From Lentimicrobium sp. L6 (GTDB lineage: Bacteria > Bacteroidota > Bacteroidia > Bacteroidales > UBA12170): a stretch of DNA of 56,901 nt. The notes beneath the pieces were generated by a model, which was given only the letters and a program-made list of their open reading frames with translations, searched no databases and was not told the DNA's origin. Positions 1 through 56,901 of this stretch are shown one piece after another (positions within the stretch are counted from its first letter, which is position 1; the number at the start of each line of letters is the position of its first letter). The DNA is taken from contig NZ_JABKCA010000028.1 in the NCBI RefSeq assembly GCF_013166655.1, forward strand, positions 1 through 56,901. The letters run 5' to 3'. Made by a program: the position numbers and the translations under genes.

Positions 1-849
1 ACCTGGAGTACTCATGATTTTCATGAAAGTCCCCATGGTGAGTTCTGGCCAATATAATGCAAAACGATATTTACCATGAAGCATAGTTACGGTGTTCCCT
101 TGTAGAATAATATCATAGGGCATGGCTGCGATATGTCTTTCACCAATGATAGGAAGAAAGCTGGGCTCACCTAATTCAACATTCAATAATCCGATGCCAA
201 ACACCGCTGTCTGTCTTCTCTCGTCAATTAATTGATAAACCAACTTGATATCATCTCCACTTTCAGAAATTTTATCCTGAATATATTTCAAACCCTCCTC
301 AAAACTGGCATATTCCTCTAACTCAACAGGATCATCAAAATAGGGCATCATCACCTTATAATGGTATTTTTCTAGATCATCAGCTGTTAATCCACCACCA
401 AACGGCTGAGCTTCTCCAAAGCCTTTTATAAGTTTTTTAGCATCTTGATCAATCTTTTTTAAAGCTGGTGCTTGTATCTTATAATCATCCCCAAAATAAG
501 CGTAGAACATATAATTAGGATGAAGCAAACTCAATTCCACACTATCGTTGACTTTGCGTAAAGCAACCTTCAATACCGATGCAAGAGCACCCCTATCTTC
601 AAAGTCTTCACATACTTTCTTTAAATCCTCACGGGTAAAGCATAGCACCAAAAGGTCGTCTCTATCGGCCACTTGATATTGTCCAATAACGTGGAAGCCT
701 TCGTTGCTGATTAGGTCTTGTATTTGCTCACTCAGACTACTGATGTCTCCTGGGATTTGAACACCTAAATAGGGAGCTAATTCTTCTTGTGCCCACGATG
801 ATAATCCTAAACTTATCATTAGAGCAATCATTAATAACTGTTTCTTCAT
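1..849 (-). CDS. secreted protein of unknown function, 3' end cut by window edge
   Basis: The minus-strand frame is open from an ATG at 849 to base 1, giving 283 codons with no stop, so the C-terminus lies outside the window. It starts MKKQLLMIALMISLGLSSWA followed by QEE, a typical Sec signal peptide with cleavage after residue 20, so the product is periplasmic or exported. The mature part is acidic with no cysteine cluster, no membrane segment and no motif I can name with confidence. Residues 30-110 loosely resemble a DUF302-type fold (an index/amphipathic pattern, then a strand ending HPNYMFYAYFG), which is only a guess. The next gene upstream on this strand is the peroxiredoxin, separated by a hairpin terminator, so the two are probably separate transcripts. 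Confidence 0.75.
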   Translation of the reverse strand, partial: MKKQLLMIALMISLGLSSWAQEELAPYLGVQIPGDISSLSEQIQDLISNEGFHVIGQYQVADRDDLLVLCFTREDLKKVCEDFEDRGALASVLKVALRKVNDSVELSLLHPNYMFYAYFGDDYKIQAPALKKIDQDAKKLIKGFGEAQPFGGGLTADDLEKYHYKVMMPYFDDPVELEEYASFEEGLKYIQDKISESGDDIKLVYQLIDERRQTAVFGIGLLNVELGEPSFLPIIGERHIAAMPYDIILQGNTVTMLHGKYRFALYWPELTMGTFMKIMSTPG

Positions 850-897
850 CTCATTGGTTTTATTTGTTACCATCAAATATAGGAAAAATACAGGCAC

Positions 898-928
898 AAA
901 AAAAGCCACCATAAGAGGTAGCTTTTTT
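898..928 (-). terminator. intrinsic terminator after the peroxiredoxin gene
   Basis: Inverted repeat AAAAAGCCACC / GGTAGCTTTTT with one internal mismatch, flanked by A-runs and T-runs on both sides, 19 bp past the peroxiredoxin stop. It would end peroxiredoxin transcripts on the minus strand. Confidence 0.7.
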
Positions 929-946
929 CAATTTTTTGGAGTTAAC

Positions 947-1582
947 TTATTTCTTAGCTAAATAATCAGCAACACCTTCGTGAGAAGCACTCATGGCTTC
1001 TTCTCCTGGCTTCCAGTTTGCAGGACAAACTTCACCATGCTTTTCGAAATACTGAAGTGCATCTACCATACGGATGGCTTCGTCGATGCTACGACCTAAT
1101 GGAAGATCGTTAACCACTTGGTGACGAACAACACCTTCTTTATCAATCAGGAATAATCCTCTGTATGCAACGGCAGCGCCTTCGAATACTTCAACATCAT
1201 TCTCTTCGTCATAATCATACTCACCAGCTAAAACACCGTAGTTTGTAGTAATAGTTTTAGAAAGGTCGGCTACCAATGGATATTTAACACCTTTGATACC
1301 ACCATCTTTTAATTCTGTATTTAACCATGCCCAATGTGTATGCTCAGAATCAACTGAACAACCTACTACAGCCACATTTCTTTTGTCAAACTCTTCCATT
1401 TTTTCTTGGAAGGCAAGAATTTCTGTTGGGCAAACGAAAGTAAAATCTAAAGGGTAGAAAAAGAATACTACATCTTTCTTACCAATATACTGCTTCAATG
1501 AGAAGTTTTCTACAAATTCGTTACCATTTACTACAGCCATAGCTGAAAATTCAGGAGCTTTTTTACCTACTAATACTGACAT
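947..1582 (-). CDS. typical 2-Cys peroxiredoxin (Prx1/AhpC family)
   Basis: This cytoplasmic thiol peroxidase reduces H2O2 and organic hydroperoxides. The peroxidatic cysteine is C51 in the signature FTFVCPTE, and the resolving cysteine is C186 in GEVCPANWKPG, so both halves of the 2-Cys cycle are present. The 211-aa length and extended C-terminal tail fit the Prx1-like branch and not the shorter enterobacterial AhpC. The tail ends DYLAKK, without the C-terminal YF of hyperoxidation-sensitive enzymes, which suggests a robust form (inference). No ahpF or thioredoxin reductase gene is nearby, so the electron donor is not shown here. It looks monocistronic: it has its own TAnnTTTG promoter upstream and a terminator downstream. 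Confidence 0.96.
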   Translation of the reverse strand: MSVLVGKKAPEFSAMAVVNGNEFVENFSLKQYIGKKDVVFFFYPLDFTFVCPTEILAFQEKMEEFDKRNVAVVGCSVDSEHTHWAWLNTELKDGGIKGVKYPLVADLSKTITTNYGVLAGEYDYDEENDVEVFEGAAVAYRGLFLIDKEGVVRHQVVNDLPLGRSIDEAIRMVDALQYFEKHGEVCPANWKPGEEAMSASHEGVADYLAKK

Positions 1583-1617
1583 ATTTTTATTTTAAAGGGT
1601 TAATCTTTATTTGAGTG

Positions 1618-1625
1618 CAAAGATA
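1618..1625 (-). promoter_or_regulatory. Bacteroidota -7 promoter box for the peroxiredoxin
   Basis: The minus strand reads TATCTTTG, an exact match to the Bacteroidota -7 consensus TAnnTTTG, about 36 nt before the start codon. I see no clear -33 TTTG at the usual 19-21 nt. Confidence 0.55.
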
Positions 1626-1819
1626 ATCATTTTCTCTTATTTAGAATTGATTTAAGTTAAATTAAGAATTAGAATACTTAATTGGTATAGATTTTCGCTC
1701 CAAATTCTTTTCAGGAGAGCACAAATATCATTTGGTCTTTATCAAATAGATATTTGTCCTTCTTATTTCTTGATTTATCATATATATTTATCATAAAAAA
1801 TGCATGTAAAATACTTCTT

Positions 1820-2662
1820 ATGAATTATAGAATAATAAAAAGGCAACAGATTTTAGCTTTTTTACTTATTTCCTGTCTAATTATTTCCTGTACAAAGAAG
1901 GAGGATACAGTAATAGAAACAATAGATTATAAATCTATAGAATTTGTACAAGTTTCTGGAGGAAGTTTTCAAATGGGAGATGCACAAGGGGAAGCAAACA
2001 CAAAACCAGTGCATCAAGTCAGCCTAAATAGTTTTCAAATATCGAAACAAGAGATCACTAATTATCAATATTGTCAGTTTCTAAACGATATAGGATGTGG
2101 TGAGAATGGTGTTTTTGAAGGTGTCACCTATCTGGAAATTGAAAATTCTTTTGTACAGATTAATTATAGCAATGGAAGTTTCAGCCCAGAGTCAGGGAAG
2201 CATAACCATCCTGTAATTATTGTAACATGGGTTGGAGCAAAAGCTTTTGCAAATTGGCTAGGAGGACGTCTAGCAAGCGAAGCGGAATGGGAGTTTGCAG
2301 CCAGAGGAGGAATTAATAGTCAGAACTATATATACAGCGGAAGTAACGATCCTAATGAAGTAGCTTGGTATTTTATAGATTACGGAAATGGCTCACAAGA
2401 AGTAGGCACCAAAAAACCAAATGAATTAGGTCTTTTTGATATGAGTGGAAATGTGATGGAGTGGTGTAATGATTGGTATGAATATAATTATTATGGTCTA
2501 AGTCCTGAAAATAATCCTCAGGGACCATTAACCGGTGTCAGTCGTGTTGTTAGAGGTGGCTCTTGGTATAATCCAGTTGTTTGTAGTGGCATTTCTTTTC
2601 GTTACCCAGGAGCAGATCCAAATGCAGCAAGCTCTTATATTGGTTTTCGTGTTGTCAAATAA
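1820..2662 (+). CDS. FGE-sulfatase-fold (SUMF1-like) lipoprotein, probably not catalytic
   Basis: The start at ATG 1820 is preferred over an upstream TTG because it begins a lipoprotein signal: MNYRIIKRQQILAFLLISC then LIISC, with lipidated Cys24 followed by TKKED, an acidic/basic patch like the Bacteroidota lipoprotein export signal. Residues 40-280 show the formylglycine-generating-enzyme fold: VSGGSFQMGD, NHPVIIVTW, RLASEAEWEFAARGG, GLFDMSGNVMEWCNDW, RVVRGGSW and a final GFRVV. In true FGE two copper-binding cysteines sit in the segment after GGSW (C-x4-C). Here the first is Asn (GGSWYNPVVC), leaving only one, so sulfatase activation is unlikely. Many Bacteroidota lipoproteins use this fold as a scaffold (GldJ/GldK are known examples), but this one is short and stands alone. 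It faces the MORN-repeat gene. Confidence 0.85.
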   Translation: MNYRIIKRQQILAFLLISCLIISCTKKEDTVIETIDYKSIEFVQVSGGSFQMGDAQGEANTKPVHQVSLNSFQISKQEITNYQYCQFLNDIGCGENGVFEGVTYLEIENSFVQINYSNGSFSPESGKHNHPVIIVTWVGAKAFANWLGGRLASEAEWEFAARGGINSQNYIYSGSNDPNEVAWYFIDYGNGSQEVGTKKPNELGLFDMSGNVMEWCNDWYEYNYYGLSPENNPQGPLTGVSRVVRGGSWYNPVVCSGISFRYPGADPNAASSYIGFRVVK

Positions 2663-2663
2663 A

Positions 2664-2690
2664 AAAAGCGCCAATAAATATTAGCGCTTA
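2664..2690 (-). terminator. terminator between convergent genes, stronger for the minus strand
   Basis: Arms AAGCGC (2666-2671) and GCGCTT (2684-2689) enclose a 12-nt loop. On the minus strand the stem is followed by seven Ts, so it mainly ends transcripts of the two small secreted-protein genes; it may also serve the plus-strand lipoprotein gene. Confidence 0.65.
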
Positions 2691-2712
2691 GTCAATCATT
2701 ATAAAATCTCTT

Positions 2713-3171
2713 CTAGAATTCTTTTTCCATGGTTAATTGCCCAGTTTCATCCCACTGTAGCCATTTACCTACTTTTTTACCTTTATCATAATGCATTTCA
2801 AAAAGTTTTACTCCTTTTGATGACCAAATAAACCAAGCGCCATCTTTTTTGTTTTTGGTATAGGATGCTTCAGCGGTTTTATTTCCTTCTTCATCCCAAT
2901 TCATCCAAATACCTTCTTTGGCTCCTTTTTTCCAGACTCGCTCTGCTTTCTTTTGCCCATTTTCATGAAAAAAGAATTCAGTGCCATCTTTTAATCCTTT
3001 AGCGTAATTGGTTTCAATTTCTTTTATTTCTGTGTCCACAAAAAAAGTTACATCTACTCCAGTGAAAAGCTTTCCATCTTTATAGGCCTTCCCTTCTTGT
3101 AGCTGCAACTCTTGAGCACTTAGGGCTGTTATAATCAGGCTAAGTGCTAAAAGTAATATGCTTTTCTTCAT
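2713..3171 (-). CDS. secreted MORN-variant (YwqK-type) repeat protein
   Basis: The protein has 152 aa with signal peptide MKKSILLLALSLIITALSA (residues 1-19) then QELQLQ. The mature part consists of about four MORN_2/YwqK repeats of 22-24 residues, seen as G-x-KDG-x-x-x-x-x-x-x-NG-Q-K-K-A-E: 'GLKDGTEFFFHENGQKKAE', 'GAKEGIWMNWDEEGNKTAE', 'NKKDGAWFIWSSKGVKLFE' and 'GKKVGKWLQWDETGQLTME'. Such repeats form a flat beta meander and are often labelled YwqK-family antitoxin, although no toxin is present here. It lies 12 bp behind the next gene on the same strand, so the two are probably co-transcribed. Function is unknown; an exported scaffold or binding role is the most that can be said. Confidence 0.85.
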   Translation of the reverse strand: MKKSILLLALSLIITALSAQELQLQEGKAYKDGKLFTGVDVTFFVDTEIKEIETNYAKGLKDGTEFFFHENGQKKAERVWKKGAKEGIWMNWDEEGNKTAEASYTKNKKDGAWFIWSSKGVKLFEMHYDKGKKVGKWLQWDETGQLTMEKEF

Positions 3172-3183
3172 TTATAGTATTTT

Positions 3184-3528
3184 CTACTCAGATTTGAGTG
3201 TCAGCTCTAAAGTTTTGTTACTAGATTTAGTTTCTATGTTTTCCACTTTTACTTCTTTATAAGAAATATAAGATAGCTTTAAGTCATAATCGCCAGCTTC
3301 AATACCTTCAAACCTGAATTTTCCGTCTAAGTCGGTTAATGTCTTGTAATCTGTACCTTCAATACTAACCATAACTCCTGCAAGAGTTTCGTCGGTGTCT
3401 ACATCAGCTATTACACCATTAATACTCATGGTTGCCACTGGAGGAACTGTTACTTTTTCTACTACTGATGCTTGAACAAAAATAGTTAAAACTAAACTTA
3501 GAACGATTAAAAATATACCTTTTTTCAT
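3184..3528 (-). CDS. small secreted carboxypeptidase-regulatory-like domain protein
   Basis: This 114-aa protein has signal peptide MKKGIFLIVLSLVLTIFVQA and one CarboxypepD_reg-like beta-sandwich (residues 35-112). The diagnostic strands are INGVIADVDTDETLAGVMVSIEGT, where V-x-D-x-x-T-x-x-x-L-x-G-x-x-V is the family pattern, then TDLDGKFRFEGIEAGDYDLKLSYISY. The domain usually sits at the N-terminus of TonB-dependent receptors, but here it stands alone without plug or barrel. It is the first gene of a two-gene unit with the MORN-repeat protein. A periplasmic or surface binding module is likely; the ligand is unknown. Confidence 0.85.
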   Translation of the reverse strand: MKKGIFLIVLSLVLTIFVQASVVEKVTVPPVATMSINGVIADVDTDETLAGVMVSIEGTDYKTLTDLDGKFRFEGIEAGDYDLKLSYISYKEVKVENIETKSSNKTLELTLKSE

Positions 3529-4141
3529 GATTTGTCTTATTTAAATTGATGAAGCAAAGATATAGGCACAATCGCATGGAATCAAACTTTTGGCTTTAAG
3601 GCTAATTTACCATATTGTTAAGACAATGTTAGGAGAGATAATCGCGTATTTACATTAAATTAATATAGGTTTCAGATATCCATTGCAAATATATATAATC
3701 TTAGAAAACATAATAATATCAGTATTTTAAGCACAGGGTAAACGCATACTTTGTTAAAAAGCTATATTTAGAAGAAAATAGTTTAATCTATAGGTATAAT
3801 GCTAGCGCGGAAATGTTTTACGTGCGAAAATATTAACATTAAGGAATGTATTTAAGTCACACGGATTGCAAATCCGCGTTAGCTTTATTAAAAATAATTA
3901 GAAAATTAAAAGTACGCGTTTGCCCTGATTTTAAGCATGACAAACCTCCTGATTTCGGCTTTTTATTGTTCATATTTGAACAACAGGTGTAACCTCATGA
4001 AACACTATTCGTCATAATGATGACATAAAAGCCGCTAATAGTGGTAAAATAAGGCTTTGGCATGTTTTTAGATGCTAAAAAACATTAAATATAGAATTAA
4101 TGACTATTAGTTTATTACTTTTATTGTGAATTTAAACTCTA
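3529..4141. other. 613-bp intergenic region without a gene
   Basis: No convincing coding frame is seen on either strand. The region is occupied mainly by a 208-bp inverted-repeat element (3727-3934), followed by the AT-rich leader of the tolC-like gene. Confidence 0.7.
3727..3934. repeat. MITE/REP-like element with 26-bp imperfect terminal inverted repeats
   Basis: Left end 3727-3753 (CAGGGTAAACGCATACTTT within it) pairs with right end 3908-3934 (AAAGTACGCGTTTGCCCTG within it); the two match at most of 26 positions after reverse complementing. A second nested inverted repeat GCTAGCGCGGA (3801-3811) / TCCGCGTTAGC (3873-3883) differs at one position. Inside the right inner arm is a tight hairpin CGGATT-GCA-AATCCG. 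No transposase frame is present, so this looks like a non-autonomous mobile element or its remnant. Confidence 0.6.
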
Positions 4142-5542
4142 ATGATGATGATAAAGAGACTATTTCCCCAAATAATTGCGATTACATTTTCTTTTTTGGT
4201 TTTAGGTTTAGGTACAGTTTTAGCCCAAAAAACATGGACACTAGAAGAATGTATCTTATACGCCCTTGAAAATAACATTCAAATTAAACAAAGCAGACTA
4301 CAAACTCAAACTGCAGAAATTAATCTTTTGCAAAGTAAGTTGGATTTTGCTCCTTCAGTAAATGCCAATGCTTCTTTAGGAAATAATTGGGGAAGAAACC
4401 AAGGTCAATCAGGACTTTATATCGATAGGTCTACCTTATCAAATTCTTTTGGATTAAACGGTAGTTTGGAATTATTTGGTGGAATGAAAAAGTGGAATAC
4501 GCTTCAAAAAAGCGAATTGGACTTAAAAGCCAGTAATTATGTGTCTGAGGAGATGGAAAATGATATTTCCTTGGGTTTAACAGGAGCTTATTTGAATATC
4601 ATTTACAGTCATGAATTGTTGAATGTTGCGGAACAACAAGTTGAAGTAACACGTCAACAAATCGAAAGAACCAATAATTTGGTTGAGGCAGGGACACTAC
4701 CTCGCGGAGATTTATTAGAAATTCAAGCTCAAGGTGCTCAAGAGGAAACCAATTTGATTACTGCTCAAAATAACCTTTCTTTAGCCTATTTAGATTTAAA
4801 ACAGTTCCTTGATTTACCATCTGAAACAGATTTAGAAATAGATTTCCCGAAAATAGAATTGTCTCAAGAATTACAAATTATTCCTTCCGACCAAATTTAT
4901 GCCAATGCTGTGGATATTATGCCAGAAATTAAAGGGGGGGAAGTGAACCTTCAAAGTGCCGAAAGGTCTGTGAAAATTGCTCAAGGCTCTCTATATCCTA
5001 GTCTCTCCTTGAATGGAGGAATTAGCACTAATTATTATAGTTCTGCCCAGAAACTTGCTTACGATGATGCTGGAAATCCCGTTTTGGATAGTAATTTAGA
5101 TCCCGTTTGGGAAGATATCCCTTATTCAGATCAGTTAGATTTAAATACTGGAGAATATCTGACACTAAATCTAAATATTCCTATTTTTAATGGATACGCT
5201 GTTAAATCTAATGTGAAACGTGCTAAAGTTCAAACAGTAGACCAAAGCTTCAGATTACAATTAAGAAAGAATGAACTTCGCAAAAATATAGAGCAAAAAT
5301 ACCACGATGCTATTGCTGCTTACAAGACTTATAATGCCAGTAAATTCTCTGTGGAATCTCTATCAGAAGCATTTAATTATACCGAAGAAAAATTCAATGT
5401 GGGGATGGTAAATTCTGTGGATTATAGCTTAGCTAAGATTAAATTGACTCAAGCTCAATCTCAGTATTTACAAGCCAAATACGATTATATTTTCAAAACC
5501 AAGATATTAGATTTTTACATGGGAATTCCATTGACCTTGTAA
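4142..5542 (+). CDS. TolC-family outer-membrane efflux channel
   Basis: The protein has 466 aa with an N-terminal signal peptide ending at VLAQ (residue 29). The mature sequence starts WTLEECILYALENN, the standard first helix of the outer-membrane efflux protein family, and has the two-fold internal repeat of long amphipathic helices (residues about 35-225 and 250-460). Typical pieces are RTNNLVEAGTLPRGDLLEIQAQ near 180-200 and FNVGMVNSVDYSLAKIKLTQAQSQYLQAKYDYIFK near the end. It forms the trimeric outer-membrane duct of a tripartite exporter. The periplasmic adaptor gene follows 30 bp downstream and is surely its partner. No inner-membrane transporter follows in the window. Confidence 0.94.
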   Translation: MMMIKRLFPQIIAITFSFLVLGLGTVLAQKTWTLEECILYALENNIQIKQSRLQTQTAEINLLQSKLDFAPSVNANASLGNNWGRNQGQSGLYIDRSTLSNSFGLNGSLELFGGMKKWNTLQKSELDLKASNYVSEEMENDISLGLTGAYLNIIYSHELLNVAEQQVEVTRQQIERTNNLVEAGTLPRGDLLEIQAQGAQEETNLITAQNNLSLAYLDLKQFLDLPSETDLEIDFPKIELSQELQIIPSDQIYANAVDIMPEIKGGEVNLQSAERSVKIAQGSLYPSLSLNGGISTNYYSSAQKLAYDDAGNPVLDSNLDPVWEDIPYSDQLDLNTGEYLTLNLNIPIFNGYAVKSNVKRAKVQTVDQSFRLQLRKNELRKNIEQKYHDAIAAYKTYNASKFSVESLSEAFNYTEEKFNVGMVNSVDYSLAKIKLTQAQSQYLQAKYDYIFKTKILDFYMGIPLTL

Positions 5543-5572
5543 TTCACATTTAACATTTGTAAAACCGAAATT

Positions 5573-6931
5573 ATGAAAAAGAATAAATGGATGATTATCC
5601 TTGCCGCTGTTGTTGTTATTGCCATTATTGTATTGGTAGTATTGAAGAAACAAGGTGTTTTGGGTAAAGAAAACAATACCAAAGTAAGTGTGGAACAAGT
5701 GGAGATGAAAACCATCATCGAAACAGTTACTGCCAATGGTAAAATCCAACCAGAAAAAGATATTAAAGTGAGTCCATTTATTGGTGGCGAAGTTATTGAG
5801 CTAACTGTTGTAGAAGGAGATCAAGTAGAGAAAGGACAGCTGCTGGCCAAAATTGATCCAGAGCAATATCGTACTGCTTTTGACCGCTCCGAGGCTTCTT
5901 TAAATTCCCAAAAGGCTTCTGTAGCCAATGCAAAAGCAGGTTTAGCTCAGGCCAAATCAGAATTTTTACAAAACCGTTTAGATTTTGAAAGAAATCAAAA
6001 ACTATGGGAAAAGCAAGTCATTAGTGATTCGGATTTTGAAAAAGTTGAAGCCACTTACGAAGTAAGTAAAAGCCGAGTGGATGCCGCTGAAGAAACATTA
6101 AAGTCTGCACAGTTTCAAGTAAAAAGTAGCGAGGCCAGCTTACGAGAAGCCAGAGAAAATCTCACCCGTACTGCCGTTTTTGCTCCTCAAGATGGAACGG
6201 TTTCTTTATTAAGTGTTGAAAAAGGAGAACGAGTACAAGGTGCTTCTCAGTTTTCGGCTGGTACTGAGCTTATGCGAATTGCCAACCTTAATAATATGGA
6301 AGTACACGTAGAAGTGAACGAGAACGATATTGTAAGGGTTTCTATTGGTGATACTACATTAATAGAGGTTGATGCCTACTTGAAAGACAAATTTAAAGGA
6401 GTGGTTACTGAGATTGCAACCTCGGCCAATACTCTTGGTACTAGTGCTGATCAGGTAACTAACTTCGATGTAAAAATCAGAATGTTAAGTGAGTCATATA
6501 TGCATTTATCAGAAGGGAAACCTGCAGGTTTCAGTCCATTCCGTCCAGGCATGTCTGCATCAGTAGATATTCAAACAGAGGTTCGTCAAATGATTCCTGC
6601 TGTTGAAATAGCGGCTGTTACCACTCGTGACGATACCACAGGAAGAAAGAAATCATCCTACGAATTGCGAGAAGAGGAAAAAGAGAAAAAAGATGCAAAA
6701 GAAGACGAGAAAGAAATTAAAGAATATGTGTTTATGCATGTTGATGGAGAAGCTGTCATGCGTGAAGTAAAAACAGGTATTCAGGATAATAAGTATATCG
6801 AGATCGTCTCTGGTTTAGAAGAAGGTGATGAAGTGATTACTGGCCCTTATTCAGCGGTTTCTAAGGATTTAAAGAACCACGACAAGGTAGAGAAGACCGA
6901 TAAGGATAAACTCTTCGATAAAAAGAAATAG
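5573..6931 (+). CDS. periplasmic adaptor (HlyD/MacA-type membrane-fusion protein)
   Basis: The protein has 452 aa, anchored by one N-terminal membrane helix (residues 6-26). It then shows the classic adaptor plan: a lipoyl/barrel-sandwich half (GKIQPEKDIKVSPFIGGEVIEL...VEGDQVEKGQLLAKIDP, about 55-100), an alpha hairpin rich in Ala/Glu (about 100-200), the second lipoyl half (TAVFAPQDGTVSLLSVEKGERV), and the beta-barrel and membrane-proximal domains. Residues 360-395 contain a charged KEKKDAKEDEKE insertion, and the tail is Lys/Asp rich. The sequence is closest to MacA-like adaptors, which normally work with an ABC permease MacB, but no macB follows: the next feature is a terminator and an opposite-strand receptor. 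It is in an operon with the TolC gene. Confidence 0.93.
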   Translation: MKKNKWMIILAAVVVIAIIVLVVLKKQGVLGKENNTKVSVEQVEMKTIIETVTANGKIQPEKDIKVSPFIGGEVIELTVVEGDQVEKGQLLAKIDPEQYRTAFDRSEASLNSQKASVANAKAGLAQAKSEFLQNRLDFERNQKLWEKQVISDSDFEKVEATYEVSKSRVDAAEETLKSAQFQVKSSEASLREARENLTRTAVFAPQDGTVSLLSVEKGERVQGASQFSAGTELMRIANLNNMEVHVEVNENDIVRVSIGDTTLIEVDAYLKDKFKGVVTEIATSANTLGTSADQVTNFDVKIRMLSESYMHLSEGKPAGFSPFRPGMSASVDIQTEVRQMIPAVEIAAVTTRDDTTGRKKSSYELREEEKEKKDAKEDEKEIKEYVFMHVDGEAVMREVKTGIQDNKYIEIVSGLEEGDEVITGPYSAVSKDLKNHDKVEKTDKDKLFDKKK

Positions 6932-6953
6932 TTGATTCTTAAACGACAATATG

Positions 6954-6982
6954 AAGAGCTGCATGATGTAGCTCTTTTTTTT
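6954..6982 (+). terminator. intrinsic terminator ending the tolC-adaptor operon
   Basis: Stem AAGAGCT / AGCTCTT with a short internal CATGATG segment, followed directly by eight Ts. It starts 22 bp after the adaptor stop codon and shows that the efflux operon ends here without a permease gene. Confidence 0.85.
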
Positions 6983-7451
6983 ATGTTTGTATTTACAGTA
7001 GGAATGTGTATTTCCTTTTTCAGGCGATTTACTTTGTATAGAATTTTTATAACATATACTCTACGAGCAATTTAAAACACTTTTGTATGTCTTTATACAG
7101 AACTTATTGGGTAATGCTTTTGTGCAATACTAACCTATTTCGATAATTAGCCCCTCTATTTCCCAAAATTTCATTGTTTATCCCGATAGCTCTTCATAAA
7201 TTTGGGTCATTTATGAGCTAATTATCTGAAACTGTGGTATAATTTGATATTGAACTGAGATTACTCGGTTTGCACCCCAAATATTACCGTGTAGCGGTTA
7301 AGATTTTATATAAAACCTTAGCTATACTGTTTTTCTTCCCCGTAGGGGATTTGTTTTAATTCAGTCCTAGAATTTAGTGTATATCTAGCAAAGTATATTA
7401 TCAAGCCTTTTATCTCTTTGAATCACCTTGAATTATCTATTTTCTGAAACA
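6983..7451. other. non-coding gap with one AT-rich palindrome
   Basis: No gene seen. The notable structure is a near-perfect palindrome at 7297-7322 centred on TTTTATATAAAA (7304-7315) and extended by TAAG/CTTA arms after one mismatch. A smaller TCCCC-GTA-GGGGA hairpin lies near 7338-7350. Neither is followed by a T-run, so they are not clear terminators. Confidence 0.5.
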
Positions 7452-7481
7452 AAAAAAACCACGAATAAAACCCGTGGTTTT
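7452..7481 (-). terminator. intrinsic terminator of the TonB-dependent receptor gene
   Basis: On the minus strand the stem AAACCACG / CGTGGTTT with a 9-nt loop is followed by eight Ts. It lies 26 bp past the receptor stop codon. Confidence 0.85.
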
Positions 7482-7506
7482 CAAGCATATTATATTCTCA
7501 TCTTCT

Positions 7507-9969
7507 CTATTCTTCTTCCATTTCTCCGCCATCTGCATCTGAGCGAGATTTTCTATCGGCACGATAATTATTAAATTTATAGCTGATAGAAAGCGTTACA
7601 ACTGGTGCATCTCTCGTAAATTCACTATAATTATAAAAATCGGGGCCACTGGTGGTCATTTCTCGTTTTGCTGTGGCAAAAATATCTCTTACTTGTAGCA
7701 CAGCTGATAGTTTTCTGTCTAAGAAATCTTGGCGTACCGCAGCATTTACCATATAAAAACCTTCTCTTTTACCTTGTGCAGTTACAGTAGGGCCATTATA
7801 CATACTGTTAATTTGAACCTTAGTGCTTTTTCTAATATTGAAGGTATTATTAAATCGCGAACTCCAGTTGTTACTACTATTGGAGAAATCTTCATCATAA
7901 AGAACACCCTCAACACGGTATTTATAAAAATCACCCATTAAGTCCATTTCCCACCATTTAAAAACCTGAAAGCTAAACATCATTTCCAATCCAAGACTAT
8001 AATCTTTACCCACATTCTCAATACTGCTGAGCATTACATTATCTTGATATACGCTTTGAACTCGTTCTACTTTATTATGTGTAACTCTATAATATCCTTC
8101 CAGAGATATCATGTTAGTTTTACCTATTTTCTTTAAATAGCCCATTTCAAAACTGTCAATATACTCAGGTTGCAAATCAGGATTCCCTTGTCGTACATTA
8201 AAAGCGTCAACCCAAGTGATAAATGGTTCTAAATACCATCCTCTAGATCTTTCTATTCTTCTGGTATAGCTGGCCATCATTTGATGTTCTTTTGGAAACT
8301 GATAAGATAGGTGTAGGGTTGGAAAAAAGTCCCAGCGATCGATTCCAAATTGCTCGTCTGTAGCTTTTGAAATAATATCTCTAAAAGTATATTCTCCTCT
8401 AATTCCTGCTTGGTAACCAAAATTTCCCATTTCGTTGCCATAGGTAGTATAGATGGCATGTATATTTCTTTTATAGGTAGTTTGGTTTGTATATTCTGGT
8501 TTCAATTCGTATATACCAGTTTCTGTATTCAATTCTTTAAGTTCAGTATTGTCTTCGCTATTAGAAAAACGGGTTTGGAAACCAGCTTCTATTTTACCTT
8601 TTTCACCTACAGGAAGTGTATAATCTAATTTTCCTCTTAATCGGCTCGATGGTCCTGTTTCAGTGTTGATTTTTCCATCTACTACCAAATCATTTTCATT
8701 AGTAAGCTCATTAGTGGAATTATCTTTGAAATCTCTATTGTCTGCGCTAAATTCTGCTTTTATTTCATGATCTTTTTTCTCAAACTTATGTTGGTAATTT
8801 GCTGTTGCCGAATAAAACTGGCCTCCTCTTTCCGACATGTCTTTATTTTCATAGATATTATGAAGTTCTTCAGGTATTCTCCATTCATCGTAGGAAGATG
8901 TGGTGTTTCCATTCATCTGTCGGTCGCCAAAGCGGAAATTCACCCCAATTATATCATTGGAACCAATACTATAATCCGCTCCTGCTTTCAGACCCCACAT
9001 GGTTCTTTCGCGATTATTGTCACCATTCATGATCGTTCTATAAATAGTATCATTCTTATAGGTGTCTCTCAAGCTATAACTCGTTCCGGGGTGGCTTCTC
9101 ACATTATAATCCGCACCAAAAAATACATTTAAATTCCGCTTCTTATAATTCAATAAAAAGTCGCCACCGTATTTATTATCCAAACCCAAGTTTACATTCG
9201 CAATACCACTAAATCCTTGCAGTTTGTTTTTCTTAGTGATAATATTGATAATACCAGCAGTGCCATCTGGATCGTATTTTGCCGATGGATTAGTGATGAT
9301 TTCAATATTATCAATAGTTGAAGCAGGAATTTGTTGGAGGGCATCATTGGCATCCAAAACAGAGGGGCGTCCATCTATTAGAACTGTAAAACCTGTGCTT
9401 CCTCTCAGTGAAACATTACCTTCAATATCTACCTTAATGGAAGGAACATTCTCTAAAACATCCACTGCCGAACCAGAAATGGAAGTGATTTGTTTACTCA
9501 CATTAATCACCTTTTTATCTATCTTATAATCGATACGGGGAGCACTACCATCAATAACAACCTCCTCTAGATTGTTCATACTTGGAGTAATTTTAATCTT
9601 ATGTAAATTGACAATGGGTTCTTCCATTTTAATCATCACTTCTTCTATGGTTTTTTCTTCGTAACCCAAAAATGAAATCTTCAGGTCATATTTGCCCGGT
9701 TTTAGCTTTTCAAGATAGAATTTACCATTTCTTTGGCTAATGGTACCTCCCGTTAATTCTTTAGTTCGTTTATGATAAAGAGCAATGGTAGCATACTCTA
9801 TTTGCTCGTTGGTGTTGGCATCTAAAATTTGCCCACTGATTTGGCCAATGGCAGGAAGATCTTTATTTCCACCTGGTCCTTTTCCTCCTCTTTGTCCTTG
9901 CTGTGCTAATAAGCTGATATTTAGCAATAAAATAAAGCTAAGTACTGATGATCGTAAAATTGATTTCAT
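7507..9969 (-). CDS. TonB-dependent outer-membrane receptor with N-terminal carboxypeptidase-regulatory domain
   Basis: The protein has 820 aa with a signal peptide ending LLAQ (residue 22) and a Gly-rich linker QRGGKGPGGNKD. A CarboxypepD_reg-like domain covers about 42-125 (GQISGQILDANTNEQIEYATIALY ... KPGKYDLKISFLGYEE). The plug spans about 130-250 with DVLENVPSIKVDIEGNVSLRG, VLIDGRPSV and SAKYDPDGTAGIINIITKK. The rest is a 22-strand-type barrel of the OMP_b-brl_3 subfamily, ending LSISYKFNNYR plus an acidic tail DADGGEMEEE. The substrate cannot be told from sequence: there is no SusD partner and no degradative gene beside it. Its divergent neighbour is pckA, with 266 bp between. Confidence 0.93.
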   Translation of the reverse strand: MKSILRSSVLSFILLLNISLLAQQGQRGGKGPGGNKDLPAIGQISGQILDANTNEQIEYATIALYHKRTKELTGGTISQRNGKFYLEKLKPGKYDLKISFLGYEEKTIEEVMIKMEEPIVNLHKIKITPSMNNLEEVVIDGSAPRIDYKIDKKVINVSKQITSISGSAVDVLENVPSIKVDIEGNVSLRGSTGFTVLIDGRPSVLDANDALQQIPASTIDNIEIITNPSAKYDPDGTAGIINIITKKNKLQGFSGIANVNLGLDNKYGGDFLLNYKKRNLNVFFGADYNVRSHPGTSYSLRDTYKNDTIYRTIMNGDNNRERTMWGLKAGADYSIGSNDIIGVNFRFGDRQMNGNTTSSYDEWRIPEELHNIYENKDMSERGGQFYSATANYQHKFEKKDHEIKAEFSADNRDFKDNSTNELTNENDLVVDGKINTETGPSSRLRGKLDYTLPVGEKGKIEAGFQTRFSNSEDNTELKELNTETGIYELKPEYTNQTTYKRNIHAIYTTYGNEMGNFGYQAGIRGEYTFRDIISKATDEQFGIDRWDFFPTLHLSYQFPKEHQMMASYTRRIERSRGWYLEPFITWVDAFNVRQGNPDLQPEYIDSFEMGYLKKIGKTNMISLEGYYRVTHNKVERVQSVYQDNVMLSSIENVGKDYSLGLEMMFSFQVFKWWEMDLMGDFYKYRVEGVLYDEDFSNSSNNWSSRFNNTFNIRKSTKVQINSMYNGPTVTAQGKREGFYMVNAAVRQDFLDRKLSAVLQVRDIFATAKREMTTSGPDFYNYSEFTRDAPVVTLSISYKFNNYRADRKSRSDADGGEMEEE

Positions 9970-10180
9970 ATATTAATAATAGTATGTGTTCCTTGATTTA
10001 TTAGATGACTTTGATGTGCAAAACAAAGAAAAGTTTAATTACCTTGATTAAATAAAATACTATTTATTCGTTAATCAGCAAACTACCTAGAAATCAGCAG
10101 GTTTAATTTTAATCATTTTAAATAAAGAGAATAGTAGCAAATAAATCTTCATATTATAAAGGCTAAAACGAAATACTTTT

Positions 10181-10188
10181 TACTTTTG
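10181..10188 (+). promoter_or_regulatory. -7 promoter box of pckA
   Basis: TACTTTTG fits the Bacteroidota consensus TAnnTTTG and lies about 48 nt before the pckA start. No strong -33 element is visible. The direct repeat-like TACTTTT just upstream may be chance. Confidence 0.5.
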
Positions 10189-10235
10189 TTCTCCCATTGC
10201 AAACGTTTGCATAAAATCATTAAACTTAAAATACT

Positions 10236-11870
10236 ATGGCTAAAAACATTGAAAAAGTAAGAAAGGACCTTGCTTCTTATGGAATTAATGAAGTAGAGGA
10301 GATTTATTACAATCTTTCATATGACGAGCTTTATAAGCATGAAACAAACCCTAAGTTAGAAGGTTACGAGAAGGGCTATGTAACTAATTTAGGTGCAGTT
10401 ACTGTTGATACAGGAATTTTTACAGGACGTTCTCCAAAGGACAAATACATTGTTGAAGAGGAGGAGAATGTAAATAATATTTGGTGGAAGAACGAACACC
10501 GACCCGCTTCTGATAATAAACCTATTAGCGAAGAGGTTTGGGAAGAGTTAAAAGCCAATTCTATTGAGCAGTTGACAGGAAAAAAATTGTACATTCAGGA
10601 TGGATATGCTGGTGCCAACGAAAATACTCGCTTAAAGATTCGTTTTATTGTTGAAGTGGCGTGGCAGGCCCACTTCGTGAAAAACATGTTTATCCGTCCA
10701 AGTGAAGAAGAACTCGAGAACTTTGAGCCTGACTTCGTGGTTTTTAACTCTTCTAAAACTAGTAACCCTAAGTGGGAAGAGCAAGGTTTACATAGTGAAG
10801 TATATGCCGCTTTCAACTTAAAGGCTCGCATGGCTTGTATTGGTGGAAGCTGGTATGGTGGCGAAATGAAGAAAGGTATTTTCTCGGTAATGAACTATTA
10901 CCTTCCTCTAAAAGGAATTGCTGCAATGCATTGTAGTGCAAACGTTGGAGAAGATGGAAACACTGCTATTTTCTTTGGTCTTTCAGGAACAGGAAAAACA
11001 ACTTTGTCAGCCGATCCAAACAGAGCATTAATTGGTGATGATGAGCATGGTTGGGACGAAAATGGAGTATTTAATTTTGAAGGAGGATGCTATGCAAAAA
11101 CCATCGACCTTGACGAATCAAAAGAACCAGATATCTATAGAGCCATCAAGAAAGATGCTTTATTAGAGAATGTAGCATTTGATGCAAACAATGTTATCGA
11201 TTTCGCTGATTTCTCTAAAACCAAAAACACTCGTGTTTCTTATCCTATTTATCATATTGACAATATCGTGAAACCCGTTTCAAAAGCTGGACACGCCAAT
11301 AAAGTCATTTTCTTAACTGCTGATGCTTTTGGAGTATTGCCTCCAGTAAGTAAGCTTACAGCAGATCAAACAAAATATCATTTCATTAGTGGATATACTG
11401 CAAAAGTGGCAGGAACAGAGCGTGGTATTAAAGAACCCGTCCCTTCTTTCTCTGCTTGTTTTGGAGCTGCTTTCTTATTATTGGATCCAACAAAATATGC
11501 GCATGAGCTTATCCGTAAAATGGAAGCCCATGGAGCAGAAGCCTATTTGGTGAATACAGGGTGGATTGGTGGAGCTTTCGGTACTGGTAAACGTATCGAT
11601 TTACCAACTACACGTGCCATCATCAATGGTATTTTAGATGGTTCTTTTGAGAATGCAGAATATGAAACATTACCTGTTTTCGGATTAAACATTCCAAAAG
11701 CATTAGACGGTGTTGACAGTAAGATTTTCAACCCACGTAACCTTTGGGAAGATCCTAAAGCTTGGGATGCTTCAGCCGAAGATCTAGCCAAGAAGTTTAT
11801 TGCCAATTTCGCTAAATTTACAGATAGTGACGATGCTAAAGCTTTAGTGGCTGCCGGACCACAAATATAA
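10236..11870 (+). CDS. pckA: phosphoenolpyruvate carboxykinase (ATP), EC 4.1.1.49
   Basis: This enzyme interconverts oxaloacetate + ATP and PEP + CO2 + ADP. In fermentative Bacteroidota it commonly runs in the CO2-fixing direction towards succinate (established for relatives; inferred here). Its 544 aa match the ATP-dependent family. The P-loop is GLSGTGKT (248-255) and the kinase-2 motif is GDDEHGW (267-273). Metal-site residues K213, H232 and D269 fall at the same numbers as in the E. coli enzyme. The substrate-site RSPKDKY motif is at about 65-71. It has its own promoter box and terminator, so it is likely monocistronic. The 3' end AAGPQI is a normal tail. Confidence 0.98.
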
Positions 11871-11888
11871 TTACACACATTTTCATAA

Positions 11889-11921
11889 TAAAAACCTGGC
11901 TTTTGCGGCCGGGTTTTTTTG
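11889..11921 (+). terminator. intrinsic terminator of pckA
   Basis: GC-rich stem AAAACCTGGC / GCGGCCGGGTTTT with a TTTT loop and imperfect pairing, followed by seven Ts, 20 bp after the stop codon. Confidence 0.85.
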
Positions 11922-12023
11922 TGCTCTGTTTTTTGAATCTATATATGTTTTGAGTTTTCTAGATAATTACCTACTTGTTGATTTTTAAGCGTTAATTTTT
12001 ATTTGTTTAATTTTACCAGCTGT

Positions 12024-12035
12024 CATCAATTGATG
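12024..12035. promoter_or_regulatory. perfect 12-bp palindrome upstream of the flavoprotein gene
   Basis: CATCAATTGATG is fully self-complementary and lies 71 bp before the start codon. It could be an operator half-site pair, but a palindrome this short also occurs by chance. Confidence 0.25.
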
Positions 12036-12106
12036 GTGAACAAATCTCAAACTGCAAAATTGCATTTCCAAAATCATAAGCCAGACCTAAAGAAATAGAT
12101 ATTTAC

Positions 12107-13303
12107 ATGAAGAAATTAAGCATCATAGGAGGAGGTCCTGCGGCATTAATGCTTGCAGCAGAAATAGACACCGAGAAGTATCAGGTGACGCTATATGACC
12201 AGAAGAAATCAGTGGGTCGGAAATTTTTAGTGGCTGGTGATGGTGGCTTAAACCTCACTTTCAATTCCCCTTTAGAAGAATTCATATCTAAATATGTTCC
12301 TCGTGAGTTTATGGATCCTATCATTCGGAAGTTTACTAATCAGGATTGGATAAACTGGCTTCATGTTCATGAGATTCCTACATTTGTAGGGTCCAGTAAT
12401 AGGGTATTTCCTGAAAAGGGTCTAAAGCCGGTGAAAGTGCTCAATAAGATTAAAGAATATATATCCGCAAATGGTGTAGGATTTCAATTAGATACCAAAT
12501 GGACGGGTTGGAATGAGGAGGGGCATTTATGCTTTGAAGGATTAGAGGATGTTAAATCTGATATTGTGGTAATTGCTATGGGTGGAGCCAGTAAGAAGGT
12601 GACCGGTTCTGATGGTTTATGGGTTGAAGCATTTAAAGAGCGTGGGGTGCGCGTAGAACCTTTTAGAGCTGCTAATTGTGCTTTTGGCGTAGATTGGAAT
12701 AACAGCTTTATAAATACCTATGAAGGGACTCCTCTAAAGAATATTGCATTGACATTCAATAAGCATGTTTCAAAAGGCGAATTGGTGATTTCTAAGTTTG
12801 GTTTGGAAGGCAATGCCATTTATGCCTTGAGTCAGAAGATTCAAGAGAAACTGCTTAAAGAAGAAACTACGCTCATCCACCTGGACCTCAAGCCAATGCT
12901 GTTAATTCAGCAAATACAGGATAAATTGAAGAGTTCTAAACGAGCTAAAATAAGTCATATTTTAAAAGAGAATTTAAGTCTAGATCGTTGCTCCATTGCG
13001 CTCTTGAAACAATTCTCAGATAAGGAAAGCTTTTTGGATATGGATCTACTTGCAAAAACCATCAAATCCCTCCCCATTACTCTCCATTCTGCTGAAGAAT
13101 TGGATAAAGCTATTTCATCTTTAGGAGGTGTTTCTTTAGATGAAATAAATGGGAATTTTCAGTATAAGAAAATACCAAATACTTATGCTATTGGAGAAAT
13201 GTTAGACTGGTGGGGCCCCACTGGTGGTTATTTATTGCAGGGCTCTTTTAGTATGGGATTTGTGTTAGCGAAGCATTTGAATGCATTGGAGGAAAATGAA
13301 TAG
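12107..13303 (+). CDS. BaiN/HI0933-like FAD-dependent oxidoreductase (PP_4765-type flavoprotein)
   Basis: The 398-aa protein begins with a Rossmann dinucleotide motif, LSIIGGGPAALMLAAEI (residues 4-20). The family signature GRKFLVAGDGGLNLTFN follows at about 42-58. SSNRVFPEKGLKPVKVL lies near 102-118, and a C-terminal FAD-contact segment with AIGEMLDWWGPTGGYLLQGSFSMG near 365-388. This matches the HI0933/BaiN group, specifically the TIGR03862-like branch ('PP_4765 family'), whose physiological substrate is unknown. It is probably cytoplasmic. The last codons overlap the start of a 24-codon frame for a hydrophobic peptide. Confidence 0.9.
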   Translation: MKKLSIIGGGPAALMLAAEIDTEKYQVTLYDQKKSVGRKFLVAGDGGLNLTFNSPLEEFISKYVPREFMDPIIRKFTNQDWINWLHVHEIPTFVGSSNRVFPEKGLKPVKVLNKIKEYISANGVGFQLDTKWTGWNEEGHLCFEGLEDVKSDIVVIAMGGASKKVTGSDGLWVEAFKERGVRVEPFRAANCAFGVDWNNSFINTYEGTPLKNIALTFNKHVSKGELVISKFGLEGNAIYALSQKIQEKLLKEETTLIHLDLKPMLLIQQIQDKLKSSKRAKISHILKENLSLDRCSIALLKQFSDKESFLDMDLLAKTIKSLPITLHSAEELDKAISSLGGVSLDEINGNFQYKKIPNTYAIGEMLDWWGPTGGYLLQGSFSMGFVLAKHLNALEENE

Positions 13304-13370
13304 AAAAATGCTTATCGGTATTGTGTTGATTACAGTTGCTTTTTTAGTCATCATCTTGATGAGTGTATAA
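13296..13370 (+). CDS. 24-aa single-span membrane peptide overlapping the flavoprotein stop
   Basis: ATG at 13296 opens the frame MNRKMLIGIVLITVAFLVII then LMSV, stop TAA at 13368. The start overlaps the flavoprotein stop by 8 bp (ATGAATAG), the usual geometry of translational coupling. The product is a basic four-residue N-terminus followed by an uninterrupted hydrophobic helix of about 19 residues, as in many bacterial small membrane proteins. There is no similarity I can name. It could be a chance frame, but the overlap and composition favour a real peptide. Confidence 0.4.
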   Translation: MNRKMLIGIVLITVAFLVIILMSV

Positions 13371-14003
13371 TGAAATGCTTAAAGTCTTTATATCATTAAA
13401 TGGTGAGAATGACTAAATGGAGCTAAAGCAGCTTACAAATTGTCATCCGAAGAACCATCCCAAACTTTCATGATTAGAGTAGAGCTTTCATTACTTTTGC
13501 AAATAAATAGTAGAGTTGTTCTAATAAAAATAGTTTGAGATGTTCAATTATATATTTAACCAATCTAGTAGATAAGCAAATAGTTAATTAATGGTATTTT
13601 GATTTTTTGCAGAAAACTTAAATATAATAGCCATTCATTTAAAATTCCCTTACAAGGCAAAGGCATACTTTTATTTTGTCCGCAGATTATCACAAATGGG
13701 TACGGATTTCAATGAGCTCGCTCCGCTTTGGTTAGTGGAATCAGGGTTTAGATTTTCTCTTTTTTAAAATAGATGTCAATGATAAATTGTGAAAGTAATG
13801 GTGAGTTTGCCCTGAATTCCTTTATCTTTGAATACTCAGATTCAAAAAACAATACCATAGTAACAAGAAGCCTAGGGAATTCGCACAAAATGGCTTTTAA
13901 AGGCGGTGATTAATTATTTTTTTTCACTGAAGTAGGGTTTTCTAAAAACTCAATCGGTTTATTAAGTGAAAAGAAAATTATTTTTAAACAAAAACTATAA
14001 AAC
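13371..14003. other. 633-bp intergenic region with a degenerate inverted-repeat element
   Basis: No gene-like frame is seen. It holds an isolated TACTTTTG box at 13492-13499, a degenerate repeat element at 13653-13820 and a TATCTTTG box at 13823-13830, which fits TAnnTTTG and may be the promoter of the lipoprotein operon with a leader of about 170 nt. Confidence 0.5.
13653..13820. repeat. degenerate relative of the 3727-3934 inverted-repeat element
   Basis: The left end contains AAGGCAAAGGCATACTTTTA and the right end contains GAGTTTGCCCTGAATTCC. Both recall the ends of the first element (AGGGTAAACGCATACTTTG and CGCGTTTGCCCTGATTTT). The two ends of this copy are also roughly complementary to each other. 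The internal sequence is not conserved, so it is a weak, decayed copy at best. Confidence 0.35.
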
Positions 14004-15158
14004 ATGAAAAAGGTATTTGGATTATTAGTGGCTTTGTCTTTGGTGATGACATTCACATTTACTTCTTGCAATAAAGAGGAGGACGCTACAGCAAAAGATA
14101 GCTCTTTAAGCGAAAGTGAATTATCATTGAAAAGCTTAGAGCCGGATGTTCAAGTGATAGGAACTGGTGATAAAGGCGATTATGAAAGAGTGATTATCGA
14201 AGAAATAATAAGAGGCGAGACTTGTAAAAAACAACCTGTTTCAGGAATTGTAGAATATTACTATCAAGGTGAAATGGTGTTTTCAGTGGATTTCGGCAAC
14301 GGGGAATGCGATGGAGTAGCCACTGTAACTTGGCTTGATGAAGAAGGACTTACACAGTCAAAAGTAGTAGATGTTTGGAAACTCTTCAAAAATCATAACG
14401 ATGGGAATTACCGTCCAAAATGTTTCAGCTTTGTATTTCCTTTAACTTATACCATGCCCGATGGTTCTGAGCTTATCATAGAAAGTAAAGACGATTGGTA
14501 TTTATTAAGAGAATGGTGTACAGCCAACCCTTCTTATGATGAAAAGCCTACTTTAAACTTCCCTGTAGATATTGTTTATGAAGATGAAACTAGCATTACT
14601 ATTAATACTGCTGAAGAGCTTAGAGAAGCTAGAATCGATTGTAAAGAGGCTCACAGTAGAAAATGCTTTGAACTCATACTTCCTGTGAACTACTTAATGC
14701 CAGACAATAGCACAATTACTATAGAAACGGAAGAGGATTGGTCACTTATTAAGGAATGGCATATCAATAATCCTGAATTTGAAGAAAGAGCTAATTTGGT
14801 TTTTCCTGTAGATATAGTTTATGAGGATGGAACTACCTTAACACTCAATACAGAAGAAGAAATGCGTCAAGCTAAAAAAGATTGCAAACAAGGATATGGT
14901 GCCAAATGTTTCACTTTCAACCTCCCAATTAGTTTCACCATGCCCGATGCTTCTATTATTATCATTGAAACCGAAGAAGACTGGGCCCAACTTAAAGCGT
15001 GGTATACTGAAAACCCAGGTGTAGAAGAAAAACCAGTATTGGTTTTTCCGGTAGAAATCACCATGGAAGACGAAACAGTTCTTACTATTAATAATCAGGA
15101 AGAAATGGTGGAAATACGCCGCGCCTGTCATCCACATGGTAATGGTCATGGTAACTAA
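14004..15158 (+). CDS. surface lipoprotein with three exact-period 81-residue repeats
   Basis: The protein has 384 aa. The lipoprotein signal ends FTFTSC with Cys22, followed by NKEED, matching the K-(D/E)2 export signal that sends Bacteroidota lipoproteins to the cell surface. Residues 140-384 are three tandem repeats starting at C140, C221 and C302, each exactly 81 residues apart. Every repeat reads CF-x-x-x-x-P-x-x-(Y/F)-x-MPD, then an acidic ED/DDW helix, P-x-x-x-FPV(D/E)I, and ends with a second cysteine (C213, C294, C375), again 81 apart. One disulfide per repeat is likely in an exported protein. The tail is HPHGNGHGN. It heads a probable four-gene operon with sigma, anti-sigma and TonB receptor, so it may be the receptor's ligand-binding partner or the regulated cargo. 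The family is not known to me. Confidence 0.85.
   Translation: MKKVFGLLVALSLVMTFTFTSCNKEEDATAKDSSLSESELSLKSLEPDVQVIGTGDKGDYERVIIEEIIRGETCKKQPVSGIVEYYYQGEMVFSVDFGNGECDGVATVTWLDEEGLTQSKVVDVWKLFKNHNDGNYRPKCFSFVFPLTYTMPDGSELIIESKDDWYLLREWCTANPSYDEKPTLNFPVDIVYEDETSITINTAEELREARIDCKEAHSRKCFELILPVNYLMPDNSTITIETEEDWSLIKEWHINNPEFEERANLVFPVDIVYEDGTTLTLNTEEEMRQAKKDCKQGYGAKCFTFNLPISFTMPDASIIIIETEEDWAQLKAWYTENPGVEEKPVLVFPVEITMEDETVLTINNQEEMVEIRRACHPHGNGHGN
14421..15155 (+). repeat. three tandem 243-bp coding repeats
   Basis: The DNA encoding repeats at residues 140-220, 221-301 and 302-384. The period is exactly 243 bp, with no indels between copies, while base identity is only moderate. Old duplication followed by divergence under length constraint is therefore more likely than recent slippage. 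Confidence 0.8.
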
Positions 15159-15195
15159 TTTAAGCTAAACCCATAAAGATGTTATCTTGAAAAGA

Positions 15196-15239
15196 ATATT
15201 GAAAACCGGATGGATATAATAGCATCTGGTTTTCAATAT
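15196..15239 (+). promoter_or_regulatory. 17-bp RNA hairpin spanning the annotated start of the sigma gene
   Basis: Left arm 15196-15212 (ATATTGAAAACCGGATG) and right arm 15223-15239 (CATCTGGTTTTCAATAT) pair over 17 positions, with one G-U, around a 10-nt loop. There is no T-run after it, so it is not a standard terminator. The ATG at 15210-15212 is the last base-paired codon of the left arm. It may attenuate the operon after the lipoprotein gene, protect an mRNA 3' end after processing, or block translation of the sigma factor. Confidence 0.75.
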
Positions 15240-15770
15240 CTCCTTCCTTGTTTAACATTACATCAAAAAAATCATTCTCTATTGAATAAAGAAGAATTCA
15301 GAAATATATATAGTATATATGGAAGAAGCATTAGAGCATATCTTTACTACCGATCAGGTGAGGAAGAAATGGCTAATGATTTAACACAGGACACTTTCGT
15401 AAAGCTATGGGAAGGAGATTTTCAATACCAGCCTGATAAAATCAAGGCACTTCTCTATAAAATAGCAGGCGGTTTATTTCTGGATTATATGAGGAAAACG
15501 AAATTAGAAGCTGACTATATTGCCCATTTTAAATTCAAATTAAAAGACTCTTCTTCTCCTGATGAAAATGCTGAAAATTATCGAAAGAAATGCGAATTAG
15601 CGCTTCAATCTCTCACAGAAAAAGAACGTACCGTGTTTTTAATGAACAAAATGGAAGGATTGATTTATAAAGATATAGCGGATTGTTTAGAAATTAGTGT
15701 GAAGGCAGTAGAGAAGAGAATGACTAAGGCATTAAAGAAGCTGCAGGAGCCAAAGACTAACAGCAAATAG
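15210..15770 (+). CDS. ECF sigma factor, FecI-like (sigma-70 family)
   Basis: The 186-aa frame carries sigma region 2 (residues about 28-95, with EEEMANDLTQDTFVKLWEG as the region 2.2 core) and region 4 (about 125-180, LTEKERTVFLMNKMEG...YKDIADCLEISVKAVEKRMTKAL). It directs RNA polymerase to specific promoters when released by its anti-sigma, the next gene 15 bp downstream. The first 24 residues are unlike ECF proteins and are encoded by a strong hairpin. A TTG at 15282 would give MNKEEFRNIYSIYGRS, a normal ECF N-terminus. I give the longer ATG form because it is the only upstream ATG, but I think the TTG start is at least as likely. Confidence 0.9.
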   Translation: MDIIASGFQYLLPCLTLHQKNHSLLNKEEFRNIYSIYGRSIRAYLYYRSGEEEMANDLTQDTFVKLWEGDFQYQPDKIKALLYKIAGGLFLDYMRKTKLEADYIAHFKFKLKDSSSPDENAENYRKKCELALQSLTEKERTVFLMNKMEGLIYKDIADCLEISVKAVEKRMTKALKKLQEPKTNSK

Positions 15771-15785
15771 TTAAAAGAAAACAAA

Positions 15786-16622
15786 ATGATTGAATATGAT
15801 AAAAATATAGACTCTTTTAAAAATCTGGAAAACGATTTTGCTACCAGTGATGATGCCTTGTGGGCAAAAATTGATGAGAAAACCATCCTGAAAAAAGAAA
15901 GTAAAACCATTAAATTGGGATGGAAATCCTATGGCATTGCAGCATCTATAGCTATTTTAGTGGGGATGACCATGTTTTTGAAACTCTATTCCATTGATAT
16001 TATAGCCAGCAAAGGCCAACACATTTCTCATGAACTTCCAGATGGTTCCATGGTGCAATTAAATGCTGCTTCTTCAATCCATTATAAACCCTATTGGTGG
16101 AATATGGAAAGAGAAGTAGAACTCTCTGGAGAAGCCTTTTTTGAAGTCGAAAAAGGAGAAAGCTTTACCGTGATTTCGGAGGAGGGTAAAACCACTGTAT
16201 TGGGTACCAGCTTTAATATATTTGCCCGCGATTCTGAATATCAGGTCTATTGTAAAAGTGGAAAAGTAGAAGTGGCGAGTAATAAATATGATATCCATTA
16301 TAGAATCATAGCTGGCGAACTAGCTCTTATTGATAATTTGGCCAAGTCTGGTATGAAAAAACAAATGAATGCCCGGGATTATACCTCCTGGATTGATCAT
16401 AAATTTAGTTTCACCAATGAGCCTCTAACGAAAGTTTTTCAAGAATTAGAACGACAGTATAATATCCATATAGATTATAGCGAGGACTTATCTGCACTGA
16501 AATATGGAGCCTATTTTGAGCGACCACAGCATCCTGATTTGGCATTAGACTTGATTTGTATTCAATTCCAGCTTAACTTTGAAGAAACAGCAAATGGATA
16601 TTATAAAGTATTCAGAAACTAA
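15786..16622 (+). CDS. FecR-type anti-sigma factor
   Basis: The protein has 278 aa. The cytoplasmic N-terminal part is about 48 residues, shorter than usual. One membrane helix lies at about 49-68 (SYGIAASIAILVGMTMFLKL). The periplasmic FecR domain (about 75-165) has HELPDGSMVQLNAASSIHYK, EVELSGEAFFEVEKGESFTV and VLGTSFNIFA. The C-terminal DUF4974-like domain (about 205-275) has FSFTNEPLTKVFQELERQYNIHIDY. It holds the sigma factor until the STN domain of the cognate TonB receptor contacts its periplasmic part. It lies directly between the sigma gene and that receptor, the standard order for cell-surface signalling in Bacteroidota. Confidence 0.94.
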   Translation: MIEYDKNIDSFKNLENDFATSDDALWAKIDEKTILKKESKTIKLGWKSYGIAASIAILVGMTMFLKLYSIDIIASKGQHISHELPDGSMVQLNAASSIHYKPYWWNMEREVELSGEAFFEVEKGESFTVISEEGKTTVLGTSFNIFARDSEYQVYCKSGKVEVASNKYDIHYRIIAGELALIDNLAKSGMKKQMNARDYTSWIDHKFSFTNEPLTKVFQELERQYNIHIDYSEDLSALKYGAYFERPQHPDLALDLICIQFQLNFEETANGYYKVFRN

Positions 16623-16672
16623 ATGCCCTGTAATGCTATGCAGGTTTTAAATTTAAAATATAATAGAGCAAT

Positions 16673-19144
16673 TTGATAAAACGACTTTTCTCCATACTCT
16701 TACTAATTCTATTGTCTACCTTAGGCTATACTCAAAGTATCAGCATTCAGGTAGAAAACCAGGATTTATCTGCCGTTTTTTATCAAATGAGAAGCCAATA
16801 CCAAGTGGAATTTAGTTTTAATGCTGAAGATATAGAGGGATGTGTGCTGAGTAAAAATGCAATTTATAAAAATCCGGAGGAGGCCATCATTGATTTACTT
16901 AGTGGCTTCGATTTAGATTATAAAAAGCAAGGTTCCATTTTTATTATCATTCCCCAAAAGAAGAAAAAGAAAGACAAGCCTAACTACCATTTTTACTACG
17001 GTTTTATTGCAGATGCCACGGCTGGTGAAAGCCTTCCTTCGGCATTGATTAAATATAAGAATGGCTTTCTGAGCACCAACTCAAGTGGCTATTTTACTTT
17101 TCGTTCTACCGATAGTGTCGAGAAGGTTCAGATTCAATATTTAGGATATTATACCAAAGATACCCTCCTCACTCCTTCTCAATCTTATCAAATTAAATTA
17201 AAATCAGCCGATTTCTATTTAGATGAAGTAGAGGTAAAGTCGGAAAGTTCCATTTTCGATATGATTACAGGGCAGCGTGCTGCTTCCATAAAACTCAATC
17301 AAAAAACCAGTAGGTATTTACCGGGTAATATGGATAATGGCATTTATAATATGCTACGCTTACAACCCGGGATTATGGCCTCAGGAGAACAAACCAACGA
17401 TTATACCATTTGGGGTTCTTGGCCTGGGCAAAACATTATGGAATACGATCACATCAGGTTGTTTAGCATGAGTAGTTTCGACGAGAATCAAAGTATTGTT
17501 CATCCGCTCATGATACAAGAGATCAATGTGACAAAAGGAGCTTTTAATACAGACTATGGAAACGGTGTGGGTGGTTTGGTGGATATTACAGGGAAAAGTG
17601 GAGACTATAGCGATTTTCATGGAAATGCCAATATCAGTAATCAAGCTGTAAGCGGATACCTGAACATCCCCATTGCTGGTCGATTTTCTTTCCAAACCGC
17701 CTACCGACAAACTTTCTATAATATATTGGAGGATAACAGCTCTAATCAAAGTATTAAAGATGGGAAAGAATATGTGATTCCGGAGACCTCTTTTAGAGAT
17801 TTTAATGTAAAATTCACAGGGCATATCAACGATAAAGATCATTTTAAAATGAATGTGATCACTAGTGAAGATAATGAATATTATTCTTACTCTCAAGTTA
17901 GAGGAAACTCTGGCGTTTTTAGTGCAAAAAGCGATAAAGACAAAACTCAAAGTGGATTTTCTACTGAGTATAATAAATTCTATAAAAACAAAAATAGCTC
18001 CACCTCTGTCATCTCCTATAGCCATCTAAAGTATAATATCGATATCAATAGAAGGTTTGTAAATACTAATATTAATGGCAATGGCCAAGAAAGTTTCGAA
18101 ATCAATTCTATTACTAGCAATCAAATATCTGAGATTAAAATCAATCATTCCCATCAGTTTGTATTGGGAGAAAAGAATTTCATTAGTGCCACCGCAGAAT
18201 TTGTCAGAAATACCAATTCCTATGAAAATGAAATCAACTTAAGTACCATTAAAGAACTTGAAAACGAGAGCAATCGATTCAGTTTGGTATTAAAAGATCA
18301 TATTGCCATATCAAAACATTTTTATCTTGAAGCCGGATTAAGAACGGATTATGTTCCTGAAGTAAATGAAGTTTACGTGCAGCCTAGGTTTAATATGACT
18401 TATTCTGTTATAGAAGGCCTAAAAGTAAATGCAGCCTACGGAAAATATGTGCAATTCCTATATAAAAGCACCATTTATAATGAAAAGGAAGTTCTGTTTA
18501 ATTTTTGGGAAATCCTTAAGCTCGACAAGCAAGAGGCCACCTCAGCACATCATTATGTATTGGGCTTGAGCTACGATTATGACATCTTCAATTTCAGTGT
18601 GGAAGCCTTTTATAAAAGTATTGATCATATTTTTAACTATAGCATCATTCTTCGCGATAAAGAAATCAGTAGAAGCTCTGGGGAGGCCAAAATAAAAGGA
18701 ATCGACTTCTATTTAAAAGCAAAAATAGGCCAACATGAAATTTGGGGAGCTTATACTTTAAGCCAGACCATGGAGCGTTTCGAGAATAGCAAGTTAGATG
18801 AGTTTGAGCTGGCACCACACCATCAAAGACATGAGCTAAAAGGCGCCGCCATCCTCAATTTTTCACCTTTCTATATCTCCACCAACTATGTATATGGCTC
18901 GGGATTGGAGTTTTCAAGAAGTACCAGCTCTTCAGAACTTATCCCCTATAATCGATGGGATGCCTCCTTGATGTACAAACTAAATATCAATACCATTTAT
19001 TGCCAATTCGGAATATCTGCTCTGAATATTTTAGATTATAATAATATCAAATACAGCAATCTCATTCGTCTCTCCGAAGAAGAACTAGTATACTCTCAAA
19101 GCACTCCTTTTACTTTACTTTTGAATGTTTATATCGGATTTTAA
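16673..19144 (+). CDS. TonB-dependent receptor with STN signalling domain (FecA-like transducer)
   Basis: The protein has 823 aa and probably starts at TTG 16673, because the frame directly opens the signal peptide MIKRLFSILLLILLSTLGYT then QS and no in-frame ATG fits. Residues 22-95 form a secretin/TonB short N-terminal (STN) domain: VENQDLSAVFYQMRSQYQVEF ... IDLLSGFDLDYKK. A KKKKKDK linker and a carboxypeptidase-regulatory-like domain (about 105-190) follow. The plug has YNMLRLQPGIMASGE and GAFNTDYGNGVGGLVDITGK. The barrel ends in LLLNVYIGF, the terminal aromatic typical of outer-membrane barrels. With the sigma and FecR genes it forms a three-part surface-signalling system. Its cargo is unknown. 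Confidence 0.93.
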   Translation: MIKRLFSILLLILLSTLGYTQSISIQVENQDLSAVFYQMRSQYQVEFSFNAEDIEGCVLSKNAIYKNPEEAIIDLLSGFDLDYKKQGSIFIIIPQKKKKKDKPNYHFYYGFIADATAGESLPSALIKYKNGFLSTNSSGYFTFRSTDSVEKVQIQYLGYYTKDTLLTPSQSYQIKLKSADFYLDEVEVKSESSIFDMITGQRAASIKLNQKTSRYLPGNMDNGIYNMLRLQPGIMASGEQTNDYTIWGSWPGQNIMEYDHIRLFSMSSFDENQSIVHPLMIQEINVTKGAFNTDYGNGVGGLVDITGKSGDYSDFHGNANISNQAVSGYLNIPIAGRFSFQTAYRQTFYNILEDNSSNQSIKDGKEYVIPETSFRDFNVKFTGHINDKDHFKMNVITSEDNEYYSYSQVRGNSGVFSAKSDKDKTQSGFSTEYNKFYKNKNSSTSVISYSHLKYNIDINRRFVNTNINGNGQESFEINSITSNQISEIKINHSHQFVLGEKNFISATAEFVRNTNSYENEINLSTIKELENESNRFSLVLKDHIAISKHFYLEAGLRTDYVPEVNEVYVQPRFNMTYSVIEGLKVNAAYGKYVQFLYKSTIYNEKEVLFNFWEILKLDKQEATSAHHYVLGLSYDYDIFNFSVEAFYKSIDHIFNYSIILRDKEISRSSGEAKIKGIDFYLKAKIGQHEIWGAYTLSQTMERFENSKLDEFELAPHHQRHELKGAAILNFSPFYISTNYVYGSGLEFSRSTSSSELIPYNRWDASLMYKLNINTIYCQFGISALNILDYNNIKYSNLIRLSEEELVYSQSTPFTLLLNVYIGF

Positions 19145-19147
19145 TCT

Positions 19148-19188
19148 GAAACCTTCTTCTGTTTTGCCAAGAATTCTGTTAAGGTTTC
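19148..19188 (+). terminator. possible terminator after the receptor operon
   Basis: Arms GAAACCTT (19148-19155) and AAGGTTTC (19181-19188) enclose a 25-nt loop, followed by CCCCTTTTAAATT. The long loop and interrupted T-run make this weak. Confidence 0.35.
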
Positions 19189-19231
19189 CCCTTTTAAATT
19201 ATTTGCCATATTTTTGATTAAAATATAATTT

Positions 19232-19264
19232 TTTGATTAAAATTATAAGCAAGCTATACTTTTA
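19232..19264 (+). promoter_or_regulatory. promoter of the serine-hydrolase gene, overlapping a short direct repeat
   Basis: TTTG (19232-19235), 21 nt, then TACTTTTA (19257-19264), one base off TAnnTTTG. The -33 box lies in the second copy of a tandem repeat TTTTTGATTAAAAT (19211 and 19230 regions), so the promoter may have been created or duplicated by that repeat. Confidence 0.5.
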
Positions 19265-19296
19265 CATGAACTCAAAAAACATCTTCCTAAAATAGC

Positions 19297-20334
19297 ATGA
19301 CAAAGAAAAAAAAGACTCTAATTATCAGAATAGTATTACTAGGTAGCACCATAATATCCTTGTTTTATGTACCATGGATTTTGGTATGGGCTTGGATTTT
19401 ACCCTTACCCAATTCGGTTCAAGAACAAGCCGACGAAGCTATAGAACATGGATTTGATGGAATGATAGTTTATGTGGACGAAGGAGGTAAAGCTCCAGCA
19501 TTCTATACGGCCGGCTGGCACGATCGAGATCAGAAAATTCCTGCCAAGCCAAAAGCTTTATTCAAAATTGCCAGTATCAGTAAATTATATGTGGCGGTTG
19601 CTATTAGTAAATTAGCCCATGATAAGCGTTTGTCATTAGATAAACCAGTCTCTGATTACTTTCCCGAGCTTAAAGGAAGAATTGAAAATATAGATGAAAT
19701 CACCTTGCGATTAATGGTGCAACATAGGAGCGGTATTCCTAATTTTACAGATAATCCAGACTTTTGGCAAGACCGATCGGACCTCAAAAAAGATGCGCTC
19801 GAATATGCGCTTGACTTACCAGCCAACTTTGAACCAGATAAAGCTTATGGCTATTCAAATACCAATTATTTATTACTTTCAAGAATCATAGAGAAAGTGG
19901 TAGGCTATAGTCGTCAACAATATTTTAGGGAAGAAATATTAGAACCTCTTGGCCTAAGCCATACCTACGGCTCTCTTGATGAAGTGGATTTAGATGATGT
20001 GATGAGTGGCTATTATGCAGGCTATGATGAAGATTTCAAGACTGAGGAGGTCGGAATGATAGCCACAGCAGAGGATGTAGGAATTTTCTTGCGTGCATTA
20101 AACGATGGTTCAGTATTTGAAGAGGGTGAACAAGAAATATATTCCTCTATTTACGTATACGAGCACGGAGGCCTAGTTCCTGGATATCAAAGCCTGGCAG
20201 AATATCATAAAGATATTGATACCGTCATTATTCAGTTTATTAATACCACAGACTTTAATGGATATGATTGGAATTTATCGGAAATCATATATAGTCGTAT
20301 TGTAAAAATAGTGAGACGTAGCAAAAGTAAATAA
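19297..20334 (+). CDS. membrane-anchored beta-lactamase-fold serine hydrolase
   Basis: The protein has 345 aa with one N-terminal membrane helix (about 8-36) and an extracytoplasmic hydrolase domain. The penicillin-recognising motifs are S93-I-S-K96 (nucleophile and base), Y186-S-N188 (in KAYGYSNTNY) and H290-G-G292 (in EHGGLVPGYQS). This is the class C beta-lactamase/DD-peptidase/esterase family (Beta-lactamase domain, COG1680). Family members range from peptidoglycan peptidases to esterases, and sequence alone does not pick the substrate; clinical beta-lactamase activity should not be assumed. It has its own promoter and is followed after 18 bp by a small membrane-protein gene. Confidence 0.9.
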   Translation: MTKKKKTLIIRIVLLGSTIISLFYVPWILVWAWILPLPNSVQEQADEAIEHGFDGMIVYVDEGGKAPAFYTAGWHDRDQKIPAKPKALFKIASISKLYVAVAISKLAHDKRLSLDKPVSDYFPELKGRIENIDEITLRLMVQHRSGIPNFTDNPDFWQDRSDLKKDALEYALDLPANFEPDKAYGYSNTNYLLLSRIIEKVVGYSRQQYFREEILEPLGLSHTYGSLDEVDLDDVMSGYYAGYDEDFKTEEVGMIATAEDVGIFLRALNDGSVFEEGEQEIYSSIYVYEHGGLVPGYQSLAEYHKDIDTVIIQFINTTDFNGYDWNLSEIIYSRIVKIVRRSKSK

Positions 20335-20352
20335 GCCCACCGTTTTAATAAA

Positions 20353-20595
20353 ATGAGACCATCTTTCGCAAACTTTATATTAGAAATTATTGGAGCATTT
20401 ATTGTTTGGTCTTTCAAAGGATTTAAAGGAAAGCTATCCGATGAAGTTTCTAGTCCTTTTGAAGCGAATAGTAAATCAATTCGTAATGCTTTTATTAGCA
20501 TTTTGCTTATCATAAGCATTATTTTTATTATCAGCAATCTAGAAGACTCCAAAACCAAAGAGCCTGCAGAATTTAAATATGAAATCCTTAAGTAA
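20353..20595 (+). CDS. small two-span membrane protein, unknown function
   Basis: The protein has 80 aa. The first hydrophobic segment is about residues 6-22 (ANFILEIIGAFIVWSFKG) and the second about 45-61 (AFISILLIISIIFIIS), with a charged loop KGKLSDEVSSPFEANSKS between them and a charged tail DSKTKEPAEFKYEI. I do not recognise the family. It starts 18 bp after the serine hydrolase stop on the same strand, so it is probably co-expressed. The overlapping minus-strand frame is judged a shadow. Confidence 0.65.
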   Translation: MRPSFANFILEIIGAFIVWSFKGFKGKLSDEVSSPFEANSKSIRNAFISILLIISIIFIISNLEDSKTKEPAEFKYEILK

Positions 20596-20763
20596 AATGC
20601 TATGTCTTTAAAAACAAGACCCAATTAGAAACTTGCTTTATTTATTTGTTCTTCTTTGTTTAAATATAACACCTTAAGTCTATTTAATTTCCTATCTAAT
20701 CCTTTTGAGAATATATAATTTTGAGCTATTTTTACCAAGCATATGATCAAGCACATACTTTGG

Positions 20764-20788
20764 CATCATTTTTATTATTAAAATGATG
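20764..20788 (+). promoter_or_regulatory. hairpin in the leader of the VIT/vWA gene
   Basis: Perfect 9-bp arms CATCATTTT (20764-20772) and AAAATGATG (20780-20788) enclose a 7-nt loop, about 40 nt before the start codon and just after TACTTTGG, a near -7 box. It is probably in the 5' untranslated region. There is no T-run. Confidence 0.4.
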
Positions 20789-20825
20789 TTCAGATATTCA
20801 ATTTCATCAGGTAAATAGAAAAAAC

Positions 20826-23800
20826 ATGAAGGCATTAAAACTATTTCTACTCGTTTTACTAAGTTCAACTTGTTTTGCCCAAATTCCAAGTTTAGGTGTT
20901 TATAAAGGAGATAAGAATGTACAACTAGAAATCTCTAAGCTAGATATTCAGATTGAAGTGGTGGGTAATATTGCTACCACAACTTATGATATGGTTTTTT
21001 ATAACCCATACCCCACCATTCTTGAAGGAGAATTAGCCATGCCTCTGAAAAATGGGCAAGAAATATATCGTTATGCTTTAGAAATCAATGGAAAACTACG
21101 CGAAGGTGTCATTGTTGAAAAAGTAAAAGCTCGACAAGCTTTTGAAGCTATAGTCCGCAAAAATATTGACCCTGGAATCATTAATAAAACCAAAGGAAAT
21201 AATTTTAAAACCAAGATTTATCCCATTCCTGCTAAAGGAACCAAAAGACTAGTTCTTGCGCTTAGTGAAACTTTAAATGGTGATAAAGAAAACCTAAACT
21301 ATTCACTACCTTTTGGAGAGCTGAATCAAATTGACGATTTTTCATTGAAAGTAAAAGTGCTTAAAAGCAATTCTGATGAGATAGACATCAAGAGTGATTT
21401 TCAGAATATTAATTTCGATAGTAAAGAAAATTCCTATGTGCTAAATCTAAAGGAAAAGAATTTCAAACCTACAGAAGATATTAGATTTACTATTCCTCGA
21501 TATTCAACAGATTCTTTTCAGCTTTTCACCTGCGATTTTGAGGGAGAAACCTATTTCTACCTCAATTTCCCACCCAATCCATTAGAAAAAGTGACGGTGA
21601 AAGAACCTGAAAGTATTGCCATTTATTGGGATAACTCCTTTTCAGCTTCAAAGCGAAATACAGAAAAGGAATTAAAATTTTTGGGAGAATACATGAATAG
21701 CTTGAATTCTGAGGTAAAAGTATCAATTTATCATTTTAATCTTTATGAATCAGAAGGAAAATCTTTTTTAGCTTCAAATGCCACAGATATTATTAGTCAT
21801 ATTCATTCTTTAAAAAATGATGGAGCGACATGTTTACAGAACCTCAATTTTTCAGATGATAAAGACCTCATATTATTATTTTCTGATGGGGTCAATACTA
21901 TTGGAAAAGCAATAATACAAGCTACGAAACCCATTTATGCTATTAGCTCTACTGCTGGCAGCGATTATGGTTTATTGAAATCCTCTTGTGCCAAAACAAA
22001 TGGAGAATTTATTGACCTCACGACTACTTCAATCCCCAGGGCATTAGAGTTGATTCAACAAGATGAAGAAAAGTTTCTTTCTAGCGAATACAATTCCAAT
22101 CATATTAAAGAGGTTTATCCCAAACTAGCAGAATCTATAAATTCTAAATTTGAGATTACAGGTATTTTAACCCATAAAGAAGCTACCCTAAAGGTGAATT
22201 TTGGTAATAAAACAGGAGTGAATCAATCAAAGACTTTTTTAATTAGAAAAAATGGAGAATCACAAATGGTCTCTCGCATTTGGGCCGGCAAAAAGTTGGC
22301 CTATCTAGATGCAAATTATGAAAAGAACAAGGAAAGAATTATTGAACTCAGCCAGAAGTATAACATCATCACTCGAAATACGTCAATGCTGGTCCTTGAT
22401 AGAGTAGAAGATTATGTAAGGTATGATATTATTCCACCTGCAGAATTGAAAAAAGACTATGATAAGCTTATTGCCATTAAAAATAAAAACAAGCCTAAAC
22501 AAGCCTCAAAAAAAGACATAGAGAAGAAAAATATTCAACGAATCAATACTCTTTTTAGCAATTATGACCAATCCTATAAAATAAAGACCGGAAATAATTA
22601 TTACGATAGCATTATTGAATTTGGTGAAAATAGAAGAATTCAAGGACGTCTTATTGATTTCGATACTGGCGAACCTGTTCCCTTTGCAAATGTGGCTATA
22701 ATAGACAATGAAACACAAATTGCAGGCACTTCTTCAGATTTTAATGGGAATTTCAGCATAGAGTCCCTTCCTGTATTAGATTCTCTAACTTTAACTGTGT
22801 CATCAGTTGGCTATGAACCCAGCACTATAACAATTTCTGATGGCTATCCTATTCAAATCAGGTTATGGCCTTCTTCTCTTATATTAGAAGAAGCAGAAGT
22901 TATAGCATATGAGCTACCACTAATTTCCCGAGATGTTACTAGCTCAGGAGCGACTGTACGAACTGCTATTTCAGAAGATATAGAAGGCGGCAGTGTTAGA
23001 GGTTCTCGTTCAGGCGAAACAGTAGAACATATTGATGGTGTGAAAGTAACAGGAAGTGAAACAAAGTCATCTATAAAAGTTTTGGCTTGGATGCCAGATG
23101 CTCCCTATATGAAAGAGCTAAGAAAAGCCAATGATGATGATATATTAATGCTTTATGAGCAGCTTAAAGAAGAAAACAAAAACAGACCTTCCTTTTATAT
23201 TCAGGTAGCAGACTTGTTCTTTGCTAAAGAAAAGCATCAAGAGGCACTTAGAATTCTTTCCAATATCATAGAATTAGATTTGGAAAATCCTGAACTATTA
23301 AAAGTAGTTGCAAGACGTTTATTGGACGAAGAGGAATACGAAATGGCCATTGACATTTATAAAGAAATCCGAGATTTACGTCCTGAAGAGCCTCAGTCTT
23401 TTAGAGATTTGGCAATAGCCTTTGAGCGCAATAAAGAATATCAAAACGCATTGGAGATGTATTTATTTGTTTTAGATAATAAGTGGGAGCGTTTTGATGA
23501 CATAAAAGAAGTTGTATTTAATGAAATGAATGCACTTATATCTTTGCATGAAGAAGAATTGAAATTATCAAAAGTGAATAAAGACTATATAAAAGATATG
23601 CCTTTTGATATTCGCATCACTATAGACTGGAGCAGTAATGATAATGATATAGATTTGTGGGTAGTAGATCCTAATGGTGAAAAATGTTTCTATAGTCATC
23701 CATTAACTGCACTAGGAGGAAGAATTTCTAGAGATTTTACTCGAGGATATGGACCAGAAGAGTTTAGCTTAAAAGAAGCAAAACGCGGTTTTTATACCGT

Positions 23801-23978
23801 GTATGTAAATTACTTTAGTGAATCAAGACAAACCATCACAGGTCCCGTTACTGTTTATGCTGAACTAACGACTCATTATGGTACTAAAAATCAAAAAACA
23901 GAACGAGTAGCGGTTCAATTAGAAAACAAATCCACTAAAGGGAATATGCAAATTGCAATGTTGGAGTTTGTGGAATAA
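20826..23978 (+). CDS. exported VIT/vWA protein with carboxypeptidase-regulatory, TonB-plug-like, TPR and DUF2135 segments
   Basis: The protein has 1050 aa with a signal peptide ending TCFA (residue 18). Domain order is as follows. A VIT domain covers about 25-150 (AMPLKNGQEIYRYALEINGK, EKVKARQAFEAIVRKN). A von Willebrand A domain covers about 260-400 with an intact MIDAS: D269-x-S271-x-S273, T335 and D354G. A carboxypeptidase-regulatory domain covers about 600-685. A short segment at about 690-745 (VTSSGATVRT ... SVRGSRSGETVEHIDGVKV) is typical of TonB receptor plugs. TPR-like helices cover about 765-900, and a DUF2135-like beta domain about 925-1040 (RITIDWSSNDNDIDLWVVDPNGE). It is an exported adhesion or scaffold protein by architecture. 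No barrel follows the plug-like piece. It stands alone. Confidence 0.88.
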   Translation: MKALKLFLLVLLSSTCFAQIPSLGVYKGDKNVQLEISKLDIQIEVVGNIATTTYDMVFYNPYPTILEGELAMPLKNGQEIYRYALEINGKLREGVIVEKVKARQAFEAIVRKNIDPGIINKTKGNNFKTKIYPIPAKGTKRLVLALSETLNGDKENLNYSLPFGELNQIDDFSLKVKVLKSNSDEIDIKSDFQNINFDSKENSYVLNLKEKNFKPTEDIRFTIPRYSTDSFQLFTCDFEGETYFYLNFPPNPLEKVTVKEPESIAIYWDNSFSASKRNTEKELKFLGEYMNSLNSEVKVSIYHFNLYESEGKSFLASNATDIISHIHSLKNDGATCLQNLNFSDDKDLILLFSDGVNTIGKAIIQATKPIYAISSTAGSDYGLLKSSCAKTNGEFIDLTTTSIPRALELIQQDEEKFLSSEYNSNHIKEVYPKLAESINSKFEITGILTHKEATLKVNFGNKTGVNQSKTFLIRKNGESQMVSRIWAGKKLAYLDANYEKNKERIIELSQKYNIITRNTSMLVLDRVEDYVRYDIIPPAELKKDYDKLIAIKNKNKPKQASKKDIEKKNIQRINTLFSNYDQSYKIKTGNNYYDSIIEFGENRRIQGRLIDFDTGEPVPFANVAIIDNETQIAGTSSDFNGNFSIESLPVLDSLTLTVSSVGYEPSTITISDGYPIQIRLWPSSLILEEAEVIAYELPLISRDVTSSGATVRTAISEDIEGGSVRGSRSGETVEHIDGVKVTGSETKSSIKVLAWMPDAPYMKELRKANDDDILMLYEQLKEENKNRPSFYIQVADLFFAKEKHQEALRILSNIIELDLENPELLKVVARRLLDEEEYEMAIDIYKEIRDLRPEEPQSFRDLAIAFERNKEYQNALEMYLFVLDNKWERFDDIKEVVFNEMNALISLHEEELKLSKVNKDYIKDMPFDIRITIDWSSNDNDIDLWVVDPNGEKCFYSHPLTALGGRISRDFTRGYGPEEFSLKEAKRGFYTVYVNYFSESRQTITGPVTVYAELTTHYGTKNQKTERVAVQLENKSTKGNMQIAMLEFVE

Positions 23979-24127
23979 AGGCGGCTTTTTCTTAGTACAA
24001 TAGTGGCTAACAGATGAATCCAAACCTTTTCATTTTGAAGATATATTTATTTGATTATTTTTACCAATGTTCAATCAAAGCCAATTTGGAATATTAAAGA
24101 ACAGAAAGTTGCATTTTTGAATTAATT

Positions 24128-25135
24128 ATGGATAAAAAATCTCGTATACAACAAATACTGACTATTATACTCATCAGTATAATGCTTGTAAACTGTAAAC
24201 CAGTTGTTAAAAAGAAAAACTATGAAATTCCAGATGAATTAAGCAAGAAGATTTGGAAGTTACAATCTGATTTTTGCACATCTATGATGAAAAGTGATTA
24301 TGATAAAACTTTAGACTTATTTAATGATTCTATAGCAGCAAATTTACTTGGTTCGAACTATGACAGTCTTTTTTATGGTTTAAAATATGGCTTGTTTGAA
24401 TATCCATATTTTAGTCAAGATATTTTTTATCAAAAAAGCTTATTCAAAAACACCAAGGTTGAAGTACTTTTTGAAGATGAAGATTTCAACCCATTTCTCA
24501 TTAATTTTATAACTAGAAATAAAGAAACAGCAGTAACTACAGCACTATTGGGTGATGATGATGTACAATACTCTTTGGTAACTTTATATGGAAAATATAA
24601 TAATGGTTGGAAGGTTGATTACATCACATATGGCTTGTACAGAATAGATGATAAAGATGCTCTTGACTGGTTGGTTGAAGCTGAAAAATGCCTATCAACG
24701 AATGATTATATAATGGCCACGTATTGCATGAGAATGGTTGATTGGTTACTTAAACCAGCGCAAGATTTATGGTGTTTTGAAAATGAACCAGAGGTGCTTG
24801 GTAAAATGAAAAGAATCAACAAAAAAATTAATAGGAACTTAAGGCTTAATAAGGTTTTTGTAAACATAGACTCAAAACCAGAACTCAAAGATTATTGTCC
24901 AGTATTTACAAATAAAAAAGTTTACCCTTTAATAACCTATCAAACAAAATTATCTATAAATGATAGTATTTCTATTGAAAAAGAATGTCTAGAACTTGAT
25001 AGTCAATTTAGAGATATCTGTGATAAAATGATTCAGGATTCAATATATATAAGAATCTTACCTTATACTGATGCATGGGTTGAACCTGATACATTTTTAA
25101 TTAAAAAAAGGAAGTTAGTTCCAAAGGTTAAATGA
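24128..25135 (+). CDS. lipoprotein of unknown function
   Basis: The protein has 335 aa. Its signal ends ISIMLVNC with lipidated Cys24, followed by KPVVKKKNYEIPDELSKK. The basic residues right after Cys do not fit the surface-export signal, so periplasmic retention is more likely. The mature part is rich in Asp, Tyr and Lys, with several cysteines and a helical centre (DALDWLVEAEKCLSTNDYIMATYCMRMVDWLL). No domain is recognised. Base composition is very AT-rich like the next two genes, and all three are small orphan genes on one strand, suggesting a variable cassette region. Confidence 0.7.
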   Translation: MDKKSRIQQILTIILISIMLVNCKPVVKKKNYEIPDELSKKIWKLQSDFCTSMMKSDYDKTLDLFNDSIAANLLGSNYDSLFYGLKYGLFEYPYFSQDIFYQKSLFKNTKVEVLFEDEDFNPFLINFITRNKETAVTTALLGDDDVQYSLVTLYGKYNNGWKVDYITYGLYRIDDKDALDWLVEAEKCLSTNDYIMATYCMRMVDWLLKPAQDLWCFENEPEVLGKMKRINKKINRNLRLNKVFVNIDSKPELKDYCPVFTNKKVYPLITYQTKLSINDSISIEKECLELDSQFRDICDKMIQDSIYIRILPYTDAWVEPDTFLIKKRKLVPKVK

Positions 25136-25182
25136 CAATACTGCCGATTGTAAACAGAACCATAATTATTCAGCAGGAAAAA

Positions 25183-25199
25183 TAAAACACCATTTGAAT
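25183..25199 (+). repeat. 17-bp direct repeat, copy 1
   Basis: TAAAACACCATTTGAAT, identical to 25827-25843. Each copy lies just upstream of a small orphan gene. Confidence 0.7.
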
Positions 25200-25230
25200 G
25201 GGAATGCTTATTTTCAAAAATAAATTAAAA

Positions 25231-25728
25231 ATGAAATTGCAAATTACAATAGTATTAACACTAGGAATCCTGTTTATAAATAATCAAAGCACTACTGCGC
25301 AGGAATATCAAATTCCAAAAATCACAAAATCTTATCCACAGATTCCAGATTACGGTAAGCCAATTGAATACAGGTTTTCAGATGAAATTAATAAAATTAT
25401 AGGGGCCTTCATTGCAAAAACGGACACTACAGAAAAATCCTTTTGGGGTGAATTAGAAAAATCGGATTCTATCAACGAACTTAGTATTTGGGATTATTAT
25501 ACCTATCCTATTAATTCTATTGACTCATCTTCCGATATAAGTGGAAAATTAATATCATCAACAAACAGGTATTGCAACGTAAGGAACAACAGAATTCCAA
25601 TTTCATTTCCATCTGATAGAGAATATGGAGGATATACGTTTTGTATGACTGGAACACCATTGGTAATCAAATTTAAACGCATTAAGCAGGGACAATACAA
25701 AATTATATGGGTTGGTCATTATGATTAA
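25231..25728 (+). CDS. small secreted protein, unknown function
   Basis: The start at ATG 25231 gives MKLQITIVLTLGILFINNQS followed by TTAQEYQ, a good Sec signal with cleavage near TTA-Q. An upstream ATG at 25198 would add 11 residues that spoil the signal and overlap a direct repeat. The mature protein is about 140 aa, with a Pro-rich beginning (YQIPKITKSYPQIPDYGKPIEYRF), two cysteines (one in RYCNVR, one in YTFCMTG) that could form a disulfide, and a basic C-terminal strand KFKRIKQGQYKIIWVG. No family is recognised. Confidence 0.65.
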   Translation: MKLQITIVLTLGILFINNQSTTAQEYQIPKITKSYPQIPDYGKPIEYRFSDEINKIIGAFIAKTDTTEKSFWGELEKSDSINELSIWDYYTYPINSIDSSSDISGKLISSTNRYCNVRNNRIPISFPSDREYGGYTFCMTGTPLVIKFKRIKQGQYKIIWVGHYD

Positions 25729-25826
25729 TAAAAACAAACGTAGCCTAATAACGCATATAGTTTATGTCGGATTAAATACAAGATAGCACAAATGAATTTT
25801 AGAATAATAATATCAAAAAGAAATAT

Positions 25827-25843
25827 TAAAACACCATTTGAAT
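25827..25843 (+). repeat. 17-bp direct repeat, copy 2
   Basis: TAAAACACCATTTGAAT, exact copy of 25183-25199, 12 bp before the start of the 120-aa gene. Just upstream is CGCATATAGTTTATGTCGG, which has the look of a decayed cassette-boundary sequence (impression only). Confidence 0.7.
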
Positions 25844-25854
25844 AAACCTATAAA

Positions 25855-26217
25855 ATGATTGATTCTAAATATATTAAAGACATTCTTGAAAAAATTATTG
25901 AGACTGAAAACGACCAAGATTTGCTCAACTCTCAATTAGACTATTTGAAAATTAAGGATTATAAATATACGTGGACAGGACTTTTTGTGCACTTTGAAAA
26001 ACAAAAGGGAATTGAAACATTCAAGGGGGTTGATAAGAAGGTATTATATGGATTAATAATAAAATCTCAAGAACTTGAATTAGATGCAGAAGCAATTTTA
26101 TTTATTAAGGGTGGAATAATTGATTATCTTGAGATTTGGTCTCATAGTGGTAATTATCCAAAACATGAGATTAAAGAATATGAGTTGATTCAAGGATGGA
26201 TTGAAAAAAACAACTAA
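25855..26217 (+). CDS. small cytoplasmic protein, immunity-protein-like
   Basis: The protein has 120 aa, no signal peptide and a strongly mixed charge. The C-terminal half reads AILFIKGGIIDYLEIWSHSG then NYPKHEIKEYELIQGW. The pattern I-x-x-LEI-(W/F/Y)-(S/N)-x-x-G resembles several immunity-protein families found beside polymorphic toxins, but no toxin gene is in the window. The lone setting after a direct repeat fits a captured cassette. Without a database search the family cannot be named. Confidence 0.55.
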   Translation: MIDSKYIKDILEKIIETENDQDLLNSQLDYLKIKDYKYTWTGLFVHFEKQKGIETFKGVDKKVLYGLIIKSQELELDAEAILFIKGGIIDYLEIWSHSGNYPKHEIKEYELIQGWIEKNN

Positions 26218-26311
26218 ACACAATAAAAACAATCTCAATGCAGGGTGATGTGATATATTTGAAGCTTAAAAACCAGCACGACCCCAATTCATACCACTTA
26301 GCTACATCCAC

Positions 26312-26343
26312 AAAAAAAACCGACCCCATAAAAGGCCGGTTTC
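26312..26343 (-). terminator. intrinsic terminator of the GH3 gene
   Basis: On the minus strand AAACCGGCC pairs with GGTCGGTTT around an 8-nt loop and runs into eight Ts. It begins 23 bp past the GH3 stop. Confidence 0.85.
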
Positions 26344-26365
26344 AAAACAAAACTCTTCAATAAAA

Positions 26366-28570
26366 CTATTTCACCTCAAGGCTCAATACTTCGTTTATAT
26401 CTCTAGAAGATTGACCTATCAAAATCTCAAACATACCAGGATTAACCGTCCATGCCTTGGTTTCGCTATTCCAGAAAGCAAAAGCATCTTTGTCTAGGTA
26501 TAAATCTATTACTTTGCTTTCACCAGCGGCCAGCATGACCTTTTTAAAAGCTTTAAGCTCTTTGATGGGGCGAATGTCCGTAGGCTTCTTTTCGCTTACA
26601 TAAAGCTGGGCTACGGTGGCTCCTGCTTGAGTTCCTGTATTGCTCACCTTTACTGATATTTTTATAGCCTCCTCCTTTGTTATCTTTGAGGAGGATAATT
26701 GAGCATCGCTGATGGTAAAACTCGTATAAGACAAGCCAAATCCGAATGGGAATAAAGGCTCTATGTTTTTAGTATCATACCATCTATAACCCACCAAAAC
26801 TCCTTCTTCATAATTTACATCGTAAAGCTGGTCAGGAGCTTGTTGAATAGAGGTATCAAAACTCCAACGGTCTATAACTGACTTTGGCGCATCCATATCA
26901 AAATAACTAGGATGCTCACAAAGGAATTTAGCATCGGCTGGTCTATAGCCAAAAGCTGGAGAATCTTTAAATTCTTTTTCTATGGTCATGGGGAGTTTTC
27001 CACTTGGATTGGTTTGTCCTGTAAGTACTTCTGCCAAAGCTATATTCCCGATCTGACCAGGATACCAATTATAGAGGATGGCATCAATATCATTCCAGTC
27101 GGTCATACGAATACCACCTCCGGAACTTACTATCACAATAGTATTTGGGTTGGCTTTTGCCGCTAGTTGAACGAGTGCTTCCTGCTTCTCAGAAATAGCA
27201 AATGGTCTATCACTACCCTCGTAGTCCCAAGTCACTGTGTTCACCATTAGCACATCGGCTTGTTTCATTTCTTGCTCTGTTGCATATTCTTTATACTGAA
27301 TATTCGGGTAAACCTCCTCTAAGGCATCTAACATACTAACTATATCATAACCATCTACTTCACCAGAACCTCCTCCGTAAATATTTCTTTTCACAAACAT
27401 TCCAGTAATCAGGATGTTTTTCTCGCTGCCTTTAGCAATGGGTAAAATATTATTCTCGTTTCTCAATAAAACAATCCCTTCACGGGCTGTTTTTAAAGCT
27501 ACCTGCTCATGTTCAGCAAATTTCTCTAAATAAGACTCATCTTTCATAGGACGATCAAGATATCCAACTTTGGCAAGGGTTTTAATAATATTGATACACA
27601 TGCCATCAATATATTTCTCTTCTACTTTACCACTTTCCACTAAACTCTTAAGTTCGGTCATGGTCTCTCCTCCAGGCATTTCCAAATCTTGTCCCGATTT
27701 AACCAACTTCTCAGCATCTGTAACACTCCACCAATCGGTCATCACCAAGTTTTCAAAACCCAGTTGTTGACGTAATAGATAGTTAATCACATAATCGCTT
27801 TGTCCGGCCCATTCCCCATTAATTTGATTATATGAGGTCATCACAGCCAAGGCACCAGCATCCACACCACTTTTAAAAGCAGGCGTATATATTTCGTGTA
27901 AAGCTCTTTCAGAAACCACTGTGTTGGAAGCACGACGTTTATAATCGGTATTATTGGCCACAAAATGTTTCATAGTAGAAATAACTCCAGTATTCTGAAC
28001 ACCAACCACATATTGCTCTACGATTCTAGCAGCCAAATAAGGATCTTCTCCCATATATTCAAAGTTTCTTCCGCATTGAGAGTTGCGATAAATATTCATC
28101 CCAGGACCTAATAAAATACCAATTCCAGCTGCTCTACATTCTTCGCCAATACTGTGGGCATAATCGTAAGCTATTTCAGGATTCCAAGTAGCAGCCAATT
28201 CCAAAGCATTGGGAAAAGACACTGATTTTTCTAAAGCATAATCGCTAATATCATCACCCAACCAGCTTTCTCTAATATTTACACCTTGAGTAGCGTCACT
28301 CAAGTATACATCAGGTAAACCATATTTTTCATATCCTTTAATGAAAAAGCCCTTATGTCCTTTTATTAAATCTAGCTTTTCATCCAGATTCATTTTCTTC
28401 ACAATAGACTCAGCACGCTCAAGGGCAAGCTCCTCTGAAACTTCTGGACTATACTTCACTTTTTCAATGGGTTTAATCGCTTCCACAGCTTTCTCTTTTT
28501 CTCCACATGATATCAGCATTAAAGCCAAAATAAAAATGGGGAGGGTGATTTTTAGTTTTTTAAACATCAT
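26366..28570 (-). CDS. glycoside hydrolase family 3 lipoprotein (beta-glucosidase type)
   Basis: The protein has 734 aa with a lipoprotein signal ending ALMLISC (Cys22), then GEKEKA, an acidic/basic patch fitting surface or periplasmic-face export. The GH3 N-terminal TIM-barrel shows DLIKGHKGFF, KHFVANN (201-207) and the nucleophile Asp279 in LVMTDWW. The C-terminal alpha/beta sandwich has GKGSEKNILITG-like segments, VNTVTWDYEGSDRPF and GQTNPSGKLPMT. The fibronectin-III-like tail begins at LFPFGFGLSYTSF. It removes terminal beta-linked glucose or xylose from oligosaccharides. The exact substrate cannot be fixed. It is monocistronic, with a long leader carrying two palindromes. Confidence 0.94.
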   Translation of the reverse strand: MMFKKLKITLPIFILALMLISCGEKEKAVEAIKPIEKVKYSPEVSEELALERAESIVKKMNLDEKLDLIKGHKGFFIKGYEKYGLPDVYLSDATQGVNIRESWLGDDISDYALEKSVSFPNALELAATWNPEIAYDYAHSIGEECRAAGIGILLGPGMNIYRNSQCGRNFEYMGEDPYLAARIVEQYVVGVQNTGVISTMKHFVANNTDYKRRASNTVVSERALHEIYTPAFKSGVDAGALAVMTSYNQINGEWAGQSDYVINYLLRQQLGFENLVMTDWWSVTDAEKLVKSGQDLEMPGGETMTELKSLVESGKVEEKYIDGMCINIIKTLAKVGYLDRPMKDESYLEKFAEHEQVALKTAREGIVLLRNENNILPIAKGSEKNILITGMFVKRNIYGGGSGEVDGYDIVSMLDALEEVYPNIQYKEYATEQEMKQADVLMVNTVTWDYEGSDRPFAISEKQEALVQLAAKANPNTIVIVSSGGGIRMTDWNDIDAILYNWYPGQIGNIALAEVLTGQTNPSGKLPMTIEKEFKDSPAFGYRPADAKFLCEHPSYFDMDAPKSVIDRWSFDTSIQQAPDQLYDVNYEEGVLVGYRWYDTKNIEPLFPFGFGLSYTSFTISDAQLSSSKITKEEAIKISVKVSNTGTQAGATVAQLYVSEKKPTDIRPIKELKAFKKVMLAAGESKVIDLYLDKDAFAFWNSETKAWTVNPGMFEILIGQSSRDINEVLSLEVK

Positions 28571-28625
28571 TTGTTGTTTTAGTATTAATATATAGTTTTC
28601 TTTAGTTTCTTAGTTTACTTAGGTT

Positions 28626-28645
28626 AGACAAACAATTATTTGTCT
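28626..28645. promoter_or_regulatory. operator-like 20-bp palindrome in the GH3 leader
   Basis: AGACAAACAATTATTTGTCT is self-complementary except for one central pair. A second, smaller palindrome AGTGA-N6-TCACT lies at 28661-28676. Both sit between the predicted -7 box and the GH3 start, a place where a repressor or RNA hairpin could act. Confidence 0.45.
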
Positions 28646-28685
28646 GATGTTAAGAGTATTAGTGATATCATTCACTACATCACTG

Positions 28686-28693
28686 CAAATATA
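28686..28693 (-). promoter_or_regulatory. -7 promoter box of the GH3 gene
   Basis: The minus strand reads TATATTTG (TAnnTTTG), about 115 nt before the GH3 start codon, implying a long leader that contains the palindromes at 28626-28676. Confidence 0.45.
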
Positions 28694-28798
28694 ATATTTC
28701 ATGAACAGATATTAAAATATGCTTTGAATAAACACCATTTTTCCTATTCGAATGATTAGGTATATCTTTAAGCTCTTTTTTTAAATTATATTATAATC

Positions 28799-29767
28799 AT
28801 GAAACAAGTTATCATCACCATTATATCCATTCTATTATTAATAGTTACTTATCTCATAATCGATCATTTTCTGTTCGATGGATTTAAAACTAGTTTTATT
28901 CATGAAGATGGATTTCAAGCCAAATATTTTGCAAGAAGCGAGACTCAAAACAAAACTGCTATTATCTTGATTGGTGGCGGACAATGGGGTAACTATTGGG
29001 GTGAACAATTTGCAAACAAAGGTTATGTAGGTTTATCCTTGCCCTATACCAGATTGGAAGGATTGCCGGATCTTCCTGAAGAAATTCCCCTAGAGTATTT
29101 TGAGAAAGCTATAGATTAGTTAGGCAAACAAGCTGAAGTTGATGCCCAGAAAATCCTAGTGATGGGCGCCTCAAGAAATGCGGAATTAGCTTTGGTATTG
29201 GCCTCTGTACTTCCAAATAAAATTAGCGGAGTCATTGCTTATGCCCCAAGTTCCGTTTCTTGGGCAAATAGAGTTCTTCCCTATAACTCAGATCACATTA
29301 AAGCCTCTTGGACCTATAAAGACGAAGACATTCCTTATATCCCTATGGAAAAAATCATTCCAAATGCATCCTCTCAAATCAATACTTTGGCTTATTGGAA
29401 ATCGGGTTTGGAAAAATATGAGCACATTAAATTGGCTTCCATTAAAGTTGAAAATATTAAGGGTCCTATCCTACTCTTTTCAGGCAAAGAGGATGGCGTT
29501 TGGCCGGCTGCTCAAATGGCAGATAGTATAGAAAAGAGAATCAAAGGCCATGATTTTAAATTTGCTTTTGAAAATATTCAATACGAAAATGCTGGTCATC
29601 TCATTTCTAGAAACCCAGATTCGGAATCAGATGTATCCATAAGAAAAGGCCAAATGAATATCAATGGAAAAGACTATGAATTTGATTTTGGTGGAACCAT
29701 GGAGGGTGATAATTTAGCCAAAAATCAGGCTCGTGTGAAGGTGTTTGAGTTTCTTGCTGATTTATAA
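28799..29767 (+). pseudogene. alpha/beta hydrolase (BAAT_C/acyl-thioester-hydrolase type) broken by one in-frame TAG
   Basis: One continuous frame of 323 codons runs from ATG 28799 to TAA 29767, interrupted only by TAG at 29117-29119. Before it: a membrane-anchor helix (MKQVIITIISILLLIVTYLI) and the oxyanion-side strand AIILIGGGQWGNYWG. After it: LGKQAEVDAQKILVMGASRN with the nucleophile-elbow serine, PILLFSGKEDGVWPA carrying the acid, and NAGHLI with the histidine. Family members usually read A-(I/L)-D-W-L at the break, so TGG to TAG (Trp to amber) is the simplest explanation. The downstream half, from ATG 29162, lacks the oxyanion strand and could not be a normal enzyme. The elbow reads GASRN, not GxSxG. 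Confidence 0.85.
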
Positions 29768-29801
29768 TGGTTTTTTAAAGTAGTATCCTATCCAATTATA
29801 T

Positions 29802-30434
29802 TTAAACCCATAATAACCATCCAAAAACACCTGTTAGAATAATCACATAAGCCACCAAAGCATAAACCCATTTTCCTCCAAACTTTGGAGTTGGGATAGA
29901 AGATAAATTAAGTACTGAAAACAGCATCAGGAGGGCATAGATTAAAATGGCAAAAATAGAAGGCTCAAAAAAGTTTTCGAAGACAAATACTAGTGCCAAA
30001 ATAAGCACATTATTATCCAAAGGAAATCCTTTGTATGTTTTAGTATCAATCAATCCATAAACATTAAAATAAGTCAAACGGATAGCACTAGCAGCTATAA
30101 TGACAAATGCTCCAGGTAAAAACCAGATACTATATTCTCCATAGCTTAAAAGGATAATGGCCGGCAAAATACCAAAGCTGACGATATCGATCATGGAATC
30201 GAGTTGAGCGCCAAAATCACCTTGTATTTTGGTTCTTCCTTTTAATATTCGAGCGATAATACCATCAAACCAATCGAATAATACCGCCCATAAAACGCCT
30301 ATTATTGCCGCCTCAAAATTTCCTTGAATGGCAAAATAGATTCCTATCACCGCACTCAACAATCCCAAAAGAGAGCAAATGTTTGGCATATCTTTAATAA
30401 AGCTGAATACGCTTAATTGTTTGTTATTATCCAT
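29802..30434 (-). CDS. CDP-alcohol phosphatidyltransferase family enzyme
   Basis: This is a polytopic membrane protein of 210 aa with about six hydrophobic helices. The family signature is present: D54-x2-D57-G58-x2-A61-R62, then G75-x3-D79-x3-D83. There are 12 residues between R62 and G75 where the family usually has 8, a four-residue insertion. Such enzymes move a phospho-alcohol between CMP and an acceptor, as in phosphatidylserine, phosphatidylglycerol-phosphate and phosphoethanolamine/choline transferases. Its start overlaps the end of the upstream PLP-enzyme gene by 8 bp, so the two are translationally coupled. With the cytidylyltransferase-like gene before that, a CDP-activated amino-alcohol is the probable substrate (inference). 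The gene converges with the broken hydrolase. Confidence 0.88.
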   Translation of the reverse strand: MDNNKQLSVFSFIKDMPNICSLLGLLSAVIGIYFAIQGNFEAAIIGVLWAVLFDWFDGIIARILKGRTKIQGDFGAQLDSMIDIVSFGILPAIILLSYGEYSIWFLPGAFVIIAASAIRLTYFNVYGLIDTKTYKGFPLDNNVLILALVFVFENFFEPSIFAILIYALLMLFSVLNLSSIPTPKFGGKWVYALVAYVIILTGVFGWLLWV

Positions 30435-31524
30435 ACATCACCTCCTTCAGTCCAAGAATAAGAGTAGTGTTTTCTTTTTGAGTACGACTGGCAATCCGAA
30501 TATATCGATCGCCATCGGGTTGGGTTTTTCCAGCACTATCTTTTATATAAATATTATGCTTAATAAATAGACGTTTACAAACCTCAGGGCCACTTAAAGC
30601 ATCATCGGGCAAACGACAGTAAATATAGTTGGCATCGGGCTTAAAAACAGTCATGCCCTCAATGGAACATAGCTCGTTATAAAAAATATCTCGATCCACT
30701 TTAACCTCCTCACAACTGGCCTCAAACTCTTGTTTATATTGTGGCAATATCCTCAAAAATTCTTCCGCAAAACCATTAATATTCCAAATATGAATGCCAT
30801 TGCGAACTGCTTGGGCAAATTCGAGATTAGCTGTTAGCATATATCCTATTCTTAAACCACAAATTCCATAGGCTTTGCTCATGCTTTTCAGAATAGCCAT
30901 ATTGGGATATTTGTCGATGTCAAGTTCCAAACTAATTTGCTCTTTCTTGTCGGTAAAATCAAGAAACGATTCATCTATAATAAGCATACAATTGCTGGTT
31001 TTTAACTTTTCAGCTAATCGTATTAAATCGGGTTTGGGCACTACCAAGGACGTAGGATTATTGGGTGTGACGACAACCGCCACATCGGCTCCAACTTTAA
31101 TGGCTTCGGCAGCAAACTTGTCTACATCCAGCTGAAAAGATGGAAATTCAAGGGGAAACTCCACCACTCGTTCTTCTGGTGCTGCATTTGCATATTCATT
31201 AAAAGATGGGACCGGAACAATTAACTTTTTGGCTAAACTACCCGAAAGTATCTTTATGATTTCGGCAGCCCCATTTCCTACAATAATTTTATTCGCATCT
31301 TGATGAATAAGCTCCCCTATCAATTCAGCCAAAGCATTTTGTGCCATGGGATAGTTCAGAACCAAATTGTGAATATTATCCTTTAGATGATCAAAAACCT
31401 GCTTGGGCGGGAAATATAAATTATACAGGTAAGCATGATCTGTAAAATGGTGGCGATAATATCCTCCATGTTGTTTTGCAATGTATTCGTATTTTTCTTC
31501 TGGTGTGTTATACTTGATTTCCAT
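30427..31524 (-). CDS. class I/II PLP enzyme, HisC/CobD-like
   Basis: The protein has 365 aa with fold-type I aminotransferase motifs: VGNGAAEIIKIL (phosphate-cup glycines G83, G85), TPNNPTS with N155/N156, IIDESF with D184 (pyridine N partner), the Schiff-base lysine K217 in SMSKAYG, and CGLRIGY following it. It resembles both histidinol-phosphate aminotransferase and CobD (threonine-phosphate decarboxylase). No his or cob genes are nearby. It sits between a nucleotidyltransferase and a CDP-alcohol phosphotransferase, so decarboxylation of phosphoserine or phosphothreonine to a phospho-amino-alcohol, or transamination to an amino-phosphonate precursor, are the two candidate roles. The stop overlaps the next gene by 8 bp; 42 bp separate it from the gene before. 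Confidence 0.85.
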   Translation of the reverse strand: MEIKYNTPEEKYEYIAKQHGGYYRHHFTDHAYLYNLYFPPKQVFDHLKDNIHNLVLNYPMAQNALAELIGELIHQDANKIIVGNGAAEIIKILSGSLAKKLIVPVPSFNEYANAAPEERVVEFPLEFPSFQLDVDKFAAEAIKVGADVAVVVTPNNPTSLVVPKPDLIRLAEKLKTSNCMLIIDESFLDFTDKKEQISLELDIDKYPNMAILKSMSKAYGICGLRIGYMLTANLEFAQAVRNGIHIWNINGFAEEFLRILPQYKQEFEASCEEVKVDRDIFYNELCSIEGMTVFKPDANYIYCRLPDDALSGPEVCKRLFIKHNIYIKDSAGKTQPDGDRYIRIASRTQKENTTLILGLKEVMYG

Positions 31525-31566
31525 GGTATTAGTATAATAATTATTGTCTGTATATAAATTAATAAA

Positions 31567-32385
31567 CTATGCCACTGCAAATTCTTGCATAACAAGCTTT
31601 TTCAAATCCTTAGGGAATAATAATTCCGCTTTTGCTAAATCTTTCATGGTATCAATTTCATACCATGGTTTATGATCAAAAGAAACCGATTCTAATGCCA
31701 AACTTTTATTTTCAATCATCTCAGCAAAAACAGCTTCATAATAACAATTGACACTACCTTCGCTAATATATTGATTCAATTTCAATATAATGGCTTGCCA
31801 TGATGCCAATGAAAAACTGTAAATATTCACTGTTTTGTACCGGATATCAGAATAGACATCTGTTGTTCCTTTTTGAAATTGAGTCACCATATTTGCCTTG
31901 TTCACAGAAACTGTTGTTCCATTAAGCCAAGGTTGCATAAGTGCTACAGCCATTCTATCCGGATAAACCATATCATTCAACAATGTAGTGTTTAATACCA
32001 AATCGCTTTCAAAAAGCACAAAAGACTCTTTAATAGTATGGCGGGCCATCCAAAGCGAGTAAATATTATTAGTTGTTTTATATAGGGGACTGTGAACGTA
32101 TTCGATGCTAATGTCTCCTGATTTTTCACCAAGATAATCTTTGATAGATGCTTGTTCATGACCGGTGACGATGACAAGTCGTTTAAATCCTTGGCTTTTA
32201 AGATTATTGATCAATCTTTCGAGAATCGATTTTTCGTTGACAAGGGTAAGGCATTTAGGCGAGTTTTGTGTTAAAGGGAAAAGGCGACTACCGGTACCAG
32301 CGGCAAGAAGCAATGCTGTTGTTATGCGTTTTTGAGCATAACCATGATCTGAATCACTATGCATATAGAAATGTATTGGTGACAT
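31567..32385 (-). CDS. LicC/PntC-like nucleotidyltransferase (probable CTP:phospho-amino-alcohol cytidylyltransferase)
   Basis: The protein has 272 aa with an NTP_transferase fold. The nucleotide loop is LLAAGTGSRLFPLT (26-39), followed by SPKCL with K44. KTTNNIYSLW (103-112) and FESDLVLN (125-132) are as in LicC/PntC proteins. A late WYEIDTMKDL carries the second metal Asp. Sugar-nucleotide enzymes of this fold usually read PK-P-hydrophobic and lack the NN-x-x-S-L motif, so a choline/ethanolamine/2-aminoethylphosphonate-phosphate substrate fits better. The N-terminal 20 residues are poorly defined; MHSDSDHGY (ATG at 32364) is an alternative start. It is the first gene of a three-gene unit behind a long leader. 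Confidence 0.85.
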   Translation of the reverse strand: MSPIHFYMHSDSDHGYAQKRITTALLLAAGTGSRLFPLTQNSPKCLTLVNEKSILERLINNLKSQGFKRLVIVTGHEQASIKDYLGEKSGDISIEYVHSPLYKTTNNIYSLWMARHTIKESFVLFESDLVLNTTLLNDMVYPDRMAVALMQPWLNGTTVSVNKANMVTQFQKGTTDVYSDIRYKTVNIYSFSLASWQAIILKLNQYISEGSVNCYYEAVFAEMIENKSLALESVSFDHKPWYEIDTMKDLAKAELLFPKDLKKLVMQEFAVA

Positions 32386-32409
32386 CAGAAAAAACTAAAT
32401 GCCATGAAG

Positions 32410-32441
32410 CATCTAGTGCACTATGTATTAGCACTCTGATG
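32410..32441 (-). promoter_or_regulatory. hairpin in the leader of the head-group operon
   Basis: Arms CATC-T-AGTGC (32410-32419) and GCACT-CT-GATG (32431-32441) pair with small bulges around an 11-nt loop, 25 nt before the start. It lies in a roughly 177-nt untranslated leader predicted from the upstream -7 box. No known riboswitch fold is recognised. Confidence 0.4.
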
Positions 32442-32568
32442 TTGGGACTAGTTTGCTGATAATTCAACTATAAGTATGAAGTCTGCTAATGTGATGATCA
32501 AGGCTGTAAGAGCTCATCAACAAAAATGATAGTGAATGATTGATACTAAAAGATTAGTAATCCGGCTG

Positions 32569-32576
32569 CAAAGATA
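32569..32576 (-). promoter_or_regulatory. -7 promoter box of the head-group operon
   Basis: The minus strand reads TATCTTTG (TAnnTTTG). The spacing to the first start codon is about 180 nt, longer than for other genes in the window. The 398-bp gap 32386-32783 otherwise holds this leader and the terminator of the next gene. Confidence 0.5.
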
Positions 32577-32699
32577 CGTTAAATAACAAGACCAACGAAA
32601 AGGATAGTTTTTCAGTTTGTTGTATTATATCAATTGAATTTAAATCATTCAAAAAGAGATCCATGGATTAAGAGTATTTCCGCGAATTATAAAATAACA

Positions 32700-32744
32700 A
32701 AGATGTTAGAACTAGCCTTTCTATTAGACTAGCCATAACATCTT
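32700..32744 (-). terminator. terminator of the dehydrogenase-like gene
   Basis: Outer arms AAGATGTTA (32700-32708) and TAACATCTT (32736-32744) are a perfect 9-bp pair. An inner CTAG / CTAG pair extends the stem. On the minus strand it is followed by TGTTATTTTATAATT. It lies about 40 bp past the stop. Confidence 0.6.
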
Positions 32745-32783
32745 CATGTTTTTATTCGGATTCAAAAAATAATATTTCTGAAT

Positions 32784-33932
32784 CTACTTCTTTCTAAAAT
32801 GATGTGGATACTCTGCCTCACGATTCTGAAAAGTTAAAACAGATTCTTTTTTAATCACACCCTTATCTGTGTTAATGGCTCTTCGAAGGGTATCATTATC
32901 CATCCAACTATCATGGCCATTCAGTATCGTTTCTAAATATACAATTAGAGCTGCGGATATTGATCTGGATGCGCTTTCCCAAAGATAACTTGGTGTATGG
33001 TCTACAGCATAATAACTAATCTTGTCCACATGTATTAATGGCTTTTTAAAAGTGGTAGGTATAGCAAAATAGAATCCCATCCCCTCATCACAGCTCACAT
33101 CAATAATTAAACATCCTGGCTTTAAAGAATCTTTTTCAGCTTCTGTTACAAAATCTATGGGATGATCAGTATCTTGGTAGGTACCATTAATTATAATTTC
33201 TGATTCACTAATCAAATCAGACAAAGGCTTTACGGTTCCATCATGCTCTACTGTTACCATTCTAGCCTCCCCATCTACACCTTCACGAATACGGACATAA
33301 TGAACATCTAAAACTTCCTCTCTTACTTCATAATCAGGTCGCTGAATACAAATGGTAATATCTCTAAAACCATGAGCTTTTAGTGCATAAATAGCACCCC
33401 TACTCACCGCACCAAAACTAAAAATAATGACTTTGCGCTGATTTCCATAATGACCATCGATACCCTTTAATTGCAAGGCATGAATAACAGCACAATAACC
33501 TGCCATTTCATTGTTTTTATAAAAAGTATGTCTTCCCACTTGTCCGCTTGGCGACCAAACAAACATGTCTTCAAAGGCAATTAAGGTTAGTTTTCTATCA
33601 ATGGCAGTTTGCGTAATATCACCCTGTTGAGCACAATGTGGGTATCCCCAAATAAATCCACCTTCACGTATTTCCTTTAAATCAGTTAAAACAGGCTTGG
33701 CTATAATAACAGAACCAATATTTGCTAATAATTCATGACGAGAGGCCACTCCACCAGTTTGGGCAATAAAAAAGTCATCATCCAAACCAAATGGGGCTCC
33801 ATATCCCTTTTCAAATATTAACTGTTTTCTAATTTTTTCTGGGATTCGTGTTAAATGATCAGGATGAATAGGTACGCGTTTTTCATCTTCTTTTTTTGAA
33901 GTTCCAATAACTCCTAAGCTTAGCTTTTTCAT
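32784..33932 (-). CDS. alanine dehydrogenase/PNT-fold enzyme, N5-(carboxyethyl)ornithine synthase-like
   Basis: The protein has 382 aa from ATG 33932. A further ATG at 33965 adds MLPNKINREIF but lies upstream of a predicted -7 box at 33963-33970, so it is unlikely. The N-terminal AlaDH/PNT half has LGVIGTSKKEDEKRVPIHPD and ends with GYPHCAQQGDITQTAIDRKLTLIAFEDM, a pattern of carboxyethylornithine synthases. The Rossmann half has VIIFSFGAVSRGAIYALKAHG and IINGTYQDTDHP. The known enzyme reductively condenses pyruvate with the side-chain amine of ornithine or lysine using NADPH; alanine dehydrogenase or an opine-type role are alternatives. No ornithine-pathway genes are adjacent. It is monocistronic. 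Confidence 0.8.
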   Translation of the reverse strand: MKKLSLGVIGTSKKEDEKRVPIHPDHLTRIPEKIRKQLIFEKGYGAPFGLDDDFFIAQTGGVASRHELLANIGSVIIAKPVLTDLKEIREGGFIWGYPHCAQQGDITQTAIDRKLTLIAFEDMFVWSPSGQVGRHTFYKNNEMAGYCAVIHALQLKGIDGHYGNQRKVIIFSFGAVSRGAIYALKAHGFRDITICIQRPDYEVREEVLDVHYVRIREGVDGEARMVTVEHDGTVKPLSDLISESEIIINGTYQDTDHPIDFVTEAEKDSLKPGCLIIDVSCDEGMGFYFAIPTTFKKPLIHVDKISYYAVDHTPSYLWESASRSISAALIVYLETILNGHDSWMDNDTLRRAINTDKGVIKKESVLTFQNREAEYPHHFRKK

Positions 33933-33962
33933 AAATATTTCTCTATTGATCTTGTTAGGTAA

Positions 33963-33970
33963 CAAATGTA
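33963..33970 (-). promoter_or_regulatory. -7 promoter box of the dehydrogenase-like gene
   Basis: The minus strand reads TACATTTG (TAnnTTTG), with a possible TTG 23 nt upstream. This would place the transcript start about 25 nt before ATG 33932 and excludes the earlier in-frame ATG. Confidence 0.5.
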
Positions 33971-34265
33971 TGTCGGCTCGACAATCCGTAATTCAATAAG
34001 AAATAATTGCTGTATAGAAAGGAAATTATAAAAGCAGCAAAATGGACTAATGACTGATTGAAATCAAAAATGGTATAAACCAGTGGTAAAGGTAGGCTAT
34101 TTCCTCAGAACCTTGGGAATTATATTCACACAAGTGATATAAGACCTAGAAAGTGGGGTATAAATACCGACCACTACAATTCTCAAATGCTAACTATCAC
34201 AGCCCAGATTTCTATAGCAACAAGCAGTAAAAATTGCTAAATCAGCGTTAAAATCCATATAGTGT

Positions 34266-34296
34266 TTTGTGATTTAATGACTTAGTGATACTTTCG
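34266..34296 (+). promoter_or_regulatory. promoter of the carbonic anhydrase gene
   Basis: TTTG (34266-34269), 19 nt, then TACTTTCG (34289-34296), one base off TAnnTTTG. The -7 box lies in a perfect hairpin ATACTTT-CGT-AAAGTAT (34288-34304), which may be coincidental or an operator. The leader is about 75 nt. The rest of the 33966-34372 gap shows nothing further. Confidence 0.55.
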
Positions 34297-34372
34297 TAAA
34301 GTATTAAGATTTTATAATCCTTAAGAATTATATATCAGTCAAATAAAAACACAAAAATCAAATCACAAAACA

Positions 34373-35164
34373 ATGAAAAAATCATTCTCATTATTATTTA
34401 TCAGCCTTTTAGCACTTTTTGTAATCAGTTGTAATCAGTCTGAACAACAATCAGATTCTAACACAGAATCTCCCGTTTTAACTTCCACCAAAGTAAAAAC
34501 CGTGATGACTAAACAAATGCAAGATGCACTCACTCCCGATGCCGCTTTAAAAGATTTATTAGAAGGCAATCAGCGTTATGTATCTGGGAATATGGAAAAC
34601 CGTGACTTAAACGCTCAAATTTCAGCCACCACAAATGGGCAATTTCCTAAGGCTGTAATTTTAGCTTGTATAGATTCTAGAGTTCCTGTTGAGTATATTT
34701 TTGACCAAGGAGTTGGCGATGTTTTTGTGGCTCGTGTGGCAGGAAATATTGAAGATAAAGATTTGTTAGGAAGTATGGAATATGGTGTTGCCGTTGCTGG
34801 TTCTAAAGTGCTAATGGTTATGGGCCATGAAAATTGTGGAGCAGTAAAATCTGCCATTAAACAAGTAGATGTGGGAAGTATCAATGTGGATAACTTACTA
34901 GCTCAAATTGAACCAGCCATCCAGAATGTGGAAGGCGAAAGAAACTATAAGGACAAAGCCTATTTTGATCATGTGATTAAAGAAAACGTGAGCCAAACCA
35001 TTGCCGACATTAGAAAAAACAGCCATATCCTTAGCAATCTAGAAAAAGAAGGAAAAGTAAAAATTGTTGGCGCTTATTATAGCCTCACCGATGGTAAAGT
35101 TACTCTTCTTGATGAACACAATCACGACCATGGGCATTCTCATGATCATGACCATAAGCATTAA
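34373..35164 (+). CDS. beta-class carbonic anhydrase, lipoprotein with His-rich tail
   Basis: This zinc enzyme interconverts CO2 and bicarbonate. The lipoprotein signal ends LFVISC (Cys20), followed by NQSEQQSD, so the protein is tethered in the periplasm or on the outer membrane, where beta-class enzymes are less common than in the cytoplasm. Zinc ligands are C99, H152 and C155 (ACIDSR and GHENCGAVK); the Asp-Arg dyad D101/R103 is present. The fold continues through VARVAGNI and MEYGVAVAGSKVLMVMGH. Residues 249-263 are a metal-binding tail NHDHGHSHDHDHKH, likely for zinc capture. The gene is monocistronic with a strong terminator. A role in CO2/bicarbonate supply to carboxylating steps such as PEP carboxykinase is plausible but unproven. 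Confidence 0.94.
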   Translation: MKKSFSLLFISLLALFVISCNQSEQQSDSNTESPVLTSTKVKTVMTKQMQDALTPDAALKDLLEGNQRYVSGNMENRDLNAQISATTNGQFPKAVILACIDSRVPVEYIFDQGVGDVFVARVAGNIEDKDLLGSMEYGVAVAGSKVLMVMGHENCGAVKSAIKQVDVGSINVDNLLAQIEPAIQNVEGERNYKDKAYFDHVIKENVSQTIADIRKNSHILSNLEKEGKVKIVGAYYSLTDGKVTLLDEHNHDHGHSHDHDHKH

Positions 35165-35203
35165 GATTTACTGAATTGAAATCTATTTACTTTAACGGAT
35201 TAT

Positions 35204-35240
35204 AAAAAAGCCTTTGGGACTTCCCAAAGGCTTTTTTTTT
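35204..35240 (+). terminator. strong intrinsic terminator of the carbonic anhydrase gene
   Basis: A perfect 14-bp stem AAAAGCCTTTGGGA-class arms (AAGCCTTTGGG / CCCAAAGGCTT core) with ACTT loop, followed by ten Ts. Confidence 0.95.
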
Positions 35241-35243
35241 TGT

Positions 35244-35284
35244 AAAACATGTCCCAAATTTGGTAAATATTTGGGACATGTTTT
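35244..35284. terminator. second perfect hairpin directly after the terminator
   Basis: Arms AAAACATGTCCCAAA (35244-35258) and TTTGGGACATGTTTT (35270-35284) form a perfect 15-bp stem with an 11-nt AT-rich loop. It begins 4 bp after the previous T-run. The T-runs at both ends would let it act in both directions, as a back-up terminator. Confidence 0.75.
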
Positions 35285-35760
35285 ATTGATTTTTTTTGGC
35301 TGTAACTATGGGATCAAAGCTTTGAGCATAAAGAAAGGATTGAGGCCCTGGGTGGCCTAGCTTATAAATACCAGCTACAATTAGAATCCTTAAATATTTC
35401 TTCCAGCCTATGTTCTAATCTCAATTAAAACCCTCCTCAAAATTCTTTTTCCTATCCAAAATGACTAAAACCACCGTCCTAAAACAAAACACTGTAATAT
35501 ATCAGGACAATCCAAACCCCCTAACTGTCACATATAATGACACCTCTAATTTCCTCCATTTTACACAATCCAACATACCAACCTCATATCCTTTGTTTTA
35601 CAAACCATGGCACGCCAATTGAAAAGGGATAAGCAATAGAATTTCATACCTTGTACTAATCAAAATGAGCTTGTTATTCTTTATCAGGTGAGTAGCAAGC
35701 CTTTTTGATAAGTCAATGGTTTTATTCTGACACCTTGTAAATACGATCAGATGAAATAAG
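35285..35760. other. non-coding gap before the hydrogenase operon
   Basis: No gene is supported. A 53-codon frame from 35461 has no start context or recognisable composition and is treated as chance. No TAnnTTTG box is found, unlike most genes in the window. Confidence 0.5.
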
Positions 35761-35812
35761 CATGATTAAAATAATTATTAAACTTTTTATCTAATAATTA
35801 TTCTTCATCATG
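35761..35812. promoter_or_regulatory. extended palindrome upstream of the hydrogenase operon
   Basis: A perfect 11-bp inverted repeat AATAATTATTA (35770-35780) / TAATAATTATT (35792-35802) is framed by a second pair CATGAT (35761-35766) / ATCATG (35807-35812). The nearest gene start is 36 bp downstream. It is a candidate operator for a dimeric regulator, or an mRNA leader hairpin. Confidence 0.55.
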
Positions 35813-35847
35813 TGATTCCATCTAACAGTTAAAGTAAAAGTGAATAG

Positions 35848-36135
35848 ATGAAAGAGAAAATTAAAGTTGTAATTTGTTTGGGTAGCTCTTGCTACAGCCG
35901 TGGAAACGCCAAAACATTGGAAATAGTAAAAGATTATTTAGCCATGAACCAGCTAATCGATCAAACCGATTTTAGAGGGAAACTATGCTCCAACGATTGT
36001 AACCATGGCCCAGTTCTAAGCATCGGTGACCAAAAACACCTCAATGTGACCGAATCAAGCATCGTCAAAATTCTAGACGCTACCTTCAAGCCCAAAAAAC
36101 AACATTCGCCTCAAGCTTACCATACCGAGAAATAG
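35848..36135 (+). CDS. hfsA: thioredoxin-like [2Fe-2S] ferredoxin (NuoE/HfsA-like)
   Basis: The protein has 95 aa with a thioredoxin-like [2Fe-2S] fold as in NuoE and hydrogenase small subunits. Likely cluster ligands are C10 and C15 (ICLGSSCYSRG, spacing C-x4-C) and a CSNDC pair near 47-51 (C-x3-C). VICLGSSCYSRGN and SNDCNHGPVLSIG are standard for short stand-alone family members. It is a cytoplasmic electron carrier, probably feeding or reading the redox state of the hydrogenase proteins encoded next. It is the first gene of a five-gene unit, 26 bp before the PAS hydrogenase. Gene naming follows the resemblance of the whole unit to the clostridial hfsABCD cluster, recalled from the literature and not verified by search. 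Confidence 0.85.
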   Translation: MKEKIKVVICLGSSCYSRGNAKTLEIVKDYLAMNQLIDQTDFRGKLCSNDCNHGPVLSIGDQKHLNVTESSIVKILDATFKPKKQHSPQAYHTEK

Positions 36136-36161
36136 CTAAAAATAACCAAAAATTTAATAGC

Positions 36162-37871
36162 ATGATTCTCCAATCTATTTACACTGAGAAAAACAATTGT
36201 CAGGACTGCTACAAATGTGTGAGACGATGCCCCGTTAAAGCCATCAAAATAGAAGACCATAGTGCTTCTATCATTACGGAGCTTTGCATTAACTGCGGGT
36301 ATTGTACCACCATTTGTCCGGCAGGTGCCAAAAAGATTAGAAACGATGTAGCCGCTGCCAAAAACCTTTTCAATAGCGGACAGAAAGTGATCGCAGCCAT
36401 TGCTCCAGCTTGGGTTTCTGAGTTTAGTGAGCACAAGGCTTCCTCTTTTATCTCAGCCTTAAAACAGCTCGGATTTCATGAAGTGTCTGAAGTGGCTTTG
36501 GGTGCCGAAATGGTTTCCGAATCCGTTAATCAATATTTGAATCAACAAGAAACAGGATTGCATATTTCGTCTTGCTGCCCCACTGTAGTCAGCCTTATTC
36601 AGAAATATTATCCCGAACATATCGATAAAGTCGTACCCATCATGTCGCCCATGCTTGCTCATGCGGCCTATTTACGCAGCTTGCAAACCGAGCCCATTAA
36701 AATCGTATTTATTGGCCCCTGCATTGCTAAAAAGAATGAAGCCGAAGAACATGAGGGTTTAGTGGATGTTTCCATCACTTTTCAGGAATTATCTGAATGG
36801 CTTGAAAAAGAATCTGCCTATTTTGAGGAATCTGAAACTGAAGAATTATTCTATCCAAATAAAGCAGCCGATGGTTCTCTTTATCCTGTGGATGGCGGAA
36901 TGATTAATAGCCTAAAATCACAAATTACTACGGTAGATTTAGATTTCATGTCTTTCTCTGGTAGAAATAGCGTGAAAGATGTTTTGGAAAACCTAGAAGG
37001 TATCGAGACTGATAAGCTCTGCTTTTTGGAATTACTATCCTGCAATGGAGGTTGTGTGAATGGCCCTGGTTGTTCTGAAAATAATTCTATTGCCAAAAAA
37101 AGAGCCAATATCATTAGAACCCATCAGCAAACATCTGCACAGGAGAGAATGCTGAAAAATGCCATAGAAATTAGTCTCGATTATGAGAAAAGCCAAGTCA
37201 ATATTCCAAAGCATTCGGGGGAGGATATTTTAGAATCATTAAAGTCCATTGGAAAATTATCGAGCAAAGACGAGTTGAATTGTAGTGGCTGTGGGTATGA
37301 AAACTGCCGCGATTTTGCTGAAGCACTTTTAGAAGGAAAAGCGGAAAGCAGCATGTGTGTTTCTTATATGCGAAAAGTAGCGCAAAATAAAGCTTCTGTA
37401 TTGCTACAGAAAATGCCTTATGCAGTGGTTATGTGCGACGATAAACTCAAAATCATAGAATCCAATCTTCAGTTTGCTGAAATGTTAGGCGAAGAAACTT
37501 GTGAGCTTTTTAATGATATCCCAGGCTTAGAAGGTGCGCATTTGAAAGCGGTATTTCCACCTTATAAACTTTTTCAAAATGCCATAAAACTGGATTTAGA
37601 GAAATTCGACAAAGACATAAGAATTGAAGGAAAGCTATATCACCTTTCCATATTCACCATCCAAAAACATAAAATCATTTGCGGAATTTTGAGAAACCTA
37701 CAATCTCCAGAAGTCAGAAATGAGGAGGTCATCAAGCGAACCAAGGAAGTGATTTTGGAAAACTTATCTACCGTACAACAGGTGGCCTTTTTGTTGGGGG
37801 AAAATGCCGCAAAAACAGAGACCATGCTAAATACCATTGTTCAATCCTACGAAGATTCGGAGAATGTATAG
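36162..37871 (+). CDS. hfsB: sensory-type [FeFe] hydrogenase with FeS and PAS domains (HfsB/HydS-like, group C)
   Basis: The protein has 569 aa. Two [4Fe-4S] ferredoxin motifs come first: C13, C16, C19, C23 and C42, C45, C48, C52. The hydrogenase H-domain covers about 75-320 with H-cluster ligands C139 (SSCCP), C187 (GPCIAKK), C294 and C298 (LSCNGGC). The preceding C138, the usual proton-relay cysteine, is kept. A third Fe-S domain (C374, C377, C382, C399; CSGCGYENC) follows, then a PAS domain (about 412-520) and a helical signalling linker (about 527-569). This order is that of PAS-containing putative H2-sensing hydrogenases. The gene ends overlapping the phosphatase gene by 8 bp, so its signal output is probably that phosphatase. 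Maturation genes hydEFG are not in the window. Confidence 0.92.
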   Translation: MILQSIYTEKNNCQDCYKCVRRCPVKAIKIEDHSASIITELCINCGYCTTICPAGAKKIRNDVAAAKNLFNSGQKVIAAIAPAWVSEFSEHKASSFISALKQLGFHEVSEVALGAEMVSESVNQYLNQQETGLHISSCCPTVVSLIQKYYPEHIDKVVPIMSPMLAHAAYLRSLQTEPIKIVFIGPCIAKKNEAEEHEGLVDVSITFQELSEWLEKESAYFEESETEELFYPNKAADGSLYPVDGGMINSLKSQITTVDLDFMSFSGRNSVKDVLENLEGIETDKLCFLELLSCNGGCVNGPGCSENNSIAKKRANIIRTHQQTSAQERMLKNAIEISLDYEKSQVNIPKHSGEDILESLKSIGKLSSKDELNCSGCGYENCRDFAEALLEGKAESSMCVSYMRKVAQNKASVLLQKMPYAVVMCDDKLKIIESNLQFAEMLGEETCELFNDIPGLEGAHLKAVFPPYKLFQNAIKLDLEKFDKDIRIEGKLYHLSIFTIQKHKIICGILRNLQSPEVRNEEVIKRTKEVILENLSTVQQVAFLLGENAAKTETMLNTIVQSYEDSENV

Positions 37872-39051
37872 CAGTGAGCTTTTCATCGATGTGGAATACC
37901 AACAGGTTTGCAAACACAAGAAAGTAGTTTGTGGAGATGTGTTCCTTTCCCGACGCTTAAAACAAGAAAACCGTACTTTGGTGGTTTTAGCTGATGGATT
38001 GGGCAGCGGAATCAAAGCAAACATGCTGGCTTCCCTCACTGCAGGGATGATCGTTAATTTTATGTCCTTAAACGAGCCATTGGAGCGTTTTACCGAGACC
38101 ATCATGAAAACCTTACCCGTCGACCCATTTCGCAAAATAGGCTTCTCTACCTTTACTATTATCGATATTGATTCCGATGGAGAAACCCATATCATAGAAT
38201 ATGGCAATCCACCCGTGCTTCTCATTAGAGATGGTGAATGTATAAAACCTAATCGTGATTTATTAGTGCTCTCTTCAACAATGGAGTATCCTCAAAATCT
38301 TTATTCTTGGAATTTCCAAGCACAAAAAAATGATAGAATCGCTTATATGACTGATGGTATTAGTCAATCGGGAATGGGCAGAAAAGATATGCCTTTTGGA
38401 TGGGAGATGACTTCGGTACAATCCTTTCTCAAAATCAATACTCAGAAACATCCAAATATCTCAGCTAGGGATTTAAGTAAAAAGCTTTGTGCTCAAGCCA
38501 TCAGTAATGATATTCAAAAAGCACAAGATGATATGACTTGTGGGGTGATTCATTTCACCAAAGCCCGTCAATTATTACTATGTACCGGCCCGCCTTATAG
38601 CAGAGAAAACGATAAACTACTGGCTGAAAAAGTAGACCATTTCGAAGGAACAAAAATACTATGTGGAGGAACCACAGCTGAAATAATATCCAGAGAGTTA
38701 AATAGAGAAATTGATGTAGATATGGATTCAGCCACACCAACACTTCCACCTCTTTCTAAGATTGAAGGTATCGATTTAGTTTCTGAAGGCATATTAACTT
38801 TAGGAAGAATATCAACACTCTTAGAATCAAACAGTATACTTGAGGAACCTGAAGATACACCTGCTGGACAAATCATACAGCAGTTTATTGACAATGATGA
38901 AATCTACATTATAGTCGGTACCAAAGTGAATAATGCACATCAAGATCCTACCCTACCAGTGGAGTTAGAAATTAGAAGAAATGTAATGAAACGAATAGCT
39001 CACTTGCTAGAGACCAAATTTCTAAAAAGAGTGATACTCGAATATTTATAG
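37864..39051 (+). CDS. hfsC: SpoIIE-type PP2C phosphatase with an unassigned C-terminal domain (HfsC-like)
   Basis: I chose ATG 37864, giving the geometry ATGTATAG with the upstream stop; an ATG at 37837 would add nine atypical residues. The 395-aa product has a SpoIIE/PP2C serine phosphatase domain at 1-232. Metal residues are D25 (CGDVF), D44-G45 (LADGLGSG), D164-G165 (YMTDGIS) and D222-D223 (DDMTCGV). Residues 233-395 form a second domain that I cannot assign, with ILCGGTTAEIISRELNRE, GIDLVSEGILTL and VGTKVNNAHQDPTLPVELEI. SpoIIE phosphatases usually dephosphorylate STAS anti-anti-sigma proteins in partner-switch systems; none is encoded beside it. It is translationally coupled to the PAS hydrogenase, which is likely its regulator. 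Confidence 0.9.
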   Translation: MYSSELFIDVEYQQVCKHKKVVCGDVFLSRRLKQENRTLVVLADGLGSGIKANMLASLTAGMIVNFMSLNEPLERFTETIMKTLPVDPFRKIGFSTFTIIDIDSDGETHIIEYGNPPVLLIRDGECIKPNRDLLVLSSTMEYPQNLYSWNFQAQKNDRIAYMTDGISQSGMGRKDMPFGWEMTSVQSFLKINTQKHPNISARDLSKKLCAQAISNDIQKAQDDMTCGVIHFTKARQLLLCTGPPYSRENDKLLAEKVDHFEGTKILCGGTTAEIISRELNREIDVDMDSATPTLPPLSKIEGIDLVSEGILTLGRISTLLESNSILEEPEDTPAGQIIQQFIDNDEIYIIVGTKVNNAHQDPTLPVELEIRRNVMKRIAHLLETKFLKRVILEYL

Positions 39052-39069
39052 AAGCTAAAAACCAGATAT

Positions 39070-40491
39070 ATGATTAAAAACAATGCCATGTTTATTAGAA
39101 GGGAGCTTCTCACTCGTCTTTGCAGTCAATTGCAAGATGGAGGTTCTCGAGAACTAATTGACCGAATTCCTCTGGAAATGAAACCCCGGAATAATAGTCA
39201 TATTCGCTGCTGTGTGCATAAGGATAGAGCAGTTCTAAAATATAAACTCATGGCTTGTTTAGGATTCAGTATTGAGGATGAAACTGATGAACTTACTCCC
39301 TTATCGGAATATGTAAAAATAGCGGAGGAAAAACAAGGTATCAGTGATGTGAGGTTGACAGTAGTTGACGAGGCTTGCCTTTCTTGCAGTCCTGGAAATT
39401 ATGTAGTCACCAATATGTGTCAATCCTGCGATGGCCGCCCTTGCCAAGTCAATTGTCCCAAGGATGCCATTAACTTTTCTTCCGGTAGAGCACAAATTGA
39501 TACCGATGATTGTGTTAATTGCGGTTTATGTATGAATTACTGTCCATTTCATGCCATTATTTTCACTCCAGTTCCTTGCGAAGCAGTATGCCCTGTTGAT
39601 GCTATTTCAAAAGACAAGAATGGTATTGCCAATATCAATCATGACTTGTGCGTCTTCTGTGGAAGATGTTTCGAAGCTTGCCCATACGGAGCAGTAATGG
39701 AGAAATCACATATTGTAAATATCTATCAAGCCTTAAAATCTGAAGAGGAAATGATAGCTTTAGTAGCTCCTGCTTTATACGGACAGTTTGCCGCCACACC
39801 CGAACAAGTTCATGCGGCTATTCTTCAATTGGGTTTCGATAAAGTGGTGGAAGTTGCTGAAGGTGCTGTGATCACTGCACAAAAAGAAGCTCAAGAATTG
39901 GAGGAGGAAATTCTTGGAAATCCAGATAAGAAAATGACGACTTCTTGCTGTCCATCCTATCAGGAATTAGTGATAAAACATCTCCCTAAATTGAAAGATA
40001 AACTATCTACAACAAAGACACCACTATACTATACTTCGGAGCAGGTTAAGCAAGAAAACAAAGAAGCAAAAATGGTTTTCATCAGTCCTTGTATGGCCAA
40101 AAAGCATGAGGTTTTCTCTACTCAAGTAGCTGATTACACCCTAAATTTTGAGGAGCTTGGTTCTATGTTAGCAGCCTCCGAAATAGAAATGCACAACATC
40201 AATATAAACCCTAAAAAAGAAAATTTAGAAGCACGAGTATTCTCCTATAGTGGCGGCGTAACAGAAATGGTAAAAAACTATTTAATGTCCGAGAAAAACT
40301 TAAATAACACCAAGCTATCTGGATTTTCTAAAGAGAATATTAAGGAATTAAAAGCTCTTGCTTTAGGCAAAGGTGAATATAATTTTTATGAAATCATGGC
40401 TTGTGAAAATGGCTGTATAAATGGTTGTAATACCATTGCCAAACCAAGTATGGCCAAGCGTCAGATATTAAAATATTCCACAAATAACTAA
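39070..40491 (+). CDS. hfsD: monomeric [FeFe] hydrogenase (HfsD-like, group B-type)
   Basis: The protein has 473 aa. An N-terminal cysteine-rich part (C47, C48, C63, C103, C106, C117, C120, C125, C129) is followed by ferredoxin motifs C148, C151, C154, C158, then C170/C174, and C194, C197, C200, C204. The H-domain covers about 225-465, with ligands C294 in TSCCPSY, C341 in SPCMAKKHE, and C445 and C449 in MACENGC; proton-relay C293 is present. Compared with group A enzymes, L3 ends INGCNT and not the GGG of the GGGQP motif, which fits group B. It probably catalyses H2 evolution or uptake with ferredoxin. It starts 18 bp after the phosphatase gene in the same operon. Confidence 0.91.
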   Translation: MIKNNAMFIRRELLTRLCSQLQDGGSRELIDRIPLEMKPRNNSHIRCCVHKDRAVLKYKLMACLGFSIEDETDELTPLSEYVKIAEEKQGISDVRLTVVDEACLSCSPGNYVVTNMCQSCDGRPCQVNCPKDAINFSSGRAQIDTDDCVNCGLCMNYCPFHAIIFTPVPCEAVCPVDAISKDKNGIANINHDLCVFCGRCFEACPYGAVMEKSHIVNIYQALKSEEEMIALVAPALYGQFAATPEQVHAAILQLGFDKVVEVAEGAVITAQKEAQELEEEILGNPDKKMTTSCCPSYQELVIKHLPKLKDKLSTTKTPLYYTSEQVKQENKEAKMVFISPCMAKKHEVFSTQVADYTLNFEELGSMLAASEIEMHNININPKKENLEARVFSYSGGVTEMVKNYLMSEKNLNNTKLSGFSKENIKELKALALGKGEYNFYEIMACENGCINGCNTIAKPSMAKRQILKYSTNN

Positions 40492-40494
40492 ACT

Positions 40495-40749
40495 ATGAAA
40501 GAGAAAATACATATCAGAATTTGTGTAGGAACTTATTCCTATATCATGGGTGGAGCAGAACTAATGAACCTGAATGAAGAGATTCAAGAGCCATGGCAAG
40601 ACCGTATAAAAATAGATGCGGCTGTGAGCCTTCCGGGTTGCAATGAAAAGAGCATGACGCCGCCCTTTGTTGAGATAAATGGGGAGCTGATGTGTGATGC
40701 TTCGAAGGAGAAGATTTTAAATGAAATTGAGAAGATAATGAACAGTTAA
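40495..40749 (+). CDS. degenerate thioredoxin-like ferredoxin paralogue of the first gene
   Basis: The protein has 84 aa and begins 3 bp after the hydrogenase stop. Its N-terminus MKEKIHIRICVGTYSYIMGG aligns with MKEKIKVVICLGSSCYSRG of the first gene of the unit. It keeps C10 but has Tyr-Ser where the second ligand of C-x4-C should be. The second half (LPGCNEKSMTPPFVEINGEL then MC) has one cysteine in place of the CSNDC pair, plus a later one. A standard [2Fe-2S] cluster is unlikely. It may be a structural or chaperone-like subunit, or bind a different ligand. The operon is thus bracketed by two divergent copies of the same fold. Confidence 0.75.
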   Translation: MKEKIHIRICVGTYSYIMGGAELMNLNEEIQEPWQDRIKIDAAVSLPGCNEKSMTPPFVEINGELMCDASKEKILNEIEKIMNS

Positions 40750-40755
40750 AAGCAT

Positions 40756-40781
40756 GAAGATAGAGGTTAGCTTCTATCTTC
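40756..40781 (+). promoter_or_regulatory. hairpin at the end of the hydrogenase operon
   Basis: Arms GAAGATAGAGG and CTTCTATCTTC pair over 11 positions (one G-U) around a TTAG loop, 7 bp past the last stop. The T-run after it is weak (CCAACTCTTT), so it may protect the mRNA 3' end or act with the next terminator. Confidence 0.6.
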
Positions 40782-40840
40782 CAACTCTTTAAGAAATATT
40801 CTATAACAACCGATACTATTAGCCGTAGTATCCCTAATGC

Positions 40841-40870
40841 AAAAGCCACCCTGGTAAGGTGGCTTTTTTA
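40841..40870 (+). terminator. intrinsic terminator of the hydrogenase operon
   Basis: Stem AAAGCCACC / GGTGGCTTT with loop CTGGTAA, followed by TTTTATTTTT. It lies about 90 bp after the last gene. Confidence 0.9.
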
Positions 40871-41064
40871 TTTTTCAAATAGATGTTTAAAGGCAACTAT
40901 TAGTTCATTGAGCCAGTTGAAATAACGACATAAAATGCATTTCTTGAGCTCACTTCAACAAACTCAGTGACCAAAAAAGCAGTACTAGATCCTTCATCTT
41001 ATAGATCCTTCACACAAGCACAATGTATATTTCCAAGCACAAACAAAGCTTCTAAGCGTATTTT

Positions 41065-41469
41065 CTATTTTTCCTGATACTTCTTTGCTTCTATACGAAA
41101 CCAGTCGTTTATAAGTGCTCTTTGATTATCATCTAGGGCTTTTTCAGGATAATGTTCTAAAAACTTTGAGGGTGGCATATCACCATCCATAGTTACCTTG
41201 GCTATTTCTTTTAATTTGCCACTGCTTTTAATGGCAGAATAATCACTACCAAAACTATCAAAATTAAGTTTTTTCTTACCTTTTTCATTTTTAGAATCCG
41301 TGTGATGGCATCCATAACAAGAATTATCTACAATAGCTTTAACATCGGCAGGCATATTTAATTCTCCTTTAACAGGTACGATACTACCATCTTGTACATT
41401 TAGGCATGTAAAATTATAAAACAGAAAGCCAAAAAATACAGCAGTGAGAATAATAGAATACTTTTTCAT
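41065..41469 (-). CDS. exported heme-binding-domain protein (c-type, CxxCH)
   Basis: The protein has 134 aa with N-terminal hydrophobic segment MKKYSIILTAVFFGFLFYNF followed by TCLNVQDG; this is a signal anchor, or a weak lipobox at Cys23. The heme motif is C-Y-G-C-H in VDNSCYGCHHTDS, so a covalently bound c-type heme in the periplasm is expected. The distal Met may be in GDMPPSKF. The layout fits the Haem_bd family (Pfam 14376), small monoheme proteins frequent in Bacteroidota. A redox role is likely; the partner is unknown. It is the leftmost gene of the continuous minus-strand block that runs to 49.6 kb. Confidence 0.85.
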   Translation of the reverse strand: MKKYSIILTAVFFGFLFYNFTCLNVQDGSIVPVKGELNMPADVKAIVDNSCYGCHHTDSKNEKGKKKLNFDSFGSDYSAIKSSGKLKEIAKVTMDGDMPPSKFLEHYPEKALDDNQRALINDWFRIEAKKYQEK

Positions 41470-41873
41470 AAAATTTGTTTTAAGGTTTCCTCAAAAATAA
41501 GAAAAATGAATTGATCATTTCAGGTTTAAGAGTTTTTTAACCCAAGAAATAAATATAGTGAGTGAACTTATTGAAGTAGCTAGCTTAACAATTACCGTTT
41601 TTTTTATTTTCGCATTATTCAATTCAATTAGCTCAGTTGACTTTTTAGACCAAATAAAAAAATCAAGAATACACAATTCTCTACAAAAAATATAAAAACC
41701 AGTTATTTTATGCTAAAAAGCCCTATTGGATATTCTATATTTCAATCACTTACAAACATGTTTTGATTTAAGCGCTTTTCTCGAAAAATCAATATAGTAA
41801 TACTAGAGAAGCACAAGAAGCAAATAGAGCCTAATTATGAGCGAAAAAGCAAATTTCAGCTGATTATCGACTC
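41470..41873. other. 404-bp AT-rich gap without a gene
   Basis: No coding frame is seen. A fragment TTAGCTCAGTTGAC (about 41628-41641) looks like a tRNA D-arm but has no acceptor, anticodon or T-arm around it. No terminator-grade hairpin is seen. Confidence 0.5.
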
Positions 41874-42779
41874 CTAAACCACTCTTGGCTTAAGAATATA
41901 CAATAAACTGGAATGATTGGGAGGATTCTTGCCTGCTTTCAAATTGGAGTAAGCCCCTTTGAAAAAAGCAGAAAATAATCGAAGTGGATTCTTTTTGTAT
42001 TTTTCAGAGAGGAGGCTCACATAATAAGAATCAAATTTCATAGGATCGATTCGATGCATTTTAAAACCATGGTTATTAAAAAGCAATTCTACGTTTTCTT
42101 TTTTGAAATGATAAAGATGACGAGGAACATCTAAACCGGCCCAATACTTTTCATAATGGTGGGCATCCCAAGAATCCAGATTTGGCAAGGCGATAAAAAC
42201 AGTCCCATTGGCTTTTATTAATCTTTTAAGCTCTTCCATCCTTTTAGAAAGATCGCTCACATGTTCCAAAACATGCCACATGGAAATCACATCGAAAGAA
42301 TCTGAAGGTAATTCATCCAGTTTTTCTTCTCCAAATACTTTTAAGTCGTAGGTTTTCTTTGCATAATCCGCAGCTTCTTTATCTGGCTCGATGCCTACAC
42401 AATGCCATCCTCTCTTCTTAAATTCATTGAGAAATTGACCGGTAGCACATCCAATATCCAAAATAGATTCTCCATCTTTTTTGATATTAGAAACCAATTC
42501 ATATTTCTTACCGAGGGTATAATTCCTCACTTGCTGATATAGAAACCCGAATAATCCTTGATTAGAATTGCTATGAGAAATATATTTGTCGCTCTTATAA
42601 TAGGGAGCTAAAGCTTGTTTTGTTGGACGTGGATTGGTGAAATGGAAACCACATTTCTTACACATACAAATGCCAAATTCCTCTTGAGTGAGAAAATAAT
42701 CCTTGGTTTTAAAGGCTTTTTGCAACTTTATTGAACCACATACTGGGCATTTCTTTAAAATCTCTGTTTGATGTTCCAC
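41874..42779 (-). CDS. zinc-ribbon class I SAM-dependent methyltransferase
   Basis: The protein has 301 aa. Residues 11-42 form a zinc ribbon (C11-x2-C14 in KKCPVCGS, C39/C42 in CKKCGF). The Rossmann methyltransferase domain follows with motif I ILDIGCATGQFL (about 106-117), the acidic loop VGIEPD and MWHVLEHV. A zinc ribbon plus this methyltransferase is common in enzymes acting on surface glycans or small metabolites (Methyltransf_23 group); the substrate is unknown. The start codon is GTG 42779, inside a ParB-binding site; no ATG precedes the zinc ribbon. It lies 14 bp after mnmG on the same strand, so it is transcribed with it. Confidence 0.85.
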   Translation of the reverse strand: MEHQTEILKKCPVCGSIKLQKAFKTKDYFLTQEEFGICMCKKCGFHFTNPRPTKQALAPYYKSDKYISHSNSNQGLFGFLYQQVRNYTLGKKYELVSNIKKDGESILDIGCATGQFLNEFKKRGWHCVGIEPDKEAADYAKKTYDLKVFGEEKLDELPSDSFDVISMWHVLEHVSDLSKRMEELKRLIKANGTVFIALPNLDSWDAHHYEKYWAGLDVPRHLYHFKKENVELLFNNHGFKMHRIDPMKFDSYYVSLLSEKYKKNPLRLFSAFFKGAYSNLKAGKNPPNHSSLLYILKPRVV

Positions 42780-42787
42780 GTGAAACT
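42772..42787. promoter_or_regulatory. parS site 1 (ParB/Spo0J centromere-like site)
   Basis: TGTTCCACGTGAAACT matches the bacterial parS consensus TGTTNCACGTGAAACA at 15 of 16 positions, including the palindromic core CACGTG. It sits between mnmG and the methyltransferase gene and contains the latter's GTG start. Confidence 0.85.
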
Positions 42788-42793
42788 TGATTT

Positions 42794-44665
42794 TTATCTT
42801 CCTAAATAAACTAATAAAACACTAATATCTGCAGGACTCACACCACTCACTCTACTAGCTTGTCCGATGGAAGCAGGTTGTAATTTCTTTAATTTCTCTC
42901 TTGCTTCGAATGACAAAGATAAAAGTTTATCGTAGTCAAAATCCTTGCTCAATGGGATATTTTCAAATTTCTTAAGTTTGTCTGCAATCTCACTTTCCTT
43001 TTCAATATAACGCTCATATTTGATTAGAATTTCCACCTCATCTAATATCTCATCATCATAATATTCTATACTATTCAGATAGGTTTCAAGTGAAGTAGAA
43101 TACTCAATTAAACCTCTTAAATATACTTGAGGACGTGTTAATATTTGAGCAAAACGAGTTTTCTGTTTTAATCCTTGGCTTTTATTAGCTATTAAATACT
43201 CGTTCAATTCTTCAGGCAATCCACTTGTTTTGCCTAAATATTTAATAATTTGTTCAACAGTGTCTTTCTTTCTCAGCATTCTCTGGTAACGCTCTTCGGA
43301 TGCTAAACCTATTTTATATGACTTCTCTGTCAAACGAAAATCAGCATTATCTTGTCTCAAAAGAATTCTGTATTCAGCTCTTGAAGTAAACATGCGATAA
43401 GGCTCATCAACTCCTTTTGTTATCAAATCATCTATTAAAACACCAATATAAGCATCACTTCTACCCAGTACAAATTCATCTTTCCCATAGACTTTAAGAT
43501 GGGCATTAATACCTGCCATCATACCTTGAGCAGCTGCCTCCTCATATCCCGTAGTTCCATTAATCTGACCAGCGAAATATAAACCTTCTATCAGTTTTGT
43601 TTCTAAGGTATAATTTAATTGCTCTGGTGGGAAGAAATCGTATTCTATGGCATAACCAGGACGAAATATTTTTGCATTTTCAAAACCTGGTATTTCTCTC
43701 AAAGCTTTCAATTGAACATCATCTGGCAAAGAACTTGAAAATCCATTGATATAATATTCTATAGAATTCCAACCTTCTGGCTCCACAAATAATTGATGGG
43801 AATCTTTACCACTAAACCTATCTATTTTATCCTCAATACTGGGACAATATCTAGGACCAATTCCTCCAATTCTTCCTGTAAACATAGGAGAAAATTCAAA
43901 ACCTGTTCTTAAAGTATTATGAACGGAAAGGTTGGTATATGCCAAATAACACGAGCGTTGTTTTTCCAATTTAGGAGTATCCAAATAAGAAAACTTACCT
44001 GGGACTTCGTCCCCAGCTTGCTCTTCCAATTTAGAATAATCTATACTTCTACCATCCACTCTAACAGGAGTCCCTGTCTTCATTCTATCAGAGCGAAAAC
44101 CAAGCTCAACGAGTTGTTCTGTAATTCCGGTACTTCCCTTCTCGCCCATTCTCCCACCATGCAGAACTTTCTCTCCTATAAACATTTTTCCATTGAGAAA
44201 AGTTCCATTGGTTAAAACTACAGATTTGGCCCGAATTTCTTGACCCATTTGCGTTTTAACTCCAATGACCTTATTATCTTCAATCATCAATTCATAGACT
44301 TTATCTTGCCAAAAATCGAGGTTTTCGGTTTCTTCTAACATCTTTCTCCATTCTTCGGAAAAACGCATTCTATCACTTTGTGCTCTTGGACTCCACATAG
44401 CAGGACCTTTACTACGATTCAACATTCTAAATTGAATCATACTTTTATCGGTTACAATACCACTATATCCACCTAAAGCATCAATTTCGCGAACGATTTG
44501 ACCTTTTGCAACACCTCCCATTGCAGGATTACAACTCATTTGTGCAATCTTATTTAAATCCATTGTGATGAGCAAAGTCTTCGAACCCAAATTTGCAGCA
44601 GCAGCTGCAGCCTCAGAACCAGCATGACCAGCACCAACTACAATAAGATCGTATATAGGAAACAT
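42794..44665 (-). CDS. mnmG: tRNA uridine-5-carboxymethylaminomethyl(34) synthesis enzyme MnmG (GidA)
   Basis: With MnmE, this FAD enzyme modifies the wobble uridine of several tRNAs (cmnm5U34). I start at ATG 44665, giving [20 protein letters not shown], the usual N-terminus; a GTG at 44683 adds six residues but lies in the parS site. The product has 623 aa, the normal length. The FAD loop is VVGAGHAG; the family motifs [25 protein letters not shown] and [18 protein letters not shown] are present, as is the helical C-terminal domain. mnmE is not in the window. mnmG is adjacent to the replication origin in many bacteria, which agrees with the parS sites on both sides. Confidence 0.97.
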
Positions 44666-44675
44666 CTCGTATTTT

Positions 44676-44691
44676 TGTTCCACGTGAAACC
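44676..44691. promoter_or_regulatory. parS site 2 (ParB/Spo0J centromere-like site)
   Basis: TGTTCCACGTGAAACC matches TGTTNCACGTGAAACA at 15 of 16 positions. It lies 11 bp upstream of the mnmG start and 1.9 kb from site 1. The shared 15-base core with site 1 is identical. Confidence 0.87.
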
Positions 44692-44771
44692 TGTCTTTTA
44701 CGTTTATAAAGTTATTTTCTAAATTAAAACTACATTAAGGGAAGCTTTATACTCTCTCTTATGGGATAGAT

Positions 44772-45194
44772 TTATTTTTGCGGCTGCAAAGATAGGTAAT
44801 AATCTTCTTTTTGGGTCATTAAGATCTTATCGTCAGGATCTTTATCTTTATAACCCAATAAATGGAGTAAACCATGTATTAGAATTCTATCAAACTCCTG
44901 GGCAAAAGTCACATTATTCTTCACAGAATTTTCTTTAATTCTATCAATGCTCATATATATTTCACCTATAATCATATTTCCTCTATTATAGTCGAAAGTA
45001 ATAATATCGGTAAAAGTATCATGATCTAAAAACTCCACATTAATTTTATGCAGGTCTACGTCAGTGAGAAATGTATACGTCAATTTGCCTAATACATAAT
45101 TTTCTTCCTCAATAGCTTTTAAAAGCCATGAGGAAGTCAATTTATGAATAGGTATATTCTTGTTAGGATATATATTTTGAAAAAATAGAGCCAA
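44772..45194 (-). CDS. ybeY: endoribonuclease YbeY (16S rRNA maturation)
   Basis: The protein has 140 aa. This metal-dependent RNase takes part in 16S rRNA 3'-end processing and 70S quality control. The core motif HGLLHLLGYKDKD (about 110-122) carries the two zinc-binding histidines; the third ligand is Asp in GYKD in place of the more common GYDH, as I recall for other Bacteroidota. DIITFDYN and IIGEIYMSIDR are family segments. It ends 106 bp before mnmG and follows the anti-sigma-like gene with only 3 bp between, so it belongs to the minus-strand operon. Confidence 0.93.
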   Translation of the reverse strand: MALFFQNIYPNKNIPIHKLTSSWLLKAIEEENYVLGKLTYTFLTDVDLHKINVEFLDHDTFTDIITFDYNRGNMIIGEIYMSIDRIKENSVKNNVTFAQEFDRILIHGLLHLLGYKDKDPDDKILMTQKEDYYLSLQPQK

Positions 45195-45197
45195 GTA

Positions 45198-45695
45198 TTA
45201 AGCTTTTACAGATTGATTAGCAGTACTAAAATAGGCCTGTAATGAATTCACCCTTGAAACTGCCAATTCTTTATTGATACTGCTTATCTTAAAGCCTAAT
45301 TCAACGCTTTTATCCTCTTCGTTATATTCGATTACATCACTTAGACTCTTCATTAAATAAAGCCCATGCCCAATGTCTTCGTAATTCTCTATGCTAATAT
45401 CAGTAGGATCAGGGTAATTTGTAAAATCGAAACCAGGACCATCATCTTTTACACTAAAGAAAAGTCCTTTATTTTTTGATTCGAATAACACTCGAACCTC
45501 AGATTCCTCATTCTCTTTATTCCCATGAATAATACTATTGGTTACAGCTTCGTTTAAAGCCACCAAAATATTAGAATAGTAAGTAGAATTTACATTATAA
45601 ACATCGGAGATTTGCTCCACAAATTCTTCTAACTTATGCAATTCGGATAAATCGGATTTAATTATTAATTCTTTACTTCTCAACATCATCATCAT
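45198..45695 (-). CDS. RsbW/SpoIIAB-like ATP-binding anti-sigma or kinase protein
   Basis: The product has 165 aa, with the start chosen among four consecutive ATGs (45686-45695) that overlap the end of the DUF4175 gene. The GHKL/HATPase_c_2 motifs are N-box NEAVTNSIIHGN, G1 box DDGPGFD and G2 box GHGLYLMKSL. In Firmicutes such proteins are serine kinases that hold sigma factors and phosphorylate STAS partners, reversed by SpoIIE-type phosphatases. Bacteroidota genomes carry many stand-alone versions of unclear function. It lies between DUF4175 and ybeY genes, overlapping the former and 3 bp from the latter. Confidence 0.88.
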   Translation of the reverse strand: MMMMLRSKELIIKSDLSELHKLEEFVEQISDVYNVNSTYYSNILVALNEAVTNSIIHGNKENEESEVRVLFESKNKGLFFSVKDDGPGFDFTNYPDPTDISIENYEDIGHGLYLMKSLSDVIEYNEEDKSVELGFKISSINKELAVSRVNSLQAYFSTANQSVKA

Positions 45696-48600
45696 CAGTA
45701 TTATCAAACTTATAAAAATATTCGTCCACTTTCTTTTTATAGTATTGGTTAAAGTCCAGCGGAATAGTTTTCATCAAATTTAAATCTTTTTCTTTAATCT
45801 CCTTATACTTTAAAAATTCTTTAGGGTTACTTCTTTTAATGTTTTTTCCTTCATCGCTCTTTCGCTCCTGTTCTTTCTCCCTCTGACGTTCAGCTTTTTC
45901 CGACTTTAAAAGGCGTGTCATAATATTTTGTTGACGCTTTAAAGTCTCCTGAGAAATCATCTTATTTACCAAATCCTTCTCTGTTTCTTCCATCTCCTTC
46001 AATAGCCCATCGAGTCCAGAAGGCTTACCACCCGTCTCTTCCATCATTTGATTTTGGTAATCCTCCATCATTCTACGGATTTTAGCTTGTTCGGCAGCCA
46101 TGCGAGCAAATTGCTCACTCATACCTTGCCCTTGTCCTTGTTTACCCTTATCTCCTTTTTTACCTGGCTTTTTTCCATCTTTCATTTGCTTTTGCATCTC
46201 TTTCATTTGATTATTGAGCTGCTGCTGCATTTGCTTCATACTTTTAGCACTAGGATTACCTGAACCTGGTTTTGGACAACTTTTAGATTTTCCACTAGAA
46301 TTTCCCTTCATCATGCTATTCATCATCTGCTCCATTTGCTCCATGGCTTCAGATAGCATTAATGCCAGTTGATTGAAGGAAGTCATAATGAATTGTTGAT
46401 CTTTTAAAGCCTGATCTACTTGATGCGCTTCTAAAAAATCGGTGGTAGATTGTAATCTATAATCTATTTTATTGAATTCTTTGAGGATAAAAGGTTGAAC
46501 AGCGGGCTGTCTTTTTGCCAATGCAGACAAACTATCTCTTACACCTTGGAGTTTAGATTCCATACCAAATTGTCTTCTAACTAAGCCATTATAACTGGGA
46601 TCCATATCCTCCATGGCCAAAAGCGTATCCATAATATCTTCTTGGGTAAAACTGAGTTTAATGAGTTGGTCGAGAATCTCTCGAAGGGTTTCCATATCCT
46701 CTCCCATTTCTTCCATGGCATTAGCCTCCATCTCCATCTGCATGCCTTCGGCCATTTCTTTCATTTCCTCTGCTGCTTCTTCTTGCTTTTCAGAAGCATC
46801 ATCCATCTTCTTGTCTTCTAATTGTTCTTGTGCTTCTTGTTGTAAACTGTCAATCTTTGCTTGTTCTTCTTTTTTCATGTCCAAAGAGTTGGGCTCCTCT
46901 AGGCTTTTATTCAAACTATCTAATTTCGACAATTCCTTTTTGATATCCTCAAAGGCATTATTTATACTGTCTTGTTTTTGCTGAAGTTTATCCGCATCAT
47001 CTTTTTTACTGTCTTTGGTTTCTTCAGCTAGTTTCTTTTGTTCTTCGGACAATTTTTTTAGCTCTTCAATACTTTCTTCCATTCGCATCTCGAACTCCAA
47101 TTGTTTAAACAATTCCAAGTTCCTGTCCAGCTGCTCTTCTAGATCTTCTGAATTTAATTCCATCTGGTCTAGCAACTCCTGACTGTTCTCTTTATTCATC
47201 TCCTCCAGCATCTTCCTGAGCTCCTCCATCTTCTTTTTAGTCTCTTCGTCCATCACCTGTTCAAAAAGCTCCTGAAGTTGTTCTTGCTTATCTAAAATCC
47301 TCTGGTTTTTCTCCAAATCTTCATTTTGTTCACTAATATCTTTACTCTGCTTCTGGAAATCCTCAATCTTCTTTTGTAGTTCTTCCTGTTCCTTGAGTAG
47401 ATCTTCCATTTTCTTGCGATCTTCCCAACTCATGAGTTCCTTATCTATTAATTCTTTTTTAAAGTCTTTAATTCTATTCTGAAGGTCTTTCCATTCCTCC
47501 AGATTATTGCTCAACTCATTTTTCAGGCTATCAGAGTTTTGATTACGTTTTTCTATCAACTCATCTTGACTATCGAAATGATAAACTTGTTTTTGGGAAC
47601 GAGCTGATTTTGGTCCATTCCATCTGTCATTATCAGAAACACTAAAATAATAGGTGATATCTAATCCTTTTTCTTGATTGACTTCCTCTAAATCCAAATA
47701 AAAGTAGAAACGTTGAGGTTTAGTATTGGCATTGATACTTACATTCTGACGAATTTTTTCTTCTCCTTTTTCTATATAGAGACTCAAGGAAGAAAAACCA
47801 TAATCGTCATCAATCATTCCATTGAAATAAAGCAATTTAGTATTCAAACTATCTTCAACAGTTTCCACTTGAATACGTGGATATTCATCGGGAAGCATTT
47901 GCACCAACCAGGAAAGACTATCGCTTTTATCTAAATATTGATTAGAAGAATAAAGTCTATAATTTTTAGTTTCATCTATTGTATCACTAATAATAAATAG
48001 ATTATCCTCAACCTGATATTTATGAAATACAGTATTCTGAATAAAGAGAAGGCTATCACTATGAGCTGTTTTAATATGATATTGTAAAACACTTCCAACA
48101 GGAACACGCAAATCATTAATATTTTTCTCCACTCTATTTGGTAATTGAGTATAAGCTGGTGGAAAAATTTTTATCTCTAAATGATTAAAAACGGCTTTTG
48201 GAAAAACTTCTAATTGATAATTCTTGGTTTGAAACTCATAGGCATCGGAAATATAAAAATCAATGGAATTCCTCAAATTCTTAAAAGTGTACACAAATAC
48301 ATTTCCACTTTTTTTAGTGAATAGATATCTACTATTCTGATAATTGATAAAAAGGCGATCGGGCCATTCTTCTCCTATTATTTGAACTTTGAGTTCGAAA
48401 TCTTCCTTTTGAAAAGCACTTAATTCCTCATTAACAATCTCAATTTTAAAAGGCCATTGTCTTTCAAATTCTTGTTCATACTGCACCAAGCGTTTTGTGG
48501 GTTCCTCCACATATTTTGGTTGAATAAGCCAAGTGAATAAAATGATAGTTAAAGGAATAAGTAGATATTTCCCATATTTTAAATTACTACGAAAATCAAC

Positions 48601-49047
48601 AGCTTTAAGTAATGGAAAAGGTTTAATTTTTTCCGCTTTCTGAGAAATACCAGCTTCTATTAATAGTCTTTGATTTTTATCGATATTCCCCAATTCTTGT
48701 AATTGAAGAACATTACTAAGCTTATCTCTAATTTCAGGGAAATGCTTTCCAATAATTTTAGAAGCATCCTGATAATTAATATGACGATAAATTCTGAGGA
48801 GGGCTAATGCCGGAAGCAAGACAAAATAGACAAAAACACCAATAAATATCAGTAAATAAGAGTATACCAATATGGTACGAGTTTGCACCGAGAAATGCAA
48901 AAAATACTCACTAACAGCTAGGATAATGAAGATACTCAATGAAATCAGAAACAAATACAAAAAGCCTTTAATAATAAGATTCTTATAATACTTATTTATA
49001 AAGGCATCCAGTTTCTTTATGATAATTTCATAATTATTGATGCTCAA
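45673..49047 (-). CDS. large DUF4175-family membrane protein with long coiled coil
   Basis: The protein has 1124 aa. Three membrane helices lie near the N-terminus (about 23-45, 55-82, 158-178). A beta-rich extracytoplasmic region (about 180-500) follows. Then comes a very Glu/Lys/Gln/Met-rich coiled coil (about 505-1040) with runs such as MEQMEQMMNSMM and MKQMQQQLNNQMKEMQKQM and a Gly/Lys linker KPGKKGDKGKQGQGQG. This fits the DUF4175 family of Bacteroidota, whose function is not established. It follows the DUF4494 gene by 19 bp and overlaps the RsbW-like gene, suggesting one operon running away from the putative origin. Low-complexity composition, not homology, dominates the C-terminal half. 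Confidence 0.85.
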   Translation of the reverse strand: MSINNYEIIIKKLDAFINKYYKNLIIKGFLYLFLISLSIFIILAVSEYFLHFSVQTRTILVYSYLLIFIGVFVYFVLLPALALLRIYRHINYQDASKIIGKHFPEIRDKLSNVLQLQELGNIDKNQRLLIEAGISQKAEKIKPFPLLKAVDFRSNLKYGKYLLIPLTIILFTWLIQPKYVEEPTKRLVQYEQEFERQWPFKIEIVNEELSAFQKEDFELKVQIIGEEWPDRLFINYQNSRYLFTKKSGNVFVYTFKNLRNSIDFYISDAYEFQTKNYQLEVFPKAVFNHLEIKIFPPAYTQLPNRVEKNINDLRVPVGSVLQYHIKTAHSDSLLFIQNTVFHKYQVEDNLFIISDTIDETKNYRLYSSNQYLDKSDSLSWLVQMLPDEYPRIQVETVEDSLNTKLLYFNGMIDDDYGFSSLSLYIEKGEEKIRQNVSINANTKPQRFYFYLDLEEVNQEKGLDITYYFSVSDNDRWNGPKSARSQKQVYHFDSQDELIEKRNQNSDSLKNELSNNLEEWKDLQNRIKDFKKELIDKELMSWEDRKKMEDLLKEQEELQKKIEDFQKQSKDISEQNEDLEKNQRILDKQEQLQELFEQVMDEETKKKMEELRKMLEEMNKENSQELLDQMELNSEDLEEQLDRNLELFKQLEFEMRMEESIEELKKLSEEQKKLAEETKDSKKDDADKLQQKQDSINNAFEDIKKELSKLDSLNKSLEEPNSLDMKKEEQAKIDSLQQEAQEQLEDKKMDDASEKQEEAAEEMKEMAEGMQMEMEANAMEEMGEDMETLREILDQLIKLSFTQEDIMDTLLAMEDMDPSYNGLVRRQFGMESKLQGVRDSLSALAKRQPAVQPFILKEFNKIDYRLQSTTDFLEAHQVDQALKDQQFIMTSFNQLALMLSEAMEQMEQMMNSMMKGNSSGKSKSCPKPGSGNPSAKSMKQMQQQLNNQMKEMQKQMKDGKKPGKKGDKGKQGQGQGMSEQFARMAAEQAKIRRMMEDYQNQMMEETGGKPSGLDGLLKEMEETEKDLVNKMISQETLKRQQNIMTRLLKSEKAERQREKEQERKSDEGKNIKRSNPKEFLKYKEIKEKDLNLMKTIPLDFNQYYKKKVDEYFYKFDNTDDDDVEK

Positions 49048-49066
49048 TTTTCAGGAATTTGTAAAA

Positions 49067-49624
49067 TTATTCAGCCGGTTCTTCCGAAGCTTCTTCATCA
49101 GTATCTGTTGATTCTTCTTTTATATTTGTTTTTGGAGCTTCTCCTTCAAAATCACTTAATGGTTTCAAATTATCTGGAATCACTTGTTCCTCTTCTTCAC
49201 CAAATAATGGGAATACATCTAAAATAGAACTTAAAGCTATACTAGGAATCTCAAACGGAACCATCATAGACTCCAAATTCTCCTCTACACGATCAAAAGT
49301 TTGTTTTACACTATTAGCAGCTACCAAAAAGTGATTCGTTACTTTACTAACTTTAGCAGATTTTTCATCAAAATCTTCCCAAGTTACTTTAGCTTTATAC
49401 CAATATTGACCATCCTCATAGTTTACAATTTCAGAGAAATTGGTCTTAGATATTCCTGCTACTACGATATCACCACTACCATACTGCTCCATAATCTCGT
49501 AAATACGAGTTTCTGCTTCAGTAAAATTAATGGCTTCTACTAAATATGTTTCACTGGCACGTACTTGTTTTCCGTGCTCATCAATTTTCTGGTACTTTAC
49601 CTTACAACTAAACCAAGTTTGCAT
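49067..49624 (-). CDS. DUF4494-family protein
   Basis: The protein has 185 aa, is cytoplasmic and has no signal peptide. The first 150 residues match the Bacteroidota DUF4494 pattern: TWFSCKVKYQKIDEHGKQ, ASETYLVEAINFTEAETRIY, YWYKAKVTWEDFDEKSAKVS and NHFLVAANSVKQTFDRVEE. The tail (about 150-185) is acidic and disordered (EEESTDTDEEASEEPAE). The function is unknown. It is the first gene left of the putative replication origin and heads the minus-strand block; a TATTTTTG promoter box lies 22 bp upstream. Confidence 0.85.
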   Translation of the reverse strand: MQTWFSCKVKYQKIDEHGKQVRASETYLVEAINFTEAETRIYEIMEQYGSGDIVVAGISKTNFSEIVNYEDGQYWYKAKVTWEDFDEKSAKVSKVTNHFLVAANSVKQTFDRVEENLESMMVPFEIPSIALSSILDVFPLFGEEEEQVIPDNLKPLSDFEGEAPKTNIKEESTDTDEEASEEPAE

Positions 49625-49645
49625 AATCTTTCTTTATATAAGATG

Positions 49646-49653
49646 CAAAAATA
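49646..49653 (-). promoter_or_regulatory. -7 promoter box of the DUF4494 operon
   Basis: The minus strand reads TATTTTTG, matching TAnnTTTG, 22 nt before the start codon. It points away from the putative origin. Confidence 0.5.
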
Positions 49654-49740
49654 ACAAAACCAATCATGTTCGATACCACCAAATGCCCTTTTTATGCATA
49701 AACATCAATATTTAGGAATTTTTGGGATTTATAGTGTAAA

Positions 49741-50216
49741 ATGAGTAATAATATATGCTTTTTCAACATGTTAATCTATTACAAACTACCATTTTGAATA
49801 GCTTATCAACACTTGTTAATAAAGGATTATAGGGCTATTAACAATTATTGTTGAAATCATGTTGATGACTTGTTCATTAAATATGATAAGATGGAGCTTA
49901 TGAACAAGAAAGCTAGGGTTACGTTAAAATGCGAAAAGTTTTCAGAAGTTTTCATAGCTTCTTAACTTGAAATTAACATCAGATTTCCTGTTTTCACCAA
50001 AATAAATGTACACATTTGTTTTTTCAACAGGATGTTAATAAGACCTTCAAAAATCTGATATTTAAGTCTATTCTATTGTTCAAAAAAGGTGAAAAATGGC
50101 ATCATTCGGAAAAATCTAATTTTTTGACAGAAAGTTATAACGATATTAACAGCCTCCTATATTATTATTAAATAACTTAAAATTTAAAATAAGATAATAT
50201 ATAAATATTGATGATG
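49741..50216. other. putative chromosomal replication origin (oriC)
   Basis: This is a non-coding region between divergent genes. Exact TTATNAACA 9-mers occur at 49803-49811 (+, TTATCAACA), 49814-49822 (-), 49898-49906 (+, TTATGAACA) and 50033-50041 (-). One-mismatch copies occur at 49835-49843, 49860-49868, 49871-49879 and 50143-50151. These differ from the canonical DnaA box TTATNCACA at one position. An AT block at 50161-50220 has only 5 G/C in 60 bases and could be the unwinding element. All genes for about 9 kb left are on the minus strand and all for 6.5 kb right on the plus strand. mnmG and two parS sites are 5-7 kb away. dnaA itself is not in the window. Confidence 0.6.
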
Positions 50217-50234
50217 TTTAAAACTGATAATTTT

Positions 50235-50267
50235 TTTGAGGAAGATTGAAAGCTTTATCTAAATTTG
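50235..50267 (+). promoter_or_regulatory. promoter of the nadA operon
   Basis: TTTG (50235-50238), 21 nt, then TAAATTTG (50260-50267), an exact TAnnTTTG. It gives a leader of about 25 nt. This is among the best two-box promoters in the window and points away from the putative origin. Confidence 0.7.
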
Positions 50268-50295
50268 CATTGCAACAAAACAAAAGATTTGAACG

Positions 50296-51231
50296 ATGGA
50301 TTATATCAGCGAAATAGCGAAACTCAAAAAGGAAAAAAACGCAATCATCCTGGCTCACTATTATCAAATTCCTGAAATTCAGGATATTGCCGATTATATC
50401 GGTGATAGTTTGGGATTGGCTCAAAAAGCTGCAAGCACTGATGCTGAGCTTATTGTATTTGCTGGAGTTCACTTTATGGCTGAAACTGCCAAAATTTTGA
50501 ATCCAAATAAAATGGTTTTGTTGCCAGATTTGGAAGCCGGATGTTCATTGGCGGATAGTTGCCCTCCAGTGGATTTTAAAAAATTTAGAGATCAATATCC
50601 TGATCATATCGTACTTTCTTACATCAATTGTAGTTCAGGAATCAAGGAACTTTCCGATGTGATAGTCACCAGTGGCAACGCTGTTCAAATCGTAGAATCA
50701 TTCCCCAAAGATCAGAAAATCATATTTGCTCCCGACAAAAATTTGGGAGGATATATTAACAACAAAACGGGTCGTGAAATGGTATTATGGGATGGAACTT
50801 GCGAAGTGCATGATATTCTAAGCACTGAGGCCATTATCAAATTAAAGATGGAACATCCAGATGCTGAATTGGTGGCTCATCCTGAATGTGATGGACCAGT
50901 ATTGGCATTAGCCGATATGATAGGATCTACTACAGCTATGTTGAAATATACCAAAAAATCGAATGCTAAGAAGTTTATTGTAGCTAGTGAAACTGGTATT
51001 TTACATCAGATGCAAAAAGATGCTCCAGAAAAAGAATTTATGGTGGTTCCTAAGGATGAGACTTGTAACTGTAACGACTGTCCTTATATGAAATTGAATA
51101 CTTTAGAGAAATTATACCTCTGTCTTAAAAATGAGACTCCTCAAATTGAACTTCCTGAAGATGTGATGAAAAGAGCTGAAAAACCTATTAATAAGATGTT
51201 GGATATAAGTCGTGAGATGGGATTGATTTAA
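50296..51231 (+). CDS. nadA: quinolinate synthase NadA (EC 2.5.1.72)
   Basis: It condenses iminoaspartate with dihydroxyacetone phosphate to quinolinate, the first ring of de novo NAD synthesis, using a [4Fe-4S] cluster. The 311-aa product has the expected three-fold layout: [21 protein letters not shown] (19-38), [15 protein letters not shown] (56-70), [15 protein letters not shown] (76-90), HPECDGPVL and SETGILHQM. Probable cluster ligands are C83, C169 (GTCEVH) and C262 (NCNDCPYM); C259 or C257 could replace the last. It has its own strong promoter and is followed after 18 bp by a DUF2079 gene. nadB and nadC are not in the window. Confidence 0.96.
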
Positions 51232-51249
51232 TGAGATAATTCGGCAAGA

Positions 51250-52695
51250 ATGTTAAAATGTAAACATAGAAATTTTGTTATTGTTCTGCTCTTTTTTGCT
51301 TTTATCTATAGCATATTATCCCTAGTCAATCATTATCATTTCAGAACTTTTGCGCTCGATTTAGGAGCTTATACAAACGCTCTTTATGATTATATGCATT
51401 TTCAATTTAACGACAGTAGAGTTTTTAAACCTATTTCAGAGAACCTATTGGCTGATCATTTCGATATTTATTTGATTCTCTTTGCTCCTTTTTCTCTCCT
51501 TTTTGGGACCTATACTCTACTTATTATTCAAATACTTTCTATTCTTTTTGGAGGATGGGGCATATATAAATATTTCTCCGATGAGGAATATAAACCCTCC
51601 ATTGCCATTTCAGCATTGATTTGGTATTTTAGTTTTTTTGGAGTTTTTACTGCTTTAGCTTTCGACTATCATTCTAATGTGGTGGCGGCAACTATAGTTC
51701 CTTGGTTTTTTTATGCCATTAAAAAGAGAAAAATAGGATGGAGCTTTATGCTCATGATTTTCATTTTAATCAGTAAAGAAAATATTCCGCTTTGGATGGC
51801 TTTTATCTGTTTAGGATTGGTAATTGAATATTGGAAAGATTTTAAAATGAGAAATAGGCTACTGGGATTTTTCCTGTTTAGTGCTTTTTATTTTGTTTTA
51901 GTGACTGGCTTCATTATGCCCGCCTTTGCTAATAATAACTCTTATCCACATTTTCATTATTCCTTTTTAGGCACAAATTCCAAAGAAGCCCTAGTCTTCT
52001 TGTTGAGCCATCCTCTAGAGAGTATTCAAACCTTATTTGTGAATCATATTGGAGACCCTGATGCCGATTTCATTAAACTTGAATTCCATATTTATTTATT
52101 TATTTCTGGATTTTTTCTGCTCTTTAAAAAGCCTCAATATATTTTAATGTTGATTCCTATTTTCTTTCAGAAAATGTTTCACGATAAATATATCATCTGG
52201 AGCACCAATGGACAATATAGTATTGAATTTGCAGTGATTATGGTCATTGGAATTTTTATGATTATCAATGAAATCAAGAGTGATAAATGGAGAAAAGTAT
52301 TACTTTATTCCTTAGTGATTGCCAATTTAGGTATTACTTTTAGAGTGATGGATAATCCCATTGTTCATTTAGGAAGAGCACAAATAAGAATCTATAAAGC
52401 GGATCATTATTCCAGAGATTTTAATGTAAAAGTTTTGCACGAACAGTTGAATTATATTCCTGAAAATGCTGTAGTTTCAGCTCAATCACCTTTTTTACCC
52501 CATTTGGCTTTAAGAGATTATATTTATCAATTTCCGATGATAGCGGATGCTGAGTATGTAATTTTTTCCTATGAAGAAGACCCCTATCCTCTAGATAAAG
52601 ATGCTTTTAAAAGGAAAACAGAGGAGCTTTTAAAAGCACAAGTTTGGAGCGTGCAATATGAACAAGGACCTATTCGAATATTGAAAAGAAAGTAG
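51250..52695 (+). CDS. DUF2079 polytopic membrane protein (GT-C-like)
   Basis: The protein has 481 aa with about ten hydrophobic helices and a C-terminal soluble part from about 400. The DUF2079 signature is in the N-terminal region: SLVNHYHFRTFALDLGAYTNALYDYM, then ENLLADHFDIYLILFAPF, with acidic residues D37 and D70 in the loops expected for the GT-C glycosyltransferase fold. KENIPLW and FHDKYIIWSTNGQYSIEF are also typical. A role in transferring sugars or related groups from lipid carriers is possible but unproven for the family. It is 18 bp downstream of nadA, probably co-transcribed without functional connection. Confidence 0.82.
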   Translation: MLKCKHRNFVIVLLFFAFIYSILSLVNHYHFRTFALDLGAYTNALYDYMHFQFNDSRVFKPISENLLADHFDIYLILFAPFSLLFGTYTLLIIQILSILFGGWGIYKYFSDEEYKPSIAISALIWYFSFFGVFTALAFDYHSNVVAATIVPWFFYAIKKRKIGWSFMLMIFILISKENIPLWMAFICLGLVIEYWKDFKMRNRLLGFFLFSAFYFVLVTGFIMPAFANNNSYPHFHYSFLGTNSKEALVFLLSHPLESIQTLFVNHIGDPDADFIKLEFHIYLFISGFFLLFKKPQYILMLIPIFFQKMFHDKYIIWSTNGQYSIEFAVIMVIGIFMIINEIKSDKWRKVLLYSLVIANLGITFRVMDNPIVHLGRAQIRIYKADHYSRDFNVKVLHEQLNYIPENAVVSAQSPFLPHLALRDYIYQFPMIADAEYVIFSYEEDPYPLDKDAFKRKTEELLKAQVWSVQYEQGPIRILKRK

Positions 52696-52731
52696 TTCGA
52701 TTAATATTTACCTTTGAAAGAAAATATCAAG

Positions 52732-53463
52732 ATGAAAAATATACTAATTATTGTTTTTAGTGTTTTTGTAATGAGCACATTTGCTCAAACAGAAACCATT
52801 AAATTTCCATCGGAGGATGGTATTGAAATTACAGCTGATCTTTATAAAATAGACGATGCTGCACCTTGGATTATTCTTCATCATCAGGCAGGATTTAGTA
52901 GGGGAGAGTATAGAAGTATTGCACCTAAGCTCAATGCATTAGGTTTTAATTGTATAGCTACCGATCAACGTTCTGGTAAAGAAGTAAATGGAGTGATTAA
53001 TCAAACGCATTTAGCAGCCGAAAAACAAGGCAAAGAAACCAAATACGTAAATGCTATTCCCGATTTAAAAGCCACACTTGAGTATGTAAAATCAGAATTG
53101 AAAGCTCAAGACATCATCATTTGGGGTTCTTCCTATTCTTCTGCTTTAACTTTTTATATGGCCAGCCAATATCCTGAAGATATCAAAGCAGTTTTGGCAT
53201 TTTCTCCTGGAGAATATTTTGAGATTAGTGGTGAAACGATTAGTTCTTTTGCAGCTCAAGTGAAATGCCCAGTGTTTATCACTTCTGCGAAAAATGAAGA
53301 GGAGTATTGGCGAGTTATTTACAATGCTGTTCCAGGCGAAAAGTATTTCTATTTACCTCAGGAAGAAGGATTTCATGGGTCTAGAGCTTTATGGTCAGAG
53401 AAAGTTGGACATGAATTGGTTTGGAAGGAAGTGGAAGAGTTTTTGAAAAATTGTAAAAAATAA
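52732..53463 (+). CDS. exported alpha/beta hydrolase (dienelactone-hydrolase-like)
   Basis: The product has 243 aa from ATG 52732, giving signal peptide MKNILIIVFSVFVMSTFA followed by Q; an upstream TTG (52714) would only add residues before the signal. The fold shows WIILHHQAGFSRGEYR (oxyanion region), the nucleophile elbow IIWGSSYSSALTF with the catalytic Ser in G-S-S-Y-S, a late acid near TSAKNEEEYW, and histidine in EEGFHGSRAL. The elbow G-x-S-x-S departs from GxSxG. It is a periplasmic serine hydrolase of unknown substrate. It lies 36 bp after the DUF2079 gene. Confidence 0.83.
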   Translation: MKNILIIVFSVFVMSTFAQTETIKFPSEDGIEITADLYKIDDAAPWIILHHQAGFSRGEYRSIAPKLNALGFNCIATDQRSGKEVNGVINQTHLAAEKQGKETKYVNAIPDLKATLEYVKSELKAQDIIIWGSSYSSALTFYMASQYPEDIKAVLAFSPGEYFEISGETISSFAAQVKCPVFITSAKNEEEYWRVIYNAVPGEKYFYLPQEEGFHGSRALWSEKVGHELVWKEVEEFLKNCKK

Positions 53464-53488
53464 TTTAAAACTTTGCTTTTATTGAAAA

Positions 53489-53519
53489 TTGATTTTAGCT
53501 ATAAAAATACTTACTTTTG
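53489..53519 (+). promoter_or_regulatory. promoter of the toxin-antitoxin operon
   Basis: TTG (53489-53491), 20 nt, then TACTTTTG (53512-53519), an exact TAnnTTTG. The antitoxin start is 16 nt further on, giving a very short leader. Confidence 0.65.
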
Positions 53520-53534
53520 TATAAATATTAGAAA

Positions 53535-53768
53535 ATGAATACTATAGATCTAAAAAATATTTTGATACATCAAATTGCTGGTATAGATGATAAATCATTC
53601 TTAGCAGCAATAAAAAATATTATTGATTTAAAAACAGATTCAACACTCTATCTTACTAATGTAGAACAGGAATATAAAATTGAACAAGGATTGAAAGAAT
53701 TGAACATTGGTAATTACATTACTAATGAACAGCTTGAAAAAGATGTTGATCAATGGTTAGAAGAATAA
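53535..53768 (+). CDS. antitoxin of a RelE/ParE-type pair
   Basis: The protein has 77 aa, no signal, acidic C-terminus EQLEKDVDQWLEE. It has no clear DNA-binding motif, but the size, helical pattern and the typical amphipathic tail that wraps the toxin fit short antitoxins placed before ParE/RelE genes in Bacteroidota. The LTNVEQEYKIEQGLKELNIG segment may be part of the toxin-binding region. Its stop overlaps the toxin start by 16 bp, the standard coupling that keeps antitoxin in excess. Confidence 0.8.
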   Translation: MNTIDLKNILIHQIAGIDDKSFLAAIKNIIDLKTDSTLYLTNVEQEYKIEQGLKELNIGNYITNEQLEKDVDQWLEE

Positions 53769-54052
53769 TTTGGTCAGCAAGTTCAAAGATTGATTTATTC
53801 GAAATTCTGAACTATTATTTTGAAAGAAATGGTAATAAAACCTACAGTAAAAAATTAAATTCTGATATTCGCTCTTCTGTTAAATTATTAAGCTCTTACC
53901 CAAAACTTGGAATACAAACCAAAACATCTAATGTAAGAGTTTTAATTGAAGGAAGGTTTGGTATTTTCTATAGGCTTAAAAATCATTCTATTGAGATTAT
54001 ATCTTTGTGGGATTTCCACCAAAATCCTGATAATGTGAAACATAAAAAATAG
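53753..54052 (+). CDS. RelE/ParE superfamily toxin
   Basis: The protein has 99 aa, basic. It opens MVRRIIWSASSKIDLFEILN, the usual first strand and helix (I-x-W-S-x-x-A/S-x-x-D-L-x-x-I) of ParE/RelE toxins. RSSVKLLSSYPKLGIQTKTSN, VRVLIEGRFGIFYRL and IEIISLWDFHQNPDNV follow, where WD-x-(R/H)-x-(N/Q)P is common in this branch. ParE members poison gyrase and RelE members cut mRNA on the ribosome; the sequence does not settle which. It is translationally coupled to the antitoxin. Confidence 0.88.
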   Translation: MVRRIIWSASSKIDLFEILNYYFERNGNKTYSKKLNSDIRSSVKLLSSYPKLGIQTKTSNVRVLIEGRFGIFYRLKNHSIEIISLWDFHQNPDNVKHKK

Positions 54053-54075
54053 CTTTCACATATTCCCTTTTTCCC

Positions 54076-54083
54076 TACTTTTG
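54076..54083 (+). promoter_or_regulatory. -7 promoter box of the nucleotidyltransferase gene
   Basis: TACTTTTG matches TAnnTTTG, 26 nt before the start; TTTC at 54054-54057, 18 nt upstream, may serve as the -33 element. Confidence 0.5.
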
Positions 54084-54109
54084 CCCTTTTAATTTGAAAA
54101 ACAAAACAA

Positions 54110-55015
54110 ATGAATAAACCTACCCTATTAATTCTCGCAGCAGGAATTGGAAGCCGTTATGGCGGATTAAAACAATTAGATAAAGTTGGCCCTGGTGGCG
54201 AAGCCATTATCGATTATAGTATCTACGATGCCATTCAAGCTGGTTTTGGAAAAGTAGTTTTTGTGATACGAAAAAGCATAGAAACCGATTTCCGTGAGTT
54301 TATTGGAAATAAATTGGATGGAAAAATAGAAGTAGCATATGTTTTTCAAGAGTTGGATAAACTTCCTGAAGGAATAACACCAAATCCAGATCGTCAGAAA
54401 CCTTATGGTACCGGACACGCCGTTTTAATGGCTGCTGATGTGATTAAAGAAAATTTTGCAGTAATTAATGCCGATGATTTCTATGGACGTGAAGCCTATG
54501 AAACCATTGCTAAATATTTTGGTGAATTAGACCCCAATGCCAATGACAATTGTATGGTGGGTTATAATTTAAAGAATACCTTATCGGATAATGGATATGT
54601 GAGTCGTGGACAGTGCAGTAGCGATGAAAATGCTTATTTAATTGATGTGGTGGAAAGAACTCATATTGAAAAGAAAGCCGATGGTATCTTTTTTAAAAAT
54701 GAGGAAAAAGAGCAAATTAAACTAGATGAAAATACTTTAGTTTCCATGAACTTTTGGGGTTTTACTCCTCAGTTTTTTGGTCAGTTAAATACTCGTTTCA
54801 CCAAGTTTATACAAAAAAATAAAGACCAGCTCAAAGCAGAATTTTATATCCCTACTGCAGTAAATGAGATGATAGAGGAGGGCATAGCCAAAACTAAAGT
54901 CTTAGAATCGGATGCAGCTTGGTTTGGTGTGACTTATCAAGAAGACAGACCAGTGGTGGTGGAGAGTATTCGGGATTTGATAAAAGCAGGAAAATATCCT
55001 GAGAGATTGTTTTAA
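54110..55015 (+). CDS. sugar-phosphate nucleotidyltransferase
   Basis: The protein has 301 aa with an NTP_transferase fold. The nucleotide loop is LLILAAGIGSRYGGLKQLDK (5-24). The second half has KPYGTGHAVLMAADVI, the metal-binding INADDFYG (DD), DNGYVSRGQ and MNFWGFTPQFF. It lacks the C-terminal left-handed beta-helix of GlmU-type enzymes. The gene is typically beside a NahK-like kinase in Bacteroidota, and the next gene here is such a kinase. Together they could turn a free hexosamine or hexose into its 1-phosphate and then an NDP-sugar. Nucleotide and sugar cannot be fixed from sequence; UTP and GlcNAc/GalNAc are plausible. Confidence 0.85.
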   Translation: MNKPTLLILAAGIGSRYGGLKQLDKVGPGGEAIIDYSIYDAIQAGFGKVVFVIRKSIETDFREFIGNKLDGKIEVAYVFQELDKLPEGITPNPDRQKPYGTGHAVLMAADVIKENFAVINADDFYGREAYETIAKYFGELDPNANDNCMVGYNLKNTLSDNGYVSRGQCSSDENAYLIDVVERTHIEKKADGIFFKNEEKEQIKLDENTLVSMNFWGFTPQFFGQLNTRFTKFIQKNKDQLKAEFYIPTAVNEMIEEGIAKTKVLESDAAWFGVTYQEDRPVVVESIRDLIKAGKYPERLF

Positions 55016-55154
55016 AGTTTGTCACAAAAAATCAATTTTTTCGTTACGCTTGAGCTGATAACAAACATTTACGAAAAGTAAACTTATTGTTTTCAAAGTT
55101 ACTCACAGTTAAATATTTTACTGTGTTCGTGAGCTCCCTTTGGTCGGTTCACAA

Positions 55155-55197
55155 GCCTCAAAATGACCTTTTCTGAAAAGCTTAGGCATTTTTTTTA
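55155..55197 (+). terminator. possible terminator of the nucleotidyltransferase gene
   Basis: Nested arms GCCT/AGGC (55155-55158 / 55184-55187) and CTTTT/AAAAG (55168-55172 / 55176-55180), followed by eight Ts. Also nearby is a CACAGT / ACTGTG pair at about 55105-55123. Confidence 0.45.
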
Positions 55198-55204
55198 GAA
55201 TACG

Positions 55205-55614
55205 TAACACAGCTCTCCTGAGCTGTGCCTTATATTTTGATTATGAATATGTTAAACCCCAGTTCTCCTGAACTGTGTAATTTAGTAGTATTAAAAGGCT
55301 TGTAAAAACGGCAGCTCAGGAGAGCCGCGTTAATTCTAGTTATCAGCAAACAGTTTTTGATTAAGGGTAACACAGTTCTCCTGAACTGTGCAATAGATGA
55401 TGTTATTAGTCTTGTAAAAACGGCAGCTCAGGAGAGCCGCGTTACTTCTAGTTATCAGCAAAAAGTTTTTGATTAGCAGTAACACATTTCTCCCGAACTG
55501 TAGAATAGATGGTTTTAATTGGTTTGGAAAAATCGCAGCTCAGGAGAGCCGCGTTACTTCTACTTATCAGCAAACAGTTTTTGATTACTAGTAACACAGT
55601 TCTCCTGAACTGTG
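55205..55614. repeat. tandem REP/BIME array with 112-bp period
   Basis: Forward palindromes, each opening TAAC and built as CACAG(T/C)TC-TCCT-GA(A/G)CTGTG, lie at 55205-55227, about 55255-55277, 55368-55390, 55480-55502 and 55592-55614. Inverted copies ending CGTTA lie at 55309-55332, 55421-55444 and 55533-55555 (core GCTC-AGGA-GAGC). The last three forward copies are exactly 112 bp apart, as are the inverted ones. The linker TTCTAGTTATCAGCAAACAG and following TTTTTGATTA is conserved too. The array fills most of the gap between the nucleotidyltransferase and NahK genes. Confidence 0.88.
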
Positions 55615-55720
55615 GAATTAATAGTGTTAGTAGGTATGATAAAACTGTAAATCGTAGAGCTATATTCTTCCTCCCCATTAATAATATTCCATGATTCACA
55701 TTTAATTATCCATAAATAAT

Positions 55721-55728
55721 TAGATTTG
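55721..55728 (+). promoter_or_regulatory. -7-like box abutting the NahK start codon
   Basis: TAGATTTG fits TAnnTTTG, but ends only 3 nt before ATG 55732. If it is used, the transcript would start at or near the start codon, giving a leaderless or almost leaderless mRNA. It may also be chance. Confidence 0.35.
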
Positions 55729-55731
55729 CTC

Positions 55732-56808
55732 ATGGAAAAACAAAAGCTGAAAAACATATATCAAAACTTCACTGCTGATGGTGAGTTCAAAGATTATCAA
55801 ACTCTGGTTTCAGGACATATTAATGATACTTATCTCATAGAAACAGATTTGAAATCTTATGTACTCCAAAAACTCAATCATCTCGTTTTTCCTAATATTC
55901 CAGAGCTGATGAATAATAAAGTGAATGTATCACAACATTTAGCACACAAATGTGATTTTCACCAAAGCCTCCTCCATTTTTATCCTACTTTAAAAAACCA
56001 ATACTATTATCAAGACGAGGAAGGATTTTACTGGAATATGATGAATTTTATTCCTGATTCTAAGGTCCTTGAAAAAACAGAAAATAAAGAACAGGCTGCT
56101 GAAGCGGGATATGCATTTGCAGCATTTATCCGCGCATTAGATGATTTTGATGCCGCTGATCTTTATGAAATCATTCCCGATTTCCATAAAATGTCGTTTA
56201 GGTATCAGCAGTTTGACGAAGCTTTGGATGGAGCAGGAGAGGATCGGTACGATGCTGTACCGATGCGTCAGCATAGAATTAAAATAGCTGCAGAGTGGAT
56301 TCAACAAGTTCTGACTAGTAGAGAAGAAATGCAAAAGCTGCAAAGGCTGCATGAGCAAGGTGAGATTCCATTACGCGTTACTCATAACGATACCAAGCTC
56401 AGTAATATACTATTCGATAATAATGATAAAGCTTTAGCAGTGATAGATTGGGATACTTTAATGCCGGGCATCATACACTATGATTTTGGAGATTCGGTTC
56501 GTACCATATGTAGTAATAGTACTGAGGATGAAACGGATTTGGATAAAGTGACTTTTAATTTGGAGTATTATAAATCTTACAAAGGGGCTTTTATAAATGA
56601 ATTAGATGGAATTTTAAGTGAGAAAGAGAAGGACTTGCTAGATCTGGCTCCACCGACCATCACTTTTATTATGGGTTTGAGGTTTCTTACCGATTATTTA
56701 AATGGTGATCAATACTATAAGATTAAATATGCCAATCATAATTTAGATAGAGCTGCTAATCAGTTTACTCTGGTGAATAGGATAAAAAAAAGCCTTGCAT
56801 ATGATTGA
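55732..56808 (+). CDS. nahK: N-acetylhexosamine 1-kinase-like phosphotransferase (NahK/LnpB-like)
   Basis: The product has 358 aa from ATG 55732 (a TTG at 55726 would add two residues and lies in a promoter-like box). It belongs to the APH/choline-kinase-like fold. SGHINDTYLIETDLKSYVLQ is the ATP-binding strand pair, IPLRVTHNDTKLSNILFD holds the catalytic Asp in HND, and AVIDWDTLMPGIIHYDFGDS holds the metal-binding D in the family's DFG-like position. These lines closely match bifidobacterial NahK as I remember it, which makes GlcNAc-1-P or GalNAc-1-P from free sugar and ATP. With the nucleotidyltransferase upstream it would form a salvage route to an NDP-hexosamine. The gene is complete; the last 93 bp of the window show no feature. 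Confidence 0.88.
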   Translation: MEKQKLKNIYQNFTADGEFKDYQTLVSGHINDTYLIETDLKSYVLQKLNHLVFPNIPELMNNKVNVSQHLAHKCDFHQSLLHFYPTLKNQYYYQDEEGFYWNMMNFIPDSKVLEKTENKEQAAEAGYAFAAFIRALDDFDAADLYEIIPDFHKMSFRYQQFDEALDGAGEDRYDAVPMRQHRIKIAAEWIQQVLTSREEMQKLQRLHEQGEIPLRVTHNDTKLSNILFDNNDKALAVIDWDTLMPGIIHYDFGDSVRTICSNSTEDETDLDKVTFNLEYYKSYKGAFINELDGILSEKEKDLLDLAPPTITFIMGLRFLTDYLNGDQYYKIKYANHNLDRAANQFTLVNRIKKSLAYD

Positions 56809-56901
56809 AAGATTCATAAAAAATGAATTGAGGTGCTCAATTGTTTACTTATCCTATCAGTTTGATAACCTATTAGTTAATCAGCGATATATTAAAATTG
56901 T

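Follow-up and report, generated by a model that had tools for sequence, protein, structure and literature searches.

A probable chromosomal replication origin upstream of nadA, with A-type DnaA boxes, in Lentimicrobium sp. L6 and related Bacteroidales

Introduction

The locus considered here raises two questions: whether a non-coding gap between divergent genes of Lentimicrobium sp. L6 is the chromosomal replication origin (oriC), and which form of DnaA box would be read there. The window, that is, the whole 56,901-nucleotide stretch of DNA that was analysed, is contig C28 of a 5.14-Mb draft genome (G000) in 195 contigs. The dnaA gene of this genome is found on contig C17, apart from the candidate. 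Bacteroidetes origins are commonly far from dnaA, according to passages of a paper on Prevotella intermedia (PMC4755523). Boxes are called here A-type (TTATNAACA) or C-type (TTATNCACA, the form of classical origins of the Escherichia coli and Bacillus subtilis type) after the base at position 6.

The gap at 49625-50295 is very probably oriC, judging from its sequence and that of its relatives. We hold with considerable confidence the fuller reading, in which this origin would carry TTATNAACA boxes and a core, similar to the basal unwinding system (BUS), that opens an AT-rich tract, and would be served by a DnaA that reads A or C at position 6. That the specificity of the initiator has itself changed throughout the order is a more tentative proposal, and is weighed below.

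Material and methods

The nadA gene was located in 34 of 41 relatives and in 114 of 121 genomes of the order. In all, 76 upstream stretches were gathered: 30 and 27 came from related-locus searches, and 19 were hand-picked, mostly from long contigs. After removal of six stretches of less than 900 bp, 70 genomes remained. A smaller set of 29 loci was obtained from 30 by removing one with only 3 bp upstream, and its expected counts are derived from dinucleotide shuffles. DnaA domain IV was read by tblastn alignment in 60 genomes, 50 of Bacteroidales and 10 from outside the order.

The gap and its boxes

Genes diverge from the gap on both sides. To the left are seven minus-strand open reading frames (ORFs; 41065-49624), and to the right are six plus-strand ORFs of at least 80 aa together with one of 77 aa at 53535-53768. 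The original prediction described seven minus-strand and seven plus-strand genes meeting at this point; the left-hand count stands, and the right-hand count does so if the 77-aa ORF is included. A doubtful minus-strand ORF of 83 aa with a GTG start (55448-55699) is one possible exception on the plus-strand side. The mnmG (gidA) gene on the left is an origin neighbour in other bacteria (passages of PMC10225481 and PMC12843772). Cumulative GC skew within the 57-kb window reaches its minimum in the bin 49001-51000. Scans of the window for tRNAs and Rfam families gave no matches.

The features of the region are collected in table 1. Four exact A-type boxes are present in the gap against 0.15 expected, and 12 copies are found at up to one mismatch (four exact and eight with one mismatch) against 3.21; neither count is reached in any of 1000 dinucleotide shuffles of the gap. 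The four exact 9-mers in both orientations that had been described are therefore present, and the number of one-mismatch copies is corrected from four to eight. The exact C-type box TTATNCACA is absent from 49625-50295, so that no box in its full classical form, with C at position 6, is found there. Elsewhere the A-type motif is unremarkable: it occurs seven times in the whole window (6.5 expected) and 502 times in the draft genome, about once per 10 kb, against 598 for a reversed control pattern. Since neither the window nor the genome is enriched, it is the clustering of A-type boxes in this non-coding gap that is special. The most AT-rich 60-mers of the window start at 50158-50164 and contain five G/C each, which bears out the low-G/C block described beside the boxes and makes it, by composition, a candidate unwinding element.

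Table 1. Features of the candidate origin region, in positions of the window.
Feature	Position	Strand	Remark
mnmG (gidA)	42794..44683	-	about 5 kb left of gap
DUF4494 gene	49067..49624	-	adjoins cluster in part of genus only
Intergenic gap, candidate oriC	49625..50295	.	671 bp, divergent, between DUF4494 gene (-) and nadA (+); homologous nadA-upstream clusters in relatives
Box-like TTTTCAACA, 1 mismatch	49760..49768	+	TTTTNAACA 28 vs 8.7 upstream of nadA in relatives
A-type DnaA box TTATCAACA, exact	49803..49811	+	motif match
A-type DnaA box TTATTAACA, exact	49814..49822	-	inverted pair with box 49803..49811
Box-like CTATTAACA, 1 mismatch	49835..49843	+	CTATNAACA 12 vs 1.4 upstream of nadA in relatives
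Box-like TCATCAACA, 1 mismatch	49860..49868	-	motif match
Box-like TAATGAACA, 1 mismatch	49871..49879	-	motif match
A-type DnaA box TTATGAACA, exact	49898..49906	+	motif match
Box-like TTTTCAACA, 1 mismatch	50021..50029	+	motif match
A-type DnaA box TTATTAACA, exact	50033..50041	-	motif match
Box-like TTTTGAACA, 1 mismatch	50077..50085	-	motif match
Degenerate upstream core box TTATAACGA, 2 mismatches to TTATNAACA	50135..50143	+	in conserved block
Core box ATATTAACA, 1 mismatch	50143..50151	+	conserved block in genus alignment
GC-containing spacer GCCTCCT	50152..50158	+	7 bp, directly after core box
Four DnaA-trio-like trinucleotides ATA TTA TTA TTA	50159..50170	+	middle T on this strand; trio definition from passages of PMC8287927 and PMC8235120
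AT-rich tract, candidate unwinding element	50158..50223	.	5 G/C per 60
Box-like TTTTAAACA, 1 mismatch	50215..50223	-	inside AT-rich tract
nadA, quinolinate synthase	50296..51231	+	neighbour conserved alongside origin

Other groups of boxes exist in the same genome. Inverted A-type pairs no more than 12 bp apart occur four times, and A- or C-type pairs no more than 28 bp apart seven times (control, two). Among these seven pair sites, more than two boxes are seen only at the candidate origin and on contigs C33 and C37. The C37 site has three boxes in about 160 bp. On C33, three exact A-type boxes and a TTTTCCACA-like site are packed into some 50 bp at about 24220-24271, ahead of a short gap and immediately upstream of an ORF that, on visual inspection, resembles a Crp/Fnr-type regulator. 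Both clusters may be regulatory DnaA sites, and that on C33 is perhaps a site of DnaA titration or a DnaA-regulated promoter. A cluster beside dnaA was considered and rejected: the dnaA locus of this genome has single boxes only. The dnaA loci as a group carry 0.18 A-type boxes per kb.

Conservation upstream of nadA

Box clusters recur upstream of nadA across the order. In the 29-locus set there are 68 copies of TTATNAACA where 5.2 would be expected (13-fold) and 16 of TTATNCACA where 1.8 would be (9-fold), with TTATNGACA at 6 against 1.7 and TTATNTACA at 9 against 3.5. The kilobase upstream of nadA in the 70 Bacteroidales contains 159, 28, 17 and 13 copies of these four words, respectively. 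When all words of the form 4+N+4 were searched de novo in the last 700 bp upstream of nadA, TTATNAACA ranked first (145 against 10.8). At least three A- or C-type boxes are present in 38 of the 70 nadA-upstream kilobases, whereas only 2 of 885 control kilobases from the same order reach this number; control kilobases with an A+T content of at least 0.70 hold 0.22 A-type boxes per kb. The boxes are concentrated at distances of 100-600 bp from nadA on its upstream side; both orientations occur, and the spacing varies. The two types may be mixed within a cluster, as in G009 with three C-type and four A-type boxes. Fewer than three boxes are found in the remaining 32 kilobases, where either the origin has left nadA or the boxes are degenerate. 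Outside the order the linkage is weak: 2 of 29 loci have at least three A- or C-type boxes (G042 and G072).

An A at position 6, the predicted peculiarity of the box, is strongly supported by these counts and by a changed DnaA recognition helix (see below). Its range is wider than the single lineage first supposed: A-type usage is apparently order-wide in Bacteroidales, C-type boxes forming the smaller share of the mixture. The expectation that the 9-mers would be conserved at a nadA/DUF4494 junction survives for nadA alone. DUF4494 was found in 22 of 41 relatives, but it adjoins the cluster in no more than four genomes: G000, G002, G009 and, over a contig boundary, G003. A related-locus search with it returned two loci. 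Because only some members of the genus have it next to the cluster, DUF4494 was rejected as an origin marker. The assembly of the genus mate G003 breaks inside the origin gap, between DUF4494 and nadA (end of C154, start of C18).

Skew supports the placement in a closed relative, G288. Cumulative GC skew, sampled in 20 spread stretches of 20 kb, is lowest between 2.43 and 2.65 Mb, a range that includes the nadA cluster (about 2.483 Mb). Over the 20 kb surrounding the cluster, the first 12 kilobases have negative skew and those past the cluster mostly positive skew, and ORFs longer than 100 aa switch from 11 minus to seven plus exactly at the cluster. The dnaA gene of G288 is at 1 kb, nearly opposite the origin cluster at 2.48 Mb of 4.81 Mb. 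In G265, where nadA is preceded by eight A-type boxes on a long contig, the skew is consistent with this (10 stretches, 500-kb steps). A skew minimum is found both at the gap in the window and at the homologous site of G288. The inference of an oriC, as originally made, gains strong comparative support from the nadA-upstream clusters across the order, from the flip of skew and gene direction in G288 and from the conserved unwinding-type core.

Three genomes from outside the order were also inspected. In G072 the skew is weak, with a plateau at about 2.8-3.8 Mb and nadA at 3.71 Mb; in G142 a broad minimum spans about 1.2-2.05 Mb, and nadA, at 2.09 Mb, is without boxes. G134, whose DnaA reads KDHSTVMYA, has five copies of TTATCCACA within about 170 bp at about 1.941 Mb, 11 kb from nadA. 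Its coarse skew minimum is at 2.6-3.06 Mb, away from this 1.94-Mb cluster, which speaks against the cluster being its origin.

A core with box, spacer and trinucleotides

The nadA-proximal end of the gap is organized like a known unwinding module. BUS consists of DnaA boxes, a short spacer and at least three trios (3'-NAN-5', reading CTA on the box strand), as described in passages of PMC8287927 and PMC8235120. In the window, a box (ATATTAACA) is followed by a 7-bp spacer, within the 16 bp that BUS allows, and by four trios (ATA TTA TTA TTA, with the middle T on the box strand that answers to the A of 3'-NAN-5'), where at least three are needed. Across families the typical form of the block is TTATCAACA CTATCAACA GCC TATTATCATCAT. 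In the genus alignment the core-box site holds an A-type box in G000 and G003 (ATATTAACA) and in G009 (ATATCAACA), and a C-type box in G004, G005 and G010 (CTATTCACA) and in G008 (TTATTCACA). This exchange at a single site suggests that one protein reads both forms.

The core is detectable upstream of nadA by several patterns of differing stringency. A loose pattern facing nadA is present in 31 of 70 genomes, compared with 11 of 70 on the other strand and 8 of 70 distal control stretches; the strict box-spacer-trio pattern is found in 11 of 70 relatives (0.33 in shuffles). A profile built from nine core sequences detects other families weakly. In 46 of 70 relatives, the 600 bp preceding nadA have their most AT-rich 50-mer beginning at a distance of 50-150 bp from the gene. 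In 121 whole genomes, a 17-base core pattern gave 74 matches against 39 for the reversed control; of the 74, 12 point towards nadA from a position no more than 400 bp upstream of it. Thirteen matches away from nadA were inspected; 11 have no clear box cluster, and nothing else suggests an origin there. The core in G248 (C15, about 45.4 kb) and G240 (C3, about 91.2 kb) sits in large gaps with five and three exact A-type boxes, respectively, and not beside nadA, whose upstream 2 kb is box-free in both genomes. These two clusters are likely to be relocated origins. The surrounding 12-14 kb show a weak GC skew in each case.

The DnaA recognition helix

DnaA of the present genome reads KDHATVLHA in place of the classical helix (DHTTV, with Thr at E. 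coli position 435). At the position aligned with Thr435, 46 of 50 Bacteroidales have Ala, three have Ser (G018, G209 and G231) and one has Thr (G020); in the 10 genomes from outside the order the residue is Thr in four, Ser in five and Ala in one. Among solved structures, the DnaA proteins of B. subtilis (8btg) and Aquifex aeolicus (1l8q, 2hcb) align with DHTTV, and that of Thermotoga maritima (2z4r), which has a wholly different box, reads SHPVV. Passages of PMC5742627 state that helix 434-451 reads the TnCACA part of the box and that T435M is defective; residues 432-435 and 438-439 are placed in contact with bases (passages of PMC5742627/PMC5043019). Residue 435 lies in this base-contacting helix, so the Ala substitution sits at the right place.

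The link between residue and box letter is not clean. The 38 Bacteroidales genomes with Ala435 and available sequence have 114 A-type and 18 C-type boxes. Genomes with other residues keep A-type boxes as well: three A-type and no C-type in G020 (Thr), three and one in G231 (Ser), and four and one, in 486 bp, in G209 (Ser). Outside the order, A-type and C-type boxes number five and three with Ser435 (four genomes), two and three with Thr435 (three genomes) and none of either with Ala435 (one genome). A strict correspondence was rejected for this reason, and a causal role of the Thr435 to Ala change in the altered box has an even chance at best. In G243 and G262, several G-type boxes (TTATCGACA/TTATTGACA, two and three copies) are present upstream of nadA, and Asn replaces Asp at E. 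coli position 433. G253 also has Asn at 433, yet no nadA-linked boxes. A second code shift, pairing G-type boxes with Asn433, is possible.

Alternative explanations

That the cluster arose by chance in an AT-rich gap has next to no probability. The 9-mer is itself AT-rich and genome-wide as common as its reversed control, but the shuffled gap never attains the observed counts, and neither the control kilobases of the order nor the AT-rich ones among them resemble the nadA-upstream stretches. It is very improbable, too, that the 9-mers are operators through which a transcription factor controls nadA and its neighbour, with the skew minimum nearby by coincidence. The tie to nadA across many families would be expected of such operators, and nadA expression could be regulated by NAD status. 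Operators do not, however, account for boxes that are spread over some 100-600 bp in both orientations and at irregular intervals, that differ at one position from the classical DnaA box and are interspersed with exact TTATNCACA (as in G009), and that end in a core with a GC spacer, trios and an AT-rich tract beyond it. The switch of skew and gene direction at the G288 cluster, and the presence of cluster and core away from a box-free nadA in G240 and G248, likewise argue for an origin.

A more serious competitor accepts the origin, but takes the A-type sites as low-affinity classical boxes, kept for regulation or produced by A+T drift, with the specificity of DnaA unchanged. We consider this unlikely, though well short of negligible. 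The genomes are A+T rich, C-type boxes are enriched as well in both the 70-genome and the 29-locus sets, and A-type boxes co-occur with Thr435 or Ser435. Against it, the A-type box exceeds the C-type in enrichment over dinucleotide shuffles, and other one-base changes of the C-type box are mostly at expectation, with the exception of CTATNCACA (5 against 0.8). In 157 Bacteroidia genomes there are 86 inverted A-type pairs with a separation of at most 12 bp, compared with 17 matches to the reversed pattern; for C-type pairs the figures are 13 and 7. The strongest core positions also carry A. The opposing proposal is an order-wide change of the DnaA-box code, in which losing the side chain of Thr435 would have given Bacteroidales DnaA a preference for A at position 6, with further local changes, for example to G at that position where Asn has replaced Asp433; to this we give slightly less than an even chance.

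Proposed mechanism and relation to known origins

The preferred reading, an oriC with A-type boxes and a BUS-like core, predicts the following steps. (i) DnaA would bind several boxes of TTATNAACA consensus, in both orientations, at about 49760-50085. (ii) By resemblance to BUS, the box pair at 50135-50151, with the GC spacer and the ATA/TTA trinucleotides at 50152-50170, would guide a DnaA filament onto a single strand. (iii) The AT-rich tract at 50158-50223 would then open, and replication forks would leave both ways. Judged by box usage, Bacteroidales DnaA would read A as well as C at position 6, and mostly A; Ala in place of Thr435 of the recognition helix is the likeliest candidate for a contributor to this reading.

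Classical origins have in common with this locus the box cluster in both orientations, the AT-rich tract, the skew switch, the divergent genes and mnmG nearby. Unlike in those origins, A predominates at position 6, the linked gene is nadA and dnaA lies elsewhere. The resemblance to BUS extends to tandem boxes, of which the upstream member is frequently the better match in relatives, to a short GC-containing spacer and to trinucleotides with a middle T on the box strand, followed by AT-rich DNA. The boxes here are A-type, however, the tract is TATTATCATCAT in many relatives rather than repeated CTA, and the upstream box of the window is degenerate. The P. intermedia origin predicted by Ori-Finder/DoriC is likewise far from dnaA and was called at a skew switch with the E. 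coli box, one mismatch being allowed; the passages of PMC4755523 consulted name no A-type consensus, nadA linkage or core. Lineage-specific boxes are described, in passages of the literature, for Cyanobacteria (TTTTCCACA), Thermotoga (AAACCTACCACC) and Epsilonproteobacteria (T at position 5). As in Bacteroidales, the consensus has shifted within a lineage, and for Epsilonproteobacteria variation at DnaA residues 435 and 438-439 is proposed as the source of the box differences (passages of PMC5043019). In Bacteroidales, by contrast, the shift affects position 6, which belongs to the CACA part.

Closed Bacteroidales origins are probably catalogued in DoriC. A full-text literature search, made without DoriC, most subscription papers and supplements, found no paper naming TTATNAACA as a Bacteroidota box, although it may be known; nor did full-text searching return a statement that nadA marks the Bacteroidales origin or that residue 435 is Ala.

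Significance

A search that used just TTATCCACA would miss all but the minority boxes of these genomes. The combination of TTATNAACA with a core facing nadA could locate Bacteroidales origins directly, including those in draft and metagenome assemblies. The presence of Ala, Ser and Thr versions of DnaA within one class is a natural experiment on how a recognition-helix residue sets the specificity of the initiator. If the code has indeed changed, the origins and initiators of a large group of gut and environmental bacteria would be read by a code partly different from that of the textbook.
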